DNA from: Patescibacteria group bacterium
GTDB taxonomy: Bacteria; Patescibacteriota; Patescibacteriia; 2-12-FULL-60-25
NCBI GenBank assembly: GCA_029210915.1
Contig: JARGGJ010000007.1
Coordinates: 1 to 64,000 of the forward strand
Direction: 5' to 3'
Length of the DNA: 64,000 nucleotides
Below are positions 1 to 64,000 of the stretch, piece after piece. The position numbers and the translations under genes are program-made. The notes under the pieces are model-generated. The model was not told where the DNA came from and ran no database searches. It was given only the letters and a program-made list of their open reading frames with translations. Numbering within the stretch: the first letter of the stretch is position 1; every line of letters starts with the position of its first letter.

Positions 1-292
1 CCGCTATTTGTTCCGGGCTTAATCCTTCTTGTAATTTCTTGATGGTATATAGTTTTAAATCTTCATCTGTCTCTAACTTCTTTTTATGTTTCTTCCTTTT
101 TCTAAGGTCGGTTTTCCTTTGTGCTGACTCGGCTCGATATATTCCATCCGGGTCTTTGTTGCGATTAATTTCACGGACAATACAAGAATGGTCACGGACT
201 AAATATTCACTCATTTGTCTTCTGCTTATCTTGCCTCGCAGATAGTGTTCGATTCTTTGTCTTTCATAATATGTTATTACTTGGCCTCGCAT
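1..292 (-). CDS. IS30-family transposase, N-terminal part, cut by window edge
   Basis: Read on the minus strand from an ATG at 292, the frame stays open to the left edge (97 codons). The N-terminus reads YYERQRIEHYLRGKISRRQM, then IVREINRN, then SPEQIA near the edge. This is the HTH_38 type DNA-binding region at the start of IS30-family DDE transposases: an ER..I...L..G..R..I helix, a REI.RN recognition helix and the L.EGLSPEQIA motif. The catalytic DDE domain lies outside the window, so it is unknown whether the gene is intact. An AGGA sits nine bases before the ATG. No terminal inverted repeat was found to its right, so the element end is not defined. Confidence 0.85.
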   Translation of the reverse strand, partial: MRGQVITYYERQRIEHYLRGKISRRQMSEYLVRDHSCIVREINRNKDPDGIYRAESAQRKTDLRKRKKHKKKLETDEDLKLYTIKKLQEGLSPEQIA

Positions 293-458
293 AGGCTCTA
301 ATCCTGCATAAATTTGACTGATTGGGCAAGAATATGCAGAACCGAGCCATTTATTAAAGGGTGGTGCATTGAGTATAGAATGTGGGAAGTGGGAGCGGGG
401 ATTGACATTAAACAAAAAATCTGGTCAAATACTTTTTAGCACTTCGAAAGGGGAGAAG

Positions 459-1034
459 ATGATTTCAAAAGCTGCAAAGAGTTATAAAGTATTTACTCAG
501 CTCGTCGATATTGTCAGGGTCTTTCAAGCTCACGAAGACAGAGCCGGGCGCAGAGCCTATTCTTTGGTGGAAAGATTGGATCAATCCAAAGTAAACTTTT
601 TTCGCCACAGAACCGAACAAGGATTTCTAATTCGAGTACAACCGTTGCATAAGTTTAGAGAGCGCAAACGCGGTCAGCTTCGTTTGCCTTACACAATCTG
701 GACGCCGTGGGGAGTTTTGTCTCAACAAGCTCGTGATGATATCTGTTGGCCTGAGATAATTAATGATGTTCTCGTAGAATTGGATGTGCTATCTGCTTGG
801 GCATTTTACGGAAATAAAGAATTTCCGGAATTTGGTGGATGGCTTCATGAAGTAAACAAGCTAAACGGAAAACCGATTGCCGAATCCGAGCTAACCCTAT
901 ACTGGGACGGCATGGTTTTTGAAGGTAAAGATGATCGGGATTTGGCGCTCGAGAACGACAATGAACAACCGGAGCTCCGCAGGCTATGGAACAAGCATTG
1001 TACTCAATGGAAAAAAGCCTGCGTTTACACTTGA
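459..1034 (+). CDS. Hypothetical protein (191 aa)
   Basis: I do not recognise this protein. The frame is open from 369, but the ATG at 459 is chosen because GGGGAG lies just before it and the preceding 30 codons look like non-coding sequence. The product begins MISKAAKSYKVF, is rich in charged and aromatic residues (several Trp in the middle and near the C-terminus), and shows no signal peptide, membrane segment or nucleotide-binding motif. It lies between the IS30 fragment and the tRNA-like RNA gene, and its stop codon overlaps the -35 box of that RNA. It is probably an accessory gene tied to this mobile region. Confidence 0.6.
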   Translation: MISKAAKSYKVFTQLVDIVRVFQAHEDRAGRRAYSLVERLDQSKVNFFRHRTEQGFLIRVQPLHKFRERKRGQLRLPYTIWTPWGVLSQQARDDICWPEIINDVLVELDVLSAWAFYGNKEFPEFGGWLHEVNKLNGKPIAESELTLYWDGMVFEGKDDRDLALENDNEQPELRRLWNKHCTQWKKACVYT

Positions 1035-1057
1035 CACAAATCTTGTGTTGATATAAT
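1031..1057 (+). promoter_or_regulatory. Promoter of the tRNA-like RNA gene
   Basis: TTGACA (1031-1036) and TATAAT (1052-1057) match the sigma70 consensus exactly, with a short spacer of 15 bases. The spacer holds an inverted repeat, ACACAA-ATC-TTGTGT, that could bind a regulator. Transcription would start near 1064, and a short hairpin (ATCAG...CTGAT, 1067-1081) precedes the tRNA-like body. Confidence 0.7.
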
Positions 1058-1082
1058 CTCTCATTCATCAGCCAGACTGATA

Positions 1083-1201
1083 TAGGGAGGTGGCCAACAG
1101 GTAAGGCAAGTATGGTTACGCGATCACAGCTGTACGGCTAATAACCGTAAAAAAAGCTGGATCGGGAATACTAAATGTGGGTTCAAATCCCACCCTCCCT
1201 A
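1083..1201 (+). ncRNA. tRNA-like RNA with a greatly enlarged anticodon arm
   Basis: The body folds as a tRNA. The acceptor pairs AGGGAGG (1084-1090) with CCTCCCT (1194-1200), and A1201 is the discriminator. U8 is followed by a D arm GCC-AACAGGTAA-GGC (1093-1107). AGTAT (1109-1113) pairs with ATACT (1168-1172), then a 4-base variable loop, then a T arm GTGGG-TTCAAAT-CCCAC (1177-1193). The anticodon loop is 54 bases instead of 7 and folds into a rod: CGATC/GATCG, CAGC/GCTG, then TACGG/CCGTA closing a 7-base loop CTAATAA. That tip resembles an ordinary anticodon stem-loop with U33. No CCA is encoded. Promoter and terminator suggest an independent transcript. It may be a tRNA with an unusual insertion, or a tRNA mimic. 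The amino-acid identity cannot be given. Confidence 0.75.
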
Positions 1202-1211
1202 CTTCACGACC
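1182..1211 (+). repeat. Left copy of tRNA 3'-end direct repeat (att-like)
   Basis: It covers the T loop, the 3' acceptor strand and the start of the terminator of the tRNA-like gene. It recurs at 2393-2421 with an identical 15-base core CACCCTCCCTACTTC plus matching TTCAAAT and CGACC blocks. Confidence 0.7.
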
Positions 1212-1234
1212 TCACGACTCAAGTGAGGTTTTTT
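1209..1234 (+). terminator. Intrinsic terminator of the tRNA-like RNA
   Basis: ACCTCAC (1209-1215) pairs with GTGAGGT (1223-1229) around a 7-base loop and is followed by a run of six T. Confidence 0.8.
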
Positions 1235-1336
1235 AATACTTTGATATTCAGAATTTTATATTTGTTAGCGGAATTGTAAAGTTTAAAAATGAATTCAAAT
1301 AATTTTTACAAATAGACATATTCAACCTTTAAAAGA

Positions 1337-1364
1337 TTGACTTTTTTATAAAATAGTGTATAAA
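1337..1364 (+). promoter_or_regulatory. Promoter of the 1398 gene
   Basis: TTGACT (1337-1342) and TATAAA (1359-1364) are separated by 16 bases. An AAGGTGG ribosome-binding site follows just before the ATG at 1398. Confidence 0.65.
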
Positions 1365-1397
1365 ACACACGTACCTCGAAAAAGATAAGGTGGTTTA

Positions 1398-1937
1398 ATG
1401 GCAATCGTAAAACCCACAGTCAAACAGATAAACTTTGCCAAAAGTTTAGGGCTCGAAATCGATGATGGCGTAAGCCGTAGTCAACTATCAAAAATCATAG
1501 ATGAAACTTTACTTCTAAGAAGAAAAGAGAAATCGGGCGCATATAAAATGCCCGATGAAGATTTAAAAGACAGGCACTTATATGGTATGCATTCTGAGTC
1601 ATATTCAAAAAAAATCTGTGATTCGGTTAGAAACTCACCATTAAAAAAAGGTGTAATTATTGCCGGTAGAAACCCTGGAGTGTTCTATCTTGTAGTATAT
1701 ACACCTAGCGATCACCCAACTAAGAAAGAATTCTACCTACGCAGAATAGTTCCGAATACAACTGAGTTTATAGTGGGCGATCCAACAGGATTCTGCCTTC
1801 AGCTCAGCGCTAATCCTGATAGTGAGGATATGAAGGCAATCTCTCAAGAAGTAGCGTATAAGCCTCAAGAGGGTTATCAGCACCGAGAATACTTCTTAAG
1901 ACGACTAGCCGGAAACATAAAAAATGAAAATTATTGA
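1398..1937 (+). CDS. Hypothetical protein (179 aa)
   Basis: The function is not recognised. The ATG follows AAGGTGG by four bases and a good promoter lies upstream. The first 40 residues (PTVKQINFAKSLGLEI, then SRSQLSKIIDE) look like a small helical module I have seen at the N-terminus of miscellaneous phage and plasmid proteins. I cannot name the family. The rest (about 60-179) is mixed alpha/beta with no catalytic motif that I see. The stop is TGA at 1935-1937, and the reading frame after it stays open in phase into the zinc-ribbon gene. The two may therefore be one gene broken by a stop, or a translationally coupled pair. It sits inside the stretch bounded by the duplicated tRNA 3' ends. 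Confidence 0.7.
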   Translation: MAIVKPTVKQINFAKSLGLEIDDGVSRSQLSKIIDETLLLRRKEKSGAYKMPDEDLKDRHLYGMHSESYSKKICDSVRNSPLKKGVIIAGRNPGVFYLVVYTPSDHPTKKEFYLRRIVPNTTEFIVGDPTGFCLQLSANPDSEDMKAISQEVAYKPQEGYQHREYFLRRLAGNIKNENY

Positions 1938-1979
1938 GCTAAATTAAGAACTCTGGTTGCAGAGGCGATACTTAAAGAG

Positions 1980-2336
1980 TTGGGCGATGCTGATAAGTAC
2001 GAAAATCAATATGGTGAATTCTGGCGAGAGTCCACGGTTAATGCCCGGTTAACTCGGGTAGTTTCAGATGCCGACGATACTTTGGAACAAAAGGCTAGAA
2101 AAGCCACAAAACCCAAAACAAAACAATATTGTCTGGTTTGCGGTACGGAGTTTGTATTCCGCAAAAGAATGACCAGAAACGGTTTGTGTCGCGGACACAT
2201 GTTTCTCAACAAGTTTCCCAAGGAAAGATTTTGCACTTGGTGTGGTAAGAAGTTTGCACTAAATAAAACCGGTACTGTCTATCTATGTAACTCATGTAAA
2301 AGTAAATACGATGCCGGCGAAAGGCGAAAGTATTAA
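1980..2336 (+). CDS. Small double zinc-ribbon protein (about 118 aa), start uncertain
   Basis: The product carries two cysteine modules: CLVCGTEF around residue 50, and CTWCGKKF followed by CNSCKSKY near the C-terminus. These are typical zinc-ribbon knuckles for binding nucleic acid or protein. The TTG at 1980 is the first usual start, but it lacks a clear ribosome-binding site. The frame is open back to the TGA at 1935-1937, and the codons between (LRTLVAEAILKELGDADKY) read like real protein. The sequence may thus be the C-terminal half of the upstream gene split by a stop, or may start at a CTG near 1953. The exact function is unknown. It ends before the second copy of the tRNA 3' end. Confidence 0.6.
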   Translation: MGDADKYENQYGEFWRESTVNARLTRVVSDADDTLEQKARKATKPKTKQYCLVCGTEFVFRKRMTRNGLCRGHMFLNKFPKERFCTWCGKKFALNKTGTVYLCNSCKSKYDAGERRKY

Positions 2337-2392
2337 AAATTCGCTCATTCCGAACATTCGTCCGCGCAAAACCAATGCGAGTTGTACGCTTT

Positions 2393-2421
2393 TTCAAATA
2401 CACCCTCCCTACTTCTCGACC
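2393..2421 (+). repeat. Right copy of tRNA 3'-end direct repeat (att-like)
   Basis: It repeats TTCAAAT, CACCCTCCCTACTTC and CGACC of the tRNA-like gene with one indel and a few substitutions. No 5' half of a tRNA precedes it, so this is a partial copy. Together with 1182-1211 it brackets about 1.2 kb. Confidence 0.7.
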
Positions 2422-2445
2422 CCAGTATCTAAATCTGGGTCTTTT
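2418..2445 (+). terminator. Intrinsic terminator after the att-like copy
   Basis: GACCCCAG pairs with CTGGGTC around a short A/T loop, followed by TTTT. It sits at the same distance after the repeat as the terminator of the tRNA-like gene, though its stem sequence differs. Confidence 0.6.
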
Positions 2446-2513
2446 ATTACTTATATTTTCTTGAACCTTAATGCGCACGGTACTCGTTCACAATTAGCAT
2501 CATCATTTATCTT

Positions 2514-2732
2514 ATTGTCTGAACCTTGATTTACTTGATTACTGTAGGAGGTTATTTAAACAATATTAACGTAGGGGCGTATCCTTGTGATCGCCCGCAC
2601 TGTCGCCGTAGGCGGAACTGGAATGCTGGTGACAAAGCACGGATAACCACAAGGGTTATCCCTACGAATAAAACGGATAATCATGTTGATTTGGTTGTAA
2701 ATCGGTTTGTTAATCAAGATTAAGACAATAAA
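2514..2732. repeat. Composite intergenic repeat (CTGAACCTTGATT and GTAGGGGCG families)
   Basis: The 436 bases between the zinc-ribbon gene and def hold no convincing gene. This part begins with CTGAACCTTGATTTACTTG and ends with an inverted counterpart (AATCAAGATTAAGACAATAA). Inside is a GTAGGGGCG...CTTGTGATCGCCC block closed by GGGTTATCCCTAC. The same composite recurs at 44290-44575. Confidence 0.75.
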
Positions 2733-2771
2733 AAAATGACGGAGGCCGCCGATATTCTTAATTCATAATTC

Positions 2772-3257
2772 TTAATTGGTAATTGGATAAGTTCCTTTCG
2801 TCACCTCGGTCATCTTATCTACAAAAAGCACGCCATCTAAATGGTCATTTTCATGCTGAACAATAACAGCTTCAGTATTCTTAAGATCAAACTCCATTTT
2901 ACGGCCATGTCTATCCAATGCGGTTATGGTAACTCTTTTTGGGCGGGTAACAATCCCATAAACATGCGGCACGCTTAAACACCCTTCCTCAGTTTCAACG
3001 GTTGCTTCTGATGTTTTAACAATCTTCGGATTTATGAATGCAATATCTTGATGTTTGATATGTGCAATAAAAACTCTTTTATTAATACCAACTTGTGGCG
3101 ACGCAATCCCAATCCCATCCTCCGCGTGCATTGTTATAATCAACTTATCCAAATAATCCTGAAACTCCTTTGTCGTAATCTCACCCGCATCCACCTCTAA
3201 AGACCGCTCTCGGACCGAGGCGTTTTTATAGGTTAGAACTTCGTAGGCAGGGGACAT
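2772..3257 (-). CDS. def: Peptide deformylase
   Basis: Peptide deformylase removes the formyl group from the N-terminal Met of new proteins, using a bound metal. All three family motifs are present: GIGIASPQVG at residues 48-57 (motif 1), EGCLS at 91-95 with the metal-binding Cys93 (motif 2), and QHENDHLDG with His135, Glu136 and His139 (motif 3). At 161 aa the length is normal. The last residues (TYPITN) and the stop lie where an AT-rich intergenic repeat begins, so the repeat may have supplied the gene's end. It is transcribed leftward in the same direction as priA, separated by a palindromic repeat. Confidence 0.96.
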   Translation of the reverse strand: MSPAYEVLTYKNASVRERSLEVDAGEITTKEFQDYLDKLIITMHAEDGIGIASPQVGINKRVFIAHIKHQDIAFINPKIVKTSEATVETEEGCLSVPHVYGIVTRPKRVTITALDRHGRKMEFDLKNTEAVIVQHENDHLDGVLFVDKMTEVTKGTYPITN

Positions 3258-3267
3258 GAATATAGAT

Positions 3268-3347
3268 TAAAGATTAAAGTAGCAAGTTCATCAAGAGTAA
3301 CTTAAACTGCTCGTGATGAACTTTAATCTTGATGAACTTTTATCTCA
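3268..3347. repeat. Palindromic TTCATCAAGA repeat, copy 1
   Basis: AAGTTCATCAAGAGTAACTT and its reverse complement, with two substitutions, flank a central CTTAAA. It is one of seven related copies, always between genes. Confidence 0.8.
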
Positions 3348-3357
3348 ATACCGTAGT

Positions 3358-5112
3358 TTAGCAGAAAAATGCGATTGGGTCAAGGTCTAGGATGCCAAAT
3401 GCTGTAAGCACCGAAAGCTCGTCTATTAGTTGTTTGCGGGGCATTTTTGGGGGCGGGAGAATGTGAAATACGCACCTTGGTTCACGTGTTTTTGACCAAT
3501 ATTCAATAGGGTAGGGGCCTCGAAAACTCCAGTTTGGGTCTTTTTCGCAGATTGCCTCCAGTTTAGATTTTACCACATCAGCGTTTTCGAGCTTACCCGG
3601 AACTATTAGCTTTGCCAGCCTCACAGCCGGGGGATATTTAAAAGCTTGCCTGTCTATCATCTCTAACTCCCAAGTCTTGGCAACTCCCTCGGCGTTTAAC
3701 CAAGAAGGGCAGATATCAATGAGTGGAGATGTTCCTTGCACTATCAACTTACATTTTGCGACGCACGCTTGAGCTGCCAATCTTCTAAACGAAAGTACCA
3801 GCCTCTCCTGGCGCCTGATATCTTCTGCGTAACCGCCCATATAAGCAACATTGGTTACAATCAAAAGTGTTCCCGGTTTTAAAGCCTGGCGCAACCATTC
3901 ATGTAAATCCAAAACCCGAATATCTGCGGTCGGAAATGCTTGTTTACAAAGTTTTTGCAATCCATCCGATCCCAAAACAGCTTTGGATAAATTAGTTGAA
4001 TGGCAAAGCGGGCAATCGGAAGGCAAGTAAAATTTTGCACCGCATCTTCGGCACAGCGCATGAGTTTGCATATTGTACATGCCTATTCCGCATTCTTTAC
4101 ATTCCATCGTCCAATCACAATCTGCGCATCTAACGCGCCCGCGAGTACCAAAAACAGTATGCAAAATTCTAACGGGTGTTTTATTTTTCTCGGCTTCCTC
4201 TATAGCGTTATAAGCCGCCGGTGTCAGCATCTCTACAGACGATCTGTTTTTAGGATCCAACCTTGGAAATTCTACATCAGGCAGAAGCAGAGCGGCTTCA
4301 GACTTTTGTTCTGTCGCATAATTTGCCAAGTTTGGTGTCGTTGATATCATTATTGTCCGCAAAGCCGGATTAAAAGTGTCTGCAAGCGCAACAAGGCGCC
4401 TTACATCATATCGTGGCGACAACTCATCTTGCTTGTAATCATCATTCTCCGGTTCATCAATTATCACGATGTCAGCAATAGAGGAAAGCCATGCGCCAAG
4501 TCTTGTGGCAACTATTACACCATGTGTCTGCTTTAAAAATTCGGTCCAAGCCTTCCAAGCCGCACCCGCCGACATATCTGCATGAAGCGCCGGGCAAGCC
4601 AGTTTAGCCGACAAAAAATCGGCCCTTCTTTGCCAGGGAGTTAAAACAACGATTCTTCCATTCGCTTGATTTTTAATCACTGTAGGTATTATTCCGTCCG
4701 GATCAGTGTAGCGATTTACCAGATATCGAGTTTCGTGTTTTTTAGCATTTTTCGCCAAGTGAGAATCTCGTGCCGGTGTATGAGCTTCGTCAGTTGCGTG
4801 CCGGCGCGGAACCATCCTAAACCACGCATTCAGCATCGTAGGCGGTGAAACAAAACTTTCGGCGGCCGCGCTTACGCAATAATCCGCAACACCCTCGGGT
4901 AATTTTAGTAACTTTTGCGGCTCAGGGATTTTGATGGCTTTACCCGCCCATTCACTTGTGGGCGATATCTTTGCCACCAAAGCCGCAATTTTCTTGTTGC
5001 GAAACGGTACAAAGACAACATCGCCTATGTGTACCGCTCCTTCTGTAACTTCATAATCAAAAAAACAATGCCCAAAAGGCATCTTTAAAGCCGGTATAAC
5101 AGAGATAAACAT
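3358..5112 (-). CDS. priA: PriA-like primosomal protein N' with degenerate helicase core
   Basis: PriA recognises stalled forks and reloads the replisome, normally with a 3'-5' helicase. Here the N-terminal DNA-binding region (1-100) and the eight zinc-binding cysteines are kept (C329, C332, C338, C341, C354, C357, C367, C370). The segment around 199-240 (VIVATRLGAW...IIDEPENDDYKQDELSPRYDVRRL) aligns by eye with PriA's DEEH and YK..E..PRYH.R region. The Walker A motif is absent and DEEH reads DEPE. At 584 aa it is shorter than typical PriA (about 730). It probably serves as a structural fork-binding or loading factor without ATP-driven unwinding, a degeneration I believe occurs in CPR genomes. 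Confidence 0.85.
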   Translation of the reverse strand: MFISVIPALKMPFGHCFFDYEVTEGAVHIGDVVFVPFRNKKIAALVAKISPTSEWAGKAIKIPEPQKLLKLPEGVADYCVSAAAESFVSPPTMLNAWFRMVPRRHATDEAHTPARDSHLAKNAKKHETRYLVNRYTDPDGIIPTVIKNQANGRIVVLTPWQRRADFLSAKLACPALHADMSAGAAWKAWTEFLKQTHGVIVATRLGAWLSSIADIVIIDEPENDDYKQDELSPRYDVRRLVALADTFNPALRTIMISTTPNLANYATEQKSEAALLLPDVEFPRLDPKNRSSVEMLTPAAYNAIEEAEKNKTPVRILHTVFGTRGRVRCADCDWTMECKECGIGMYNMQTHALCRRCGAKFYLPSDCPLCHSTNLSKAVLGSDGLQKLCKQAFPTADIRVLDLHEWLRQALKPGTLLIVTNVAYMGGYAEDIRRQERLVLSFRRLAAQACVAKCKLIVQGTSPLIDICPSWLNAEGVAKTWELEMIDRQAFKYPPAVRLAKLIVPGKLENADVVKSKLEAICEKDPNWSFRGPYPIEYWSKTREPRCVFHILPPPKMPRKQLIDELSVLTAFGILDLDPIAFFC

Positions 5113-5149
5113 ATGTAATATTTTTATTTACTTACCGGGACAACCTTAT

Positions 5150-5235
5150 AATTAGTTAAAAGTTTATAAAGTAACCAGTTCATCAAGAATAACTTAAGCC
5201 ACTCTTGATGAACTTTAGACTTGATGAACTTTAAT
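5150..5235. repeat. Palindromic TTCATCAAGA repeat, copy 2
   Basis: AGTTCATCAAGAATAACTTAAG meets a right arm containing CACTCTTGATGAACTTTA and a further CTTGATGAACTTTAATC. It fills the gap between priA and the LigB-like gene. Confidence 0.8.
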
Positions 5236-5240
5236 CTATA

Positions 5241-6032
5241 TTAAGCGATATCAAACTTCGCTGTCATGTACCCAACGCCAAACGGGGCTTCGTAGCTTAG
5301 CATTTGGCGTGCAACATTCATCTTATCGAACATGCCAAGCAATGTGCAAATTGGGCGATAACCGCATTGACCCGAATTTTCTATAATCTCCGCAGGCATG
5401 GTTAATAGTTGTGTTGGATCATCCAACAAGACTGTCTTTTGAATCATTTCGTCAAACTGTTGACCTTCTTTTGATAAACCGCCCGGGGAATCCGCGCTCA
5501 GTTTATGTGATAGATCCGCGCTGGCAATTACGGCAACTCTGCGCTTTTCCATATGCAAAACGCGTTTTATTTGACGCCCAAATTCATAATGCGCTTTTCC
5601 ATCCATCATTGATGGCGAAATCGGTATCAATTTCCAGTTTTGTAAGTGCTGTGTTAGCAGAAGAATCGGAATCGTAAAGCTGTAATCCAGTTCTTCGGAA
5701 GATGTTAAAGTAAACGGGATATCTTCTTCGCGCATTTTTCTGTGAGCTCTGTCTATCAACATGTAATCGCTTTTGGCAGATATTGTTGTCGAAAAATCAC
5801 CAAAAGATTTTAGGGTACCGGTGTAAGAACCTGCCATGTTGGTTGAGAAAGCATCGGGGTATCTTGGTCCGTGCGGGCCGATTATTACAATGGTTTCCGG
5901 TTTGGCCAGATATAGAGCTTGCTCTATTTGCGAAATCGCATCGATTGTCACCTTTAACTTCTCGCGCTGATCCTTCCCGATAGACGGTATCAAAAGTGGA
6001 GAGTGAGGGATTATTGCACCAAAAACGATCAT
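5241..6032 (-). CDS. LigB-like class III extradiol dioxygenase / MEMO-type protein
   Basis: The fold matches the LigB/MEMO superfamily. Conserved elements are an N-terminal AIIPHSPLLIPSIG (putative metal ligand His10), IIGPHGPRYPD near residue 50, SADLSHKLS with SPGG near 173-188, and CGYRP near 230. Class III extradiol dioxygenases cleave catechols with Fe(II), while the MEMO relatives in AmmeMemoRadiSam loci have no settled reaction. No AMMECR1 or radical-SAM partner is adjacent here, and an aromatic degradation pathway is not expected in a CPR cell. The catalytic role is therefore open. At 263 aa the length fits the family. Confidence 0.8.
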   Translation of the reverse strand: MIVFGAIIPHSPLLIPSIGKDQREKLKVTIDAISQIEQALYLAKPETIVIIGPHGPRYPDAFSTNMAGSYTGTLKSFGDFSTTISAKSDYMLIDRAHRKMREEDIPFTLTSSEELDYSFTIPILLLTQHLQNWKLIPISPSMMDGKAHYEFGRQIKRVLHMEKRRVAVIASADLSHKLSADSPGGLSKEGQQFDEMIQKTVLLDDPTQLLTMPAEIIENSGQCGYRPICTLLGMFDKMNVARQMLSYEAPFGVGYMTAKFDIA

Positions 6033-6039
6033 ACAAACA

Positions 6040-6124
6040 TTGGTTTAAAGTCTATAAAGTAACAAGTTTATCAAGAGTAACTTAGAATACTCTTTACAAA
6101 CTTTACGAACTTTTAACTTTACGA
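6040..6124. repeat. Palindromic TTCATCAAGA-type repeat, diverged copy 3
   Basis: It keeps AGTAACAAGTTTATCAAGAG and CTTAGA at the centre. The right arm has drifted to CTTTACAAACTTTACGAAC, a form shared with the copy at 54558. Confidence 0.7.
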
Positions 6125-6125
6125 A

Positions 6126-7607
6126 CTATTCTTTAAGGTTATTTATTATCGCTTGAGAGACTTTTTCAGTATCAATATCTGCCGCTAAATTTGTTTGACC
6201 GAGTGGCTCGGCTTGATTATACGTCAAAAGTACACGATCGGGAATTGTGATTATATTTTCCCATTTCCAGCCCATGTTTAAAAATACATCTTCCGAAGGA
6301 ATGGATCGTAACTCGCCATCTTCAATTACAAACACATCCGGCCCGCTTCCTTTAACCAACTCACCGTTTTGAAACCTATAAACACCACCATCGTTATAAG
6401 TATCGATGGTTAATTGCGGTACGCTAACAATTGGCCGGCGTGTAAAATAAACTTTTAAGAACACTTCATCTTGCAGTGCGTACTTTTTATTGTTTTCCAC
6501 ATAATAAACCGCCGGCGATTCTGATGCCTTTACCAAAGCACCTTGCGGAAATACGGTTTGTTCGTTAATTGGAGCCGCCTCGGGCAACTCTGCCAGTTCT
6601 GCCTCGGTTGCCTCTATAATATCATCTTCCGAAAAACCAAATTGGCGAAAAGTCTCCATATTGGCGATCCGTCTTTTTCCATCTGATGCATTCAAGAAAA
6701 TAGTTCCATTTGGTGATTTTAACAAAGCAAATTTAGGAAAGCGTACAGGTTCGCCGGTAGGGTAGGATGTTAAATCAGTGTCGCTCGCTTCGATTATTTT
6801 ATTTGGTGCGGTCATCGATAAAAGCACGGCCGGCGATGTAAATATTCGTTTTTGACCGTTTTGGATGAGGTAGGTATCACCGCTTGGCAACGTTTTTACA
6901 ATCGAGCCATTGGGAAAAGCTAAAGAAAACCATCTTTGCCAGATTTTCCAAAGGTTTAAATTGCCATGAATATGCGGTGTGTAACTGTAAAGCATTGCCG
7001 TTGCTTGGTTTTGCGGTGTAACTACAATGCCATCGATATTCATAGTAATCCCAACGCCTTTACCGGCTATTGTGGATCCAAAAGTCAGCAATTGCATTAA
7101 ATATTTTTCTCGGTGTTGCCTGGATGCCCATTCAACCTGATTGGCAAAACCTTTAAAATCTTGAATATCAGGGTCGTCTTTACTGCAAGAATCACAAACA
7201 CCGTAACCCATAGCCCAATCCAGCTGCCTCTCCGATGGGGCGGGATCCTCTACCAAAGACTGTTCTTTTTGTAAAAGCGCCAATAAGTATTTTGGATTCA
7301 TTTTATATACATTGGCTACCCTCCAAATAACATCAACAGCCGGTTTCATGGTGCCATCCGTATCTTTTACTTGTAAATCTGCGAGTGTGCCTTTACTTCG
7401 TGCAAAATTTACCAAATAATCATAAGTCATCCCGTTTACATCAAAAATATCATTATCCGACAAAATCAAATTAGGATTAAAACCGATTTGATCAATAGTT
7501 AAACCCGTTTCAGCGCGAGCAGTCATAAGCCCGGTCGGCATGGAGAGCACCATCAGCAAAAATACAGCCAAAACTCTTTGTATATAAATTTTTAAATATT
7601 TCTTCAT
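6126..7607 (-). CDS. Exported lysozyme-like protein with repeated C-terminal surface domains
   Basis: Residues 1-32 form a signal peptide: positive KKYLK, a hydrophobic core, then ARA before ETG. Residues about 85-235 have the look of a lysozyme or glucosaminidase-like fold, with NPKYLLALLQKEQSLVED (candidate catalytic Glu115) and a later AMGYGVCDSC segment. From about 235 there are at least four copies of a small repeat with pattern G-x-[LI]-[VL]-K then Y-[LV]-x-[ED]-x-G-[KE]-[KRL]-R-x-[IF] (for example GSIVKTLPSGDTYLIQNGQK). This repeat recurs in CPR cell-surface proteins. The protein likely acts on or attaches to peptidoglycan outside the membrane. Substrate and enzymatic activity are inference. 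Confidence 0.75.
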   Translation of the reverse strand: MKKYLKIYIQRVLAVFLLMVLSMPTGLMTARAETGLTIDQIGFNPNLILSDNDIFDVNGMTYDYLVNFARSKGTLADLQVKDTDGTMKPAVDVIWRVANVYKMNPKYLLALLQKEQSLVEDPAPSERQLDWAMGYGVCDSCSKDDPDIQDFKGFANQVEWASRQHREKYLMQLLTFGSTIAGKGVGITMNIDGIVVTPQNQATAMLYSYTPHIHGNLNLWKIWQRWFSLAFPNGSIVKTLPSGDTYLIQNGQKRIFTSPAVLLSMTAPNKIIEASDTDLTSYPTGEPVRFPKFALLKSPNGTIFLNASDGKRRIANMETFRQFGFSEDDIIEATEAELAELPEAAPINEQTVFPQGALVKASESPAVYYVENNKKYALQDEVFLKVYFTRRPIVSVPQLTIDTYNDGGVYRFQNGELVKGSGPDVFVIEDGELRSIPSEDVFLNMGWKWENIITIPDRVLLTYNQAEPLGQTNLAADIDTEKVSQAIINNLKE

Positions 7608-7621
7608 AACTTAATGCAAAT

Positions 7622-7706
7622 TTGTAATTTATTGGTTATTGATTGGTGATTGGAACTTGGAGATTGATGATTTATTGATGATTGGAGCTTGGTCATTGGT
7701 TATTTC
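7622..7706. repeat. ATTGGTTATTGGTGATTGG repeat
   Basis: Imperfect tandem ATTGG/TTGG words fill the spacer between two diverging genes. Related tracts lie at 42422-42556 and 58610-58650. Confidence 0.7.
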
Positions 7707-7755
7707 CTTACTCTATAACCTAGCACAAAAACGCAAAACAATGTAGCATATTTTT

Positions 7756-9387
7756 ATGAAAACAAGGGGTATTTTGTGGATATCCGCCGGCATCCTGATA
7801 TTTGCCTTATTTACGGCCTGGATACGCCTGCCTTTGGTCTCTTCTAGTATTTGGATGAGCCCCGATGAAACGGCAAACATGATTAGCGCCATCACTTTTG
7901 CGAATGAAGGCGTTTTTAGTTTTTCATCTGAAATTACATCAAAATTCATCTGGGCCCATCCCCGCAGTTTCGTTTATGTACCCGAAACAAACATGGTCGC
8001 ACCCATCGGCTTTCTGGGAATGCCTTTGATACTCTCTTTCATCTACAAACTCTTTGGTTTAATCGGGCTTAACTTTTTTGTACCGTTTTTAGCTTTACTG
8101 ACACTCTTTCCGCTTTGGAAATCACTCCCCAAAAAATGGCCGCAAGCAGTCAAACTAATGACCATTATTATCTGGATGAGCTTCCCCTCAATAATCCTCT
8201 ACATAAACCGCGGAGCCTTCCCCCAAACAACCCAACTCTGTCTAATGATTTGGGTTTGGTTCTTGATAACAAATTCTAAAGCCTCTACGACTACGACTAA
8301 GTACTACGACTTATTTGTTAGGTTCAGTTTGCCGATCGCTGGTGCTTTGTCCGGTCTTGCGCTAATGATCCGCCCCATCGAAGCCATCTGGATTCTTCCC
8401 GTCATCATCCTCGCTTTTTTGTCTAAACCTACTAACCAAGCCCCGCATTCGACGTTTGACGTAGGACGTGCGACGAGCGACGTTCGACGTTTGACGCATT
8501 TCCTCATCCCTCTAATATTTGTTCTGTTGGTCGGCGCCAAACTCGGCGCCGATACTTACGGCAAATGGTTCACAAGCGGTTATCAGATCAGACCCGAAGT
8601 GATTCAGCTGGCAACAGGGGATTCGTCAAAAGTATCCGCCGAAAGTGATGCGGTCTCAATCTTTTCCGCTCTCCCGTTCAGTTTTCACCCCCGCAACATC
8701 TGGTGGAATCTAAAAAACTACGTTATCTGGTTCTTTTTGCCTTGGCTTAGTTTGGTTTTTGGATCAGCTCTAATCCTCTATAAAGAAAAATTTTGGCGCG
8801 ATAAATCAGGGTGGTCAATCCTGGCGCTTGCTTGGACCCCGGCGATTCTCGTTCTTTTTTACGGAAACGGTATCTATCAAGATCATGTACGCTTAAACGA
8901 GATTAGCATTGGCAACTCCTTTATCAGATACATATTACCGATTTCCATCACTTTTGCCGTATCGGCCGGTTTTATCTTCTCTAGGCTTTGGCGCCACTGG
9001 ACGCTTAAACTTTTTGCGGTTTGCATTACCATTGGGCTAACTTCGTTTGGATTATTCACGGCCACAATCCGCGATGACGAGGGGATCTCAAAAGTTGAGC
9101 AAGAACTGATCTCTTATCAAAAAACCCGCGAAGCCGGCTCCAAAAACTTTCCGGCAAACGGCATTATTGTCTCCGATCGCAGTGACAAAATCTTCTTTCC
9201 CGTTCATCTTGCCGTTTCACCCATGCCAACCACAAGTCAACTGCAAGAATTATTCGCACAAGGCGTAGTTATGAGATTTTATCTGCCAACACAAGATGAA
9301 GATGGATTAAACAAGTGGAGCGAACAAGGCTTCACCCTTCGCCCCATATTCACAACCGGCAACCAAACACTGTATGATACTGACTGA
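7756..9387 (+). CDS. Polytopic membrane glycosyltransferase-like protein (GT39/PMT-type)
   Basis: The 543-residue product starts with a membrane segment (residues 6-28). A first extracellular loop follows containing SPDETANMISAITFA, where an acidic pair after the first helix is typical of GT-C glycosyltransferases that use lipid-linked sugars. At least eight more hydrophobic segments follow, then a soluble C-terminal domain of about 130 aa. It probably transfers a sugar outside the membrane; donor and acceptor are unknown. It heads a rightward set with an exported protein and a small membrane protein. Oddly, residues about 230-248 (STFDVGRATSDVRRLTHF) are encoded by an acgt-rich tandem repeat like those found between genes, and STTTTKYYD at about 176 has a similar look. 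Confidence 0.7.
   Translation: MKTRGILWISAGILIFALFTAWIRLPLVSSSIWMSPDETANMISAITFANEGVFSFSSEITSKFIWAHPRSFVYVPETNMVAPIGFLGMPLILSFIYKLFGLIGLNFFVPFLALLTLFPLWKSLPKKWPQAVKLMTIIIWMSFPSIILYINRGAFPQTTQLCLMIWVWFLITNSKASTTTTKYYDLFVRFSLPIAGALSGLALMIRPIEAIWILPVIILAFLSKPTNQAPHSTFDVGRATSDVRRLTHFLIPLIFVLLVGAKLGADTYGKWFTSGYQIRPEVIQLATGDSSKVSAESDAVSIFSALPFSFHPRNIWWNLKNYVIWFFLPWLSLVFGSALILYKEKFWRDKSGWSILALAWTPAILVLFYGNGIYQDHVRLNEISIGNSFIRYILPISITFAVSAGFIFSRLWRHWTLKLFAVCITIGLTSFGLFTATIRDDEGISKVEQELISYQKTREAGSKNFPANGIIVSDRSDKIFFPVHLAVSPMPTTSQLQELFAQGVVMRFYLPTQDEDGLNKWSEQGFTLRPIFTTGNQTLYDTD
8446..8501. repeat. Repeat inserted inside a coding sequence
   Basis: CGACGTTTGACGTAGGACGT, then GCGACGAGCGACGTTCGACG, read as tandem GACGT words. 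They resemble the intergenic TTGACGTCCAACGTCAAACG at 27297-27316. The reading frame stays open. Confidence 0.65.
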
Positions 9388-9399
9388 AACTACATTAAC

Positions 9400-9572
9400 C
9401 CAATTATGAATGATACATAATTCATAATGCATAATAAGTGAGCGATTCCATGATTATGCACTATGCACTATGCACTATGCATTATGCATTGAGTGCGTGT
9501 AATTCCAAACATTGGTAATTGGCTAGCCCCTCGAAGTTCGTAGAACGTAGTGGGGTAATTCATAATTGTTAA
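9400..9572. repeat. AT-rich CATAATTC/TGCATTATGCA repeat tract
   Basis: Repeated ATTCATAATGCATAAT and TATGCACTATGCACTATGCA words are followed by CCCCTCGAAGTTCGTAGAAC with AACGTAGTGGGG. They fill the spacer before the 9582 gene. Forms of the second block recur near 44445 and 60262. Confidence 0.7.
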
Positions 9573-9581
9573 TTGAAATTA

Positions 9582-11060
9582 ATGAAATTCCCTTCCATCA
9601 CAGTCCCAAAAGTATTAGTTTACGTTGTTGGAATCGTTCCATGGATTATTGGGATTGGTTTTGTTGTCTTTATTTTAAGTTTGCGCTTTCCCGTATCGGG
9701 GATTTTTCGTGCCACAACAAATTTAACCGGTACCAGTGCATTTATTTATCAATTTTTACCCGCCGAGCGCACAATAATTGCCAAAGGGGATGAACTGGAT
9801 TTTATCGGACAAAGAATGATAGAAGATCCGGTTTACATTAACGCACGTACTCCCGGGCCTTACGAAATTGTAGACGTTGAAATGGAGTTTCGTGTAACGC
9901 GCCAGCCCTTGGTGGAGTTGGGAATTATTCGTGATAGCGCGGGCAAGCAAATGGATATGATTCCGTGGTATTCCGAGCTACTCGAGTCCGCGGATTGGAA
10001 ACATGTCACATCACCCTCGGGGCGCAAGGGCTTTGTTTATAAAACAACTTCTATTGGGCGCCTAGATAATCAAGATACAAGGAATTTGGCGGTATGGCTC
10101 GCCACAACAACCGCACCTCTCATGGATGATCCCATCTCTACCACAACTCAAACTTTCGCGGTTTCATTGCGTGGTCAACACGATTTGTGGGTGGTGCCGG
10201 CCGGAGGCGAGATCAACGTAAATTTAAAAGTTCAAGATGTAAATCGTAGTCGAAGCGGGGGGCTGTTGGCTATAGAAGTTAGTAAAAATGGGGATGTTAT
10301 TAAATATGATGCGATTTCACCTAGCGGGTCATTGGATGACGGTTATGGTGCTAGAATCCCGGTTAGCATCAAATTGAATGATCTGGAATCCGGAGTTTAT
10401 CGAATCCGCTTGCTCGCCGATGATGACATTTTTATCCGCGAGATAAGCACGACCAATCCTCGTTTTGTTATCGGTCCGCGCTTAAATATCGGCGATGTTG
10501 TTGGTTATCTTAAAGAACCGCAAGCTTTTACGGGCGTAACAACCGCTAGGCACATAGTTGCGGAAACTTTTCACACAGAAGGATTGCAAGAGATTCAATT
10601 TGGTGAAACGAGCGGAAAAGTTCTGCAAACGCACACAGCAACCCGCATCGACCGCACAGACGATATCGGCACTCCTGTTACCATTGCAGCGCCATTGGGC
10701 GATGTACGCATTATTACCGATGGTTTTGTGGCACTAACCGAGTCCGCATTTTTCGAGCCCGAGCCCCGCCGTTTAAAACCCGAGACTCACGGCCTGCAAG
10801 AGGGCTTGGAGGCTGTTTTAACGGATTATCAACCTGTAACCAATCTTGGAGATGGCTGGGTTTTGGCACGTGCCACATTCCAAATACCCAAACAAGCCGA
10901 TATGCTTCGTTTCGTTTTATCCGCCCCCGGTATTCGCTCTCGTGCCGGCTCAATCGATATCCGCAAAATGACGCTAACTTACCGCCGTCCGCCCATGAAT
11001 CTCGAGGGATGGTGGAATGTGCTTTACAATGAAGCCAGAAACGCATATCACAGGCTCTAA
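9582..11060 (+). CDS. Exported membrane-anchored protein of unknown function (492 aa)
   Basis: One strong membrane helix lies at about residues 8-32 (VLVYVVGIVPWIIGIGFVVF), followed by a long extracytoplasmic region without further helices. The outer part is rich in beta-strand-like sequence. It contains segments reading like all-beta carbohydrate- or protein-binding domains (about 120-230 and 310-460), but no catalytic motif I can name. The ATG at 9582 is preferred over an in-frame TTG at 9573, which lies in the repeat. It follows the membrane glycosyltransferase and precedes a small membrane protein only 12 bases downstream, which suggests a cell-envelope operon. No homologous family is recognised. 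Confidence 0.65.
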   Translation: MKFPSITVPKVLVYVVGIVPWIIGIGFVVFILSLRFPVSGIFRATTNLTGTSAFIYQFLPAERTIIAKGDELDFIGQRMIEDPVYINARTPGPYEIVDVEMEFRVTRQPLVELGIIRDSAGKQMDMIPWYSELLESADWKHVTSPSGRKGFVYKTTSIGRLDNQDTRNLAVWLATTTAPLMDDPISTTTQTFAVSLRGQHDLWVVPAGGEINVNLKVQDVNRSRSGGLLAIEVSKNGDVIKYDAISPSGSLDDGYGARIPVSIKLNDLESGVYRIRLLADDDIFIREISTTNPRFVIGPRLNIGDVVGYLKEPQAFTGVTTARHIVAETFHTEGLQEIQFGETSGKVLQTHTATRIDRTDDIGTPVTIAAPLGDVRIITDGFVALTESAFFEPEPRRLKPETHGLQEGLEAVLTDYQPVTNLGDGWVLARATFQIPKQADMLRFVLSAPGIRSRAGSIDIRKMTLTYRRPPMNLEGWWNVLYNEARNAYHRL

Positions 11061-11072
11061 ATCTTTTTATTT

Positions 11073-11435
11073 ATGACCATCAAAGAATCAGCCCAACACA
11101 TTGGATCCCAAACCAGCTATGCTTTTGCAATCAGCATGGCCTTGCTGATTGGCATTGAATGGCTTATGCCCGGCTCCGTACTGCCGTTTGTGAACATCAT
11201 CGAATTACTGCCCCTGTCGTTCATCGTAATAATTTGCCTCATCTGTTTTAAAAAACGCACCAAAGGCTTGCTAAACACGCTAAACATTCTACTCGGCATC
11301 ATAATCACAATCGCCCTGCTTGCCTCACTTCTAACAAACATGCCAATCTATGGATTACGGACCATCCTCCTCTCGGGCGCTATCACCATCGTAGTAGTTG
11401 TATGGGCTGTATCGATGTATACGGAACATGTGTGA
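11073..11435 (+). CDS. Small membrane protein with four predicted helices (120 aa)
   Basis: Hydrophobic segments lie at about residues 15-35, 42-60, 68-87 and 93-115, with KKRTKG between the second and third. It has no recognisable catalytic or transport motif. The close spacing to the upstream exported protein suggests joint expression. It resembles the short polytopic proteins common beside envelope glycosyltransferases, but no function can be assigned. Confidence 0.65.
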   Translation: MTIKESAQHIGSQTSYAFAISMALLIGIEWLMPGSVLPFVNIIELLPLSFIVIICLICFKKRTKGLLNTLNILLGIIITIALLASLLTNMPIYGLRTILLSGAITIVVVVWAVSMYTEHV

Positions 11436-11533
11436 TGATGCGTTTATAACGTTTATAACGTTCATAACAAGTTCAGTGGTAACATAAGCAACTGCATTAA
11501 CTCGTTAAAAAACGTTATAAACGTTACAAACGG
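11434..11533. repeat. AACGTTTATAACGTT repeat, copy 1
   Basis: It reads CGTTTATAACGTTTATAACG, a middle segment ending AACTCG, then AAACGTTATAAACGTTACAAAC. It is a long imperfect palindrome also present at 53285-53400. Confidence 0.75.
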
Positions 11534-11585
11534 ACTAACCTTTTATCTTTATTATTTATAATTTATAATTTGTTATTTTAGTGAT

Positions 11586-11993
11586 ATGGAGTGTCTCTTT
11601 TGCAAAATCGCGGCCCACGAGGTCGATTCCAATATTGTTTACGAAGATGATAAAGTTATCGCCTTTTTGGATATTTACCCCGTAAACCCCGGTCATGTTC
11701 TTGTAGCTCTCAAAGATCATGCCGAACAGCTCCTCGAGCTTCCGGACGAGGATTTACAGACTGTTATGCTGGCTGTAAAAAAGATAATGAAAGCACTCAT
11801 GAATCTACCCGATGTGGATGGTGTCAACATTTTACAAAATAATTACGAAGCAGCCGGCCAAGCTATTCCGCATGTTCACTTTCACGTTATCCCGCGCAAA
11901 TCAGGCGACGGATACAAACACTGGCCCGGCTCCCCATATGCTGAAGGTAATGCCGCTGAAATTACGGAAAAGATAAAAGAGGGGATAAGGTGA
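11586..11993 (+). CDS. HIT-family nucleotide hydrolase/transferase
   Basis: This is a histidine-triad protein of 135 aa. It begins ECLFCKIA, the usual HIT start with a zinc-type CxxC pair partly kept, and carries HVHFHVIPR near residues 96-104 as the catalytic H-x-H-x-H triad. FLDIYPVNPGHVLVALKDH is the conserved substrate-binding stretch. Family members hydrolyse phosphoramidate or dinucleoside polyphosphate bonds on adenosine or guanosine nucleotides. The physiological substrate here is unknown. It stands alone between two repeat tracts, and TATAAT-like words in the upstream AT-rich tract may serve as its promoter. Confidence 0.93.
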   Translation: MECLFCKIAAHEVDSNIVYEDDKVIAFLDIYPVNPGHVLVALKDHAEQLLELPDEDLQTVMLAVKKIMKALMNLPDVDGVNILQNNYEAAGQAIPHVHFHVIPRKSGDGYKHWPGSPYAEGNAAEITEKIKEGIR

Positions 11994-11999
11994 AACGAA

Positions 12000-12168
12000 C
12001 ATCATTTATAATGCAAAATGCATAATGCATAATATTTGGTAATTGATAAATATTATAATAAATTTCGCGTAAGCGATTCCATAATTATGCATTATTCATC
12101 ATACATTATGCATTAAAATTCTCGATTCCAACATTCTTAATTCATAATTCTTAATTCATAATTTGTTG
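12000..12168. repeat. AT-rich CATAATTCTTAATTCATAATT repeat tract
   Basis: Several TGCATAATGCATAAT and ATTCTTAATTCATAATT words end three bases before the rfbB ATG. The copies resemble those at 9400 and 2756. CATAATT could act as a -10 box for rfbB. Confidence 0.7.
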
Positions 12169-12169
12169 T

Positions 12170-13192
12170 ATGATTCTATTGGTCTGCGGCGGTGCCGGAT
12201 TTATCGGCTCTAACTTTATCCGCTATAAACTTAAAAACGATCCGGATTGCACAATCGTCAATTTTGATAAACTCACATATGCGGGGAATCTTGATAATTT
12301 GAAAGACGTCGAGAACGACCCTCGCTACAAATTTGTCCAAGGCGATATTACGGATCTCGAGGCTCTAAACAATGTCATCAAAGAAAATAACATAGATCAC
12401 GTTATCAACTTTGCCGCAGAGACTCACGTTGATCGCTCAATCCATGGCGGGATGAAAGATTTTGTTCTCACAAACAGTTTGGGTGTGCAGATGATTTTAG
12501 ACGCTGTTCGAGCCAACAACATCAAAAAGTTTGTACAAGTATCTACCGACGAAGTCTTTGGCGCGCTAGAGCTAGACTCGAATGATAAATTCACGGAACA
12601 GACTCCAATCATGCCCAACATGCCCTACGCGGCCGCCAAAGCCGGCGGAGATTTGATGTGCAATGCTTATTTTGTGACTCACAAAGTCCCGGTAGTCGTT
12701 TCTCACTGCTCCAACAACTACGGGCCGTATCAATTTCCCGAAAAAGTCATTCCTTCGTTCATCTTCCGCCTTTCCAATAAAGAAAAAGTCCCAATTTACG
12801 GCGATGGCAAAAACGTCCGCGATTGGATCCATGTCGATGATCACGCAAGCGCCCTTAGCCTGCTCCTCAAAAAAGGTGTCCCCGGAGAGGTTTACAACAT
12901 CGGTTCCGATAACGAGCGCAACAATCTGGAACTAACAAAAATGCTTTTAGATCACTTTAACCTCGGCGAAGACATGATAGAATACGTGGAAGACAGAAAA
13001 GGCCACGACCGCCGTTACGCCATCGATTCCTCCAAGATCGAATCTTTAGGCTGGAAACCAATGTACCCGCGTGAGAAATTCGCCGAAGGCCTTAAGCAAA
13101 CAATCGAGTGGTATCTCTCAAACGACGAATGGGTGCAGAAGCTAAGAGATCGTAAAGCGGAGTGGGATGAGAAGGCGTTGAGGAAGGATTGA
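12170..13192 (+). CDS. rfbB: dTDP-glucose 4,6-dehydratase
   Basis: RfbB (RmlB) converts dTDP-glucose to dTDP-4-keto-6-deoxyglucose, the second step of dTDP-rhamnose synthesis. The extended-SDR signatures are present: GGAGFIGSNF at residues 7-16 for NAD binding, FAAETHVDRS near 83, ST/DEVFG near 125, and the catalytic YAAAK at 153-157. NYGPYQFPEKVIP and RDWIHVDDH are typical of RmlB. At 340 aa the length is normal. Its partner rfbA lies 12 kb downstream on the same strand, with a restriction/defence island in between. The two genes were probably once adjacent. Confidence 0.96.
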   Translation: MILLVCGGAGFIGSNFIRYKLKNDPDCTIVNFDKLTYAGNLDNLKDVENDPRYKFVQGDITDLEALNNVIKENNIDHVINFAAETHVDRSIHGGMKDFVLTNSLGVQMILDAVRANNIKKFVQVSTDEVFGALELDSNDKFTEQTPIMPNMPYAAAKAGGDLMCNAYFVTHKVPVVVSHCSNNYGPYQFPEKVIPSFIFRLSNKEKVPIYGDGKNVRDWIHVDDHASALSLLLKKGVPGEVYNIGSDNERNNLELTKMLLDHFNLGEDMIEYVEDRKGHDRRYAIDSSKIESLGWKPMYPREKFAEGLKQTIEWYLSNDEWVQKLRDRKAEWDEKALRKD

Positions 13193-13203
13193 GGGTATAA
13201 GGT

Positions 13204-13974
13204 TTGAAGTTTACCAAGAGTGGAGTTGTAGTACATTTTAGCTCTAGGGTAAACAATGATATGCTAGAACCAACTGGACAGATAAATAAAATACGCTTAC
13301 TCACTCATGTGGATGGTGATAAATACCGTGAAATATTAAAGTTTGAATTAGCAATAAATAAGAGCGATTTTTATTTACGAAGAAGGGAAAAGTATTTAAA
13401 GCTAACTTTTCATGAAGAGGGTAAAAAAGTATTAAAAATTGGAAAATATCGATGGGATCTTTTTGAAGATCAGCATTATAATTTAGAAAATCTAAATCCA
13501 ATATTTGCTTATCTCCCAACACATATTCCACAGTACCCAATCATTAACGATTTTCAAAAATCAAGACATGCCGATCTCGTCATTCCTAATAAGCTCAGAG
13601 ATACTGATTTTGTTATTAAAGCCTTTTGGGTAAACGGCGAAGACGGCAAAATCATTATTCCGAGAGAAGATAAAAATTTAAAATCATATATTATGAAAGG
13701 TCATAAATATGATGGAACTGAAGTGAGCGAAGAAATTCCAGTTAGTCCTTTGAAGTTTGGGTATCAAAGATTGTATTTTGACTTTCAAGATCTAAATAGA
13801 ATTAATGTAGATAGAGATTTTGAGTATTTGGTAATTTTTAAGCCTAGTATTCCATTAAGCATCACTGAGCACACTCAAAATTATAAATATCCAGTAAAAC
13901 CTGAAACAGTTAAGAAATATGGTTGCCAGATAAGTCAAAATAGGAAAGATGGCTCTTATTTCATTGTTTACTAA
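13204..13974 (+). CDS. Hypothetical protein at the left edge of the defence island (256 aa)
   Basis: I do not recognise a family. The TTG at 13204 is a possible start, with AAGGATTGAGG ahead of it. The ATG at 13261 (residue 20) is an alternative. The protein is soluble, Lys/Tyr/Phe-rich and probably beta-rich in its N-terminal half, with a run such as DLVIPNKLRDTDFVIKAFWV in the middle. No catalytic motif is visible. The gene is more AT-rich than rfbB upstream, as are the genes that follow, which suggests it arrived with the restriction island. Confidence 0.6.
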   Translation: MKFTKSGVVVHFSSRVNNDMLEPTGQINKIRLLTHVDGDKYREILKFELAINKSDFYLRRREKYLKLTFHEEGKKVLKIGKYRWDLFEDQHYNLENLNPIFAYLPTHIPQYPIINDFQKSRHADLVIPNKLRDTDFVIKAFWVNGEDGKIIIPREDKNLKSYIMKGHKYDGTEVSEEIPVSPLKFGYQRLYFDFQDLNRINVDRDFEYLVIFKPSIPLSITEHTQNYKYPVKPETVKKYGCQISQNRKDGSYFIVY

Positions 13975-13980
13975 AGCTGG

Positions 13981-14175
13981 TTGAATTTGAAACGCCTAAT
14001 AACACCCGCGGAACGATTCCGTTTGATGCCTCATTTCCCCAAATTAACCGGAGTTGTGTCGTTTCACTCCAAATTATATTACCAACAAATTTCGCCCAGT
14101 GCGGCACGTTTTACGCTATACCAGCTTGTCGCTTGGTTGATCTGGTTAAGTGAAAACAGTTCGATTCATTTTTAG
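13981..14175 (+). CDS. Doubtful 64-codon reading frame
   Basis: A TTG-initiated frame follows the previous stop by six bases. The translation (MNLKRLITPAERFRLM...) ends in SENSSIHF and has a composition unlike the neighbours. It may be the remnant of a longer gene or simply non-coding. No ribosome-binding site is obvious. It is listed because the 300-base gap holds nothing else before the hsdM promoter. Confidence 0.2.
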   Translation: MNLKRLITPAERFRLMPHFPKLTGVVSFHSKLYYQQISPSAARFTLYQLVAWLIWLSENSSIHF

Positions 14176-14234
14176 GGGGGCAATTAAAGAGTTTCTACGG
14201 TAATCCATCTATATTTTTAATTGATATTTATTCC

Positions 14235-14263
14235 TTGTTTTTTCCCTGCATTTAAGCCACAAT
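14235..14263 (+). promoter_or_regulatory. Promoter of hsdM
   Basis: TTGTTT (14235-14240) and CACAAT (14258-14263) are spaced by 17 bases. The ATG follows nine bases after the -10 box, so the transcript would have almost no leader. Confidence 0.5.
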
Positions 14264-14272
14264 ATCGGCATT

Positions 14273-15841
14273 ATGCCAACAACATCCAAAGAGCAAGAAC
14301 GTGCGGAATTGCATCGTGCCATATGGCAAATTGCCAATGATTTACGCGGTAGTGTGGATGGATGGGATTTTAAGCAATACGTACTGGGAATGCTCTTTTA
14401 TCGTTTTATAAGCGAAAATCTCACGAACTATATCAATGATGATGAGAGACGAGCTGGTAAAAAAGTTTTTGATTATGCGGCTTTAACAGACAAGGAAGCT
14501 GAGTTTGGCCGTGCTGATACAGTCAAAGAAAAGGGATTTTATATATTACCAAGCGAGTTATTTGTTAATGTGACAAAGAGTGCACGCAATGACGCTAATC
14601 TAAATGAAACACTTGATAAGATTTTTAACAATATAGAAAATTCCGCCAAAGGAACGGATAGTGAATCCGATTTGAAGGGTTTATTTGATGATATTGATGT
14701 TAATTCCGGTAAGCTTGGTAATACGGTAGAGCGGCGGAATCAAAAGTTGGCTAAATTACTCGAAGCTGTTAATGGGCTTCGTTTTGGTGATTATGCTGAT
14801 AATACGATAGATGCTTTTGGTGATGCGTATGAGTTTTTGATGACCATGTATGCATCCAGCGCAGGTAAATCCGGCGGTGAATTTTTTACGCCGCAAGAAG
14901 TTAGTGAGCTTTTGGCAGAAATAACAACAGTCGGCAAAAAAGAAGTGAACAAAGTCTATGATCCTGCTTGCGGATCGGGTTCTTTGCTTCTTAAATTTGC
15001 CAAAGTTCTTGGAAAGGAAAAGGTTAGGCAAGGATTTTTTGGACAAGAGATAAACCTCACAACTTATAATCTTTGCCGCATCAACATGTTCTTGCATGAT
15101 ATTAACTATGAAAAGTTTGATATTGAGCACGGTGATACGCTTACCGATCCAAAACATTGGGATGATGAACCATTTGATGCCATAGTCTCAAATCCTCCAT
15201 ATTCAATTCATTGGGAGGGTGATAGCAATCCACTCCTAATCAATGATCCTCGTTTTTCACCGGCCGGCGTATTGGCGCCCAAGAGCAAAGCGGACCTCGC
15301 CTTTGTTATGCATATGCTTTCATGGCTTTCAACGAGCGGTACGGCGGCAATTGTTGAATTCCCTGGTGTACTTTATCGAGGCGGAGCAGAACAAAAGATT
15401 CGTAAATATCTGGTAGATAATAATTACATTGATACGGTTATCCAGCTTCCACCGGATTTATTTTTTGGCGTTACTATCGCAACTTGCATTATTGTTCTTA
15501 AAAAGAGCAAGAAAGATAACAAAGTTTTATTTATTGATGCTTCCTCCGAGTTTGTCCGTGGTGGTAACAAGAATAAATTAAGCGAAGCAAACCGTACCAA
15601 GATTCGTGATGCGTTTATTGCTCGTAAAGATAACGAGTACTTTGCTAAGCTTGTTGATAATAATGCGGTTGGCGAGAATGATTATAATATTGCGGTATCG
15701 AGTTATGTTGTTGCGGAAGACACTCGTGAAGTAGTAGATATCAAAGAGTTAAATAAGGAAATCGCCAAAATTGTCGCACGGCAAAACGAGTTACGTACCG
15801 CGATTGATGAGATTGTGGCTGATATCGAAGGAGTAAAATGA
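14273..15841 (+). CDS. hsdM: Type I restriction-modification methyltransferase subunit
   Basis: HsdM methylates adenine within the bipartite site chosen by HsdS and is needed for both modification and restriction. The N-terminal helical domain (residues 10-150, with WDFKQYVLGMLFYRFISE) is followed by the Rossmann methylase. Motif I is DPACGSGSLL near residue 230 (S-adenosylmethionine binding) and motif IV is NPPYS near 307 (N6-adenine catalysis). FTPQEVSELL near 205 is also typical. At 522 aa it is full length. It is the first gene of the island's main operon, with fic, two small genes, an ATPase, hsdS and hsdR downstream in the same direction. Confidence 0.96.
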   Translation: MPTTSKEQERAELHRAIWQIANDLRGSVDGWDFKQYVLGMLFYRFISENLTNYINDDERRAGKKVFDYAALTDKEAEFGRADTVKEKGFYILPSELFVNVTKSARNDANLNETLDKIFNNIENSAKGTDSESDLKGLFDDIDVNSGKLGNTVERRNQKLAKLLEAVNGLRFGDYADNTIDAFGDAYEFLMTMYASSAGKSGGEFFTPQEVSELLAEITTVGKKEVNKVYDPACGSGSLLLKFAKVLGKEKVRQGFFGQEINLTTYNLCRINMFLHDINYEKFDIEHGDTLTDPKHWDDEPFDAIVSNPPYSIHWEGDSNPLLINDPRFSPAGVLAPKSKADLAFVMHMLSWLSTSGTAAIVEFPGVLYRGGAEQKIRKYLVDNNYIDTVIQLPPDLFFGVTIATCIIVLKKSKKDNKVLFIDASSEFVRGGNKNKLSEANRTKIRDAFIARKDNEYFAKLVDNNAVGENDYNIAVSSYVVAEDTREVVDIKELNKEIAKIVARQNELRTAIDEIVADIEGVK

Positions 15842-15905
15842 AACGTTCTTATCTACTTGCCAATATGAACGTTTTATGTAATAATGTTCACATATAGAAA
15901 AACAT

Positions 15906-17048
15906 ATGAACACTATAAGCATTGGCACATATATACAACAAAAAGAGGGTTTTAAGGCCTTTGTTCCGGGTCCTTTTCCACCACCTAAGGCTAAAATTGA
16001 CCTAGATAGCAAACTTATGGCTAAGCATACTGAAGCAGTGCGTTTGCTTGGCAAACTGGATGGTATTACAGAATTATTACCAGATAAAGACTGGTTTTTA
16101 AAGATGTTTGTCCGCAAAGATGCTTCATCATCCAGCCAAATTGAGGGTACAAACGCCACAATGATGGATGTAATTGAAAGGGATAACGAAGAACCAAGCG
16201 CCGACATACCGCCCGATGTTGATGACATTTTACATTATATCGAAGCCCTTAATTACGGACTTAAACGCGCCGAGTCTTTTCCATTTTCGCTTAGGTTTAT
16301 TTTGGAGTTGCACGAAAAATTAATGACCGGCGCCCGTTGTACGCAATCGGCTTTTCCGGGTGAATTCCGCAAAAGCCAGAATTGGATATCCGGTACACGA
16401 CCGGACAATGCCAGGTACGTCCCGCCTCCGGTAGAAGACATGAAACGCGCTCTTAGTGATCTAGAAAAATTCGTACATGCGGATGATGGCTTTTTACCAT
16501 TAGTTAAAGCCGGGCTTTTGCATGCGCAATTTGAGACGATTCACCCGTTTAGCGACGGTAATGGCCGTACGGGCCGTATGATTATTACAATGTTTTTGTG
16601 GCATGAGAAATTGCTTGAAATGCCTATTCTTTATCTCTCTTCTTATTTTAAGCAGCATCAAAAATTGTATTATGAACGCCTTGACGGATACCATGATGGC
16701 AAAGTATTTGAGTGGCTTGAGTTTTTTCTTGACGGCGTTATCGAAATAGCTCAATCAGCAATCGTTGCATGCGCAGAGATTACTAAGCTGCGTGAACGAG
16801 ATATGGCAAAAGTCCAAATGTTAAACCGTACTGCCTCTGAAGTAACTGTTAAAATATTGGAAAATCTTTACAAGATGCCAATCGCAGGCATTGCGGATAT
16901 CGTGAAATGGACCAGCTATACAGAGCGTGGCGGATATAAAGCCATTGATCGGCTTGTTGATATGAAAATATTAAAGCCCATGAAGAGCGGTGACAATGTT
17001 TATGGTCAAAAATGGATTTACGTTGATTACTTGAATCTGTTCAAATAA
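15906..17048 (+). CDS. Fic-domain protein with N-terminal inhibitory motif
   Basis: Fic enzymes transfer AMP (or related groups) to hydroxyl side chains of target proteins. The complete active site HPFSDGNGRTGR starts near residue 213. SSSQIEGT at residues 75-82 matches the [S/T]xxxE[G/N] inhibitory helix, placing it in the self-inhibited class with the helix N-terminal to the Fic core. The last 100 residues look like a winged helix (ILENLYKMPIAGIADIVKWT). At 380 aa this resembles the Fic proteins often seen inside type I restriction loci. A weak inverted repeat (TATGAAC...GTTCACATA, 15864-15893) before the start could be an operator. Its target here is unknown. Confidence 0.93.
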   Translation: MNTISIGTYIQQKEGFKAFVPGPFPPPKAKIDLDSKLMAKHTEAVRLLGKLDGITELLPDKDWFLKMFVRKDASSSSQIEGTNATMMDVIERDNEEPSADIPPDVDDILHYIEALNYGLKRAESFPFSLRFILELHEKLMTGARCTQSAFPGEFRKSQNWISGTRPDNARYVPPPVEDMKRALSDLEKFVHADDGFLPLVKAGLLHAQFETIHPFSDGNGRTGRMIITMFLWHEKLLEMPILYLSSYFKQHQKLYYERLDGYHDGKVFEWLEFFLDGVIEIAQSAIVACAEITKLRERDMAKVQMLNRTASEVTVKILENLYKMPIAGIADIVKWTSYTERGGYKAIDRLVDMKILKPMKSGDNVYGQKWIYVDYLNLFK

Positions 17049-17081
17049 TAATTTCAAGAGAACAAGGATAATGAATTGATT

Positions 17082-17294
17082 ATGAAAAATGAAAAACCAC
17101 CGATCAGCGCCGAAGACCTTATAAAGTTTTTTGAAGGAGCTTACAACGTTCGGTTTATGGATGAAGCTACCGGCAAACCCGCTTTGGAAACAATCTCTGC
17201 AAATAAGGCTAAAAACGAGAAATCAGATTATGATTTGTGGCTTGAAGAGCAAAGTGATGATGTAAAAAGAGAGCATGATATGGGAGCGTTGTAA
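17082..17294 (+). CDS. Small acidic protein between fic and the ATPase (70 aa)
   Basis: It is not recognised. The ATG at 17082 is chosen over an in-frame TTG at 17076, and AAGGA lies upstream at a longish distance. The product begins MKNEKPPISAEDLIKFFEGA and ends in an acidic tail. It has no membrane segment. Its place between fic and the ATPase suggests a regulator, an antitoxin-like partner of Fic or an accessory of the restriction complex, but nothing in the sequence proves this. Confidence 0.55.
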   Translation: MKNEKPPISAEDLIKFFEGAYNVRFMDEATGKPALETISANKAKNEKSDYDLWLEEQSDDVKREHDMGAL

Positions 17295-17312
17295 TAAATT
17301 ACGAACGATAAT

Positions 17313-17441
17313 ATGTGGAAAATCAAAAATCGCAAATACCAAGCTAAAACACTTTCCCCGGTCGAGGAAGCATATTTGGAAAGTATTAAGGCATTGGAGA
17401 AGAAGGTGGAGGGGAAGGTTGAGGAGAAAAAAGACAAATAG
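17313..17441 (+). CDS. Very small charged protein (42 aa)
   Basis: ATG at 17313 opens 42 codons ending TAG at 17439-17441, immediately before the ATPase start at 17446. The product begins MWKIKNRKYQAKTLSPVEEA and ends in a Lys/Glu-rich helix (IKALEKKVEGKVEEKKDK). The reading frame fits neatly between its neighbours and has normal codon use. No strong ribosome-binding site is seen. Function unknown. It could form a coiled coil or be an adaptor peptide. Confidence 0.45.
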   Translation: MWKIKNRKYQAKTLSPVEEAYLESIKALEKKVEGKVEEKKDK

Positions 17442-17445
17442 CAAT

Positions 17446-18903
17446 ATGTATATATCAAAAATTATACTACATAATTTTAAAGGTTTCAGCGGTGATCACG
17501 AAATTATTTTTGATAAAGGAGTAAATTTTTTTGTCGGTGATAATAATTGTGGTAAATCAACAGTATTTGAAGCTATTGATTTTATACGCACAAAAAAAGA
17601 TAGAAATGAAGTTATCACAAAAACCCAACTTGAATGTGATGATTTCGTCTCAGCTGTAATTGAATTCAAGGGTGATGATATTGAAACGCTTGTCGAGACT
17701 GAGGCACTTAAAAAATATCAATCGTACATTATTAAGACTGATGATCAGAAAAGTTTGCGCTTGATGCGTTCCAGCGAAGAGTCAGAAATCACACAAGATG
17801 GCAAGAAAAAGAAACTTGATATTAAAAATGTACGCGTTTATAACCCAGCAACGGACCAATTTGAAAATCCTACAGGTATAGATAATACAATTACGGCATT
17901 ATTTGATGCGCAGTTTGTTTGGGCGGATACAAATTCGTGTGATATTTCTGATTTTTCGAAAACAAAAATTAGCGGAAAAATTATCAATACCATAACGAAA
18001 GATTTTATTAATTCTGATACTTGGAAAAATTTTCAAAATTCACATAAGGAAACTTTTGGAGAAGGTGAAAATAGTTTAGCGAAAACTTTACAACCGGTTG
18101 AACAAAAAATACAAAGTATTTTATATGAGCAATACGGAGAAACGGAGGTAAGATTTAGTTTTACATTACCTGAGATTGAGAGTTTTTTTAAAACAGGAAA
18201 TATTGCTTTATCAGAAAATGGCATTGAGACAAAGAGCGTTGAAAAAGGCACTGGAATGCAACGCGCCTTAGCATTAGCACTTATTCAAGTATATGCTGAA
18301 ATTTCTTCATCAGATGAAAATGGAGTTTCTAAACCGCTAATATTTTTTATTGACGAACCGGAAACATTTTTGCATCCACTAGCGCAAAATAGATTGATTG
18401 ACGCGCTTGAAAAAATATCCGACAAGTCACAAATTTTCATAATTACCCATTCACCGTACTTGTTAAAAAAGTATAAAAAAGAGACTCATTCAATAAATAT
18501 ATTTACCAAAATTGCAGGAATGAATAAGGCTAATGCAGGCAAAGAATTTGATCTATTCGGATCTTCGAGTCCATCTTGGGGTGAAATTAACTATTATGCG
18601 TTTGGCGTTTTATCCGTTGAATTTCACAATGAACTCTATGGCTTTGTTCAAGCAAAAGCTATTTTAGAAGACGAGAAAAACTACTTTGAAGACGAATTTG
18701 AAAAATATTTAATTGGTAAAGGTGTAAATCAAGATCAACCATATATTAAATTAAAAAAGGATGGCACGATAGAAAACCAAAATAGAACCTTACCTACAAA
18801 AATTAGAAATATTATACATCATCCTGAAAATCTGAATAATACAAAATTTACAGAACAAGAGCTAAAAGCTTCTATTGGATTTTTAATCCCATTGCTAGCA
18901 TGA
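17446..18903 (+). CDS. AAA/ABC-type ATPase encoded inside the type I RM operon (485 aa)
   Basis: The start is placed at the ATG at 17446 (MYISKIILHNFKGF), because the open frame before it overlaps two small genes and is Arg-rich nonsense. The protein is a RecF/OLD-like P-loop ATPase. Walker A is GDNNCGKST at residues 31-39, Walker B is IFFIDEPETFLHP near 300, and ITHSPYLL is the switch histidine. The C-terminus (KIRNIIHHPEN) carries an R-x4-H pattern reminiscent of HEPN nucleases, though this is only a resemblance. ATPases of this type occur in restriction and abortive-infection loci. The stop overlaps the hsdS start (ATGA), implying coupled translation and a shared role with the RM complex. 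Confidence 0.82.
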   Translation: MYISKIILHNFKGFSGDHEIIFDKGVNFFVGDNNCGKSTVFEAIDFIRTKKDRNEVITKTQLECDDFVSAVIEFKGDDIETLVETEALKKYQSYIIKTDDQKSLRLMRSSEESEITQDGKKKKLDIKNVRVYNPATDQFENPTGIDNTITALFDAQFVWADTNSCDISDFSKTKISGKIINTITKDFINSDTWKNFQNSHKETFGEGENSLAKTLQPVEQKIQSILYEQYGETEVRFSFTLPEIESFFKTGNIALSENGIETKSVEKGTGMQRALALALIQVYAEISSSDENGVSKPLIFFIDEPETFLHPLAQNRLIDALEKISDKSQIFIITHSPYLLKKYKKETHSINIFTKIAGMNKANAGKEFDLFGSSSPSWGEINYYAFGVLSVEFHNELYGFVQAKAILEDEKNYFEDEFEKYLIGKGVNQDQPYIKLKKDGTIENQNRTLPTKIRNIIHHPENLNNTKFTEQELKASIGFLIPLLA

Positions 18904-20138
18904 CAAACAACCAACCTAAAATCGAAAAACTAATTGCCGAACTATGCCCAAACGGTGTGGAGTTTAAAGAACTCTGGGAACTTACAGCATGGGATAAGAA
19001 ATTTACTGGCATCGAACGGGAAAAGCAAAAAAAAGTCATTACCTATCCTTATGTGTTAGCGAATCGATTTAAAGAAATTGCGCAAACCGCCGGTAATGTT
19101 CGGTTACTTTCAACTGGCGACTACACTGGCTGTACAACCGAAAAATTAGCGGGGAAAAACTTGTGTGAGGGTGAAATTGTGGCAATCCCGTGGGGTGGCA
19201 AGGCAAACATAAAATATTACAAAGGTAAATTTGTAACTGCTGATAACCGAATCGCTATGTCGCTCAACACCAAAATATTGTCAAACAAGTTTTTATATTA
19301 CTGGATGTTAATTAATAATAGATTGATTGAAAGTTTTTACCGTGGCTCAGGTATTAAACACCCAAGTATGAGAAAGGTGCTTGAGCTCAAAATCCCCATC
19401 CCACCCCTCCCAATCCAACAAGAGATCGTCAAAATCCTAGATAGCTTTACAGAGCTAGAAGCAGAGCTAGAAGCAGAGCTAGAAGCAAGAAAGAAGCAGT
19501 ATGAGTATTATAGGGATGAGTTGTTGACGTTTGGCGAGGATGTTGAATGGAAGACGCTTTTAGATGTATGCGATTATGTAGATTATAGGGGAAAAACACC
19601 AAAGAAAACTGAACATGGAATTTTCTTGGTAACAGCAAAAAATATTAGACAAGGATATATAGATTACGATGTATCACAAGAGTATATTTCAGAAAGTGAT
19701 TACAGTTTAGTGATGCGACGAGGATTACCTGCAATAGGTGATATTTTGATAACAACAGAAGCACCATGTGGTTTTGTGGCACAAGTCGATAGAGAATACA
19801 TTGCCTTGGCACAAAGGGTAATAAAATATAGAAGCAAAGACAATTTGTTGGACAACTCTTTTTTAAAGCATTATTTATTAGGTAAGCAATTTCAGGAAAA
19901 ACTACAAAAAACAGCAACTGGTTCAACTGTAAAAGGAATAAAAGGTAGTAAGTTGCACAAATTAACCATTCCGTTACCCTCGCTCGAAGAACAAAAAAGA
20001 ATTGTCTCAATTCTCGATAAATTCGATGCTTTAGTGAACGATATTATAATTGGACTCCCAGCAGAACTTAAAGCACGCCGTAAACAATATGAATATTATC
20101 GTAACAAGCTTTTAACTTTCAAAGAATATGCCGGTTAA
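18900..20138 (+). CDS. hsdS: Type I restriction specificity subunit
   Basis: HsdS holds two target-recognition domains (about residues 20-180 and 215-390), each followed by a long helix that sets the distance between the two half-sites. The helix motifs are visible twice: PIQQEIVKILD...ARKKQYEYYRDELLTF and LEEQKRIVSILDKFD...ARRKQYEYYRNKLLTF. The central helix contains three tandem copies of a 12-base unit (19452-19487) encoding Glu-Leu-Glu-Ala. This is the place where repeat-number changes are known to alter spacer length in EcoR124-type enzymes. The start overlaps the ATPase stop and the end overlaps hsdR, so the complex subunits are made together. Confidence 0.94.
   Translation: MTNNQPKIEKLIAELCPNGVEFKELWELTAWDKKFTGIEREKQKKVITYPYVLANRFKEIAQTAGNVRLLSTGDYTGCTTEKLAGKNLCEGEIVAIPWGGKANIKYYKGKFVTADNRIAMSLNTKILSNKFLYYWMLINNRLIESFYRGSGIKHPSMRKVLELKIPIPPLPIQQEIVKILDSFTELEAELEAELEARKKQYEYYRDELLTFGEDVEWKTLLDVCDYVDYRGKTPKKTEHGIFLVTAKNIRQGYIDYDVSQEYISESDYSLVMRRGLPAIGDILITTEAPCGFVAQVDREYIALAQRVIKYRSKDNLLDNSFLKHYLLGKQFQEKLQKTATGSTVKGIKGSKLHKLTIPLPSLEEQKRIVSILDKFDALVNDIIIGLPAELKARRKQYEYYRNKLLTFKEYAG
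19452..19487 (+). repeat. Three tandem 12-base units in hsdS
   Basis: The unit GAGCTAGAAGCA is repeated exactly three times in frame and encodes ELEA. It lies in the central spacer helix of HsdS. Confidence 0.95.
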
Positions 20139-23100
20139 GAAAAAATACAATTTGGTTGCCGAAAATACGCAGAGCACAGTCGTTGGTGAATATACACCGG
20201 ATAAGAAACGTGCCGAGAATTACCAAAGCGAGGCGGATCTTGAGCGTGCTTTTATTGAACAACTCGTATCTCAAGCATACGAGTATTTGCCTCTGTTCGA
20301 AGAAGCTGATCTTGTAGAAAATTTACGTAAGCAACTGGAAAAGCTTAATAATTATACTTTTACTGATAATGAATGGGAACGTTTTTTTAAAAGTGAAATA
20401 GCAAATCCAAACCAAAGTATTGAAGAAAAAACCGCCACCATCCAAGAAGATCATGTAAAAATTTTAACACTGGATAATGGCACGGCAAAAAATATCTATT
20501 TGCTTAAAAAAGATAATATCCATGACAATGTATTACAAGTAATAAATCAATACACCACGGATGATGGCGCGCGTGGGAATCGGTATGATGTAACCGTTCT
20601 CGTTAATGGCTTGCCATTGGTACATATCGAGCTTAAGCGCCGAGGTGTCGCCATACAAGAAGCGTTTAATCAAATAAATCGGTATCAGAGGGAGAGTTTT
20701 TGGGCTTCATCTGGGCTTTTCGAGTATGTCCAGCTTTTTGTTATTTCCAATGGCACCCATACGAAGTACTACAGCAACACAACACGTTGGCAACACATAA
20801 AAGATGCAGGCGAAGGTAAAGTTAAAAAAGGTAAACGCACGAGTAATAGCTATGAATTTACGAGTTGGTGGGCGGATGCGACCAATAAACCAATACCGGA
20901 TTTAATGGATTTCGCAAAAACGTTTTTTGCTAAACATGCGCTTTTGAATATTTTAACTCGTTATTGTGTTTTTACAACGGACCGACAATTGCTTGCCATG
21001 CGACCTTATCAGATTGTAGCAACCGAACGCATCTTAAACCGTATTGAAGTAAGTACAAACTACAAAAAGCTTGGCAGTGTTGAAGCCGGCGGTTACATTT
21101 GGCACACAACTGGTTCAGGTAAAACGTTAACCAGCTTTAAGACAGCGCAACTTGTGAGCAGAATGGCTTATATCGATAAAGTTGTTTTTGTAGTCGATCG
21201 TAAAGATTTGGACTATCAAACCATGCGCGAATACGACAAGTTTGCCAAAGGCGCGGCTAACAGTAATACAAGTACGGCGATTTTGAAACGGCAACTTGAA
21301 GATTCGAATTCACGAATTATTATCACCACAATACAAAAACTTGATAGATTCATAAGTAAAAATAAGGGTCACGTTATTTTTGATGGGCATGTTGTTTTGA
21401 TTTTTGACGAATGCCATCGCTCGCAATTTGGTGATATGCATGCCGCGATAGTTAAAACATTCAAGCAATATCATCTTTTTGGTTTTACGGGTACGCCAAT
21501 TTTCGCGAAGAATGCATCTTCCGGCGGAAGACCTGATTTTAAAACCACTAAACAAGCATTTGGCGAAAAACTCCATACATACACAATCGTTGATGCAATT
21601 GCCGATAAAAATGTTTTGCCTTTTAAGGTGGATTATGTTTCAACTGTGCATGAAGCTGAGAATATCGAAGATAAAAAAATCAGTGACATCGATCGTGAGG
21701 CTGTCCTCGCTTCACCGGAACGCATTGAAAACATTGTAAGTTATATTCGTGAGCATTTTGATCAAAAAACCAAGAGGAATAGTTTTTACAAACTGAAAGA
21801 CCGTAGATTAGCGGGTTTTAACTCAATTTTTGCCGTTTCTTCAATTGATGTTGCGAAGAAGTATTACGCTGAGTTCAAAAAGCAATTAACGGACGCCCCC
21901 GGTGATAAAAAACTCAAAGTGGCAACAATCTACAGTTTTGGTGTTAATGATGAAGATGCGGACGGGATGATAGATGAAAACTCGGAAGATACTAGCGGTT
22001 TGGATGTCAGCTCAAGAGATTTTTTAGAAAATGCCATTAAGGATTACAACGCCATGTTTGGTACTTCGTTTGATACATCATCAGATAAGTTCCAAAATTA
22101 TTACAAAGATGTCAGCGAACGGGTTAAAAATCGTGAAATTGATACTCTATTAGTGGTCAACATGTTTTTAACGGGTTTTGACGCAACAACACTTAATACT
22201 TTGTGGGTGGATAAGAATTTACGCTTACATGGCTTGTTGCAGGCGTATTCACGCACAAATCGCATTCTAAACAGCGTAAAGACTTTTGGTAACATAGTTT
22301 GCTTCCGCAATCTGGAAAAGGCTACAAATGAATCAATCGCATTATTCGGTGATAAAGAGGCATGCGGTATTGTTCTCCTGAAAGCGTACGCGGATTATTA
22401 CAATGGCTACAAAGACGGTAAAAAAGAAGTACGAGGTTATAAGAGTTTAATCGATGAGCTTTTGGAAAAGTTTCCGGTTGGGGAGCGAATTTTGGGAGAG
22501 CAAAACCAAAAAGACTTTATCAAGCTCTATGGTGCGGTGCTTAGAGTGCGTAATATCTTAACCACATTCGATGAGTTTACAGGTAATGAGATTCTAACCG
22601 CTCGTGACTTGCAGGATTATCACAGCATGTACATCGATCTTTACAATGAGTTTCGTAAAGGCAAAGAAGATGAAAAAGAGAATATTAACGATGATTTAGT
22701 GTTTGAAATGGAACTCATCAAGCAGATAGAGATTAATATCGATTACATACTCGGACTTATTAAAAAATATCATGCGGATCATACAAAAAACAAAGAATTA
22801 TTGCTGGATATAAACAAAGCGATTGATTCTAGTATTGAATTACGCAATAAGAAAGATTTAATCAATCAATTCATCACCACGCTAGATGTGCATTCCGTGG
22901 TAGATGAAGATTGGCGTGAATTCGTTGAAGCGAAAAAAATAGAAGAACTAGAGCAGATAATTGAAGCCGAGGATTTGGATCGTGTTGCAACCTATAAGTT
23001 TGTTCAAAATGCGTTCAGAGATGGCGGTGTCGTGGCAACCGGTACGGCTATATCCAAAGTTATACCACCAGTATCCCGCTTCTCCCCAACAGGGGAACGC

Positions 23101-23190
23101 ACACAAAAGAGAGAAAGCGTGTTAAGTAAGCTTACAGGCTTCTTTGAGAGGTTCTTTGATATTAGTGATGGGAAATTTACGGAGAAGTAA
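20128..23190 (+). CDS. hsdR: Type I restriction subunit (translocase/nuclease)
   Basis: HsdR translocates DNA with ATP and cuts far from the recognition site. The N-terminal nuclease domain shows VTVLVNGLPLVHIELKRRG near residues 155-172 (D...ExK type). Helicase motifs follow: HTTGSGKT near 328 (Walker A), LIFDECHRSQFG near 427 (motif II), FGFTGTP near 450 (motif III), and LTGFDATTLNTLWVDKNLRL leading to QAYSRTNRI (motif VI region) near 690-710. A C-terminal helical part to residue 1020 is expected to bind HsdM. The length is normal and no break is seen. The start lies inside the last codons of hsdS. Confidence 0.95.
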   Translation: MPVKKKYNLVAENTQSTVVGEYTPDKKRAENYQSEADLERAFIEQLVSQAYEYLPLFEEADLVENLRKQLEKLNNYTFTDNEWERFFKSEIANPNQSIEEKTATIQEDHVKILTLDNGTAKNIYLLKKDNIHDNVLQVINQYTTDDGARGNRYDVTVLVNGLPLVHIELKRRGVAIQEAFNQINRYQRESFWASSGLFEYVQLFVISNGTHTKYYSNTTRWQHIKDAGEGKVKKGKRTSNSYEFTSWWADATNKPIPDLMDFAKTFFAKHALLNILTRYCVFTTDRQLLAMRPYQIVATERILNRIEVSTNYKKLGSVEAGGYIWHTTGSGKTLTSFKTAQLVSRMAYIDKVVFVVDRKDLDYQTMREYDKFAKGAANSNTSTAILKRQLEDSNSRIIITTIQKLDRFISKNKGHVIFDGHVVLIFDECHRSQFGDMHAAIVKTFKQYHLFGFTGTPIFAKNASSGGRPDFKTTKQAFGEKLHTYTIVDAIADKNVLPFKVDYVSTVHEAENIEDKKISDIDREAVLASPERIENIVSYIREHFDQKTKRNSFYKLKDRRLAGFNSIFAVSSIDVAKKYYAEFKKQLTDAPGDKKLKVATIYSFGVNDEDADGMIDENSEDTSGLDVSSRDFLENAIKDYNAMFGTSFDTSSDKFQNYYKDVSERVKNREIDTLLVVNMFLTGFDATTLNTLWVDKNLRLHGLLQAYSRTNRILNSVKTFGNIVCFRNLEKATNESIALFGDKEACGIVLLKAYADYYNGYKDGKKEVRGYKSLIDELLEKFPVGERILGEQNQKDFIKLYGAVLRVRNILTTFDEFTGNEILTARDLQDYHSMYIDLYNEFRKGKEDEKENINDDLVFEMELIKQIEINIDYILGLIKKYHADHTKNKELLLDINKAIDSSIELRNKKDLINQFITTLDVHSVVDEDWREFVEAKKIEELEQIIEAEDLDRVATYKFVQNAFRDGGVVATGTAISKVIPPVSRFSPTGERTQKRESVLSKLTGFFERFFDISDGKFTEK

Positions 23191-23194
23191 TTGT

Positions 23195-23782
23195 ATGAAT
23201 CAAAAGGATAAACAACTCATTAAAGATTCTGCTTTGATTGTAGCCGATCAAATTGCTTCTAATTTACCTGGATTGAATATTGCTTGGGGACTAAGTAAAG
23301 CATTATACGGTGCGGGATTAAAACTCCGTGAACAGAGAACGCTTGAATGGGTAGAAATGATTAGGGATAATCCCTCTGTTTTTACAGATTTGGTTTTAAA
23401 GGATGTGAAATTCCAAGACGGTTTCGTGTATGCGCTTGAGCGTTATATTCGTGAAATGAGAGAAGATAAAAGGGTAAACATGAGATCTGTATTTCTTGGT
23501 TTTACTAAATCAACTGTAGAAGATAGTTTTGAACTTGAAAGAATATATCACGTTATAGGTATTCTTAATGTATTGGATATACGTGTTTTGAAGGATATTG
23601 ATATTAGTAAAAATGACTTTCAACAGGTGTATGAGCAGACCCCCGAATATAATGAAAATATATACAATTTGGTTAACGCTGGAATTTTGATGTCCGATTA
23701 CACATCTCGTTTGGGACCGATAAAAGCACCATTCGTTAAGGTTACTGAATTTGGAAAACAATTCATAAAATTTATAAATTAA
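23195..23782 (+). CDS. Hypothetical protein downstream of hsdR (195 aa)
   Basis: The ATG at 23195 follows GGAG by ten bases and lies four bases after the hsdR stop, so it is probably in the same transcript. The product begins MNQKDKQLIKDSALIVADQI and looks alpha-helical. It has a glycine-containing hydrophobic stretch near residues 25-45 (LPGLNIAWGLSKALYGAGLKL) that might touch membranes. The C-terminal third (KVTEFGKQFIKFI) resembles a winged-helix end. No family is named with confidence. Its position suggests a defence accessory gene. Confidence 0.6.
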   Translation: MNQKDKQLIKDSALIVADQIASNLPGLNIAWGLSKALYGAGLKLREQRTLEWVEMIRDNPSVFTDLVLKDVKFQDGFVYALERYIREMREDKRVNMRSVFLGFTKSTVEDSFELERIYHVIGILNVLDIRVLKDIDISKNDFQQVYEQTPEYNENIYNLVNAGILMSDYTSRLGPIKAPFVKVTEFGKQFIKFIN

Positions 23783-23787
23783 AATTT

Positions 23788-24414
23788 ATGGCTGATCATG
23801 AGATTGAACTACACGAAACTATCAAAATATCTGATAGTTGGAGTGTGAGAACTGAATCGCACTATCTTTTAATATCGAATAGGGAAAAATGTCATAAATT
23901 ATTACAAAGATTAGATTTGGATGAGAATGATATGATTGATTTTTTCATATCTTTACATCTTGTACTAGAAATTGGTTTAAATACATTTTATAGGCAGATT
24001 ACGTTAATGGGTATTCAAAAAACGGTAAATAAAAAAGATATAATAAAAAACTTAGATGGTATTAATTTTATTGATAAAACTATACTATTTATTTACAACT
24101 CTAAATTTAATTTTCAAAATATATCAGAAGCTGATAGACATCATTCGGTTTTCGGTAAAATTAGAGATTTTAATTCTATTAGAAATCAGTTGTTACATGG
24201 CCACTCGATTGGAACTATAAGCCAGAATGGTACTCAATCACAAACAGTGGCGAGGTCGGCGCTTAATCGTGAGAATCTTGAGAAAAGGTTAAAAGCTTTT
24301 AAGGAAATTCTGGATTCTATAAAATTTTATTTTGGTTCTTTGGAGTCAGTGATAACCGAAAGCGGTAAAGAAGATATTAAGAGAGAATTTTTAGATTATG
24401 GATTTTTGGAATAA
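23788..24414 (+). CDS. HEPN-like protein (208 aa), candidate RNase
   Basis: The sequence is mostly helical and contains FNSIRNQLLHGHS at about residues 128-140, matching the R-x4-H motif with the RN..xHG context of HEPN-domain ribonucleases and their inactive relatives. The region before it (IDFFISLHLVLEIGLNTFYR) fits the first HEPN helices. HEPN proteins act as toxins or effectors in many anti-phage systems. The start is six bases after the previous stop, within an AT-rich stretch. The next gene overlaps its end by 17 bases. The HEPN call rests on one motif and general helicity, so it needs a profile search. Confidence 0.55.
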   Translation: MADHEIELHETIKISDSWSVRTESHYLLISNREKCHKLLQRLDLDENDMIDFFISLHLVLEIGLNTFYRQITLMGIQKTVNKKDIIKNLDGINFIDKTILFIYNSKFNFQNISEADRHHSVFGKIRDFNSIRNQLLHGHSIGTISQNGTQSQTVARSALNRENLEKRLKAFKEILDSIKFYFGSLESVITESGKEDIKREFLDYGFLE

Positions 24415-24601
24415 TGCTACAACTTCTTATGCTTTTATTCATGATTTAAATAATCATGATTTAATGGTTCTCATACATAACGAGTTGCTTTCATCATATT
24501 TTGGTCATAAAAGACCAACGCGTAGAACACTGGATCCTGAATATAAAGTATTAACTAAAAAAGGTATTATTGTAAATTTAGATAAAGATAAAGTAATCTA
24601 A
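24398..24601 (+). CDS. Small hypothetical protein overlapping the HEPN-like gene (67 aa)
   Basis: ATG at 24398 lies within the last codons of the HEPN-like gene in another frame, an arrangement usual for coupled toxin and antitoxin or accessory genes. The product (MDFWNNATTSYAFIHDLNNH...) has no recognisable DNA-binding or nucleotidyltransferase motif. It could be a neutralising partner of the HEPN-like protein, but that is inference from position only. Confidence 0.45.
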   Translation: MDFWNNATTSYAFIHDLNNHDLMVLIHNELLSSYFGHKRPTRRTLDPEYKVLTKKGIIVNLDKDKVI

Positions 24602-24608
24602 CTTGTTT

Positions 24609-24701
24609 ATGCTCGACCACCAAAACAATATAATCGCAGAAAATTCAATAGATTTTGCTAACAAATTATTGGAATTAAAAAAGCAAAGAAAATCCGTTTA
24701 A
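24609..24701 (+). CDS. Possible 30-codon reading frame
   Basis: ATG at 24609 opens MLDHQNNIIAENSIDFANKL and ends TAA at 24699. There is no clear ribosome-binding site and the frame is too short to judge. It is recorded because it fills the gap between the overlapping small gene and the HNH gene. Confidence 0.2.
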   Translation: MLDHQNNIIAENSIDFANKLLELKKQRKSV

Positions 24702-24739
24702 AGAAAGTAACAGGTTAAAAGAAGGCGAAAAAACAAATT

Positions 24740-25063
24740 TTGACTAAAAGCGAAAGAACAGCGATCCTTCAAAAAACTGATGGACGTTGTCATATCTGTG
24801 GCGGTAAAATTGAAGGTAAATGGGATACTGAACATGTTTTAGCTCTTAGTGGTGGAGGTAGGCACAGCGTAGATAATTACCTGCCCGCACACTCTATTTG
24901 CAATAATTATCGTTGGGATTACTTGGATGAAGAATTTCAACATATTATGAAAATTGGAATTTGGTGCAAAAAACAAAAAGAGGATAAAAATGATCTGGGA
25001 ATGAAAATAGCTGACGGCTTTATTAAATACGAACGCAACAGACTTAAAAGAAGAAAACAATGA
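24740..25063 (+). CDS. HNH endonuclease-like protein (107 aa)
   Basis: The zinc/HNH core is plain: GRCHICGGKI (first CxxC), DTEHVLALSGGGRHSVDNYLP with the catalytic His, then HSICNNYRW. HNH enzymes of this size nick or cut DNA in restriction, homing and phage packaging settings. A TAA lies eight codons upstream, so the TTG at 24740 is the best start, with GAAGG some ten bases before it. It closes the island; the next gene is the core gene rfbA. Whether it restricts foreign DNA or is a mobile remnant is unknown. Confidence 0.8.
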   Translation: MTKSERTAILQKTDGRCHICGGKIEGKWDTEHVLALSGGGRHSVDNYLPAHSICNNYRWDYLDEEFQHIMKIGIWCKKQKEDKNDLGMKIADGFIKYERNRLKRRKQ

Positions 25064-25142
25064 ACAGTTGCCCACCGATTACCCAAACCGGTTACTCTTG
25101 CTATTTGCCATTTGCAATTTGTTATTGTAACCTCAACTCATT

Positions 25143-25943
25143 ATGAAAGGCATCATCCTAGCCGGCGGTACAGGCACGCGCCTGCTCCCGCTCACAGCTG
25201 TCCTCACCAAACAACTCTTACCCGTCTACGACAGGCCAATGATATTTTATCCTCTTAACACGCTTGTAAAGGCGGGTATCAAAGATATTCTTATCATTGT
25301 CGCCCCCGAGTACTCGGGCAGTTTTTTAAATCTTCTGGGCTCGATGTTGCGCCCATATGGCATCAATATTTCTTTCATCGTGCAAAAAGAACCGCGCGGT
25401 TTGGCCGAGGCTTTCATCCTTGGGGAGGATTTTATAGATGGCGAAAACGTAACCATGATCTTGGGCGATAATATTTTCGAGGATGATTTTACCGAGGCTA
25501 TCCAATCTTTCGAAAAAGGCGGGAGAGTTTTTGCCAGAGAAGTAACCGATCCTGAACGTTTTGGCGTGGTAGAATTTAACAAAGAATCGGGTAAAGTGAT
25601 TTCTCTCGAGGAGAAGCCCGCGGAGCCCAAAAGCAATTACGCCATCCCCGGGCTGTATATCTACGATCCGCGAGTTTGCGATATCGCCAAAAATTTAAAA
25701 CCATCAGCCAGAGGCGAGTTGGAAATCGTGGATCTGCATAAGGCTTTTCTTGATTTGGGTGAATTGGATGTAAGAGTATTAAACGGAGCGTTTTTTGACG
25801 CGGGCACACACGATGCATTGCTCGAGGCCTCTAACTATGTACAAAAAAACGGTTTTAAAGACCGTTTTCATCCGGATATCGAATCAGCTCTTCATGCATA
25901 CAATAAAGAGTTTAAGCGATTGGTGACTCTTAAAAGTTTATAG
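25143..25943 (+). CDS. rfbA: Glucose-1-phosphate thymidylyltransferase
   Basis: RfbA (RmlA) joins glucose-1-phosphate and dTTP to give dTDP-glucose, feeding RfbB. The nucleotidyltransferase signature ILAGGTGTRLLPLT opens the protein, followed by TKQLLPVYDRPMIFYPL (sugar and nucleotide binding) near residues 22-40 and LGDNIFEDD with the metal-binding Asp near 108-115. GVVEFNKESGKVISLEEKP and FDAGTHDALLEAS are also family-typical. At 266 aa it is slightly shorter than the usual 290, lacking part of the C-terminal helices. Its end overlaps the convergent PEGA gene by 14 bases. Confidence 0.95.
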   Translation: MKGIILAGGTGTRLLPLTAVLTKQLLPVYDRPMIFYPLNTLVKAGIKDILIIVAPEYSGSFLNLLGSMLRPYGINISFIVQKEPRGLAEAFILGEDFIDGENVTMILGDNIFEDDFTEAIQSFEKGGRVFAREVTDPERFGVVEFNKESGKVISLEEKPAEPKSNYAIPGLYIYDPRVCDIAKNLKPSARGELEIVDLHKAFLDLGELDVRVLNGAFFDAGTHDALLEASNYVQKNGFKDRFHPDIESALHAYNKEFKRLVTLKSL

Positions 25944-27273
25944 CATTATCCAAAGCCCCAAGAGGGGAGATACTATTTTGTTTTACAAGCGGTAGTTTCC
26001 AAACGCCCGCTTTTTGATCTTTTTTCCCGGCTATAAATAAATCCGTGTCAATTAAAACCACATCTTTAATTTCATCAAAATTTGCTATTGTTGTTTGATT
26101 CCTGCCATCTCTATTATCCAAATCCATCATACGTATCTCTGTTTTTGTGGCAAAGTAAATATTTAATCCATCCGGATGCCACCCTGCCGAAACGATAGGT
26201 TCGCTTTGTCTGTGTAGAAGCTCCGGGTCATACAAATTGCGCCATAACAAAAGTTCATTATCTTGCACCAGTAAGTAATTTATTTCACGGCTTGATACCA
26301 ATTCATGAATACATTTTGCCGTTGCCTGTGTTGTGGTATAAGGGTTTGTTTCGGTCGAGATCCTAAGCCACTTATCGTTATCCTTTAAAACGATTTCTTT
26401 ATTGTTCACTGTAAAAAATTGCCATTGTCCGCGCGGTAATATTAAACCCTCCTCCGCGTTCGTGGCCAGTATCAAAATCAAATTTTCTTCGTTGGGCAAT
26501 TTTTTGATAACCAAATCATCATAAGAATCCACGATTTGATTATCATGCCTTACCTTACTGAATGCGCCGTTAGAATTTAAACTTACTTTATATTCTGCAT
26601 CCATACCGGCCATTTCCGATCTTTCAAAATGATATTTACCCGGAGTTAACTCGGAAAAATTAAGAGGGTCGGCAACCAAGAGCCATGTTTTTGCCGTAGA
26701 TGATGCAGTGCCTTCCACAAGCGCCTTTTCACCGCTCCTATCCCAAGTTACCGATTTGATTTCTATTGCTTCTTTTAAGTTGATGGTTTCCGCAATTTTA
26801 TCGCGCTCATATCTAAAAAGCTGTGATTTACCATTTAACATTTTAAGCGCGATTAAAAAATCATAATTTTGATTGGTAAAAACTTTTTGGATTTCACCCT
26901 CGGCTACCAAGCCCGGTTCCATAATCGGCCACAATAAAATATCATTGGCAAAAGCCACTCTTTCTTGCACTACGGGCAATGTTTTTTCCCATGGATAATA
27001 ACCGGGCTTTTCAAATTTGATCGTGTATGTGCCGGGCGCTATATTTTGCAACGTTGCCGGAGTAGTAACTTTCATAAGCTGACCATTCATAAAGATATCT
27101 GCTCCTCTGGGATTCGTATCCAAAATCACAGTCCCGTTTTTCTCTACGATACCCTTCTTTGGATTCCACCTGTAACCCGCTGTATAAAAAACCAATATCG
27201 GCGCAAAAACAAGAAAAATCAGCGTAAACAACCAAGGCATCATCCGCCTATGAAAAGGAATTTTTTTCGGCAT
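25930..27273 (-). CDS. Membrane-anchored PEGA-domain protein with beta-propeller-like region
   Basis: Residues 13-33 (MPWLFTLIFLVFAPILVFYT) form one membrane anchor. A PEGA domain follows at about 45-105, with GTVILDTNPRGADIFMNGQL and the characteristic P-GxYxI-x-[FK]-x-KPGYYPW (here PGTYTIKFEKPGYYPWE). The rest (about 115-447) has repeating WDRSGEKALVEG and AGWHPDGLNIYFAT segments, as in TolB-like propellers. It is likely a cell-surface binding protein. PEGA proteins are frequent in CPR and Gram-positive genomes, but the ligand is unknown. It is convergent with rfbA. Confidence 0.8.
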   Translation of the reverse strand: MPKKIPFHRRMMPWLFTLIFLVFAPILVFYTAGYRWNPKKGIVEKNGTVILDTNPRGADIFMNGQLMKVTTPATLQNIAPGTYTIKFEKPGYYPWEKTLPVVQERVAFANDILLWPIMEPGLVAEGEIQKVFTNQNYDFLIALKMLNGKSQLFRYERDKIAETINLKEAIEIKSVTWDRSGEKALVEGTASSTAKTWLLVADPLNFSELTPGKYHFERSEMAGMDAEYKVSLNSNGAFSKVRHDNQIVDSYDDLVIKKLPNEENLILILATNAEEGLILPRGQWQFFTVNNKEIVLKDNDKWLRISTETNPYTTTQATAKCIHELVSSREINYLLVQDNELLLWRNLYDPELLHRQSEPIVSAGWHPDGLNIYFATKTEIRMMDLDNRDGRNQTTIANFDEIKDVVLIDTDLFIAGKKDQKAGVWKLPLVKQNSISPLGALDNAINF

Positions 27274-27295
27274 AAACTAACCCTAATCTACCTTA

Positions 27296-27490
27296 CTTTG
27301 ACGTCCAACGTCAAACGTCAAACGCCCGCACTGAAATTAGGAAAAAGTCTTAACGTCGTAACGTCATAACGTACCCAACCAAACAACCCCTCCCGTTACG
27401 ACGTTATGACGTTACGGCATTACAACTAAACTCAATACCATATCTCACCCCCCCCGTTACGACGTTACGACGTTATGACGTTACGACGAC
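27296..27490. repeat. AACGTCATAACGT repeats, with GACGTCAAACGTC block
   Basis: It begins TTGACGTCCAACGTCAAACG, then carries AACGTCGTAACGTCATAACG and the reverse arm TTACGACGTTATGACGTTAC twice. CCCCCC marks the middle. It fills the roughly 300-base gap before the NYN gene; nothing else is seen there. Confidence 0.8.
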
Positions 27491-27568
27491 ACAATCTAGA
27501 TCCAATCCTGATAAATCGGTTTGTAATCAAGTAAATCAAGGTAAAAAAACCCAGCATATAGCTGGAGT

Positions 27569-28726
27569 TTACAGAGGCGGCAATTCCAGGATGAGCTGGA
27601 CTGCCGGGTGATCGGTGTTCAAATAAAAGAGCTTCGTTAAGTATGTGCCTTCTCTTTCGAATTGGATGACCTCGTTTTCGATGAGAGTGCGTATCAATCT
27701 TTCGAGCGATTGGTCGCAAGCTCTTGCCTGGGCCGGAATCATATGCAAATCCTGAGCTTCAATCGAACGCGGGTGAGCATCCGGATTCGGTACAACCGGG
27801 AACTCAAGCTTTGCCAATTTCTTTTCCCAACTCATGAAATCGTGCAGGGCTATCTTCAAACGCCCCATCGAAAGTTTCTGCGCATCGAGCGAGCTTTGTG
27901 GAGGCACAAGCCGCAAATCATGAATCATGTGCTGAAACATTCTTTGCATGTCAGAGAGTTGATTTTCCAAATATCTTGTATATGCAGCATCACCATGAAA
28001 CCATTGGCCAACTTTTTTTCGTAAGTCTTCTTTGGTTTCGGTAATGCGCCAAAACCCTCGTTTGGATAGAGCGTGAGCCGAATAACCCGATGTATATCCC
28101 AAGATATCTACCACGTCACTTACGGCGGCACGCAGTTTGGTTGCAATATTTTCTTTACCCACAGTAAGCAGGGTAACTTTTTTGCCTTTTGCCCAAGATG
28201 TATTTTGCGCATCCGCGGCAAAATCCGAATCATGTGAACCGATCAAGATATGGCCAACATCAGGCAACATGGAAAACAGTCGAATTTGATTGCGGACGCC
28301 TTCGTCTGTCATATTTTTTCGTACAAACAGAGCCCGCTCTTGCTCGTCGGATAATTCTTGTTCTCCTTTGATATCATCTCCCTCGGAAGAAATTGCAATG
28401 CGCCTGGCCGGAACATGTACGGTTGCAAAATTGTACTTGTCCCAGATCCACGCAGTGTTTAGATATTGTTGATTTGTGCATGGATTAATCACTTGCAAAT
28501 CCGTAACAACAACCGCATCACGAATATTCGTAATACGGCTGGCCATAGCCAAATACCATCTGGGATCTATTTTTCGAAATCCCAGTCTATCGAATTGGCC
28601 GGCAACATTTTGCTGGTCCAGGACCAGCGCACCCAACCTTTCCCCGCCGATTAAAAATAATCCCGAATCGGTGGAAGTATCATCCATATCGATTTCCATG
28701 GCTTCTCGTTTTGCTAAAGAGGTCAT
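27569..28726 (-). CDS. NYN-domain (PIN-like, LabA/DUF88 type) protein (385 aa)
   Basis: The first 190 residues fit the NYN nuclease fold: ALVLDQQNVAGQF near residue 33 (first acidic site), NIRDAVVVTDLQVIN near 67, then HILIGSHDSDFAADAQ near 160 (the SGDSDF-like acidic motif) and GKKVTLLTVGKENIATKLR. NYN proteins are usually metal-dependent RNases. In this one, SGDSDF reads GSHDSDF. The C-terminal 190 residues are helical and unassigned, perhaps a winged-helix regulator. An AAAGGAG ribosome-binding site precedes the ATG. Its promoter shares an inverted TTGAC repeat with the diverging ctp promoter. Confidence 0.75.
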   Translation of the reverse strand: MTSLAKREAMEIDMDDTSTDSGLFLIGGERLGALVLDQQNVAGQFDRLGFRKIDPRWYLAMASRITNIRDAVVVTDLQVINPCTNQQYLNTAWIWDKYNFATVHVPARRIAISSEGDDIKGEQELSDEQERALFVRKNMTDEGVRNQIRLFSMLPDVGHILIGSHDSDFAADAQNTSWAKGKKVTLLTVGKENIATKLRAAVSDVVDILGYTSGYSAHALSKRGFWRITETKEDLRKKVGQWFHGDAAYTRYLENQLSDMQRMFQHMIHDLRLVPPQSSLDAQKLSMGRLKIALHDFMSWEKKLAKLEFPVVPNPDAHPRSIEAQDLHMIPAQARACDQSLERLIRTLIENEVIQFEREGTYLTKLFYLNTDHPAVQLILELPPL

Positions 28727-28787
28727 GTTTACAGCTCCTTTACGAGCGTTGTGAAAGTGCTTTTTTATCTCTACTAAGGTATTTTAC

Positions 28788-28816
28788 AGACTAATAGAGA
28801 TATTGACTCTTGTCAA
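28788..28816 (-). promoter_or_regulatory. Promoter of the NYN gene, divergent from ctp
   Basis: TTGACA is read on the minus strand from 28816 to 28811. A weak TAGTCT lies 17 bases on. The -35 boxes of both directions form a palindrome, TTGAC-TCTT-GTCAA (28803-28816). Confidence 0.5.
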
Positions 28817-28831
28817 GGTATTGAGTACAAT
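28803..28831 (+). promoter_or_regulatory. Promoter of the S41 peptidase gene (apparently leaderless)
   Basis: TTGACT (28803-28808), a 17-base spacer, and TACAAT (28826-28831). The ATG at 28838 falls at the expected transcription start, so the mRNA would begin with or within a base or two of the start codon. Confidence 0.7.
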
Positions 28832-28837
28832 CTGTCT

Positions 28838-30175
28838 ATGAATTACAGACAAACTAAAGATTTTTTAACCAAATACTGGGTAATTTTTGCATTAGTGCTT
28901 GTGGGTTTTAGCTTAACCCTAGGCTTTTTTATCGGTCGAGCGGGCACTGGCCAAGCTCGCACAAATGTTTCAGTGGATAAGTCAGTTCGTGGAATCGGTT
29001 CTTTGCCCGATTCGGATTTGATACCTGCCGATATAGATTTTAAACAATTTTGGGAGCTCTGGGAGCTTTTGCAATTGCGTTATTACGAAGACACAACCGA
29101 ACAAGAAATGTTCTACGGCGCCATGCAAGGCCTGGCAAAATCTCTTGGCGATCCGTACACGGATTACTTTGAACCGGTAACGGCAAAAGAATTCAGCGAT
29201 TCGCTTAAGGGTGAGTTTCAGGGCATAGGCGCAGAAATTGGAATCCGTGAAGATCAACTGCAAATCATCGCTCCGCTCCCCGACACACCCGCCAGCCGAG
29301 CCGGCCTCCGCGCCGGGGATTACATTTTGGCGGTAAATGGCACCAGCACGGTAGATATGACAGTTGAACAAGCTGTAATGCTTATCCGCGGTGAAAAAGG
29401 AACAACGGTCACTTTAAATATTGGCCGCATTAATAAAACCGAAATCGTCGACGATGAAACCGGCGAGAAAAAAATAACGGAAGAACCCGAGGTTTTTGAT
29501 GTACCGATTGTCCGCGATTTGATTCAAGTTAAATCGGTCCGCACCGAATGGCCCGAGGCTAACATCGCCAAAATCCAAATTACCAACTTTAACGAAGATA
29601 CTGCCAAAGAGTTTAAACAACAGGTTCAAGAAGTTATTGCTAAAAACCCCGCCGGCATTATCCTCGATTTGCGCAATAATCCGGGTGGATTTTTAGACAG
29701 ATCCATTAGCATCGCCGGGGAATGGACCGGTAATCAAGTTGTTGTATCCGAAAGGCGCAAAGGCAAAATTATCGATGAATTCCGCGGAACCGGATCCGGC
29801 CGCCTAAGCTCTATCCCAACCGTGGTGCTTGTAAACGAAGGCTCCGCGTCTGCATCGGAAATCGTTGCCGGTGCACTGCAAGATTACGGTCTTGCCGTAC
29901 TTATCGGTATGCAGACATTCGGTAAAGGCTCTGTGCAAGATTACACGGAGTTTGATGATGGTAGCGCGGTCAAAATAACTATCGCCGAATGGTTAACACC
30001 CAATGGCAGATCAATAAATAAAATTGGCATCGAACCCGATATCAAAGTGGATTTTACATTAGAAAATTACAATGAAAACACAGACCCACAACTCGCGCGT
30101 GCCCTCGAGTACATCAAAGACCCACAAAAAGTACTGGAAGAGGCCGAGCAAACCGCAACCGGCACCCAGCTCTAA
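28838..30175 (+). CDS. ctp: S41-family C-terminal processing peptidase
   Basis: Ctp/Prc peptidases cut extracytoplasmic proteins near the C-terminus. An N-terminal membrane anchor (residues 12-32, IFALVLVGFSLTLGFFIG) is followed by a helical region, a PDZ domain (about 120-205, with GIGAEIGI and PASRAGLRAGDYILAV), and the peptidase core. The Ser-Lys dyad lies in NEGSASASEIVAGAL (Ser near 340) and GMQTFGKGSVQ (Lys near 365). LRNNPGGFLD near 285 is conserved as well. At 445 aa it is full length. The likely leaderless start is described with its promoter. Confidence 0.95.
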   Translation: MNYRQTKDFLTKYWVIFALVLVGFSLTLGFFIGRAGTGQARTNVSVDKSVRGIGSLPDSDLIPADIDFKQFWELWELLQLRYYEDTTEQEMFYGAMQGLAKSLGDPYTDYFEPVTAKEFSDSLKGEFQGIGAEIGIREDQLQIIAPLPDTPASRAGLRAGDYILAVNGTSTVDMTVEQAVMLIRGEKGTTVTLNIGRINKTEIVDDETGEKKITEEPEVFDVPIVRDLIQVKSVRTEWPEANIAKIQITNFNEDTAKEFKQQVQEVIAKNPAGIILDLRNNPGGFLDRSISIAGEWTGNQVVVSERRKGKIIDEFRGTGSGRLSSIPTVVLVNEGSASASEIVAGALQDYGLAVLIGMQTFGKGSVQDYTEFDDGSAVKITIAEWLTPNGRSINKIGIEPDIKVDFTLENYNENTDPQLARALEYIKDPQKVLEEAEQTATGTQL

Positions 30176-30668
30176 GCCAGCTAAATCACTTGGCAATGTA
30201 AAGGGGCAACGCTATATCCGGCAAGAATCTGCCGGTGGTGTTATATATCGCCGAAAAGGCAATCACACCGAAATTCTTTTTCTAAAGCGCGAAGATGGCA
30301 AATGGACATTCCCAAAAGGCAAACGCCAGCTGGGAGAATCAAACGTTGTGGCAGCCATCCGCGAGATCCGCGAAGAAACCGGAATCGCCACCCTGCGCTA
30401 TGTTGGTCACCTTGGCCACACAAAATTTAAATTCACCGAACGCCACAAAGGCCCCGCGCAAAACATCGACAAAACAGTTCACTTCTTTCTATTCGAAGCC
30501 CCACCCGGCTCGCGCTTCGACCTCCCCGGCACCGAAGGAATCACCCAAGGCGCCTGGGTTCCAACAGAAAAAGCCTTTGCAACTTTAAGTTACCGCAATA
30601 TGGACCGCTTGCTCGCCAAAGCCCTGCGCTTGATCGTCGAAGAAGAAAAGAAGAGGCCAAAGATTTAA
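30072..30668 (+). CDS. Nudix hydrolase, start overlapping ctp
   Basis: The Nudix box is complete, G-x5-E-x7-REIREETGI at about residues 83-105, and would bind Mg2+ for hydrolysing a nucleoside diphosphate linked to another group. Core homology begins at RQESAGGVIYRRKG (about residue 50). The 48 residues before it are Lys/Pro/Ser-rich and overlap the ctp end by 104 bases. The ATG at 30072 and a GTG at 30099 are the only usual starts; no start exists between ctp's stop and the core. It is either a real overlapping tail or a start on an unusual codon. The substrate is unknown, and the family covers ADP-sugars, Ap4A and damaged dNTPs. Confidence 0.85.
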   Translation: MKTQTHNSRVPSSTSKTHKKYWKRPSKPQPAPSSKPAKSLGNVKGQRYIRQESAGGVIYRRKGNHTEILFLKREDGKWTFPKGKRQLGESNVVAAIREIREETGIATLRYVGHLGHTKFKFTERHKGPAQNIDKTVHFFLFEAPPGSRFDLPGTEGITQGAWVPTEKAFATLSYRNMDRLLAKALRLIVEEEKKRPKI

Positions 30669-30836
30669 CCAAGATGTACCGGGATTAACGCTCAAGGATT
30701 TTCAGGATTATTTTTCATATTCGTACTGATAATGCCTTGCGGTGCCACTCGAAGTTTTTAAACGTGGTGCGGTGTTTACCCGTACTTACGCCGAAGGCGG
30801 AACTGTACAGCTATAGACAAATCACGATTAGTTAAG

Positions 30837-30865
30837 TTGACCTAAAAGCCTTTATCTGATTATAT
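30837..30865 (+). promoter_or_regulatory. Promoter 1 of the helicase module
   Basis: TTGACC (30837-30842), 17 bases, TTATAT (30860-30865). An AAGGAGG ribosome-binding site at 30883-30889 precedes the ATG by five bases. Confidence 0.65.
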
Positions 30866-30894
30866 CTGTTGCAGAACCTTGCAAGGAGGCTGGT

Positions 30895-31248
30895 ATGTCG
30901 CAAAACGAAGATAGCTCTTACCCAAGCTATGAGAGACAAATCGAAGGTCGTGTCTACACGATCTGCCTCGTTGATGATCTGCCGGCAGAAAGATTTGTAG
31001 AAATCAGTTCTGATGGGTCAATTTTATTGAACGTCAACTTCGCTATTCCGGCACAAATGGAGGGGTATGAGGAATTTGTTCTCGACAGCATTCTCATGGC
31101 CGTAGCACTGCACTCGTGTGGGTCAAGTTCAACTAACGACGTTCTCGGTTACTTTACAAAAATCCGAAAACTCGTGGCAAACTCAAATGATGATCAAGAA
31201 GATATAGACGATTGGATTGATGACATCTGCGGCTACTTACCCGAATAA
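30895..31248 (+). CDS. Hypothetical acidic protein of the helicase module (117 aa)
   Basis: It is not recognised. It begins MSQNEDSSYPSYERQIEGRV and ends in an acidic DDQEDIDDWIDDICGYLPE tail; no membrane or catalytic motif is visible. It has its own promoter, a near-perfect Shine-Dalgarno sequence and its own terminator. In this it matches the next two genes and differs from the core genes around it. The net negative charge would suit a small regulator or a DNA-mimic type protein, but that is speculation. Confidence 0.65.
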   Translation: MSQNEDSSYPSYERQIEGRVYTICLVDDLPAERFVEISSDGSILLNVNFAIPAQMEGYEEFVLDSILMAVALHSCGSSSTNDVLGYFTKIRKLVANSNDDQEDIDDWIDDICGYLPE

Positions 31249-31258
31249 AACCATCATC

Positions 31259-31280
31259 TCGGCAACTTGCCGATTTTTTG
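31259..31280 (+). terminator. Intrinsic terminator after the 30895 gene
   Basis: TCGGC-AACTT-GCCGA followed by TTTTTT. Confidence 0.75.
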
Positions 31281-31294
31281 TTTAGGGTCAAAGC

Positions 31295-31323
31295 TTGACA
31301 TTTCCGGCATTTTCTGCTTACAT
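31295..31323 (+). promoter_or_regulatory. Promoter 2 of the helicase module
   Basis: TTGACA (31295-31300), 17 bases, TTACAT (31318-31323). The stretch before the -10 ends in ATTTTCTGC, nearly shared with promoter 3 (GATTTCTGC). Confidence 0.7.
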
Positions 31324-31352
31324 ACCAGCACACCCAAACAAGGAGAAAGCGC

Positions 31353-31703
31353 ATGATTAATGTATGGAACCATGTTAAGGTAGTCAAAGATGGTGAAACG
31401 ATCACCTTCGTAATTCAAGAAATCGATACCGACAGCTCGCATTACGCGATTGCATCGCCACTAAAAAACAAGTTTGTGATCGTCGTCAAAAAAAATATCA
31501 ACCTTCCAGCAAACTTTCACTCAGATGGAGCTCGAACCGAGTTTCACGACATGTCCATTTTGAGTGCCATCGCCAGCAAACTCTTTCCTACGGACAGCGC
31601 CATGGCGTCGCTTGCAGTTCAGCGAATGCGTTTTACCATGGAGCGCGAGACAGTACCGGGCGGGGGGCGTGCAACCACCGGTCATGTAATCGTCACTCTC
31701 TAA
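31353..31703 (+). CDS. Hypothetical protein of the helicase module (116 aa)
   Basis: It is not recognised. It begins MINVWNHVKVVKDGETITFV and appears beta-rich for the first 60 residues, then helical (FHDMSILSAIASKLF). It is preceded by AAGGAG seven bases from the ATG. The arrangement of promoter, single gene and terminator repeats that of both neighbours, so the three genes could be regulated alike while being transcribed separately. Confidence 0.65.
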   Translation: MINVWNHVKVVKDGETITFVIQEIDTDSSHYAIASPLKNKFVIVVKKNINLPANFHSDGARTEFHDMSILSAIASKLFPTDSAMASLAVQRMRFTMERETVPGGGRATTGHVIVTL

Positions 31704-31713
31704 CATCTCACAT

Positions 31714-31738
31714 ATCGGCCTCTCACCGATTTTTTTGT
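31714..31738 (+). terminator. Intrinsic terminator after the 31353 gene
   Basis: ATCGG-CCTCTCA-CCGAT followed by seven T in all. Confidence 0.75.
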
Positions 31739-31750
31739 TTCCCTATATTA

Positions 31751-31779
31751 TTGACAATTACCTAGATTTCTGCTTAAAT
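31751..31779 (+). promoter_or_regulatory. Promoter 3 of the helicase module
   Basis: TTGACA (31751-31756), 17 bases, TTAAAT (31774-31779). AAAGGAG lies ten bases before the ATG at 31825. Confidence 0.7.
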
Positions 31780-31824
31780 AAGTAGGTTCTTCGACAATTT
31801 TACCTAAACAAAGGAGAAACAAAA

Positions 31825-33897
31825 ATGGCCAGTGCCACAGCTAGAAAAGTCACGGGCACTGTTAGCCCATACAGCTATCAACAAGTTCGTATCACGAAAA
31901 TTCTCGAGAGCCTGCGTAATCATGGCAAAGCTCTGATGGTGATGGCCTCCGGAACCGGAAAAACCATCACGAGCGCATTCATTGCTAAAGAGCTGATGGG
32001 AAACGGAACTAAGGTACTTTTTCTCTGCCACAATAACGACATCCTGAATCAAGCGAAATTGGAATACGGCAGAGTGTTCGGCGATAGCGTCAATCTCGCA
32101 GTTTTTGCCGGCAATGAAAAAGAAGTTGGCGACATCATCTTCGCCTCTTTCCAAACCATGCGAACCTGGAAAGAAGCATTTTTTCACGATGAATTTGATC
32201 TCGTGATTGTGGATGAAAGCCACCACAGCCAAGCCGATACATTCCGCGACGTAATCGAATACTTCACGCCAAAATATCTCCTCGGCATGACAGCTACACC
32301 GGATAGAATGGATGGACGTGAAATTCGTGAAATCTTTGGAGATGAAATTGATCCTCTCACTTTGGAAGAGGCAATAGTTCAAGGCTATGTAACCCCCATC
32401 ACTTATAAGCTCATGACTGTTGGATCACTGTCCAACTTAATGCTAAGGCGAATCTTTCAAGAAGTAATGGAAGAGGGGAAACGCATAAGCAAGAAACAGC
32501 TCAACGAAACCATCTTCATCGAAAAACGTGACCAAGAAATCGCCAAAGCGATAATTACGCACCCCGGGCAAGGCATTATCTTTTGCGAAAGCATCTTGCA
32601 TGCAGAAGAATTTGCCAAATACCTGCCTAACGCAGAACCCTTCCACTCGTTGCAAAGCCCATCTAAAAACGCAGAGATCCTAAAAGATTTTCGCGATGGG
32701 AAAACTTTCTACTTGCTAACAGTCGATAAATTCAACGAGGGAATCGATATCCCGGATGCAGACCTGGTCGTTTTCCTCAGATCTACCGACTCGCTCACAA
32801 TCTTCCTCCAGCAATTGGGGCGAGGGTTGCGCAGATCTCCAGGCAAAAAGAAGGTTACAGTCCTAGATTTCGTAGCCAACGTCGATCGTTTGGAATACGT
32901 TAAGCAAATGTTGGATCGAATCAAGTCCGTCGAATCCGAACTGGGAGAACTCGAACAAAACCCACTATACGTCAAGGGATTTGGTTTCGATTTTTCTATC
33001 ACCGAAGAAGCGGTTGATATCCTGCAGGTCCTACAGAGAGTACAAATTCCCTTCTACTCAACTTGCATAGAAGCATCAGCAGCATCACAGAATTTGGGGA
33101 TCGAATCGCGTGATGAATACAAAAAACGTTACAAAGAAGATCCTCGCTTACCATCAAATCCAAATGGGTTTTATAAAACCGAATGGCAAGGCTGGACAGC
33201 ATTCCTAGGGGAGGAGGTCAGAGATTTCTACCCCACCGAAGCAGAAGCCACGGTTGCCGTGTTGAAATTGAGAATCAAAACCAGCCTAGAGTACATAAAA
33301 CGTTACAAAGAAGATCCTCGCTTACCATCAAATCCAGCGAAGACCTATAAAACCGATTGGCGTGGCTGGCCAGCATTCCTGGGAGAGGAGGCTAAAGTCT
33401 TCTATCCCACATATGCAGAAGCCTCTGTTGCTGCGCGGAATTTAAGATTTATAGCGAAGGATGAATACTGTACGCTCTACAAAAAAGATCCACGGCTGCC
33501 ATCTAATCCACAACTATTCTACAAATCCGACTGGCAAGGCTGGCGTTCTTTTTTAGGAACCGGTTTCTATGAAACCTTGGAAGAAGCTTCGTCAGCAACA
33601 CAAAAGTTGGGGATTGGGATGTCAAAAGAATACATAAAACGCTACAAAGAAGATCCCCGCTTACCATCAAGCCCAGATAGAGTCTACAAATCCGAATGGC
33701 AAGGCTGGCGTTTTTTTCTAGGAACTAATTATTACGAAACCTGTGCTGAAGCTTCAATAGCAGCACAAAATATTGGAATAAGAACATGTAAGGTATACGG
33801 AAAACGATATAAAAAAGATCCACGTCTACCGTCATCTCCTAGCGTATTCTACCAATCCGAGTGGCAAGGTTGGCCTGCATTCCTTGGTAAAAAATAA
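31825..33897 (+). CDS. SF2 helicase fused to five INT_rpt-like repeats (690 aa)
   Basis: Residues 1-400 form a ResIII/DEAD-like helicase: SGTGKTIT near 43 (Walker A), VIVDESHHSQ near 130 (motif II), LGMTATPDRMDG near 153 (motif III), IIFCES near 253, FNEGIDIPDADLVVF near 307, and QQLGRGLRRSPGKK near 330 (motif VI). From about 415 to the end there are five tandem repeats of some 55 residues. The pattern is [FY]Y.T..EAS.A...LGI....EY..RYKEDPRLPS.P...YK.[ED]W.GW..FLG. This matches what I know as the phage-integrase repeat unit (INT_rpt), thought to bind DNA. No nuclease domain is seen. It may be an effector or loader in an uncharacterised defence or mobile system. Confidence 0.85.
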   Translation: MASATARKVTGTVSPYSYQQVRITKILESLRNHGKALMVMASGTGKTITSAFIAKELMGNGTKVLFLCHNNDILNQAKLEYGRVFGDSVNLAVFAGNEKEVGDIIFASFQTMRTWKEAFFHDEFDLVIVDESHHSQADTFRDVIEYFTPKYLLGMTATPDRMDGREIREIFGDEIDPLTLEEAIVQGYVTPITYKLMTVGSLSNLMLRRIFQEVMEEGKRISKKQLNETIFIEKRDQEIAKAIITHPGQGIIFCESILHAEEFAKYLPNAEPFHSLQSPSKNAEILKDFRDGKTFYLLTVDKFNEGIDIPDADLVVFLRSTDSLTIFLQQLGRGLRRSPGKKKVTVLDFVANVDRLEYVKQMLDRIKSVESELGELEQNPLYVKGFGFDFSITEEAVDILQVLQRVQIPFYSTCIEASAASQNLGIESRDEYKKRYKEDPRLPSNPNGFYKTEWQGWTAFLGEEVRDFYPTEAEATVAVLKLRIKTSLEYIKRYKEDPRLPSNPAKTYKTDWRGWPAFLGEEAKVFYPTYAEASVAARNLRFIAKDEYCTLYKKDPRLPSNPQLFYKSDWQGWRSFLGTGFYETLEEASSATQKLGIGMSKEYIKRYKEDPRLPSSPDRVYKSEWQGWRFFLGTNYYETCAEASIAAQNIGIRTCKVYGKRYKKDPRLPSSPSVFYQSEWQGWPAFLGKK

Positions 33898-33907
33898 CAC
33901 CTCAACA

Positions 33908-33934
33908 AACGGATTGTTCGATCCGTTTTTTTTT
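33908..33934 (+). terminator. Intrinsic terminator after the helicase gene
   Basis: AACGGAT-TGTTCG-ATCCGTT followed by a long T run. Confidence 0.85.
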
Positions 33935-33950
33935 ATTCATCCTTAATCAT

Positions 33951-33979
33951 TTGTCATTCATCAAATCAAATAGTATAAT
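33951..33979 (+). promoter_or_regulatory. Promoter of pyrG (apparently leaderless)
   Basis: TTGTCA (33951-33956), 17 bases, TATAAT (33974-33979). The ATG at 33990 lies ten bases beyond the -10 box, so the leader is about five bases or less and holds no Shine-Dalgarno site. Confidence 0.75.
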
Positions 33980-33989
33980 TTAGTCCCGT

Positions 33990-35657
33990 ATGGGAAAACC
34001 ACAAAAAACATCGAAATCGCGTACAGCGCGACAAAAACGCCGCATGACCATCTTTGTTGTCGGCGGAGTCATGAGCGGAGTTGGTAAAGGCGTAGTTACA
34101 GCCTCTATTGGCACCCTCCTTAAAGAGTGCGGAATCAATGTCACAGCAATGAAAATAGATCCCTACATCAACGTAGATGCGGGGACTATGAACCCCACCG
34201 AACATGGTGAGGTTTTTGTAACTAAAGACGGCATGGAAACCGATCAAGATATCGGCAACTATGAAAGATTTTTAAATCAAGATATTCCGCGCGTAAACTA
34301 CATGACAACCGGCACGGTTTATAAATCCGTCATCGAGCGCGAGCGCTCACTGGGTTACGGCGGTAAAACTGTTGAGGCTGTGCCTCACATCCCGCTCGAA
34401 ATCATCTCACGCATTCGTGCGGCTCAAGAGGCCAGTGATGCGGATATAACAATGGTGGAAATTGGCGGAACTTTAGGCGAGTATCAAAATGTACTTTTCT
34501 TGGAGGCTGCTCGTATGATGAAACGCGATCATCCCAAAGACGTACTCACTGTTCTTGTATCCTACATGCCCGTACCGGCCACGCTCGGCGAGATGAAAAC
34601 CAAGCCTACTCAATACGCAATCAAACTTTTAAACGAATCCGGCATGTTCCCCGATCTAATCGTCGCCCGTTCCACTCACGCCATCGACGATGTCCGCAAA
34701 GCCAAACTCAGCCGCAATTGCGGCTTAAACCCCGAAGATGTGGTAGCCGCACCGGATGTCGATTCTATCTACAAAGTTCCAACCGATTATAAAAAGCAAA
34801 AAGTTGCGCAAAACATTCTGAACAAACTTGGCCTTGGCGTAAAATGCCCCGCCAAATCCAAATGGGGCGAATTTGCCAAAAAGATAGATAAAGATGGCAA
34901 GCACGTTAAAATCGGCGTAGTGGGAAAATATTTCTCTACCGGTGATTTTGTATTGGGTGATGTCTATCTTTGCGTCCTCGAGGCTTTAAAGCACGCAGCA
35001 TGGGATTTGGGAGCCAAGCCCGAGCTGGTTTGGATCAACTCAGAAGAGCTGGAGAAGAATCCCAAAAACGTCAATAAGTTTTTCAAAGGTATAGACGGTA
35101 TCCTAATCCCCGGAGGATTTGGAAACAGGGGAGTCGAGGGCAAACTTTTGGCGGTTAAATACGCCCGCGAAAAGAAAGTCCCATATCTGGGTTTATGTTA
35201 CGGTATGCAAATGGCCGCCATCGAAGCCGCGCGCAATGTCTTGGGCTACAAAGACGCTTCCACAACCGAGATAAGCCCCGATACAAAACACCCTGTTATC
35301 CACCTCATGAACGAGCAAGAAGAAAAGATGATCAATACAAATTACGGCGGTACGATGCGTTTGGGAGATTATCCCTGCGTATTAAAAGATGGAACCCTGG
35401 CGCGTAAACTTTATGGCAACGAAATAATAGTCGAGCGCCACCGCCACCGCTACGAGTTTAACCCCAAATATCGCAAAGAACTCGAAGGCGCCGGCTTAAT
35501 CGCATCAGGAGCATCCCCAAACGACAAACTGGTCGAAATCGTAGAATGGAAAAACCATCCATTCTTTATAGCCGCCCAATTCCACCCCGAGTTCTTATCC
35601 AGACCATTCAAACCACATCCGCTTTTTGTAGGGTTTATTAAAGCTGCGCTCAAATAG
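33990..35657 (+). CDS. pyrG: CTP synthase
   Basis: PyrG aminates UTP to CTP with ATP and glutamine. The synthetase domain begins after a basic 24-residue extension with FVVGGVMSGVGKGVVTASIG (P-loop) and includes MKIDPYINVDAGTMNPTEHGEVFV and YMTTGTVY. The C-terminal class I glutaminase has GGFGNRGVEGK, YLGLCYGMQMA with the nucleophile Cys, and AAQFHPEF with the catalytic His and Glu. Its 555 aa are full length. The extra basic N-terminus (GKPQKTSKSRTARQKRR) is unusual; a downstream ATG (MTIFVVGG) is an alternative start, but the promoter position favours 33990. Confidence 0.97.
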   Translation: MGKPQKTSKSRTARQKRRMTIFVVGGVMSGVGKGVVTASIGTLLKECGINVTAMKIDPYINVDAGTMNPTEHGEVFVTKDGMETDQDIGNYERFLNQDIPRVNYMTTGTVYKSVIERERSLGYGGKTVEAVPHIPLEIISRIRAAQEASDADITMVEIGGTLGEYQNVLFLEAARMMKRDHPKDVLTVLVSYMPVPATLGEMKTKPTQYAIKLLNESGMFPDLIVARSTHAIDDVRKAKLSRNCGLNPEDVVAAPDVDSIYKVPTDYKKQKVAQNILNKLGLGVKCPAKSKWGEFAKKIDKDGKHVKIGVVGKYFSTGDFVLGDVYLCVLEALKHAAWDLGAKPELVWINSEELEKNPKNVNKFFKGIDGILIPGGFGNRGVEGKLLAVKYAREKKVPYLGLCYGMQMAAIEAARNVLGYKDASTTEISPDTKHPVIHLMNEQEEKMINTNYGGTMRLGDYPCVLKDGTLARKLYGNEIIVERHRHRYEFNPKYRKELEGAGLIASGASPNDKLVEIVEWKNHPFFIAAQFHPEFLSRPFKPHPLFVGFIKAALK

Positions 35658-35742
35658 ATTAAAGTTCATCAAGATTAAAGTTCATCAAGAGTAGCTTAAG
35701 TAACTCTTGATGAACTTGTTACTTTTATCTTGATGAACTAAA
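35657..35742. repeat. Palindromic TTCATCAAGA repeat, copy 4 (best preserved)
   Basis: AAAGTTCATCAAGATTAAAG and TTCATCAAGAGTAGCTTAAG meet ACTCTTGATGAACTTGTTAC and TTATCTTGATGAACT. Together they form an almost complete palindrome of about 80 bases centred on CTTAAG. Confidence 0.85.
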
Positions 35743-35791
35743 AAACGAGCCTTTGCTATTAATTCAGAGATTACGGGTAATTTCTTACTAT

Positions 35792-36367
35792 ATGAACTTC
35801 GAAAAAAACAGTGAAATATCAAATGAAAAAGAAACTTTGATGCAGAAATTTTTTCAAGAAAAAACCAGCGAAGGTGAGGATGATGTGGTGTGGATTTCAC
35901 TTGATCAACTTCGAGAATTAAAGGAAAAAGGAATCCGAACAGAGGATTTTCTCGAATATCTTGTTGAAAAGCAAGGTCTGTTATTACATGGGTCAATAAA
36001 CCAAATACCCGGTAATAGATTAAGATCAGATCGAAATATTCTTTTCGCGTCAGATAAGGCTATGGTTTCGATTATGAGATCCTTGTATTCAAATATTGAT
36101 GTTGATCTTGGATATCCTTACATTATCAATGAAGACAATCCATTTAAACTGGTAATTCACACTGCACCCGACGGAAAATTTATCTGTCAAGATCGAGGTT
36201 ATGTATATGCAGTGAAAAAAGAGGGTTTTAAAAATTATCCTGAAGGGTCTTGGCAATACACTAAAGAGACAGATGAAGCTGAATTTGAAGTTGTAATTGA
36301 AACTGAAAAAGTAGATTTTAATTATCCGGTTGAAATACGCAAGGATCTCAAAGAAATTGAAAGATAG
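35792..36367 (+). CDS. Hypothetical protein with an ADP-ribosyltransferase-like stretch (191 aa)
   Basis: The ATG at 35792 is chosen because TACTAT sits just before it and the 13 codons upstream lie in the repeat border. The first 60 residues are highly charged (KNSEISNEKETLMQKFFQEK). In the middle, GLLLHGSINQIPGNRLRSDR then NILFASDKAMVSIMRSLYSN resembles the HG[ST]...vFAS.d...A pattern of small ART-fold or DUF proteins that bind NAD or RNA ends. This is a weak resemblance. The rest is beta-rich. It is flanked on both sides by copies of the same palindromic repeat, as if gene and repeats formed one unit. Confidence 0.55.
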   Translation: MNFEKNSEISNEKETLMQKFFQEKTSEGEDDVVWISLDQLRELKEKGIRTEDFLEYLVEKQGLLLHGSINQIPGNRLRSDRNILFASDKAMVSIMRSLYSNIDVDLGYPYIINEDNPFKLVIHTAPDGKFICQDRGYVYAVKKEGFKNYPEGSWQYTKETDEAEFEVVIETEKVDFNYPVEIRKDLKEIER

Positions 36368-36368
36368 A

Positions 36369-36457
36369 ATAGTAACAAATTCATCAAGTCCAAAGTTCAT
36401 CACGAGCAGCTTAAGTTACTCTTGATGAACTTGTTACTTTAATCTTGATAAACTAAA
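36369..36457. repeat. Palindromic TTCATCAAGA repeat, copy 5
   Basis: AAAGTTCATCACGAGCAGCTTAAG with TTACTCTTGATGAACTTGTTACT; arms as in copy 4. Just after it, AACGAGCTTTCGCTCGTTTTTG can form a hairpin ending in T's. Confidence 0.8.
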
Positions 36458-36480
36458 AAACGAGCTTTCGCTCGTTTTTG

Positions 36481-36771
36481 CTATTTTGTGGTTTCGAGTG
36501 GCATTACATTCGCGAACTTTGTCCATTTAAGGTTGCCGTCGAATGTAGTTAAATGTTTTTTGGTAAATTTAACAATTCCATTGGCAACCGCGTACAATGT
36601 ATCGTCTTTGCCCATGCGAACATTAATCCCAGCTCGGATTTTGCTTCCGCGCTGACGGACGATGATGTTGCCAGTTTTTACTCTCTCACCAGCGTATTTT
36701 TTGGTTCCAAGGCGCTGTCCTTGTGAATCGCGGCCTAGCTTTGTAGATCCGCCAGCTTTAATATGAGCCAT
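36481..36771 (-). CDS. rpmA: 50S ribosomal protein L27
   Basis: L27 lies near the peptidyl-transferase centre. The conserved start [20 protein letters not shown] is nearly canonical, and [18 protein letters not shown] plus [14 protein letters not shown] follow in the usual order. At 96 aa it is about ten residues longer than typical, with the extension at the C-terminus. There is no cleavable leader before the first Met, unlike in some Firmicutes. No rplU (L21) gene is adjacent on either side. AACGTCATAACGT-type repeats lie immediately upstream. Confidence 0.96.
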
Positions 36772-36792
36772 AACTTATTTACAAATTAAAAA

Positions 36793-36880
36793 TGATTGTC
36801 GTAACGTCTTAACGTTCTTGACGTCATAACGTAGCCTACTTAGACGCTTACGTTATGACTTTATGACGTTATGACTTTTA
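36793..36880. repeat. AACGTCATAACGT repeat between rpmA and the Nfu-like gene
   Basis: AACGTCTTAACGTTCTTGAC and GTCATAACGTAGCC face TTACGTTATGACTTTATGAC and GTTATGAC across a short centre. Confidence 0.75.
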
Positions 36881-36953
36881 CCTAATATTGTTGCCCTATA
36901 CTAGGCGAAAATCAGGGGCTTGTCAAGCCGAGTTGTGGAGGATATAGTTATTT

Positions 36954-37205
36954 ATGATGAATAACCCAAAAGAACAATTTTATAGCCAAGTTGAGCAAAT
37001 TTTAGACGAAGTTCGCGAGCCACTAATTTTACACGGTGGAAACGTGGAATTAGTGAGTGCAAATCAAGAATCAGGCATCGTAGAGGTTCGCTTGCATGGC
37101 GCCTGTGTAGGTTGCCCAATGGCTGAGATTACGCTAAAAGGCGGAATCGAAGCTACCCTCATGGAAAAATTACCCCAAATAAAAGAGGTACGCGCCGTAT
37201 CTTAG
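36954..37205 (+). CDS. NifU C-terminal (Nfu)-type Fe-S scaffold protein
   Basis: At 83 aa this is a stand-alone Nfu domain. LDEVREPLILHGGNVELVSA opens it, and GACVGCPMAEITLKGGIEATL carries the CxxC that would hold a bridging 4Fe-4S cluster in a dimer for handing to client proteins. Two Met codons open the frame (36954 and 36957). GGAGG lies about 14 bases upstream, a long spacing. The next gene follows by one base, so the two are likely co-transcribed. No other Fe-S assembly genes are in the window. Confidence 0.9.
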   Translation: MMNNPKEQFYSQVEQILDEVREPLILHGGNVELVSANQESGIVEVRLHGACVGCPMAEITLKGGIEATLMEKLPQIKEVRAVS

Positions 37206-37206
37206 T

Positions 37207-37584
37207 ATGAGGCTGGAGGAGTGGCGTTTTAATACCCGCATTGCTTGGGATAACCCCCTTATGAGGTGGGGTGCTGTTGTAACGCTTTCGACAATTATTG
37301 GAGCGTCGGTATATTCGGCTATTCGGCTTTTTAGTTTGTCGCTTCCATCCGGCTATGTGGTAACGCATTACACCGTATATTTGGGTATCGACCAAGTATT
37401 GCCGGTAATTTGGATTATTCCAATAATACTCGTGCCTGTTTTGCTTATTTCTGGTACAATTGCAGTTGGGTACTTATTTTTTCGTCAAGATAGTTTAGCC
37501 GGTACCGGCTTACTCTCTTTGGCTTTCACAACCACAATAATTTGGATAATCCAACTCTTTCATCTAATAAAAATAAACATCTGA
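37207..37584 (+). CDS. Small membrane protein (125 aa)
   Basis: Three hydrophobic segments at about residues 22-45, 64-92 and 97-120 indicate a polytopic membrane protein, with the N-terminal EEWRFNTRIAWDNP stretch presumably cytoplasmic. It starts one base after the Nfu-like stop, implying translational coupling. No family is recognised. It precedes the mraY-ftsW-murG cluster, separated by a repeat. Confidence 0.65.
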   Translation: MRLEEWRFNTRIAWDNPLMRWGAVVTLSTIIGASVYSAIRLFSLSLPSGYVVTHYTVYLGIDQVLPVIWIIPIILVPVLLISGTIAVGYLFFRQDSLAGTGLLSLAFTTTIIWIIQLFHLIKINI

Positions 37585-37692
37585 TAATAGCTGATAGCCG
37601 ATAGCTAATAGCGAATAGCTAAATTATGAATCCGTTTCTGCTATCAGCCCTTGATCGCCTATGGCGATATCAGCTATCCGCTAAAAGCTAAA
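37583..37692. repeat. TAGCTGATAGCCGATAGC repeat before mraY
   Basis: GATAGCTGATAGCCGATAGC and its inverse GCGATATCAGCTATCCGC flank a centre; the tract ends two bases before the mraY ATG. Shorter relatives lie at 46075, 52370 and 56803. Confidence 0.75.
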
Positions 37693-37693
37693 T

Positions 37694-38743
37694 ATGGATA
37701 ACATCTCCTGGGAAGTGGTACGCATCATAGTTCTTGCATTCGCGTGTTTTTTGGTTGCTTTTATCAGCACTCCAACTGTTGTCAAATTATTACGCAAATA
37801 TAAGATGGGCAAAAATATTCGCGATGAAAAATCCGCGCCCATCATGTCAAAAATGCATGCCGCCAAAAGCGGTACTCCAACCATGGGCGGAATCGTGATT
37901 TGGGGATCGGTTCTTTTGGTGGTTGGGTTCATATGGTTAATCTGCGCTTTTTGGAATGTGGAACCTTGGTGCTCTTGGAACATCCTTTCCCGCAGTCAAA
38001 CTTTCGTACCCTTTGGCGCCATGATTGCAGCCGCCTTAATTGGTCTTTTGGATGATTATCTTAACATTAAAAAAATTGGTCCCAAAGGCGGAGGTCTTCG
38101 CGTTCGCCATCGTTTACTTGCATACACTTCAATTGCCGCAATCTGCGCTTGGTGGTTTTACTCAAAACTCGACTGGAGCTCTATTCACATTCCTTTTGAT
38201 GGCAACTTGGAGCTTTCTTGGTTTTACATTCCTGTCTTTATTTTTATTATTGTAGCAACTCAACATTCGGTAAACCTTACAGATGGATTAGACGGTTTGG
38301 CCGGCGGGACTCTAATGGCGGCTTTTGGCGCTTACGGAGCAATTGCCTTCATGCAAGGCCGGCTCGATCTTGCCGCACTTTGCGCCGCAATTATCGGAGC
38401 ATTACTCGCATTCCTTTGGCACAACATTACCCCCGCAGCCTTTTTTATGGGCGACACAGGCGCTATGGCTTTAGGTACGGCCTTGGGCATAATTGCCATG
38501 CTTACCAATCAACCTCTGCTTTTACCAATTATTGGAATTCCGTTTGTGGTTGAGTCCGGTTCGGTAATTATTCAGATGGCATCAAAAAAAATCCGTAAAG
38601 GTAAAAAAGTTTTTCAAAGTTCACCGCTTCACCATCATTTCGAGGCAATAGGTTGGGGCGAGCCCAAAATCGTTATGCGATTTTGGATTGTATCATTCAT
38701 CTTCGCTGTTATCGGCGTACTCATAAATCTGATTGATAGATAA
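37694..38743 (+). CDS. mraY: Phospho-N-acetylmuramoyl-pentapeptide transferase
   Basis: MraY attaches UDP-MurNAc-pentapeptide to undecaprenyl phosphate, making lipid I. About ten membrane helices are visible. Family motifs are GTPTMGGIVIW near residue 57, IGLLDDYLNI near 115 (catalytic DD pair), NLTDGLDGLAGG near 194, FMGDTGAMALG near 253 and LHHHFEAIGW near 315. At 349 aa the length is normal. The next gene begins three bases after the stop, so mraY, ftsW/rodA and murG form a tight division and cell-wall operon. Confidence 0.96.
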   Translation: MDNISWEVVRIIVLAFACFLVAFISTPTVVKLLRKYKMGKNIRDEKSAPIMSKMHAAKSGTPTMGGIVIWGSVLLVVGFIWLICAFWNVEPWCSWNILSRSQTFVPFGAMIAAALIGLLDDYLNIKKIGPKGGGLRVRHRLLAYTSIAAICAWWFYSKLDWSSIHIPFDGNLELSWFYIPVFIFIIVATQHSVNLTDGLDGLAGGTLMAAFGAYGAIAFMQGRLDLAALCAAIIGALLAFLWHNITPAAFFMGDTGAMALGTALGIIAMLTNQPLLLPIIGIPFVVESGSVIIQMASKKIRKGKKVFQSSPLHHHFEAIGWGEPKIVMRFWIVSFIFAVIGVLINLIDR

Positions 38744-38746
38744 ACT

Positions 38747-39868
38747 ATGCGCGAAAACCGGGGCACAATAGATCGCGGATTTTTATATAGCTTAATTGTC
38801 TTGGTTGCTTTGGGTTTACTGATGCTTCTCTCTGCCAGCGGCCCGGTTGGATACCAAAAGTTCGATGATGTTTTGTATTTCTTTACACACCAAATTACCT
38901 ACGGATTGATTCCCGGGTTTATCCTATTTGTTATTTTTGCAAAAATAGATTATCGCAAATATGTAAAATTCGCACCTGCCGCACTGATTTTATCCATTGT
39001 ACTGCTATTACTTGTGTACGTACCCGGCATTGGAATGCGCTTTGGCGGTTCCGGCCGTTGGGTTGATTTTGGTTTATTTTCTTTTCAACCCTCTGAATTT
39101 GTTAAAATCGGCTTTTTAATATACGTCGCCGCTTGGCTCGAAAAGCGCATAGAAAATAAAGAAGCTCACACATTGGAAAAAGGATTAATACCGTTTTTAA
39201 TCGCTCTGGGTGTAATCATGACACTTCTTATTATGCAACCAAACACGGGCTCTATGGTTGTTATAGCCGGCTCCGCGCTAACCGCATACTTTATCTCGGG
39301 CGCGCCGCTTGTTTACTTCTTTGGTATTGGCGGTGCCGGCGCAGCATTATTTTGGATTCTAATAAGCACCACGGATTATCGCGCTCAACGTGTTACAACT
39401 TTTTTACATCCCGAGCTCGATCCACAGGGCAACGGTTATCACATAACTCAAGCTTTTTTGGCTATCGGCTCGGGAGGATTTTGGGGTTTGGGCTATGGCC
39501 ACTCGCGCCAAAAATACCTGTATCTCCCCGAAGTAGCCGGTGATTCCATCTTTGCTGTCATAGCCGAGGAGCTGGGCTTTTTTATAACCGGTTTAATTCT
39601 ATTACTGCTGGGCTTTTTCATCTATCGTTGTTTCGATATTGCAAGGAAAGCCAAAGATCCTTTTGGTCAATTCCTGGCTGTCGGCATTGGCGCCTGGATA
39701 AGCATCCAAAGTGCACTAAACATCGCCTCCATGCTTGGGCTGGTGCCAATTACCGGCGTTACTTTACCGTTTTTTAGCTATGGAAGCTCGGCTTTTGTTG
39801 CGCTCGCCATAGCGTGTGGTATTATGGCATCAATAAGCAAAGGAACAAATCTATGGCAAGGACGATAG
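38747..39868 (+). CDS. ftsW: SEDS-family glycosyltransferase, FtsW/RodA
   Basis: SEDS proteins polymerise lipid II into glycan strands with a partner transpeptidase. About ten membrane helices are visible. Typical motifs are GSGRWVDFGLFSFQPSEFVKI near residue 100, IMQPNTGSMVV near 162, QAFLAIGSGGFWGLGYGHSRQKYLYLPE near 235 and IAEELGF near 266. IASMLGLVPITGVTLPFFSYGSSA closes the fold. Its place between mraY and murG favours FtsW over RodA, though the two are hard to tell apart by eye. Its 373 aa are normal. The last 16 bases overlap murG. Confidence 0.93.
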   Translation: MRENRGTIDRGFLYSLIVLVALGLLMLLSASGPVGYQKFDDVLYFFTHQITYGLIPGFILFVIFAKIDYRKYVKFAPAALILSIVLLLLVYVPGIGMRFGGSGRWVDFGLFSFQPSEFVKIGFLIYVAAWLEKRIENKEAHTLEKGLIPFLIALGVIMTLLIMQPNTGSMVVIAGSALTAYFISGAPLVYFFGIGGAGAALFWILISTTDYRAQRVTTFLHPELDPQGNGYHITQAFLAIGSGGFWGLGYGHSRQKYLYLPEVAGDSIFAVIAEELGFFITGLILLLLGFFIYRCFDIARKAKDPFGQFLAVGIGAWISIQSALNIASMLGLVPITGVTLPFFSYGSSAFVALAIACGIMASISKGTNLWQGR

Positions 39869-40935
39869 CACTGGTAGGGGGCGGAACAATGGGCCCAACA
39901 GCCCCGCTTTTGGCATTGCACGATTTTTGGTCCAAAAAAAATCCAAAAGATAAATTCATTTGGATAGGCACAAAAGAAGGCCCCGAAAAAGCTCCCGTCG
40001 AAGCACGCGGTATCCCATTCGCGTCTATCACAACCGCAAAAATCCCTCGCTATTTAACATTAAAGCTATTTACCTGGCCTTTGGATTATTCGCGGGCTAA
40101 AAAAGAAGCCTCAGCTCTGCTCGATAAATACAAACCCGATATTGTTATTGGCGCTGGCGGCTTTACTCAGGTCCCGGTAATTAAAGTCGCTTCAAAAAGA
40201 GGGATTCCTTGCATTATTCACCAGCTGGATTTTACACCTGGTTGGTCTAACCTGGCGGTACAAAAATACTGCAAAGCAATAACAACAACCTTTGTTTATC
40301 ATTATAAAAAGTTTCGCAAATGTAAAAACGAGCAACACATTGCCACGCCAAACAGGTTCGCTACAATGGATTGGCCCGATAAAAAACTCTCTCGAGAGCA
40401 TTTTGGTTTTAAAAACGGTGAACCTTTAGTGCTGGTTATCGGCGGCGGCACCGGCGCACGCGCATTAAATCAAGTTATAGAAGCAAATTTAGATAAATGG
40501 CTCAAAAAAGTTCAAATACTTCACATCACCGGTAAAGGCAGAAGCTCAAACCCCAATGAACGAACAGGTTATAAAAGATACGAATTCTTGGATCGCGACG
40601 AACTCCTTAAAGCCTACATCTCCGCAGACATCGTCATATCCCGCGCCGGCATGGGCGGTATAACAGACCTCGCAACCCTCTGTAAGCCAACAATCCTTGT
40701 TCCTATCCCAAGCACACACCAAGAAAAAAACACCCGCCACCTGCTGGATACCATCATAGAAGTCAAAGAACGCAATAATTTCTTCGAAGATCTCTACACC
40801 GAGGTCCGCCGCCTGCGCAAAGACCCCGAAAAATGCAAACACCTCGGCTACGAACTAAACCGCCTCATCAAAACTGATGACGGAGAGGAGTTCGCATCAA
40901 TCATTGAGAGATACTTGCCGGAGGATTTGGATTAA
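39853..40935 (+). CDS. murG: MurG-like N-acetylglucosaminyltransferase
   Basis: MurG adds GlcNAc to lipid I, giving lipid II. The ATG at 39853 follows AAAGGAAC and overlaps the ftsW end. GGGTMGPTAPL at residues 8-18 replaces the usual GGTGGHxxPA; IVIGAGGFTQVPVIKVA, LVIGGGTGARALNQ and SRAGMGGITDLATLCKPTILVPIP are recognisable. The missing His in the first loop is notable, since it normally sits near the lipid I site. At 360 aa the length is normal. The operon position supports the call despite sequence drift. Confidence 0.88.
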   Translation: MARTIALVGGGTMGPTAPLLALHDFWSKKNPKDKFIWIGTKEGPEKAPVEARGIPFASITTAKIPRYLTLKLFTWPLDYSRAKKEASALLDKYKPDIVIGAGGFTQVPVIKVASKRGIPCIIHQLDFTPGWSNLAVQKYCKAITTTFVYHYKKFRKCKNEQHIATPNRFATMDWPDKKLSREHFGFKNGEPLVLVIGGGTGARALNQVIEANLDKWLKKVQILHITGKGRSSNPNERTGYKRYEFLDRDELLKAYISADIVISRAGMGGITDLATLCKPTILVPIPSTHQEKNTRHLLDTIIEVKERNNFFEDLYTEVRRLRKDPEKCKHLGYELNRLIKTDDGEEFASIIERYLPEDLD

Positions 40936-40961
40936 AAAAAACACTCGTTTCAAGTCGAGTG
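40933..40961 (-). terminator. Terminator of the HTH gene, just after murG
   Basis: The hairpin CACTCG-N8-CGAGTG (40942-40961) is followed on the minus strand by eight T. It may also hinder transcription from the murG side. Confidence 0.8.
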
Positions 40962-40964
40962 CTA

Positions 40965-41762
40965 TTAGCCGGCTCTGTTAAGCCTCGCAGACTCCCGCAG
41001 TAGAGTAGCTACATCCGGATTATTAACATCTAGGTCGTAGGTATCAATAATCCTTTCAGCAAAATTCTCTGAAAGTGCGATTTTGCCATTAATTAAACCA
41101 GAAATGTAAGAGGTATGGGTTTGAAGCTTTGTCACCATAGCTATACTTGTTGTCCTTGGTAAATGTCTACGCAACTCCGCTAGTGCCCGCTTTTGTTCTT
41201 TTGGTTTAATCGACAAACGCTTAGCGCGTATTTTTTGTAAGTGTATGCGCAGATTCTCAGCTAGAGCAGGTGAAGCTGTATTACGAATGATCTTTTTAAT
41301 AGTAGTTTCACTTAATTTTTGATGACCGTTTTTTATTGCTGACAACTGGCCGTAATGAATACCGAGTTTTTTTGCAACTTCTCCTTGCTTCATATCAGAA
41401 GGAAATGAATTGATAACTTCTTGAACCAATCGTTTTTGTTCTACACGCCAATCGTATTCGCCGTCTTCTATTGTTGTTACCATGCCATTAGATTCGCTTG
41501 ATATTACACCTGAACCAGTACACTTGCGTTCACTTGAAAATTTAAGCGTATACAATTCATCCTGCTTTAAAGACGCTTCTAACATTTTTATTACAATAGG
41601 CAGGTTTGATTTTTGTGTATCAGAAAAACTAAGTTTGAGAGTATTTGTATCTTCGTCTTCTGTATATACCTCAATGAGAGATGTTAAACTCGCATCTTCC
41701 ATAAACATTTCAATAACTGCTTTAATCTCTAGTGCGGTTGCATTTGTCAAAGTACAATCCAT
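40965..41762 (-). CDS. Helix-turn-helix regulator (265 aa), two HTH-like segments
   Basis: The start at 41762 is preferred because GAGGAG lies nine bases upstream and a good promoter sits before it; the open frame reaches 41795. The first 95 residues are an unassigned alpha/beta region. Two Xre-like helix-turn-helix units follow: MKQGEVAKKLGIHYGQLSAI then GHQKLSETTIKKI, and MVTKLQTHTSYISGLINGKI then ALSENFAERI. It is probably a DNA-binding regulator. The target is unknown and may include its own promoter. It is transcribed opposite to the murG operon, with convergent ends. Confidence 0.75.
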   Translation of the reverse strand: MDCTLTNATALEIKAVIEMFMEDASLTSLIEVYTEDEDTNTLKLSFSDTQKSNLPIVIKMLEASLKQDELYTLKFSSERKCTGSGVISSESNGMVTTIEDGEYDWRVEQKRLVQEVINSFPSDMKQGEVAKKLGIHYGQLSAIKNGHQKLSETTIKKIIRNTASPALAENLRIHLQKIRAKRLSIKPKEQKRALAELRRHLPRTTSIAMVTKLQTHTSYISGLINGKIALSENFAERIIDTYDLDVNNPDVATLLRESARLNRAG

Positions 41763-41785
41763 TACTTTTTCTCCTCTTAACAGTG

Positions 41786-41814
41786 AGTTAAACAATAATA
41801 TTGGAATATGTCAA
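41786..41814 (-). promoter_or_regulatory. Promoter of the HTH regulator gene
   Basis: On the minus strand, TTGACA (41814-41809), a 17-base spacer, and TTAACT (41791-41786). The leader would be about 20 bases and includes the GAGGAG site. Confidence 0.65.
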
Positions 41815-42060
41815 TCATAGAGAGGGTGCCATTTCAAACGGAAGTTAATTTCATCTGAGCCACGTGAATCATCATAACTATCTAAAAAATAAAAATCGCC
41901 CTATTACTAAGACGATTTATAATGCGGTTGTCCGCAGCTGAGTCTTTTGAGCTATTTGCCCCTCGACTCCGCTCAGGACATCCGCCTCCCTTCACTCATA
42001 GGCTTCTTATCAGATACATGTATCTAACGGCGAAGTCATGAGCGAGCGAAGCGAGTCGAA

Positions 42061-42345
42061 TGGTGCGCGAGGTGGGGATCTTCTTCCGCCTTTGGCGGAG
42101 AACCCACGACCATTGGCTTACCCCCCTCCGCTGAAGCTGCTGGGGGCTTGAAAGGTTATCAAATAAAATTCTATGCAAACTAAAATCCCCCAAAGCTTTA
42201 TGCGAAGGGGGATGGTGCGCGAGGTGGGGATCGAACCCACGACCATTGGCTTACCCCCCTCCGCTGAAGCTGCTGGGGGCTTAAAAGGTTATCAAGTAAA
42301 ATTCTGTGCAAACTAAAATCCCCCAAAGCTTTATGCGAAGGGGGA
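42061..42345 (-). repeat. Two tandem broken copies of the tRNA-Lys 3' half
   Basis: Units start at 42061 and 42213, the second being 133 bases long up to the intact tRNA. Each holds the 3' half of tRNA-Lys, from the CCA end through the T arm to the anticodon-loop side (GGCTTA). There a GC-rich palindrome (CCCCCCTCC...GGGGGC) interrupts it and GGCTTA is repeated. After AAAGG (GAAAGG in the first unit) the tRNA ends and unrelated AT-rich sequence plus a second hairpin (TCCCCC...GGGGGA) follows. The first unit has an extra insertion in its T arm, TTCTTCCGCCTTTGGCGGAG. The units cannot form tRNAs. The 270 bases between the HTH promoter and 42061 hold only short palindromes (such as AGATACATGTATCT) and no gene. 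Confidence 0.85.
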
Positions 42346-42420
42346 TGGTGCGCGAGGTGGGGATCGAACCCACGACCATTGGCTTAAAAGGCCACTGCTC
42401 TACCACTGAGCTACTCGCGC
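42346..42420 (-). tRNA. tRNA-Lys (anticodon UUU)
   Basis: On the minus strand the acceptor GCGCGAG pairs with CTCGCGC, and discriminator A and an encoded CCA follow. The D arm contains GTAGCTCAGTGGTAGAGC. The anticodon stem-loop TGGC-CTTTTAA-GCCA has U33, anticodon TTT and A37. The T arm carries GGTTCGATCC. All cloverleaf features are in place. The adjacent broken copies lie directly downstream of its 3' end. Confidence 0.95.
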
Positions 42421-42421
42421 G

Positions 42422-42556
42422 TGCTGTAATCACCAATTACCAACAAAACAATAATCAATAAATCATCAATAACCATAATTTTTAAATAACCAATTGTTAA
42501 TTGGAGATTGTTATTTTGGTTATTTATTGGTGATTGGAACTTGGTTATTGGTTATT
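42422..42556. repeat. ATTGGTTATTGGTGATTGG repeat, copy 2
   Basis: CACCAATTACCAACAAAACA faces TTGGTGATTGGAACTTGGTT across AATCATCAATAACC. The right end appears to supply the -35 box of the glycosyltransferase gene. Confidence 0.75.
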
Positions 42557-42577
42557 CTTTAGCAATTGCGGTACAAT
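42548..42577 (+). promoter_or_regulatory. Possible promoter of the glycosyltransferase gene
   Basis: TTGGTT (42548-42553), 18 bases, TACAAT (42572-42577), with the ATG 28 bases beyond. The -35 lies within the repeat. Confidence 0.5.
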
Positions 42578-42605
42578 AGTATCACAAACAGTTAAATTGA
42601 TCAAG

Positions 42606-43778
42606 ATGCGAATTGCGATGATCGGAGCCAAGGGGCTCCCAACCCTTTACCCTGTTGGTGGAGGCATAGAAACGCATGTAGAGAACCTCTCGCGTCATCT
42701 TTGTGATAGGGGACATGAGGTAACCGTTTATGTTCGTAAATATGCCAATCCCAAACAGAAGAAAAAGCACAAAGGAATTAAAATTGTTACTTTACCGTCA
42801 CTCAAAACCAAACATTTAGATACCATAACTCATGTACTTTTGGCAAGTTTACATGCGCTTACCATGGATTACGATATCTGGCATTATCATGGAATCGGCC
42901 CCTCTACACTGTGTTGGATCCCGCGGGTCTTTAAACGTTCAACTCGTGTAATCTCAACTTTCCACAGTCGTGATCAATTCCACGAGAAATGGGGCGGGTT
43001 CGCAAAATTATATCTGATGTTTGCCGAATGGGCCACTGTTGCCATCCCGCACGCAACCATAACCGTATCACACGAACTGCAAATTCTTTGTAGTCTTTTA
43101 TTTCCTAAAAAAGAGGTGGACTATGTACCAAACGGTGTCGAGATTCCTAAAAAAATATCGGGCGTAAAAGAGCTTAAGCAATTTCATCTTAAAAAAGGTA
43201 AATACTTCATCCACCTGGCTCGCATAGTTGCGCATAAAGCGCAGGATGATAGTATCCGTGCTTTCAAACAACTAAAAACAACAGATAAATTGGTAATAGC
43301 CGGCTCTGCATCTTTTGATGATGTGGATTATCTTGAAGATCTAAAGATTCTCGCTAAAGATGACCCGCGTATAATTTTCACCGGCCACATCAGCGGGCCA
43401 ACTCTGCGGTCACTCGTAGGCAACTGCCGGGCAATGGTTCATCCATCACGCAGTGAAGGTTTATCGGTCTCTATATTAGAAGCGATGAGCAACGGGAAAG
43501 TCGTTATCATGAGCGATATACCCGCCAATTTGGAACTCATCGACCACTCGGGGATTGCTATCCCTGTTGGCGACATAGAAATGCTATCAGCCGCCATGCA
43601 ATGGGTAATAGACGACCCCGAAACAGCCAACATGCGCGGTGCACGAGGTAAAGAAATAATTAAGCGCTTATTCTCTTGGGAATCTGTAGCGCGTCACATA
43701 GAATACGTATATGAAGGAACCTATTATGAAAGAAAAGGCCTGGCAAGATATCGACAAGTTGAAGCTCGCAATCGATAA
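42606..43778 (+). CDS. GT4-family glycosyltransferase (390 aa)
   Basis: The ATG at 42606 begins MRIAMIGAKGLPTLYPVGGG, the N-terminal GT-B loop of family 4 transferases such as those making rhamnose- or mannose-containing glycans. HLARIVAHKAQDDSIRAF marks the second domain, and HPSRSEGLSVSILEAMSNGK near 280-300 is the E-x7-E donor-binding motif. It probably transfers a nucleotide sugar (maybe dTDP-rhamnose, given rfbA and rfbB in the window) to a lipid or polysaccharide in the cytoplasm. The last 53 bases overlap the translin-like gene, so the two are coupled. Confidence 0.88.
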   Translation: MRIAMIGAKGLPTLYPVGGGIETHVENLSRHLCDRGHEVTVYVRKYANPKQKKKHKGIKIVTLPSLKTKHLDTITHVLLASLHALTMDYDIWHYHGIGPSTLCWIPRVFKRSTRVISTFHSRDQFHEKWGGFAKLYLMFAEWATVAIPHATITVSHELQILCSLLFPKKEVDYVPNGVEIPKKISGVKELKQFHLKKGKYFIHLARIVAHKAQDDSIRAFKQLKTTDKLVIAGSASFDDVDYLEDLKILAKDDPRIIFTGHISGPTLRSLVGNCRAMVHPSRSEGLSVSILEAMSNGKVVIMSDIPANLELIDHSGIAIPVGDIEMLSAAMQWVIDDPETANMRGARGKEIIKRLFSWESVARHIEYVYEGTYYERKGLARYRQVEARNR

Positions 43779-44289
43779 AGATCGAGCACAGCTCGCGGGG
43801 ATTGCCGGCGAGCTTTTACGTTTATCCAAACGCGCAATTTTTGCGCTCCAACGCCAAGATAAAGCCGAGTCCGCGTCACGCCTTAAACAAGCTGATGCTT
43901 TATTAAAAACCGGCTTAAAAATCGTCAGCAAACAAACTCTATTGCAAAACGACGGAGTTTGGCGCGCGGCCATGGAAGAATACGCCGAAGCCTACATCTT
44001 CAACTCATTCATCACCGGATCTCTCAAATATCCTCCAGCTCTAAAAAACTATCCCGACGCAATCTACGGAGGCTTAGCCGATGCAGCAGGCGAGATGGCG
44101 CGCATGTCTGTTCTCTCGGCTACCGAGGGCGATGCGGGAACCGTGGATCGTGCCTACGCCGTTGCGTCACAAATCGTAGAATACCTAGCCGTTCTCGAGC
44201 TAACCGGAGGCCTGCGCGCAAAGTTCGATCAATCAAAATCGCATCTACGAAGGATTGAGGATATTAGGTACGATTTGTCGAAACGGTAA
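43726..44289 (+). CDS. Translin-family (COG2178-like) RNA/DNA-binding protein (187 aa)
   Basis: The product is all-helical. Its C-terminal half matches translin closely by eye: EEYAEAYIFNSFITG, then YPDAIYGGLADAAGEMARMS, then LTGGLRAKFDQSKSHLRRIE and DIRYDL. Archaeal and some CPR members of this family are octameric or tetrameric nucleic-acid binders, some with RNase activity. The Glu/Asp positions expected for catalysis in TRAX-like members (AGE, HxxE) are partly present in ADAAGEM. The ATG at 43726 with AAGGAAC eight bases upstream is preferred over 43711. It overlaps the glycosyltransferase gene. Confidence 0.8.
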   Translation: MKEKAWQDIDKLKLAIDKDRAQLAGIAGELLRLSKRAIFALQRQDKAESASRLKQADALLKTGLKIVSKQTLLQNDGVWRAAMEEYAEAYIFNSFITGSLKYPPALKNYPDAIYGGLADAAGEMARMSVLSATEGDAGTVDRAYAVASQIVEYLAVLELTGGLRAKFDQSKSHLRRIEDIRYDLSKR

Positions 44290-44575
44290 TTAACCCATTA
44301 TCTGAACCTTGATTAACTAACTGTTTGAACCTTGATTTGCGAACCGATTTACAAACAAATTAACCATGATTACTATTGGTGCCGATTAACCTATTGTAGG
44401 GGCGCATCCTTGTGATCGCCCGCGCCAAGGCTACAGCACGGATAACCACCCCACTACGTCCTTCGACTGCGAGGGTCACGCAAGAATTATCCCTACAAAT
44501 TGGTTAAATAAATCTATAAGTAATCAAGAAAATTCAAGCGTGAATCATGTTTAATCAAGGTTCAGACAATAAAAA
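44290..44575. repeat. Composite intergenic repeat, second full copy
   Basis: The 320-base gap before murD holds no gene. It opens with TCTGAACCTTGATTAACTAA, carries the GTAGGGGCG...CTTGTGATCGCCCGC block and AATTATCCCTAC, and closes with TTTAATCAAGGTTCAGACAA. That is the same layout as at 2514-2732. An ACTACGTCCTTCGACTGCGA piece is inserted in the middle. Confidence 0.8.
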
Positions 44576-44609
44576 TAATAATCAAGTTAATCCCTTAATC
44601 CTACGAATC

Positions 44610-46040
44610 ATGGTTCAAGACAAGCAAAAAGTCCTCATCCTCGGCCTTGGCCGATATGCAACCGGAAGCGGAGTTTCGGCGGCTCTTTATTTTGCTAAAA
44701 GAGGGGATGATGTGATAGTTACGGATGCACTGCCTTTAAAAGAAGTTAAAGACAACGTCGCACAGCTTAAGAAATATAAAAATGTTAAGTTCCATCTTGG
44801 AGGTCTGAATCTAAAAGATATTGACTGGGCAGATATTATCGCTAAAAACCCCGGTGTGCGCCGAAACGATCCGATGTATCTCCGCGCAAAAAAGCTCGGC
44901 AAACTAATCGTTAACGACATCACCATCTTTTTCGAAAAATGCCCTTGCCTCACAATCGGCATCACCGGCACGCGCGGAAAATCCACCACAACAGCTTGGA
45001 TAGGCGATATGCTTAAACGATCGGGTAAAAAAGCTTACATCGGCGGAAACATCACAGTTTCGCCGCTGACGTTCCTTTCGAAACTCAAAAAATCAGATAT
45101 CGCCGTTATCGAACTCTCCAGCTGGCTATTGGAAACCTGCGGAGAAGTTGGCATCTCGCCTAATATCGCAGTTTGGACAAACGTGATGCGCGATCACTTA
45201 AACACTTATGATGGCATGGAGGATTACGCTGAAGCTAAGGCTCAAATCATGCGCCATCAAAAACCGAGTGATATTTTCATTCCAAACTTAGATGACGAAC
45301 TTGTCTCGGCATACGTCAGTGAAGCTCCAAGTATCATCAAAGGTTTTTCAGAAAAGAAGAAGTCAAAATCAGTCGCTTGGGTATCAAAAGATAAATTGAT
45401 GTTGCAAGACTGTAAAAAACTAGTTGAGATTTTAGACATAAAAGATATCGGTCTGGCCGGAGCTCACAACATCAAAAACGCACTCGCTGCTGTGGTTTCC
45501 GCAAAAGTTGCGGGCGCAACTTTAACCGGCATCCGCGAATCCCTAAAAAAATTTACCGGCATGCCTTACCGCCAAGAAATAATCGCCGTAAAAAACGGCA
45601 TCACCTTCGTCAACGACACAACTTCTACAACTCCGGATGCGGCCACGGCAGCTATCGAAAGGTTTGCAAAAAATGGTCAAGCTCTACATTGGATTTGTGG
45701 AGGCGCTGAGAAGGATCTTCCTTATGAGGACTTAATGACTTTCGTCGCACGTCGCACGCGTGCCCACCGAAGCACAGGCGAAGGAGGGTCCCAATCGTCC
45801 CACGTTAATGTGCAGGTTTTGGATGGGACGGCGTTTAAGAGGTTTACAACGGCTATGAAAAAGCAGGGGATTAAGTTTACTAAAAATACTTCTCTCAAGT
45901 CGGCTTTAGATAATTGCCTCAAGATAGCCAAGAAAGGGGATGTAGTTCTACTTTCTCCGGCTTGCTCCAGCTTTGGTATGTTCAAAAACGAGTTCGACCG
46001 CGGAGATCAATTTAATGATTTGGTGCGTAACCTTGCGTAA
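44610..46040 (+). CDS. murD: UDP-N-acetylmuramoylalanine--D-glutamate ligase
   Basis: MurD adds D-Glu to UDP-MurNAc-L-Ala. The ATG at 44610 (MVQDKQKVLILGLGRYATGS) starts the UDP-binding domain; the in-frame ATG at 44547 lies inside the repeat and is rejected. GITGTRGKSTTT (about 117-128) is the ATP loop, IELSSWLLE and NVMRDHLNTY follow, and AGAHNIKNALAAV and NDTTSTTPDA mark the third domain. Its 476 aa slightly exceed the usual 450. An insert near residues 376-398 (RRTRAHRSTGEGGSQSSH) is encoded by repeat-like DNA. It probably forms a surface loop. Confidence 0.95.
   Translation: MVQDKQKVLILGLGRYATGSGVSAALYFAKRGDDVIVTDALPLKEVKDNVAQLKKYKNVKFHLGGLNLKDIDWADIIAKNPGVRRNDPMYLRAKKLGKLIVNDITIFFEKCPCLTIGITGTRGKSTTTAWIGDMLKRSGKKAYIGGNITVSPLTFLSKLKKSDIAVIELSSWLLETCGEVGISPNIAVWTNVMRDHLNTYDGMEDYAEAKAQIMRHQKPSDIFIPNLDDELVSAYVSEAPSIIKGFSEKKKSKSVAWVSKDKLMLQDCKKLVEILDIKDIGLAGAHNIKNALAAVVSAKVAGATLTGIRESLKKFTGMPYRQEIIAVKNGITFVNDTTSTTPDAATAAIERFAKNGQALHWICGGAEKDLPYEDLMTFVARRTRAHRSTGEGGSQSSHVNVQVLDGTAFKRFTTAMKKQGIKFTKNTSLKSALDNCLKIAKKGDVVLLSPACSSFGMFKNEFDRGDQFNDLVRNLA
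45739..45805. repeat. Repeat-like insertion inside murD
   Basis: TTCGTCGCACGTCGCACGCG and CACAGGCGAAGGAGGGTCCC, then TCGTCCCACGT, look like the short palindromic words between genes and unlike flanking murD codons. The reading frame is kept. Confidence 0.5.
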
Positions 46041-46074
46041 AAAAAGCTTTGTATGTAAAATCATACTTAACACA

Positions 46075-46130
46075 AAGCCTCTAGCCTCTAGCTTCTAGCT
46101 TCTAGCTAATCAAACTGCCATCAGCTAATG
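46075..46130. repeat. TAGCTTCTAGC/TAGCTAATG repeat before the AbrB-like gene
   Basis: CCTCTAGCCTCTAGCTTCTA and GCTTCTAGCTAATC repeat the CTAGC word. It is related in style to the tract at 37583. Confidence 0.6.
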
Positions 46131-46135
46131 AATGT

Positions 46136-46375
46136 ATGACTAAAAAAGATGAACACCCAACTTGCCCAATGTTTATTGGCTCCACAACCATGGGAGAGCG
46201 CGGCCAAGTTGTTATCCCTAAAGAAATTAGGAAAATTTATAATTTAAAAAAAGGCGATCAGTTCGTAGCCGTTGTCAGTCATCAAGATGCTATTGCACTA
46301 ATTCCAATGAGCAAAGCTAAAGTTATGTTAAAGCATATGACCGAGCAGTTGGACAACATCATCAACAATAAATAA
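46136..46375 (+). CDS. SpoVT/AbrB-type DNA-binding protein (79 aa)
   Basis: GSTTMGERGQVVIPKEIRKIYNLKKGDQF is the swapped-hairpin AbrB DNA-binding domain (residues 15-45), used by transition regulators and by antitoxins. The C-terminal helix (KVMLKHMTEQLDNIINNK) could dimerise. The stop is two bases before the exporter gene's ATG, so it is most likely an autoregulator of the MacAB-like operon that follows. It lacks a nearby toxin. Confidence 0.9.
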   Translation: MTKKDEHPTCPMFIGSTTMGERGQVVIPKEIRKIYNLKKGDQFVAVVSHQDAIALIPMSKAKVMLKHMTEQLDNIINNK

Positions 46376-46377
46376 AT

Positions 46378-48267
46378 ATGGTAGATACAACAGCCACACA
46401 AGCGCAAACAGCACCTGCATCTAAACGATCCCGATTCCGATTTCTTAAAAAGAAACGTTATTGGGTGATTTTAATTTTGTTATTACTGGCGGCCGGCTGG
46501 TATTACCAAAGCTCTAAAAACGCCGGAATCATCGAATACGAATTATTCGAGGCAGAACAGCGCGACCTGGTTCAAAGTGTGGAAGTCACCGGAGAAATAA
46601 AACCCGCGGCCCGTATTGATTTGGCTTTCGAAACCAATGGAACTCTGGAGCAAATCCTGGTTAAAATCGGTGATGATGTAAAAAAAGGTGATGTTCTCGC
46701 CAAGCTGGAGGGAGATGATTTAAATTTTGCTTATCGCCGTGCCGAGGCTGCTTATGCAATCGCTTCAGCAAGCTTAAACCAGCGCTTAGCCGGGGAAACT
46801 GATGAATCTATCCAAGTGGCGCAATCCGGAGTCGACCAAGCGCAAGCATCATACGACAAAGCCTTATCCGATCTGGAAAATACCAAGATACAAGTAGATA
46901 ACGATCTTAAAAATGCCAAAATAGCTTTGGAAACCGCTAAAAACAATCTCGATAATGCATCGCCGATTTCCGATCAAGCATTGGTAAACGCTATCGAGTC
47001 TTCGCGTGCGTCTCTTTTGGGTGCGCTTGGGCCACTGCAAACAGCTTTAATAGACGGTGACACAGTCTCGGGCGTGGATGATACGGCAACCAATCAGCTA
47101 TACGAGAAATATTTGGGAATATTATCGGATGGCTCCAAACAACAATCAGAGCAAAGTTACCAAATTGCCAAAGCATCCAAAAAAACAGCCGAGGAATTGG
47201 TCAACGCAATTACTTCCGATTCATCTCAAGCTGATGTAATCGCTGCGGCGGACGTGCTTTTAATTGCCATCAATGACGTTCAGCAATATCTCCTCGATGT
47301 ACAAACCGTTCTATCAAATACCATAACATCAACATACTTTAATCAAACCCAATTAGAAGCCAAGAAAAATGTAATAACTGCCGATTATTCTGCAGTAACC
47401 GGGCAAAAAACAACCGTAAACACAGCCAGGCAAACAGTTTTAAATGCAACTCTTTCCAAAACATCCGAACAAACCAGGCTCGAAGATGCCTATCGCACGG
47501 CTCAAGTTGCCTATGATATCGCATTAACTAACATAGATCTTAAAATTTCTACAGCATCTTCATCGGTTGCTATCCAAAAAGCCGCGCTCGATGCCGCAAA
47601 AGCAACACTGGCACTCAAAAAATCCGATCCCCGTGCAGTCGATTTAGCCGGCCTCCGCGCGCAAGTTCAGGATGCTAAAGTCGCCTTAGATCAAGCTGCC
47701 GCCAATCTGAAAAAAGCTCAAGTCATCGCACCGGTCGACGGCACAATCACAGATGTTGTCTCAGACATTGGCGAGCAAGTTGTTGCCAACACGGCGCAAG
47801 TTAAGATGATTGGCACAGAAAAATATGATATCGAAGCCCAGGTGCCCGAGGCAGATATCACCAAAGTTAAAGTTGCACAAACTGCACTTATAACACTTGA
47901 TGCTTATGGCGATGAAATAGAATTCGAAGGCACGGTCACTGCCGAGAACCCCGACCAAACCGCAATCCAAGATGCAATCTATTATGATGTTCGCGTTCAA
48001 ATCGACCAACGCGGCATGGAGATCAAACCCGGAATGACAGCCAACGTAACCATCACCACCGAAAAAGTCCCCAATGCAATCATCATCCCTCTGCGCGCCA
48101 TCAGAACCGATGCTGAAACAGGTGTAAAAACCATCCGCGTACTTGTTAACGATCAACCGGTAGAACGCACAATAGTCCTCGGCACCAAAGGAGACGAAGG
48201 TCGTGTCCAGGTTGTAGAAGGAGTGAGTAAAGGTGACATGGTGATACTGAGAGAAATAACAAAGTAA
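46378..48267 (+). CDS. MacA/HlyD-type periplasmic-adaptor protein (629 aa)
   Basis: Residues 25-43 (YWVILILLLLAAGWYY) form one membrane helix. A barrel-sandwich half-motif follows (LEQILVKIGDDVKKGDVLAKLEGD, about 90-112), then a long coiled coil (about 120-430) rich in Ala, Gln and Asn. The matching half-motif ANLKKAQVIAPVDGTITDVVSDIGEQV lies near 440-468, with beta-barrel and membrane-proximal domains to the end. The coiled coil is longer than in typical MacA (about 370 aa in total). In a cell without an outer membrane it would serve as an extracytoplasmic partner of the ABC exporter encoded next. Confidence 0.88.
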   Translation: MVDTTATQAQTAPASKRSRFRFLKKKRYWVILILLLLAAGWYYQSSKNAGIIEYELFEAEQRDLVQSVEVTGEIKPAARIDLAFETNGTLEQILVKIGDDVKKGDVLAKLEGDDLNFAYRRAEAAYAIASASLNQRLAGETDESIQVAQSGVDQAQASYDKALSDLENTKIQVDNDLKNAKIALETAKNNLDNASPISDQALVNAIESSRASLLGALGPLQTALIDGDTVSGVDDTATNQLYEKYLGILSDGSKQQSEQSYQIAKASKKTAEELVNAITSDSSQADVIAAADVLLIAINDVQQYLLDVQTVLSNTITSTYFNQTQLEAKKNVITADYSAVTGQKTTVNTARQTVLNATLSKTSEQTRLEDAYRTAQVAYDIALTNIDLKISTASSSVAIQKAALDAAKATLALKKSDPRAVDLAGLRAQVQDAKVALDQAAANLKKAQVIAPVDGTITDVVSDIGEQVVANTAQVKMIGTEKYDIEAQVPEADITKVKVAQTALITLDAYGDEIEFEGTVTAENPDQTAIQDAIYYDVRVQIDQRGMEIKPGMTANVTITTEKVPNAIIIPLRAIRTDAETGVKTIRVLVNDQPVERTIVLGTKGDEGRVQVVEGVSKGDMVILREITK

Positions 48268-48269
48268 TT

Positions 48270-48345
48270 TTACGTCCTAGGTACATCGTCCTAAGTCCTG
48301 GCGCTGATCGAAGCCAGGACCATGTACCCAGGACCATGTACTTAA
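48270..48345. repeat. CCAGGACCATGTAC repeat, copy 1
   Basis: CGTCCTAGGTACATCGTCCT and AAGTCCTGGCGCTGATCGAA pair with GCCAGGACCATGTACCCAGG and ACCATGTAC. The copy at 49120-49200 is very similar. Confidence 0.8.
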
Positions 48346-48351
48346 AGGGTT

Positions 48352-49119
48352 ATGCCTACAAAGACCAACAGCACAGTCAAAGGTTGCCTTACGGACACCG
48401 TCATCGAAATCGAGAGCTTGAATAAGCAATACGAGAACGATGAGATTGTTACAAAAGTCTTGCACGACGTGTCTTTTCAGGTTCCGAAAGGTCAATTTTT
48501 GGCCATCATGGGACCCTCCGGTTCCGGTAAATCGACCTTGATGCACATAATCGGCATGCTCGATTCCGCAACATCCGGCATCTACAAGTTCGAAGGCACA
48601 GATATCAGCGAGTTTTCCGATGACGAGAAAGCTCAACTTCGTGGCGAAAAAATCGGATTCGTCTTCCAATCCTTCAACCTGCTCTCCAAAGCATCGGTTC
48701 TTGAAAACGTTAAACTACCGCTTTTGTATTCCAATGTTCCGCACAAAGACAGAGATGCAATGGCTATGGAAGCCATTAATGCGGTTGGCCTTGGCCACAG
48801 AGTAGAAAACCTATCCAATCAATTATCCGGCGGCGAACGCCAACGTGTAGCCATTGCTCGCGCGCTAATCCGCAAGCCATCCGTTATCTTTGCCGATGAG
48901 CCTACAGGTAATTTGGATTCCAAATCCGGCATGCAGGTTATGCAATTACTCCAAGATCTAAACCTCGAGCAATGCGTCACCATCATCTTGGTTACCCACG
49001 AGCGTTACACAGCCGAGCACGCCGAACGCGAGATTCGTTTACTCGATGGTAAAATTGTTTCCGATCAAGCTGTAGCCAACCGGCGCATCGCCAAAAATGA
49101 AAAAGAATTACTTAAATAA
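48352..49119 (+). CDS. MacB-type ABC transporter ATPase subunit
   Basis: All ABC motifs are present: GPSGSGKST (Walker A, near residue 54), QSFNLL (Q-loop), LSGGERQRVAIARAL (signature), VIFADEPTGNLDS (Walker B) and VTHE (H-loop). The SGGE context and the DEPTGNLD form belong to the MacB/LolD/FtsE group that works with permeases having a large extracytoplasmic domain. Unlike classical MacB, ATPase and permease are separate proteins here. At 255 aa it has a short N-terminal extension. It should power the two permeases downstream. Confidence 0.94.
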   Translation: MPTKTNSTVKGCLTDTVIEIESLNKQYENDEIVTKVLHDVSFQVPKGQFLAIMGPSGSGKSTLMHIIGMLDSATSGIYKFEGTDISEFSDDEKAQLRGEKIGFVFQSFNLLSKASVLENVKLPLLYSNVPHKDRDAMAMEAINAVGLGHRVENLSNQLSGGERQRVAIARALIRKPSVIFADEPTGNLDSKSGMQVMQLLQDLNLEQCVTIILVTHERYTAEHAEREIRLLDGKIVSDQAVANRRIAKNEKELLK

Positions 49120-49200
49120 ACTTATAACGTCCTAGGTCCTGGGTACATAGTCCTGGCTCCGATCAAAGCCAGGACCATGTACTAAGGACCATGTACCTAA
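49120..49200. repeat. CCAGGACCATGTAC repeat, copy 2
   Basis: CGTCCTAGGTCCTGGGTACA and TAGTCCTGGCTCCGATCAAA pair with GCCAGGACCATGTACTAAGG and ACCATGTACC. It ends six bases before the MazG-like ATG. Confidence 0.8.
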
Positions 49201-49205
49201 AGTCT

Positions 49206-49505
49206 ATGCACTTCAAAGAAATCCAATCCAAAGTAATGAAACACGCGAAAGCGTACGAGAAAAAGTACAAAGTAAAAATCGATGAGGAATTCGCGATGAT
49301 AAAAATAGTTGAGGAAGTTGGTGAATTTGCACAGGCTGTTCTCATTCACAAGCATAAAAGCCGTCCCGAGAAATTCGTGCCAAAAAAAGAAAGCTTAGAG
49401 CACATTGCCGAAGAACTTTCAGATGTGGTTGGCATGGCGCTCGTCAACGCAGATCTGTTGGGCATTGATCTCGAGAAAGCACTCAAAAAGAAGTGGATCG
49501 ACTAA
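49206..49505 (+). CDS. MazG-like nucleotide pyrophosphohydrolase (99 aa)
   Basis: The start at 49206 (MHFKEIQSKVMKHAKAYEKK) is chosen; an in-frame ATG at 49191 lies in the repeat. The active-site pattern E-E-x2-E ... E-E-L-x-D is present as VEEVGEFAQAV near residue 38 and IAEELSDVVGMALVNADLLGI near 70, typical of the all-alpha NTP pyrophosphatase fold that removes non-canonical or excess (d)NTPs. It is a single-domain form. Its position between the ABC ATPase and permease genes, with repeats on both sides, suggests a later insertion. Confidence 0.85.
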   Translation: MHFKEIQSKVMKHAKAYEKKYKVKIDEEFAMIKIVEEVGEFAQAVLIHKHKSRPEKFVPKKESLEHIAEELSDVVGMALVNADLLGIDLEKALKKKWID

Positions 49506-49590
49506 CGTATAAAGTCGTAACGTCTTAAAGTCTTAACGTCATAACGTACAAAACAGGCAACCCTGTTAAGACGTTAAGACGTTTCCCTAT
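49504..49590. repeat. AACGTCTTAAAGTCTTAACGTC repeat before the permease gene
   Basis: AAGTCGTAACGTCTTAAAGT and CTTAACGTCATAACGTAC meet TTAAGACGTTAAGACGTTTC. It belongs with the tracts at 27296 and 36793. Confidence 0.75.
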
Positions 49591-49594
49591 TAAC

Positions 49595-50827
49595 ATGAAA
49601 CTCTCCGACCTATTCGACAGTTCATTAGATAGCCTGCTTAGAACTTTAAACAGGTCTATTTTAACTATGATAGGTATGGTTATAGGTATTGCCGCGGTTA
49701 TCTTGGCTTTATCAATCGGTGAGTCTGCGCAAAAATTCATACTCTCGCAAATTTCGGGTTTTGGCTCGGATGTCTTTTTTATGGAAAGCGGAACGCTGGA
49801 GGGGCAAACCAACAATCCATCGCCTTTTGTGGAGCAAGTTTTAACGCTTGATGATTTTAAATCTTTAAAACGACAATCTTGGATAGTTGGTGTCTCGGGT
49901 AATATTTTTAAATCCGATCTTTTGCAATATCAAGGTAATAATCAAAATATTCAAGTCATAGGCACTTCGCCCGATGATTTGATGATAAACGATTACGAGA
50001 TGAAAGATGGCATCTATATGTCGGATGATCAATTCGATGGCAGAGCGCGCGTAGCTGTAATCGGTTCCACACTCGAAGAAAATATATTTGGCCGTGGCAA
50101 TGCCGTTGGTCAAAGAATTAAGCTTGGTACAACCAATTATCGAGTTATCGGAGTTTTGGAAAAAATCGGCACTCGATTCTTTCAAAATATGGATGAGATG
50201 GTTTTTATCCCGGCAACAACAATGATGGATCAATACAGTTACGATACTTTTCAATTTTTATCAATAAAAACCTCTATCCCAACCGAGGAAGCAAGGTTTC
50301 AACTCGAAGTTTTAATGCGAGATCTTCACAACATCGATAACCCCGAGGGAGATTTATCTAAAGATGATTTTTATGTATCAACAGCAGAGGACGCGGCTGA
50401 AATAGTAACCGCCATCACCGGAGTTTTGCAGATTCTACTCTCCGCCATTGCCGCCATATCGTTGCTTGTCGGCGGAGTTGGCATTATGAATATCATGTAT
50501 GTCAGCGTTACCGAGCGTGTAAACGAGATCGGCTTACGTAAAGCTATCGGTGCAACAAGCAAAGAAGTTCTAAATCAATTTTTATTGGAATCCGTATTGC
50601 TCACTTTGGGCGGAGGCATCGGCGGCGTTATACTTGGCATGACAGCGGCTTGGGTTGTTATTGGAATCATCAATAGTTATTTGGAAGGCTGGGAGTTTAT
50701 AATCTCTTTAAATGGTATTATTTTTGGTGTAGTGGTCTCAACACTCGTAGGTATTATTTTTGGCTACGCCCCCGCCAAAACAGCTTCAAAACTCGATCCG
50801 ATAGTGGCGCTAAGGAAGAATGAATAA
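49595..50827 (+). CDS. MacB-type ABC permease 1 (410 aa)
   Basis: Topology is typical: one N-terminal helix (about 24-45, LTMIGMVIGIAAVILALSIG), an extracytoplasmic MacB periplasmic core domain (about 50-270), and three helices in an FtsX domain (about 285-400). The stretch VGGVGIMNIMYVSVTERVNEIGLRKAIGAT is the conserved coupling region that contacts the ATPase. It probably exports peptides, lipids or antimicrobial compounds with the ATPase and adaptor upstream. The paralogue next to it is similar throughout, so the exporter may be a heterodimer. Confidence 0.93.
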   Translation: MKLSDLFDSSLDSLLRTLNRSILTMIGMVIGIAAVILALSIGESAQKFILSQISGFGSDVFFMESGTLEGQTNNPSPFVEQVLTLDDFKSLKRQSWIVGVSGNIFKSDLLQYQGNNQNIQVIGTSPDDLMINDYEMKDGIYMSDDQFDGRARVAVIGSTLEENIFGRGNAVGQRIKLGTTNYRVIGVLEKIGTRFFQNMDEMVFIPATTMMDQYSYDTFQFLSIKTSIPTEEARFQLEVLMRDLHNIDNPEGDLSKDDFYVSTAEDAAEIVTAITGVLQILLSAIAAISLLVGGVGIMNIMYVSVTERVNEIGLRKAIGATSKEVLNQFLLESVLLTLGGGIGGVILGMTAAWVVIGIINSYLEGWEFIISLNGIIFGVVVSTLVGIIFGYAPAKTASKLDPIVALRKNE

Positions 50828-50842
50828 CCTAATACTATGTTA

Positions 50843-50928
50843 AAAAGTTCATCAAGATTAAAGTTCATCACGAGTAACTTAAGCTTCTCCTGATGAACTT
50901 GTTACTTTAAACTTGATGAACGAAGGCT
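50843..50928. repeat. Palindromic TTCATCAAGA repeat, copy 6
   Basis: AAAAGTTCATCAAGATTAAA and GTTCATCACGAGTAACTTAAG meet TCTCCTGATGAACTTGTTAC and TTGATGAAC. It ends beside the start of permease 2. Confidence 0.8.
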
Positions 50929-50930
50929 TT

Positions 50931-52175
50931 ATGAAAATCTCCGACCTCTTCCAAATCAGTTGGCAAAACTTAATCCGCAATCGCAGACGGGCGGCTTTAA
51001 CTATGCTTGGGATTATCATTGGAGTTATGTCGGTGATTCTGATGCTTTCGGTTGGCCAAGCGGCGGAGAATTACATTTTGGGGCAAGTTGCGTCTTTTGG
51101 ATCGGATTTAATAATTGTACGCAGTGGACCGGGTGATGGCAGTGGAAACAGTGCCGGCCCGCCCAATATGACTCAAAAGCAATCTGTCGATTTGGATGAT
51201 TATAAACGATTAAGACGCGAGAATTGGATTCAGGCAATAAGCGCAAGTTATTTTTCCGATCTTTTAGTGGAGTATCAGGGTGCCAGCATAACCCCAAGGG
51301 TAGCCGGTGTAACGCAAGATGAAACTGTTGTTTACAACACAACAATAAAAGAAGGTAATTTTATCTCAGAATCCGATGTTGATACGGGGGCGCGCGTTGT
51401 TGTTTTGGGTATAGACGCCGCTGATGATTTATTTGGGCAAGAAGACCCGCTTGGCAAAAGAGTAAAAATAAAGAAACAAAATTACAGGGTTATAGGCGTG
51501 TTGGATAGGGCTGGAACACGTTTTTTTACCAATCTTGATAAAGGAGTCTACGTACCGGTTACAACACTTATGCGTGATCTAAACCAAGATTACGTTTTCT
51601 CGCTGTCACTAAAGATTGGAAACATGTCATCCGACGAAGCCAAAGAGCGTATTCGCATTATCCTTCGCGACACTCACAACTTGGATAACCCCGAAGGAGA
51701 TTTAGCAAAAGATGATTTTTTTATAGCCGGCCAAGAGGATACGGCGGCCGCAGCCGGAATGATAGGGGATATCTTGCAAGTTCTCCTTGCTTCAATCGCC
51801 GCCATCTCCCTCATCGTTGGTGGAGTCGGCATTATGAACATAATGTTCGTTACAGTCACCGAGCGCACCCGCGAGATAGGCCTCCGCAAAGCCGTTGGCG
51901 CCAGACAAGGCGATATTCTCTCACAATTCCTCATCGAAGCCGTTGTACTCTGTATCGTCGGTGGTATGATCGGTGTCTTATTGGGAATCGCCATATCTTG
52001 GAGTGGAATTCAAATTCTGCGCGCCTTCGAATCAGATAATTGGATCTTTGCTATACCCTGGGATGGCGTCTTCTTAGGCCTCGGCGTCTCCACCGCCATC
52101 GGCATCATCTTCGGCTACATACCCGCAAGACGAGCTGCAAAGTACAACGCAATCAAAGCTTTGCAATATGAATAA
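50931..52175 (+). CDS. MacB-type ABC permease 2 (414 aa)
   Basis: It is a paralogue of the previous gene, with the same N-terminal helix (RRAALTMLGIIIGVMSVILML), periplasmic core and FtsX domain, and the same coupling motif VGGVGIMNIMFVTVTERTREIGLRKAVGAR. The ATG at 50931 is preferred over an in-frame TTG at 50913 inside the repeat. Differences from permease 1 are concentrated in the outer domain, as expected for subunits with distinct contacts. It ends the exporter operon, followed by a U-tract terminator at 52256. Confidence 0.93.
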   Translation: MKISDLFQISWQNLIRNRRRAALTMLGIIIGVMSVILMLSVGQAAENYILGQVASFGSDLIIVRSGPGDGSGNSAGPPNMTQKQSVDLDDYKRLRRENWIQAISASYFSDLLVEYQGASITPRVAGVTQDETVVYNTTIKEGNFISESDVDTGARVVVLGIDAADDLFGQEDPLGKRVKIKKQNYRVIGVLDRAGTRFFTNLDKGVYVPVTTLMRDLNQDYVFSLSLKIGNMSSDEAKERIRIILRDTHNLDNPEGDLAKDDFFIAGQEDTAAAAGMIGDILQVLLASIAAISLIVGGVGIMNIMFVTVTERTREIGLRKAVGARQGDILSQFLIEAVVLCIVGGMIGVLLGIAISWSGIQILRAFESDNWIFAIPWDGVFLGLGVSTAIGIIFGYIPARRAAKYNAIKALQYE

Positions 52176-52204
52176 ACGATTCGCTGAACTAGTTTCAGCG
52201 AATG

Positions 52205-52282
52205 ATTCCCCCAATTTTTATCGTTGTCCGAATAAATGCCGAACGATAAAAATATCCCCCTTTATTAAAGGGGGTTTTTGTT
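52205..52282. repeat. CCCCCAATTTTT / CCCCCTTTATTAAAGGGGG repeat, copy 1
   Basis: ATTCCCCCAATTTTTATCGT, a TCCGAATAAATGCCGAACG centre, then AAAATATCCCCCTTTATTAA and AGGGGG. Related copies sit at 56722 and 58373, always directly after a gene. Confidence 0.8.
52256..52280 (+). terminator. Terminator of the MacAB-like operon
   Basis: CCCCC-TTTATTAAA-GGGGG followed by TTTTT, formed by the right half of the repeat. A second hairpin ACCCCAGTTTTCACTGGGG (52337-52355), preceded by a run of A, would terminate minus-strand transcription. Confidence 0.7.
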
Positions 52283-52464
52283 ACAAGGACTTAATAAACG
52301 GTTTACTGAATTAATTTCAGTACAGCAAAAAAAAGACCCCAGTTTTCACTGGGGGAGTTATCGCGACGTACAGCTATCTGCTATCTGCTAATGGCTGGCT
52401 ATCAATGTGGACAACTATTTAGTAGATGCTAATTATCCCGCTTTATTAAGCGTTTTTTCGTTTC

Positions 52465-52494
52465 TTGACGTCCATCCGCATCATAAGCTATATT
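52465..52494 (+). promoter_or_regulatory. Promoter of the hrcA heat-shock operon
   Basis: TTGACG (52465-52470), 18 bases, TATATT (52489-52494). The CIRCE operator begins two bases after the -10 box, so HrcA binding would block initiation. Confidence 0.8.
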
Positions 52495-52495
52495 A

Positions 52496-52522
52496 TTAGC
52501 ACTCAAACACAAGGAGTGCTAA
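52496..52522 (+). promoter_or_regulatory. CIRCE operator (HrcA binding site)
   Basis: TTAGCACTC-N9-GAGTGCTAA is a perfect match to the CIRCE consensus. It lies 70 bases before hrcA and just after the -10 box, predicting HrcA autoregulation and repression of the downstream chaperone genes at normal temperature. No second CIRCE was seen before grpE, dnaK or dnaJ, so they probably depend on this promoter or on unknown ones. Confidence 0.97.
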
Positions 52523-52591
52523 GTAACATCTTATTTTGTCGAGTTTGTTCGAATCGTGGTTCGTAGTTCGAAATTCGATGTTCGATTAGTT

Positions 52592-53287
52592 ATGTTAGAT
52601 GATCACCTAAAACAAATGCTCGCCATGGTTGTAGAGCAAGTAATTCACACCGGTGATCCGATAGGTTCTCAGTATTTGGTTGATACCTACAAACTCAATA
52701 TCAGCTCCGCAACTGTCCGCAATTACTTTTCTGCACTGGAGCGTGAAGAATATATTACCCAACCGCACACCTCATCCGGCAGAATCCCAACCGAAAAAGG
52801 TTATCAATTCTATGTAGATAATTTAATGAAGCCCCGCTTACTTTCTAAAAAAGAACGCAACGATTTGGAAGAGGCCGCGCAAGCCACGCACATCGACGAG
52901 CGCAATGTAAAGCAATTGGCAAAATCATCTGCCGATTTGGCACAAAACGCAGTTGTTATCGGCATAGGAGAAATGGACAGTTTTTATACCGGGCTTTCGC
53001 ATCTTTTTACTCAAAATGAATTCAAAGATTGGAACCGCATTGTAAACATGAGCGATATTCTGGATCGCTTGGATGAAGTGCTGTTCACCCTCCGCCAAAA
53101 ATACTACGAAAAACCAACAGCCCTAATCGGCTCCGAGTGCCCTTTTGGCCCCATGTGCGGTTTAGTTATTACTTCACTCAAACAAGGTCACATTATCGGA
53201 ATTCTTGGCCCCATGCGCATGGATTACGGGCATTCAATCTCACTTTTAACTCATGTGCAAAGCTTACTCGATGATGAGCGTTCATAA
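52592..53287 (+). CDS. hrcA: Heat-inducible transcription repressor HrcA, short form
   Basis: HrcA represses chaperone genes by binding CIRCE. The ATG at 52592 starts MLDDHLKQMLAMVVEQVIHTG; upstream codons from 52556 read as a repeat (TTCGTAGTTCGAAATTCGAT). The winged helix is well kept: GDPIGSQYLVDTYKLNISSATVRN, then LEREEYITQPHTSSGRIPTEKGY. At 231 aa it is clearly shorter than usual HrcA (about 340 aa). The C-terminal GAF-like sensing domain is reduced, but the end (GPMRMDYGHSISLLTHVQSLL) still matches the normal HrcA end. The loss is therefore internal. Confidence 0.95.
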   Translation: MLDDHLKQMLAMVVEQVIHTGDPIGSQYLVDTYKLNISSATVRNYFSALEREEYITQPHTSSGRIPTEKGYQFYVDNLMKPRLLSKKERNDLEEAAQATHIDERNVKQLAKSSADLAQNAVVIGIGEMDSFYTGLSHLFTQNEFKDWNRIVNMSDILDRLDEVLFTLRQKYYEKPTALIGSECPFGPMCGLVITSLKQGHIIGILGPMRMDYGHSISLLTHVQSLLDDERS

Positions 53288-53400
53288 CGTTTATAACGAT
53301 TGTGACGTTCATAACGTTCATAACGTTTATAACGAGTTCAGTAGTTATCTAAATTACAGCGTCAACTCGTTATAAACGTTATAAACGTTAAAAACGAATA
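53285..53400. repeat. AACGTTTATAACGTT repeat, copy 2
   Basis: TAACGTTTATAACGATTGTG and ACGTTCATAACGTTCATAAC meet CTCGTTATAAACGTTATAAA and CGTTAAAAACG. It resembles the 11434 copy, including the shared AGTTCAGTAG/AGTTCAGTGG word. Confidence 0.75.
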
Positions 53401-53410
53401 ACAAGTACTT

Positions 53411-54022
53411 ATGAAAGATAAAAACTCTAATAAAGATGAAGAACAAAACCTCAACGAAAAAGTTGATGAGACATTGGAAGAGGCAGTGGAAGCTATGGAA
53501 GATCAGCATCAAGATGAGGTCGCGGAACATGAAATGGTCGAGGTGGCTGATTGCGCCAAATGCCCCGAATATCTTGCCGGCTGGAAGCGCGCGGTTGCCG
53601 ATTACGAGAATCTTAAGCGCCAAACCGCAGAAGATAAAATCAATTTCTCCAGATATGCTCACGAACAAATGCTCTTGGATATTCTGCCCGCAATAGATCA
53701 ATTCGAAACAGCGCTTAATCACATTCCAGATACAGCAGAGATTCCCGAACTGCAAAAAAAACAAATCGATAACTGGCTCATTGGCATCAAAGCGGTTAAC
53801 TCGCTCTGGGAACAAATGTTTCAAAACATCGGTCTCGTAAAAATCAATACAGATGGTGAGTTCGATCCCAATTTGCACAACGCCGTCAGCCAAGAATCGG
53901 ATCCCGATAAACCCAAAGGCGCAATCTTAAAAACAATCCAATCCGGCTGGATGCTGAAAGACACCGTCCTCCGCCCGGCAAAAGTCGTGGTAAACAAAAT
54001 TAATTATGAAGAAGATAAATAA
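53411..54022 (+). CDS. grpE: Nucleotide exchange factor GrpE
   Basis: GrpE releases ADP from DnaK. An acidic, disordered N-terminus (about 1-45) leads to the long dimer helix (CPEYLAGWKRAVADYENLKRQ), then NFSRYAHEQMLLDILPAIDQFE and the beta-domain with DGEFDPNLHNAVSQESDP and GWMLKDTVLRPAKVVV. At 203 aa the length is normal. It follows hrcA in the order usual for CIRCE operons. The palindromic repeat between the two could act as a processing or attenuation site. Confidence 0.96.
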   Translation: MKDKNSNKDEEQNLNEKVDETLEEAVEAMEDQHQDEVAEHEMVEVADCAKCPEYLAGWKRAVADYENLKRQTAEDKINFSRYAHEQMLLDILPAIDQFETALNHIPDTAEIPELQKKQIDNWLIGIKAVNSLWEQMFQNIGLVKINTDGEFDPNLHNAVSQESDPDKPKGAILKTIQSGWMLKDTVLRPAKVVVNKINYEEDK

Positions 54023-54027
54023 TAACC

Positions 54028-54112
54028 ACAGTATTTGGTATAAGGTATATGGTATATGGCAGTAAAACAATAATAACAGCCAAATACCACATACCAAATA
54101 CAAGATACTAAA
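54028..54112. repeat. GGTATAAGGTATATGGTATATGGC palindrome between grpE and hsp20
   Basis: TTTGGTATAAGGTATATGGT faces CCACATACCAAATACAAGAT across AAACAATAATAACAGCC. It is an imperfect long inverted repeat, and no other copy was noticed. Confidence 0.65.
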
Positions 54113-54121
54113 ATATTGATT

Positions 54122-54556
54122 ATGACAAACATCATGAAATGGTCACCTTTCTTCGAGCCATTCGAGCAATTTGATGATTTCTTCAAAGATACTCCGGCTC
54201 TCGCTGTATCCAAACAAGGTCTCATTCCTCCGGTCGACATGTACGAAACCAAGGATGCTGTAATCATCGAAACTCCACTGGCAGGCGCGGACCCTAAAAA
54301 AGTCAGTGTTGAGGTAGAAAACGGAGTACTTACAATCAAAGGCTCGTGCGACAGAAAAACCGAGGTGGAAGATAAAAACTATTACCGCAAAGAGATCCGC
54401 TCCGGCCAAATCTTTCGCCAAATCTCGCTCCCATCACGCGTAGATGATAACCAAGCCGAAGCCGAGTTTAAAGACGGAATGCTAAAAGTAACCGTTCCCA
54501 AACTCGCCGAAGCCAAAACCAAGTCCATTAAAATTAACGTTCAAAAAGAGGACTAA
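54122..54556 (+). CDS. Hsp20 (alpha-crystallin) small heat-shock protein
   Basis: The alpha-crystallin domain spans about residues 35-135, with VDMYETKDAVIIETPLAGAD, VEVENGVLTIKG and the terminal GMLKVTVPK (the conserved G-x-L). The N-terminus (MKWSPFFEPFEQFDDFFKD) is short and Phe-rich, as used for oligomer assembly and client capture. The ATG at 54122 is chosen over the TTG at 54116. It is placed between grpE and dnaK, an unusual but logical position that puts a holdase in the same regulon. Confidence 0.94.
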   Translation: MTNIMKWSPFFEPFEQFDDFFKDTPALAVSKQGLIPPVDMYETKDAVIIETPLAGADPKKVSVEVENGVLTIKGSCDRKTEVEDKNYYRKEIRSGQIFRQISLPSRVDDNQAEAEFKDGMLKVTVPKLAEAKTKSIKINVQKED

Positions 54557-54557
54557 C

Positions 54558-54655
54558 CTCGAAGAGTTCATAAAGTTGAAAGTAACAAGTTCATAAAGAA
54601 CCACTAAGTTTTCTCTTTATGAACTTTACAAACTTTACAAACTTTATGAACTCAA
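54558..54655. repeat. AAGTTCATAAAGAACC repeat, diverged relative (copy 7)
   Basis: AGAGTTCATAAAGTTGAAAG and AACAAGTTCATAAAGAACCA face CTCTTTATGAACTTTACAAA. The centre is CTAAG. It is followed at 54713-54745 by a CCGTAGGTGCGACTCCCATG / TGATCGCACC fragment of the GTAGGGGCG type. Confidence 0.75.
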
Positions 54656-54764
54656 GCGGTCAGTTCTCAAGATCAACTCACTAAACTAACTTAACAAATA
54701 ATTATCACCATTCCGTAGGTGCGACTCCCATGTGATCGCACCGAAGGAAACAAGCTAAAAAAGT

Positions 54765-56720
54765 ATGAGCAAAATTCTAGGTATCGATTTAGGTACAACA
54801 AATTCCTGCATGGCCATTGTAGAGGGTGGCCAGCCCAAAGTTTTGGAAAACGCCGAGGGTGCGCGTACAACGCCATCCATGGTTGCGATTTCCAAAAATA
54901 ACGAACGATTGGTTGGTCAACTCGCCAAGCGCCAAGCCGCGGTTAACCCCGAAAACACATTATTCTCTATTAAGCGCCTCATTGGCCGTCGTTGGGATGA
55001 CCCCGAGATCGACCGTGATAAAGAGTGGCTTCCATACAAACTCGTCCAAAAAGGCGACAGCGTTCGAGTTATGATGAGCGGTAAAGAGTATTCTCCCGAA
55101 GAAATCTCCGCGATGATTCTGCAAAAACTCAAAGCCGATGCCGAAGCAAAAACCGGCGAAAAAATCACGGAAGCTATAATCACCGTCCCCGCATATTTTG
55201 ATGATGCCCAACGCCAAGCAACTAAGGTTGCAGGCGAAATCGCCGGTCTAACCGTCAAACGCATAATAAACGAACCAACCGCCGCGGCTCTGGCTTATGG
55301 CTTCGACCAAAAGAAAGATCAAAAGATAGTTGTTTACGATTTAGGTGGTGGAACTTTTGATGTTTCTGTTCTGGAAGTGGCATTTGACCCTTCTACCGAG
55401 CAAAACACAGTCGAGGTACTTGCTACAAACGGCGACACTCACTTGGGTGGCGATGACTTTGATCAACTCATAATCAAATGGGCAATCGATGAATTCCGCA
55501 AACAAGAAGGTTTAGACCTCTCCAAAGATCCAATCGCCTTACAGCGTGTTAAAGATGCGGCGGAGAAAGCAAAAATAGAGCTCTCCACAGCCATGGAAAC
55601 AGAACTCAACCAACCATTTATCGCTCAAGATTCCACCGGCGCAAAACACTTGATGCTTAAACTGACTCGCGCCAAGCTCGAAGAGCTTGTTGGCGACTTG
55701 GCAGAAAAAACTCTCGAGCCTTGCAAAAAAGCTCTCGCTGATGCCAAGCTCTCAACTTCCGATATCAACGAGGTGATCTTGGTGGGCGGTATGACTCGCA
55801 TGCCTTTGGTTCAGCAAGCTGTCGAAAAATACTTTGGCAAAAAACCCAATGTAACGGTTAATCCCGACGAAGTTGTAGCCATCGGTGCCGCAGTCCAGGC
55901 CGGAAACCTCCAAGGTGATATTAAAGGCGACTTACTATTGCTCGATGTCACGCCATTATCACTCGGCTTGGAAACCCTTGGCGGTGTAATGACCAAACTC
56001 ATCGAACGCAACACCACAGTACCAACTTCAAAATCCCAAATCTTCTCCACCGCAGCCGATAATCAACCATCCGTAGAGATTGTTGTTTTGCAAGGCGAGC
56101 GCGAACTGGCAAACGATAACCGCAGTTTGGGCCGATTCACACTCTCGGGTTTACCAATGGCACCGCGCGGAGTCCCGCAAATCGAAGTCACTTTTGATAT
56201 CGACGCCAATGGCATCCTAAACGTCAAAGCTGTCGACAAAGGCACCAACAAAGAAGCTAAAATCACCATCACAGCCTCCACCAACTTATCCGACGAAGAG
56301 GTTGAAAAGATGAAAAAAGATGCCGAAGCTCACGCCGAAGAGGATAAAAAGAAAAAAGAATCCATCGAAGTTAAAAACATGGCCGAAACAATGGTTTACA
56401 CCACCGAAAAGATGATGAAAGAAGCCGGCGACAAAGCTAAAGAAGAAGATAAAAAAGAAGTAGAGGAAAAACTCGAAGCTTTAAAGAAACTCAAAGACAG
56501 CGATGACCTGGAAGCCATCAAAAAAGCCTCCGATGAACTCGCAACTTCCGCTCAAAAAGTAGGCGCCGCCATGTACCAACAAGAGCAGGCAAATGCCCAA
56601 GCTCAACAATCAGCCCAACAAAACCCAGAGCCAGGACCAAGTACCGAGGACCCAGGACCCAAAGAAGCTGATGCTAAAGAAGCTGATTTTGAGGAGAAGA
56701 AGGAAGAGTCTAAAGAATAA
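54765..56720 (+). CDS. dnaK: Chaperone DnaK (Hsp70)
   Basis: DnaK binds hydrophobic peptide segments under ATP control. The start [15 protein letters not shown], the ATPase motifs [27 protein letters not shown] and [13 protein letters not shown], the linker [14 protein letters not shown] and the substrate domain are all intact. After the helical lid (to about 600) a Gln/Pro/Glu-rich tail follows. Within it, [12 protein letters not shown] is encoded by an insertion matching the CCAGGACC...GTACC intergenic repeat. The classical EEV(D/E) end is absent. Its 651 aa are normal. Confidence 0.98.
56625..56665. repeat. CCAGGACC/GTACC repeat inside the dnaK tail
   Basis: AGAGCCAGGACCAAGTACCG followed by AGGACCCAGGACCC. 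These words are the ones forming the intergenic repeats at 48270 and 49120, here translated in frame. Confidence 0.7.
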
Positions 56721-56721
56721 T

Positions 56722-56795
56722 TCCCCCAATTTTTGTCGCAGTCCCGATAAATTCCCTGCGACAAAAATATCCCCCTTTACTAAAGGGGGTTCTGG
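56722..56795. repeat. CCCCCAATTTTT / CCCCCTTTACTAAAGGGGG repeat, copy 2
   Basis: TTCCCCCAATTTTTGTCGCA, a short centre, then ATATCCCCCTTTACTAAAGG. The right half can form a hairpin after dnaK but lacks a T run. Confidence 0.8.
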
Positions 56796-56802
56796 GTTAA
56801 CT

Positions 56803-56843
56803 AAGCGCTAATAGCTATCCGCTATCGGCTAACGGCTAAAAAA
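56803..56843. repeat. GCTAATAGCTATCCGCTATCGGC repeat
   Basis: CGCTAATAGCTATCCGCTAT and CGGCTAACGGCTAA end just before the DUF3467 start. The style matches 37583-37692. Confidence 0.65.
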
Positions 56844-56844
56844 T

Positions 56845-57105
56845 ATGCCCGAATTAAACATCAAAGCCCCGGACGAAGTATTAAGAGGGCGCTATGCCAA
56901 CATGATGCAGGTAATGCACGCTAAAGAAGAGTTTGTACTCGATTTCATGTTCGCACACCCGCCCCAAGGCGAACTCGTCTCGCGCCTAATTGTGAGCCCA
57001 TCCCACATGAAACGCATCGTCTCCGCACTGCAAGACAACATCCAAAAATACGAAAAGCAGTTCGGCCCGATTCAGGAGGCGGGGGAGCCGAAGTTACTGT
57101 CTTAA
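56845..57105 (+). CDS. DUF3467 protein (86 aa)
   Basis: The order LRGRYANMMQVMHAKEEFVLDF, then PPQGELVSRLIVSPSHMKRI, then ALQDNIQKYEKQFGPI matches DUF3467, a small family of unknown function. Archaeal and bacterial members are about this size. It is beta-strand then helix. Its location between dnaK and dnaJ may mean that it belongs to the heat-shock regulon, but it may equally be a later insertion, as repeats lie on both sides. Confidence 0.85.
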   Translation: MPELNIKAPDEVLRGRYANMMQVMHAKEEFVLDFMFAHPPQGELVSRLIVSPSHMKRIVSALQDNIQKYEKQFGPIQEAGEPKLLS

Positions 57106-57107
57106 CT

Positions 57108-57277
57108 GAATTGTCTGAACCTTGATTAAACTTGATTCTCGCTCATATTAAACTTGATTATAGTACGTATATAATTAATTTCTACATACAGTAATCAAGT
57201 TAAATTAGGTTGGTAATCGGCTTGACAATCAAGGTTCAGACAATAAGTAATCATGCTTAATCAAGGTTCAGACTTTA
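57108..57277. repeat. CTGAACCTTGATT inverted repeat before dnaJ
   Basis: TTGTCTGAACCTTGATTAAA opens the tract and TGACAATCAAGGTTCAGACA plus TTTAATCAAGGTTCAGACT-like words close it, so the outer arms are inverted. The GTAGGGGCG block is missing here. Confidence 0.8.
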
Positions 57278-57281
57278 TAAA

Positions 57282-58373
57282 ATGTCCAAAGACTACTACA
57301 AAATTCTCGGAGTGGAGAAATCCGCATCTGAAGACGAGATAAAGAAGGCTTTTCGCCGGAAAGCGCACGAGCATCATCCTGATAAAAAGAATGGTAATGA
57401 ACAGGCTTTTAAGGATGTAAACGAGGCTTATGGGATTTTAGGTGATAAAGCCAACCGCGCAAAGTACGATCAATTCGGCTCTGCTGCTTTTGACCCATCC
57501 TCCGCACAAGGCTTCGGAGGGCAAGGTGGGTTTGGAGGTTTCGATTTTAACAATGCCGGCTTCAACGTCAACGTCGAAGATTTTGGTGATTTAGGCGATA
57601 TCTTGGGCGGTATGTTTGGTTTTGGCGGTGGCAGAGGCAGGCAAAAGCGCGGACGTGATTTGGAATTGGAGGTGGATCTGGAGTTTAAAGAAGCGGTTTT
57701 TGGTGCGCAAAAAGAGGTTAACATCTACACGAATAATGAATGCGAAACCTGCAAAGGCACAGGCGCGGAACCCGGATCCAAAATATCGCAATGTGAAACC
57801 TGTAAAGGCGCAGGCAAAGTTCAGCAACAACAGCGCACAATGTTGGGTACTTTTAATACGGTGGTTGTTTGCCCCGCTTGCCATGGTAAAGGTGAAAAAG
57901 CGGAAAAGGATTGCGGTACTTGCTCCGGATCGGGCATCCAAAAGAAAGAGCGTAAACTCAGCATAAACATCCCGGCAGGCATGAGCCACGGTGAAGCGCT
58001 CAAACTATCCGGTCAAGGTGATTTCCCGGGAGTTGGCGGTAAAGCGGGGGATTTGTATATCAGAGTCAAGGTAAAACGCGACCCTGTTTTTGTCCGCGAA
58101 GATCACAACATACTCTCTACAATAAAAGTGCCTTTTACAATTATGTCGCTTGGAGGCAAAGTTGATGTAGAAACCGTCGACGGCCCCGTTGTCCTCAAGA
58201 TTCCCTCCGGCACAGAGGCAAAGTCAACGTTTAAACTCCGTGGCAAAGGCGTACCATACATGAGCGGATACGGCCGAGGCGACCACATGGTAACCGTTAT
58301 GCCCGATGTACCGCAAAAGCTCACAAGAGAGCAAAAGAAGTTGTTGGAGGAATTGCAGAGGGAGGGGTTGTAA
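57282..58373 (+). CDS. dnaJ: Co-chaperone DnaJ
   Basis: DnaJ delivers clients to DnaK and stimulates its ATPase. The J domain (residues 1-70) has the essential HPD in EHHPDKKNG. A Gly/Phe-rich linker follows (GFGGQGGFGGFDFNNAGF), then four CxxCxGxG zinc modules (CETCKGTG, CETCKGAG, CPACHGKG and CGTCSGSG, about 150-215), and the client-binding C-terminal domain with the final PKLTREQKKLLEEL. Its 363 aa are normal. It ends the CIRCE-controlled cluster, with a terminator at 58454. Confidence 0.97.
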   Translation: MSKDYYKILGVEKSASEDEIKKAFRRKAHEHHPDKKNGNEQAFKDVNEAYGILGDKANRAKYDQFGSAAFDPSSAQGFGGQGGFGGFDFNNAGFNVNVEDFGDLGDILGGMFGFGGGRGRQKRGRDLELEVDLEFKEAVFGAQKEVNIYTNNECETCKGTGAEPGSKISQCETCKGAGKVQQQQRTMLGTFNTVVVCPACHGKGEKAEKDCGTCSGSGIQKKERKLSINIPAGMSHGEALKLSGQGDFPGVGGKAGDLYIRVKVKRDPVFVREDHNILSTIKVPFTIMSLGGKVDVETVDGPVVLKIPSGTEAKSTFKLRGKGVPYMSGYGRGDHMVTVMPDVPQKLTREQKKLLEELQREGL

Positions 58374-58448
58374 AATTCCCCCAATTTTTGTCGCAAACAC
58401 AATTAAAAACCGTGCGACAAAAATATCCCCCTTTATTAAAGGGGGTAC
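58373..58448. repeat. CCCCCAATTTTT / CCCCCTTTATTAAAGGGGG repeat, copy 3
   Basis: ATTCCCCCAATTTTTGTCGC, a CAATTAAAAACC centre, then AATATCCCCCTTTATTAAAG and GGGG. It begins directly at the dnaJ stop. Confidence 0.8.
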
Positions 58449-58453
58449 ATGAG

Positions 58454-58477
58454 AAAGATCTTGAAAGGGTCTTTTTT
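58454..58477 (+). terminator. Terminator of the heat-shock cluster
   Basis: AAAGATC pairs with GGTCTTT (one G-U pair) around TTGAAAG, followed by a T run. Confidence 0.65.
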
Positions 58478-58645
58478 GTTAATGAGAAAAGAAAGAAATC
58501 ATAATTCCCAAACAAATATCAAATCGAAATCTACAATATATAATCGGACGAGTAGTTTTTAATTTTTTGTATTCAGATTTGTTTGGAAATTGTGATTTGG
58601 GTGTTTTACTATATTGGTTATTGATTGGATATTGGATCTTGGTTA

Positions 58646-58677
58646 TTGGTGATTGCACATTATGTGATATAATGTGC
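58646..58677 (+). promoter_or_regulatory. Promoter with overlapping palindrome before the 58682 gene
   Basis: TTGGTG (58646-58651), 16 bases, TATAAT (58668-58673). The -10 box lies inside a perfect inverted repeat, GCACATTAT-GTGAT-ATAATGTGC (58655-58677). The ATG is nine bases past the -10, so the message would be leaderless. The -35 falls in an ATTGGTTATTGG-type repeat that starts near 58610. Confidence 0.65.
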
Positions 58678-58681
58678 CTGT

Positions 58682-59212
58682 ATGGAATCAGTCTTGTCCT
58701 TCTTGGCAAGTATAAATTGGGCGGCTCCTAGCTGGGATTTATTTATATATCTCTTTTTTGTTGTCGGCGCTTTATTGTATGGATTTTCGTTAGGCCGAGA
58801 TCGTATCATCGTCATCCTGGTTTCCATCTACATGGCACTTGCGGTTGTGGGCAATGCACCGGTTGTTAATCAATTCAATTTAGCTTTCCATTTAAACGAA
58901 AACACAATCCTCCGTATCTCATTCTTTCTTGGTGTTTTTGTTGTTCTATTCTTCTTATTATCTCGAAGCGCACTCATTAAAACCATCGGAGAGAATTCTG
59001 CTCCGGGCAAATGGTGGCAAGTAATAGTCTTTAGCGTCTTACAAGTCGGCTTGCTCATCAGTATCACTCTATCCTTCCTCCCGCCCGAAACGGCCGGTGC
59101 CTTTGCAGAGCAAACCAAACAAATTTTTATCAGTGATTACGGCAAATCCGCTTGGCTTATGGCGCCGATAGTGTTTATGGCACTGGGTCCCAAAGGTAAA
59201 AAAGACGATTAA
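58682..59212 (+). CDS. Membrane protein with four or five helices (176 aa)
   Basis: Hydrophobic segments are visible at about residues 20-38, 42-60, 80-100, 115-135 and 150-165, with short charged loops between. The order is reminiscent of colicin V production (CvpA)-like or similar small membrane proteins, but I see no decisive motif and do not assign a family. It is monocistronic with a palindrome-covered promoter and a bidirectional terminator. Confidence 0.65.
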   Translation: MESVLSFLASINWAAPSWDLFIYLFFVVGALLYGFSLGRDRIIVILVSIYMALAVVGNAPVVNQFNLAFHLNENTILRISFFLGVFVVLFFLLSRSALIKTIGENSAPGKWWQVIVFSVLQVGLLISITLSFLPPETAGAFAEQTKQIFISDYGKSAWLMAPIVFMALGPKGKKDD

Positions 59213-59238
59213 AAAATAGACCCTTAAGGGTCTATTTT
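59213..59238. terminator. Bidirectional terminator between convergent genes
   Basis: AAAATAGACCC-TTAA-GGGTCTATTTT is a perfect inverted repeat with A and T runs on the two sides, serving both directions. Confidence 0.85.
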
Positions 59239-59239
59239 A

Positions 59240-59569
59240 CTAGATTGGATGAAGCTCGAGTTTAGGAACTCCCGATACAGGTGCGGTATTCGCATCCAAG
59301 AAATCAACAATAACCTTTAGTTTTCTTTTTCCCTCGGGTGCTTTGCAAACTTCATCAAGAAAACGAACCGGGTCATTGGCACAGAGTGTGAATGGATACA
59401 GCTCTCCATATCCATCTCGTATTCTTGCCAGTATTTTAATATCCCAAAGTCGGTAATCCGGTGTTCTAAGAAAATAAAAACAACCCGTATGCAATACTGT
59501 GCCGATTGATGGCGGGAGTTGAATGTGTAGAACTCTATTTTTGATAAAAACTATCGGCAGTGCTTCCAT
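59240..59569 (-). CDS. Hypothetical protein (109 aa)
   Basis: It is not recognised. It begins MEALPIVFIKNRVLHIQLPP and looks beta-rich in the first half, with a helix near residues 65-80. AGGAG lies nine bases before the ATG. No catalytic motif is visible. Its terminator is shared with the convergent membrane-protein gene. The canonical ribosome-binding site and AT-poor coding style resemble the other accessory genes of the window. Confidence 0.6.
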   Translation of the reverse strand: MEALPIVFIKNRVLHIQLPPSIGTVLHTGCFYFLRTPDYRLWDIKILARIRDGYGELYPFTLCANDPVRFLDEVCKAPEGKRKLKVIVDFLDANTAPVSGVPKLELHPI

Positions 59570-59655
59570 CTGTACTTCTCCTATGAAAGTGCTTGCTAGT
59601 TAATATCAAAAAAAACAGCTTATGGCAAGCTGATTTCTTAATAAATTTTTAACAG

Positions 59656-60246
59656 TTAATCGCTTATTGATGTAATGATGATCTGATCAGCATCAAAAGA
59701 CTGTGAAAACCTGATATCGTTTTTTGAAATTACCGTAACGGCTGATCCTTCTGATATTTCCGAAACTGTAACTTCTTTTTCCGTGTATGGCAGTGGCGGG
59801 GGATTGTCTCCCGGATTATTTTGCCATTTCTGCATAGCTGATCCTAATTCCTCTCCGCTCAAATTACTTCGATGTAAAACTTTTGTAGAAGATGTGATTA
59901 AGGCGGTGCGTACATTGGAAACACCATCTACAAATTCATCCGTGTCCAAGTTGATTGCTTCAAGCTTCAGACTATTCGGAGTTATTGATTGTACCGTTCC
60001 TGTTATGGCGCGGAGTTCTGAGGGGGCGATATTAAACTTTTCACGAGCTGCATTATAACCATCTTTATAGCCATCATCGTAAGAAAAAGATGATAATGCG
60101 TTATTCAAGAAAGTTCCGTTATTAGACTCGGAGAGTTTTTTATTCGATACATAAGCATTCAGTGCAACAATCACCAATGCGGTGACAACCACAGACACGC
60201 TTAGTATCACTAGAATGTACCGGCTTAAGGATTTTTCAGGACTCAT
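59656..60246 (-). CDS. Membrane-anchored exported protein (196 aa)
   Basis: The start at 60246 (MSPEKSLSRYILVILSVSVV) is chosen; the frame opens seven codons earlier. One membrane helix at about residues 10-32 anchors an outer region. The outer region has a FNIAPSELRAITGTVQSITP segment followed by beta-strand-rich sequence (about 85-196) that looks like an OB-type or DUF5666-like domain. The Pro-rich NPGDNPPPLPY loop is typical of exported CPR proteins. Function unknown. Confidence 0.65.
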   Translation of the reverse strand: MSPEKSLSRYILVILSVSVVVTALVIVALNAYVSNKKLSESNNGTFLNNALSSFSYDDGYKDGYNAAREKFNIAPSELRAITGTVQSITPNSLKLEAINLDTDEFVDGVSNVRTALITSSTKVLHRSNLSGEELGSAMQKWQNNPGDNPPPLPYTEKEVTVSEISEGSAVTVISKNDIRFSQSFDADQIIITSISD

Positions 60247-60261
60247 ATCTTCTAAATAACA

Positions 60262-60380
60262 ACCCACTACGCTCTATGAGCTTCGAGGGTCAAGAATAAT
60301 AAATAACAAATAATAAACAATAAAGATAAATCACTCCGCCTGCTTTGTTATTTATAATTTATTAATTATTATTTATAGTA
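60262..60380. repeat. AT-rich AATAAATAACAAATAATAAAC repeat
   Basis: CCACTACGCTCTATGAGCTT and CGAGGGTCAAG open the tract, then AATAATAAATAACAAATAAT faces TTGTTATTTATAATTTATTA. The first block recurs near 9528. Confidence 0.7.
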
Positions 60381-60439
60381 GTAGTATATCAAATTTTAGA
60401 TATGTTTGCATGTGAGTTCTTTTTTATTAATCTTTTTTG

Positions 60440-60560
60440 AGTTTGATTAAAAAATGAAGATAAACTTATGGAAAACGGTTATCCACAAAAGTCTTGTTAA
60501 GCATATTTACATTAAATATGCAAAATAGCCTATGGATAATTATTATATTTAGCTTATTTT
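60440..60560. other. Region with DnaA-box-like sites and a central palindrome
   Basis: A perfect DnaA box TTATCCACA lies at 60479-60487. A one-mismatch box TTATCCATA is on the other strand at 60531-60539. Between them is a perfect inverted repeat GCATATTTA-CAT-TAAATATGC (60501-60521), and an AT-rich stretch follows (60540-60575). The 500-base gap between the two flanking genes otherwise holds only the AT-rich repeat, a promoter and the leader of the lipoprotein gene. This might be a minor origin, a DnaA-titration site or chance; no replication gene is adjacent. Confidence 0.4.
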
Positions 60561-60583
60561 AGGTAAATTATAGGGCTATTGTC

Positions 60584-60612
60584 TTGACATTTATATCAAA
60601 GTATGCTTATAG
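60584..60612 (+). promoter_or_regulatory. Promoter of the MopE-like lipoprotein gene
   Basis: TTGACA (60584-60589), 17 bases, TTATAG (60607-60612). It is followed by a leader of about 125 bases that can fold (AGCTAA-AA-TTAGCT at 60636-60649, enclosed by GCGG...CCGC). An ACAGGAAAAAACC ribosome-binding site precedes the ATG. Confidence 0.75.
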
Positions 60613-60744
60613 TAGGGATAGATAGCGGTTTTTTAAGCTAAAATTAGCTCGAGAATCCGCCGATCGCCTCATATTGGTCTTTCGAAAATCTGACAAGTAA
60701 ACAACCGCCCATAGCTTACGCTTAGGGCAGAACAGGAAAAAACC

Positions 60745-63700
60745 ATGAACCGCAACCTGAAGCAGCTGTACACATTCGTGTTTTTCGCAATGGTCGCAGC
60801 CCTCACGGGTTGTGGCGGAGGGTCTGACCCTCAAACCATGAATCATTCTGTCGGCGGAACCGGCGGCACCTCTGGTGCCGGTGGTACTTCTGTCGAAACC
60901 GGCGGAACCGGCGGCACGGATGTGCCGGATTCTTCTTGCACAATGAGCCTCGGTGGCGCTTGCGCCCCGGATGGGGCATACGATTCTTGCACCGGTTTTG
61001 TGTGCGTTTGCGGTAAATGGGATGATCCTGAATCTCCCATCAACAACGCACCATGCGTCAATCCCGATGCCGGCGATGCCGACCAAACCGATTCAGATGC
61101 CGGCACCGACGCCAACGACGATGTCGTTCTGCCCGATGCTGACGCTGGAGAGGATGTCGTTACCCCGGAGGAAATCTGTGGCAACGGCCTCGACGACGAC
61201 CACAACGGCAAGGCAGATTGCCAAGACTCTGCGTGCTCGGGTGAAACCGAGTGCCAAGAGGAAGTCTGCAACGGTATCGACGATAACGGCAACGGCCAAG
61301 CGGACGAAGGCTTCGAGTGCAAACTCGGTACCACAGCCCAGTGCCAAACCACGTGTGGTTCTTTTGGGACCATGCAGTGTGGTAACGGATGCGAGTGGAG
61401 TGCTTGTGAGGCACCCGCCGAAAACTGCACCAACACGGTCGACGATAACTGCGATGGCAAAGCTGACTGCGAGGATCCGTCCTGCGCCGGCCTTAGTGCT
61501 TGCCAAGACGAAGTTTGCAACGGTGCAGACGATAATGGCAACGGCCAAGTGGACGAAGGCTTCGAGTGTAAACTCGGTACCAGCGGTCTTTGCCAAACCA
61601 CTTGCGGAACAGCCGGTATGATCACTTGTATCGCCGGTTGTACTTGGAGCGCCTGCACTCCTCCCAACGAAATTTGTGGTAACGGCATCGACGATAACTG
61701 CAACCTAGCAACAGATTGCGACGATGCCGCTTGCATCAATCTGCCGATCTGTAACCCTTGTGAGCCGCCAACTGTAGGTTCCGGCTGTGCAAACATGGGA
61801 GAGTTTTCAGAGTGCGATCCGGATATTCGGTGTGATTGCAATTTCACATGGAATCATCTGACTACCGGAAGTTACTCATGTTTTACCATCGAAGTCTGCA
61901 ATGGCTTTGATGATAACAACAATGGACAAGTAGATGAAATATTCACTTGTACAAAGAACTCCACCCAATCCTGCACCACCTCTTGTAACTCCATCGGTCA
62001 AAAGACATGTAGTAACACCTGTGCGTGGGGAACCTGCCAACCTCCGGTCGAAAACTGCTCCAACGGAGTAGACGACGACTGTGACGGCAATTCCGATTGC
62101 GCAGATCTTGATTGTGCGGGCATGTTGCAGTGCCAAGACGAAATCTGCGACGGCGCAGATAACAATGGCAACAGCCAAGTGGACGAAGGCTTCGAGTGTG
62201 TCATGGGAAGCGCTTCTGTCTCTTGCACCACAACCTGTGGATCGGTAGGCACTAAATCTTGCCTTTCCAACTGTTCATACGGAACCTGCCAACCTCCGGT
62301 CGAAAACTGCTCCAACGGAGTAGACGACGATTGCAATGGCAAGTCTGACTGTGAGGATCTTGTCTGTGCCGGCCTCAACGCTTGCAAGACGGAGCTCTGC
62401 AACGGAATTGACGACAACGCCAACGGCCAAGCAGACGAAGGATTTGCCTGTGTGGCCAATACAACCACCTCCTGTACCACGGCTTGTGGTTCCCAGGGGA
62501 CATCTACATGTTCAGCAACCTGCACGGCTGGCACCTGCACTGCTTTCGAAAATTGCTACTCCGGTGGCGACGAAGATTGCGACGGTAACGCCAACTGCGA
62601 CGACTCGGATTGCCAAACGCTTCCGATTTGCCAAACCACCCCCGTCGAAAACTGCACCAACGGTGCGGATGACGATGGTGACGGCAAGGCAGATTGCCTG
62701 GACACTGATTGTGTAGCCGAAGTGGCTTGCCACGATTTCGGAACTTGCTCCACTCAAGGAGCTCCCGGAGTAGGCTACAGTTGTGGCACGTGGGAGCAAG
62801 ATAGTGTTCCTAACACCGTCTTCAAAATCCATGCCGGCTGTGCAAACTCCGAACTAGACCAGTGGGCAATGGGCGACAACAACGGCAGTGCTAAAGCTCT
62901 GCATCTCACCGGAAACCATACTTGGAGCGAAGTAACGCTCCCTGTCCCTGGTCATGGTGGCAGCGCGATGGATGTGATCTGCCTTGGTCAAGACCAAGTA
63001 TTCATGAGTTACAAGAACAACGACGATGGTGTGGTTCTGCATTGGAACGGCTCCTCGTTTGTTCGCCTCATGGCGAACCAGCTCGACGATCTTGTGGTGA
63101 TGACGCTTTGGGGTACCGGGGCGGATAACCTTTGGTTCTTCGGCTTCGACAACTCTCCGATTGAGGCGCTGCCCGGATATATGTACCACTGGAACGGCTC
63201 CAGCTTAACAGTGTACGACACACCTGCCTCCGCAGGTAAAGTTTTCCGAGGCTACAAACTCTTCGGTGAGCAAGGTGATCTCTACCTCGCTGGTTTCGAG
63301 GCTGAACCTGGTGACTGGGACAATAGCGCAACTCACAAGTCTGCGCTCCTTCACTGGGATGGTTACTCCTGGGCCAATGTTCCTGGTTCCGATGAGGCGT
63401 TTAGTTTCATTGGAATTCATGGATCCTCCGTTTGTGATGTCATGGCTATTGGTGGCAAACATACTGCCGGCGGCTTCGTTGGAGCAACTTTCCAGCGTAA
63501 CGGCAACCAGTGGGAAGAGCTCGAAACGTACAGCAACCTAAGCTCCGTTTCTTCGGTTGTCAAGATCGCGCTCAACAAATTCGTCCTGCAGGGCCATGAA
63601 AAAGGTTCTAGCAAGATTTTGATGGGTACACATAATGGTACCTCGGTTATCTGGAGTGATAACTTCAGCTTTAAGTCCGAAGGTTCCTCGTTCTACTCAG

Positions 63701-63825
63701 CCGGTCCAACCTGGAAGGTCCCCGGCACAAATATCGTGATGACAGCAGGAGACGGCTATCACGGTTCCACGGATCCGCAAGGATCCGGTACCTATGGCTT
63801 CATCTTCCGCTCTACTTGTCAGTAA
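60745..63825 (+). CDS. Large cysteine-rich lipoprotein with MopE-like metal-binding repeats (1026 aa)
   Basis: A lipoprotein signal (MNRNLKQLYTFVFFAMVAAL then TGC with lipidated Cys23) leads to a Gly/Thr-rich linker (about 24-60) and an Asp-rich acidic region. From about 142 to 660, twelve short modules alternate between two types: E-N-C-x-N-G-x-D-D-D-C-D-G-x-x-D-C and E-V-C-N-G-x-D-D-N-G-N-G-Q-x-D-E-G. These match the putative metal-binding (MopE-type) motif known from Myxococcota and Methylococcus surface proteins, with Cys likely in disulphides. The last third looks like a beta-propeller (LHWNGSSFVRL, YHWNGSSLTVYD, LHWDGYSWANVP). It is visibly more GC-rich than its surroundings, so transfer is likely. 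Ligand and role are unknown. Confidence 0.88.
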   Translation: MNRNLKQLYTFVFFAMVAALTGCGGGSDPQTMNHSVGGTGGTSGAGGTSVETGGTGGTDVPDSSCTMSLGGACAPDGAYDSCTGFVCVCGKWDDPESPINNAPCVNPDAGDADQTDSDAGTDANDDVVLPDADAGEDVVTPEEICGNGLDDDHNGKADCQDSACSGETECQEEVCNGIDDNGNGQADEGFECKLGTTAQCQTTCGSFGTMQCGNGCEWSACEAPAENCTNTVDDNCDGKADCEDPSCAGLSACQDEVCNGADDNGNGQVDEGFECKLGTSGLCQTTCGTAGMITCIAGCTWSACTPPNEICGNGIDDNCNLATDCDDAACINLPICNPCEPPTVGSGCANMGEFSECDPDIRCDCNFTWNHLTTGSYSCFTIEVCNGFDDNNNGQVDEIFTCTKNSTQSCTTSCNSIGQKTCSNTCAWGTCQPPVENCSNGVDDDCDGNSDCADLDCAGMLQCQDEICDGADNNGNSQVDEGFECVMGSASVSCTTTCGSVGTKSCLSNCSYGTCQPPVENCSNGVDDDCNGKSDCEDLVCAGLNACKTELCNGIDDNANGQADEGFACVANTTTSCTTACGSQGTSTCSATCTAGTCTAFENCYSGGDEDCDGNANCDDSDCQTLPICQTTPVENCTNGADDDGDGKADCLDTDCVAEVACHDFGTCSTQGAPGVGYSCGTWEQDSVPNTVFKIHAGCANSELDQWAMGDNNGSAKALHLTGNHTWSEVTLPVPGHGGSAMDVICLGQDQVFMSYKNNDDGVVLHWNGSSFVRLMANQLDDLVVMTLWGTGADNLWFFGFDNSPIEALPGYMYHWNGSSLTVYDTPASAGKVFRGYKLFGEQGDLYLAGFEAEPGDWDNSATHKSALLHWDGYSWANVPGSDEAFSFIGIHGSSVCDVMAIGGKHTAGGFVGATFQRNGNQWEELETYSNLSSVSSVVKIALNKFVLQGHEKGSSKILMGTHNGTSVIWSDNFSFKSEGSSFYSAGPTWKVPGTNIVMTAGDGYHGSTDPQGSGTYGFIFRSTCQ

Positions 63826-63862
63826 AAAACAAAAGCGAGCACTCGTTCGCTAACTCAGCATG

Positions 63863-63890
63863 CCCCCGAGCTCTTCGGGGGTGTTTTTTT
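63863..63890 (+). terminator. Terminator of the lipoprotein gene
   Basis: CCCCCGA-GCTCT-TCGGGGG, then GTGTTTTTTT. In the remaining 110 bases to the window edge there is only another hairpin, CTTCTCCCTCGATTAGGGAG (63970-63989), and no gene. Confidence 0.9.
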
Positions 63891-64000
63891 ACACACTCTT
63901 CTGTCGAACTGTGAGAACAGCTTTAAGTCCGATCAACTCAGCACTATAAAATCTTTGGGTATTCGACATCTTCTCCCTCGATTAGGGAGAAGAGGGTATA

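Follow-up and report, generated by a model that had tools for sequence, protein, structure and literature searches.

What is an RNA that has every part of a tRNA body and a 54-nt loop in place of the anticodon loop: a tRNA, a precursor whose insert is removed, or something that does not decode at all? Such an RNA is encoded near the start of the window (the whole stretch of 64,000 nucleotides analysed here), which begins at base 1 of its contig in a genome assembly of 1.46 Mb, 49 contigs and 98% completeness. Genome size and gene content point to a host of the Patescibacteria (CPR) type. According to a 2020 review, the anticodon arm is among the most size-constant parts of tRNAs. Standard tools skip genes in which this arm is outsized.

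An intact-looking tRNA body with a rod for an anticodon arm

The RNA and its parts, as read from the sequence, are listed below in window coordinates (+, forward strand; -, reverse strand).

1084-1202, +: tRNA-like RNA of 119 nt that encodes no CCA (A1201 as discriminator, followed by CTTC)
1084-1090/1194-1200, +: acceptor stem AGGGAGG/CCTCCCT, 7 of 7 pairs Watson-Crick
1093-1107, +: D arm GCC-AACAGGTAA-GGC, with A14, G18, G19 and A21 and an unusual C15
1109-1113/1168-1172, +: anticodon stem AGTAT/ATACT, probability 0.14-0.19 in the unconstrained ensemble
1114-1167, +: anticodon loop, 54 nt
1121-1164, +: rod of CGATC/GATCG, CAGCT/AGCTG and TACGG/CCGTA, with the 7-nt terminal loop CTAATAA at 1138-1144
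1177-1193, +: T arm GTGGG-TTCAAAT-CCCAC, the sole part matched by the Rfam tRNA model RF00005

This is a real, intact-looking tRNA-bodied RNA. It has the canonical 7-bp acceptor stem, U8, A14, G18 and G19, a T loop fitting TTCRANY and a variable loop (AAAT) within the usual 4-5 nt, so that the sequence-only reading, which had described the body as complete through its acceptor, D, anticodon and T stems, was borne out. The exception is the canonical anticodon arm: the 5-bp stem closes 54 nt rather than 7, and position 33 is G instead of U. Position 15, usually a purine, is C, a minor correction to that reading. The structure as drawn comprises 35 pairs with zero G-U pairs and zero mismatches; a long-decayed tRNA copy would be expected to carry one or the other.

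The rod consists of 15 bp in three 5-bp helices capped by the 7-nt loop, with pair probabilities mostly of 0.98-1.0 (0.71-0.83 for two end pairs). The loop region 1114-1167 folds at -19.3 kcal/mol (z = -4.5), and none of 200 shuffles folded as well, in agreement with the earlier description of stacked helices ending in a 7-base loop; the fold of the whole RNA has a z of -4.2. The further suggestion that the terminal CTAATAA might act as an anticodon (AAU) found no support. The cloverleaf is supported by these predictions, short of proof, because the best unconstrained fold pairs the D region differently: a GTGGCCA/TGGTTAC hairpin takes the place of the D and anticodon stems in the minimum-energy fold, which beats the cloverleaf by just 1.7 kcal/mol. 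Folding programs often miss the cloverleaf of tRNAs in favour of another fold.

The RNA is flanked by signals of its own.

1031-1057, +: promoter, with -35 TTGACA (1031-1036), a 15-nt spacer and -10 TATAAT (1052-1057)
1034-1048: exact dyad ACACAA-ATC-TTGTGT across the promoter spacer, the sole exact match to its pattern in the window
1067-1081, +: leader hairpin ATCAG/CTGAT, 5 bp (fold of 1055-1083, z = -1.06, weak)
1208-1235, +: intrinsic terminator, found by a terminator scan and by folding of 1208-1230 (z = -4.1, strong)

A consensus promoter, a leader hairpin and a terminator had all been proposed beforehand. Both sigma-70 hexamers are indeed perfect and the terminator is strong, but the spacer is short, a promoter scan with 16-18-nt spacers did not pick the promoter up, and the leader hairpin is weak. 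The dyad, which had gone unremarked, may be a repressor site or operator.

Searches for known RNA families and for homologues

Of the checks that the sequence-only reading had suggested, ARAGORN missed the RNA by default and reported it, as a Pro(cgg) gene with an intron, only when introns were allowed, and the covariance model RF00005 rejected it (15.3 bits, T arm only, below the cut-off). No Rfam family matched at threshold. One could still imagine a known tRNA-like family, such as tmRNA or YrlA-type Y RNA, that has diverged past recognition, given the tRNA body with its extra domain and the T arm, which gives a faint tmRNA match of 11.2 bits. We consider this highly improbable: the RNA is too short for a tmRNA, neither the tmRNA search of ARAGORN nor RF00023 detected one, and the Rfam Y RNA families did not match.

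The two well-known classes of tRNA intron had been dismissed on sight, and both dismissals held. The insert of 47-54 nt has no Rfam match to group I introns, whose known catalytic core takes about 200 nt or more. Archaeal bulge-helix-bulge (BHB) introns likewise interrupt a tRNA anticodon loop with a short insert; here, however, the internal loop is 7/3 rather than a 3-nt bulge, 4-bp helix and 3-nt bulge, the junction lies within a helix, and neither the archaeal splicing endonuclease (PF01974) nor RtcB (PF01139) was found in the 98%-complete host genome.

BLAST against 96 genomes, a covariance-model search of 381 genomes from the class and a pattern search all failed to find a homologue of the rod itself. 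The model, built from the window RNA, scored 154 bits on the RNA itself, and its next best score in the 381 genomes (46 bits) fell on ordinary tRNAs. BLAST matches in relatives, phages and plasmids were mostly T-arm matches to ordinary tRNAs. Two matches in the class besides the window looked like tandem-tRNA artefacts, judged by their printed sequence; of four in the genome collection, three were ordinary or tandem tRNA-Cys and one was no tRNA; and the first viral match (L083) was an ordinary phage tRNA.

An extra gene in a strain-specific segment

In the host genome, 47 tRNAs score above the Rfam cut-off; every one of them encodes CCA, and together they cover the usual isotypes, Pro CGG, UGG and GGG included. 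Since this set is full, the window RNA is extra to it, and decoding does not need its gene. A CCA-adding enzyme is encoded in the host genome. On another contig of the same genome (C19, 8385-8453), a truncated, degenerate tRNA-Thr-like copy (18.8 bits) lies just upstream of tRNA-Thr(GGT).

The surroundings of the gene contain the following.

1-292, -: IS30-type transposase, N-terminal portion only, truncated at the contig end (the translated complement matches HTH_38 with 27.0 bits)
459-1034, +: orphan ORF, 191 aa; no relatives found in 239 other genomes of the class, viral contigs, Pfam (above cut-off), PHROGs or PADLOC
1398-1937, +: orphan ORF, 179 aa, between both 3'-end copies; two weak N-terminal relatives only, both in family member G021
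1980-2336, +: zinc-ribbon-like ORF, 118 aa (weak zinc-ribbon matches in Pfam and PHROGs)
2393-2447, +: second copy of the T loop and of the 3' strand of the acceptor stem, with a terminator hairpin that has diverged (direct repeat, by alignment; terminator-like fold, z = -2.0)

The 179-aa ORF had no relatives in viral contigs, and no tRNA-like RNA lay beside its two relatives in G021. The 3' end of the RNA, beginning with the T loop, is thus repeated about 1.2 kb away, with a different sequence in the terminator hairpin. Elements that integrate at the 3' ends of tRNA genes leave such duplications, and the second copy can be read either as attachment-site-like or as the remnant of a second gene. 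No integrase was seen between the copies or elsewhere in the segment, nor was a phage hallmark gene. When the region after def was fetched from seven genus relatives (mostly several kilobases, at least one stretch being ended by a contig end), none of them shared any of the window sequence below def; the window segment is strain-specific. Together with the orphan ORFs, the IS30 fragment and the 3'-end duplication, this gives the stretch the look of a mobile element, and the RNA is probably of mobile origin.

tRNA bodies with inserts recur in viral genomes

Viral contigs were searched for tRNA D and T arms lying 58-88 nt apart; the matches were many, and 113 RNAs were left after filtering on the acceptor and T stems. 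When the same loci were scanned again without the spacing constraint, the spacings were bimodal: 646 tRNA bodies were normal and 164 were extended, and 146 of these extended bodies were distinct; these counts describe loci chosen by pattern rather than frequencies in viruses, and some of the contigs may belong to archaeal or eukaryotic viruses. We then asked whether removing one block would restore a 5-bp anticodon stem with U33 and a purine at 37. It did so in 61 of the 146 bodies (42%), as against 1.4% for shuffled inserts, and the restored loops were typical of their isotypes (Pro UUUGGGA, Gln UUUUGGU, Asp CUGUCAC). The other 85 had no solution with U33. ARAGORN called introns in about 100 of the 113 RNAs, with erratic isotypes, and its Pro(cgg) call for the window RNA was for that reason dropped as evidence.

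The window RNA fits this viral class by its body and by the length of its insert, its 47-nt excess falling within the class range of 30-60 nt. Its closest structural match is a gene on a 315-kb viral contig (IMGVR_UViG_3300048591_000147; L125, 6317-6422), which has the same type of D arm, a T stem identical to that of the window RNA and an anticodon arm extended into one rod with a 7-nt loop. That gene differs in its 21-bp rod of unrelated sequence, in encoding CCA, in passing the Rfam tRNA threshold with 61.4 bits and in being readable as Lys(UUU) with a 33-nt insert. Similarly, a 108-nt-type RNA of the Aeromonas phages Aeh1, PX29, Ah1 and phiAS5 combines a tRNA body with a structured insert that replaces the anticodon loop and, by inspection, has no U33 solution; unlike the window RNA, it encodes CCA and belongs to a group marked by a hairpin and the motif ACNGCAA, which is absent from 1114-1167. 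This insert RNA occurs in 13 records, annotated as tRNA-Val, tRNA-Leu or nothing, and an insert-bearing tRNA of Synechococcus phage B23 is annotated tRNA-Undet.

A more distant likeness is the species 1 RNA of phage T4 (rnaC), also a small stable RNA from a phage, in which a T arm and acceptor-like ends enclose long helices; it is 139 nt long, lacks a D arm, has a long variable-type hairpin and an imperfect acceptor, and lies within a tRNA cluster. T4 rnaD, likewise 119 nt long, is not tRNA-like. In Lak megaphages, tRNA introns were reported in 2019, one of them perhaps encoding a tRNA, the authors being aware of no previous example (PMC6784885). Like ours, those genes combine a tRNA body with a short insert left unresolved by default bacterial tRNA finders, and they lie in a mobile setting, which is probable for ours. 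They are phage-borne and were reported as introns, whereas the window RNA lies on a bacterial contig, has a single rod and has an excision solution at near-chance level (see below). Judging by the literature searched, the phage class as a whole has been outlined but hardly studied.

A mimic of tRNA, or a tRNA with a removable insert?

We slightly favour the reading that the window RNA is a stable, tRNA-derived RNA borne by a mobile element and non-decoding as transcribed, most likely serving as a mimic or decoy (probability roughly 0.4). As we infer its expression, processing and function, it would be transcribed from its own promoter and end at its own terminator; RNase P would then trim the 5' end of the tRNA body, and the host enzyme would probably add CCA. 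With the rod in place of the anticodon arm, a 7-nt loop would be presented far from the body. The body could engage proteins that handle tRNAs, such as EF-Tu, a synthetase, or nucleases and toxins that target tRNAs; the rod would keep the RNA out of decoding or would itself be the bait. Counted in favour of a mimic are the all-Watson-Crick pairing, a rod far more stable than its shuffles, the promoter hexamers and terminator, the full tRNA set and the CCA-adding enzyme of the host, the strain-specific segment with its orphan ORFs and duplicated 3' end, the bimodal viral set with its bodies that have no U33 solution, the Aeromonas RNA kept across its records without a normal anticodon loop, and the rod of L125 with its similar body. 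Counted against it, many phage analogues resemble tRNAs with a removable insert rather than decoys, the predicted ensemble leans towards a fold lacking the D and anticodon stems, RF00005 takes several phage analogues (33-61 bits) but rejects the window RNA, and the rod had no homologue in the genomes searched.

The main rival is that the gene encodes a tRNA, Pro(CGG) by its loop, interrupted at 31/32 or 32/33 by a removable insert of 47 nt, which some nuclease would cut out and whose flanking halves would be joined, possibly by a ligase of the T4 Rnl1 type. The hypothetical insert would be:

1114-1160 (or 1115-1161), +: 47 nt, whose removal leaves the loop AUCGGGA (or GUCGGGA) with anticodon CGG, the sole solution with U33 and a purine at 37

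Its removal would leave a perfect 72-nt cloverleaf with A73 and with a loop that resembles UUCGGGA, as found in Pro CGG tRNAs. Inserts of 30-60 nt that are neither BHB nor group I do exist in phage tRNA genes, as the Lak introns and the solved viral bodies with their typical loops indicate, and one viral gene (L140) has a Pro(UGG)-type loop with a 50-nt insert at the same 31/32 position. The host moreover encodes an Rnl1-type homologue with a KxDG motif (L377, 174-1292); among 57 relatives 2 have this ligase, and 14 control genomes all lack it. Yet 0.34 of shuffled window loops also yield a solution when the stem is kept, which is near chance, and the readiness of ARAGORN to call introns, with unstable isotypes, removes its weight here. 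The 3' junction would fall inside a helix of the rod, where most of the presumptive anticodon loop is paired; the body has A1-U72, where Pro has C1-G72; a Pro CGG tRNA is already present in the host; and neither RtcB nor an archaeal-type splicing endonuclease was found in the 98%-complete genome. The ligase gene sits on a different contig (C1) beside tsaD, and tying it to the window RNA is conjecture. We regard an excised insert as a close rival, somewhat less likely than the mimic. Rather unlikely is a further possibility, that a tRNA gene of a mobile element was broken by insertion of the hairpin and is no longer used, except perhaps as an attachment site: the duplicated 3' end, the nearby IS30 fragment, the missing CCA and the occurrence in a single genome are in line with it, while the faultless pairing (35 of 35), the intact promoter and terminator and a segment free of integrase speak against it.

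The sequence-only reading had offered a tRNA with a stretched arm or a mimic, perhaps from a mobile element. The strain-specific locus and the recurrence of the architecture in phages, down to a 21-bp rod with a 7-nt loop, strengthen this proposal; it had dismissed only BHB and group I introns, and an excised insert stays a rival. Preferring the mimic, we tentatively extend it, with less assurance, to a class of tRNA-bodied RNAs of phages and mobile elements, in which a rod or other structure replaces the anticodon arm and which would act as mimics (for example, as decoys for tRNA-cutting defences), the window gene being a member on a bacterial contig. Should RNAs of this kind prove real and in use, mobile elements would hold a reservoir of tRNA-shaped RNAs with non-decoding jobs. 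If the excised insert is true instead, these elements would have a way to remove small tRNA introns in bacteria, one that differs from group I and has no known machinery. Comparable genes in cultured Aeromonas and Synechococcus phages make direct tests possible.

Further insert types in the viral set

In the commonest well-defined viral group, the insert measures about 43 nt and falls at 28/29 or 29/30; it often contains a 7-bp hairpin followed, after two bases, by ACNGCAA, and its removal often gives anticodon loops typical of an isotype. The ACNGCAA bases were part of the selection and the hairpin was not. RNAalifold returned no structure for the motif segments, the hairpin being out of register in the alignment, and single folds show it. 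These inserts are possibly one family of small introns. They occur in phage tRNA genes, often in tandem, at L308 (4649-5198), L241 (10450-10935), L329, L277, L279, L354 (2497-2606) and L349 (1501-1619). The last of these loci is in Aeromonas phage Aeh1, where three extended tRNA bodies stand in tandem (1235-1622) and only the last is annotated, as tRNA-Val.

In other viral genes, a whole tRNA or an acceptor and T-arm minihelix seems by eye to lie inside the anticodon loop (L256 6110, L231 2870/3330, L290 3273/4498, L302, L297, L234 and L289), some with CCA, as if they could be released by RNase P and 3' tRNA processing. A further recurrent tRNA-like family (L132, L145, L149, L200, L217, L223, L226, L227 and others) has a near-fixed acceptor, AGTCAGG/CCTGACT, and anticodon-arm inserts that are variable and apparently compensated.
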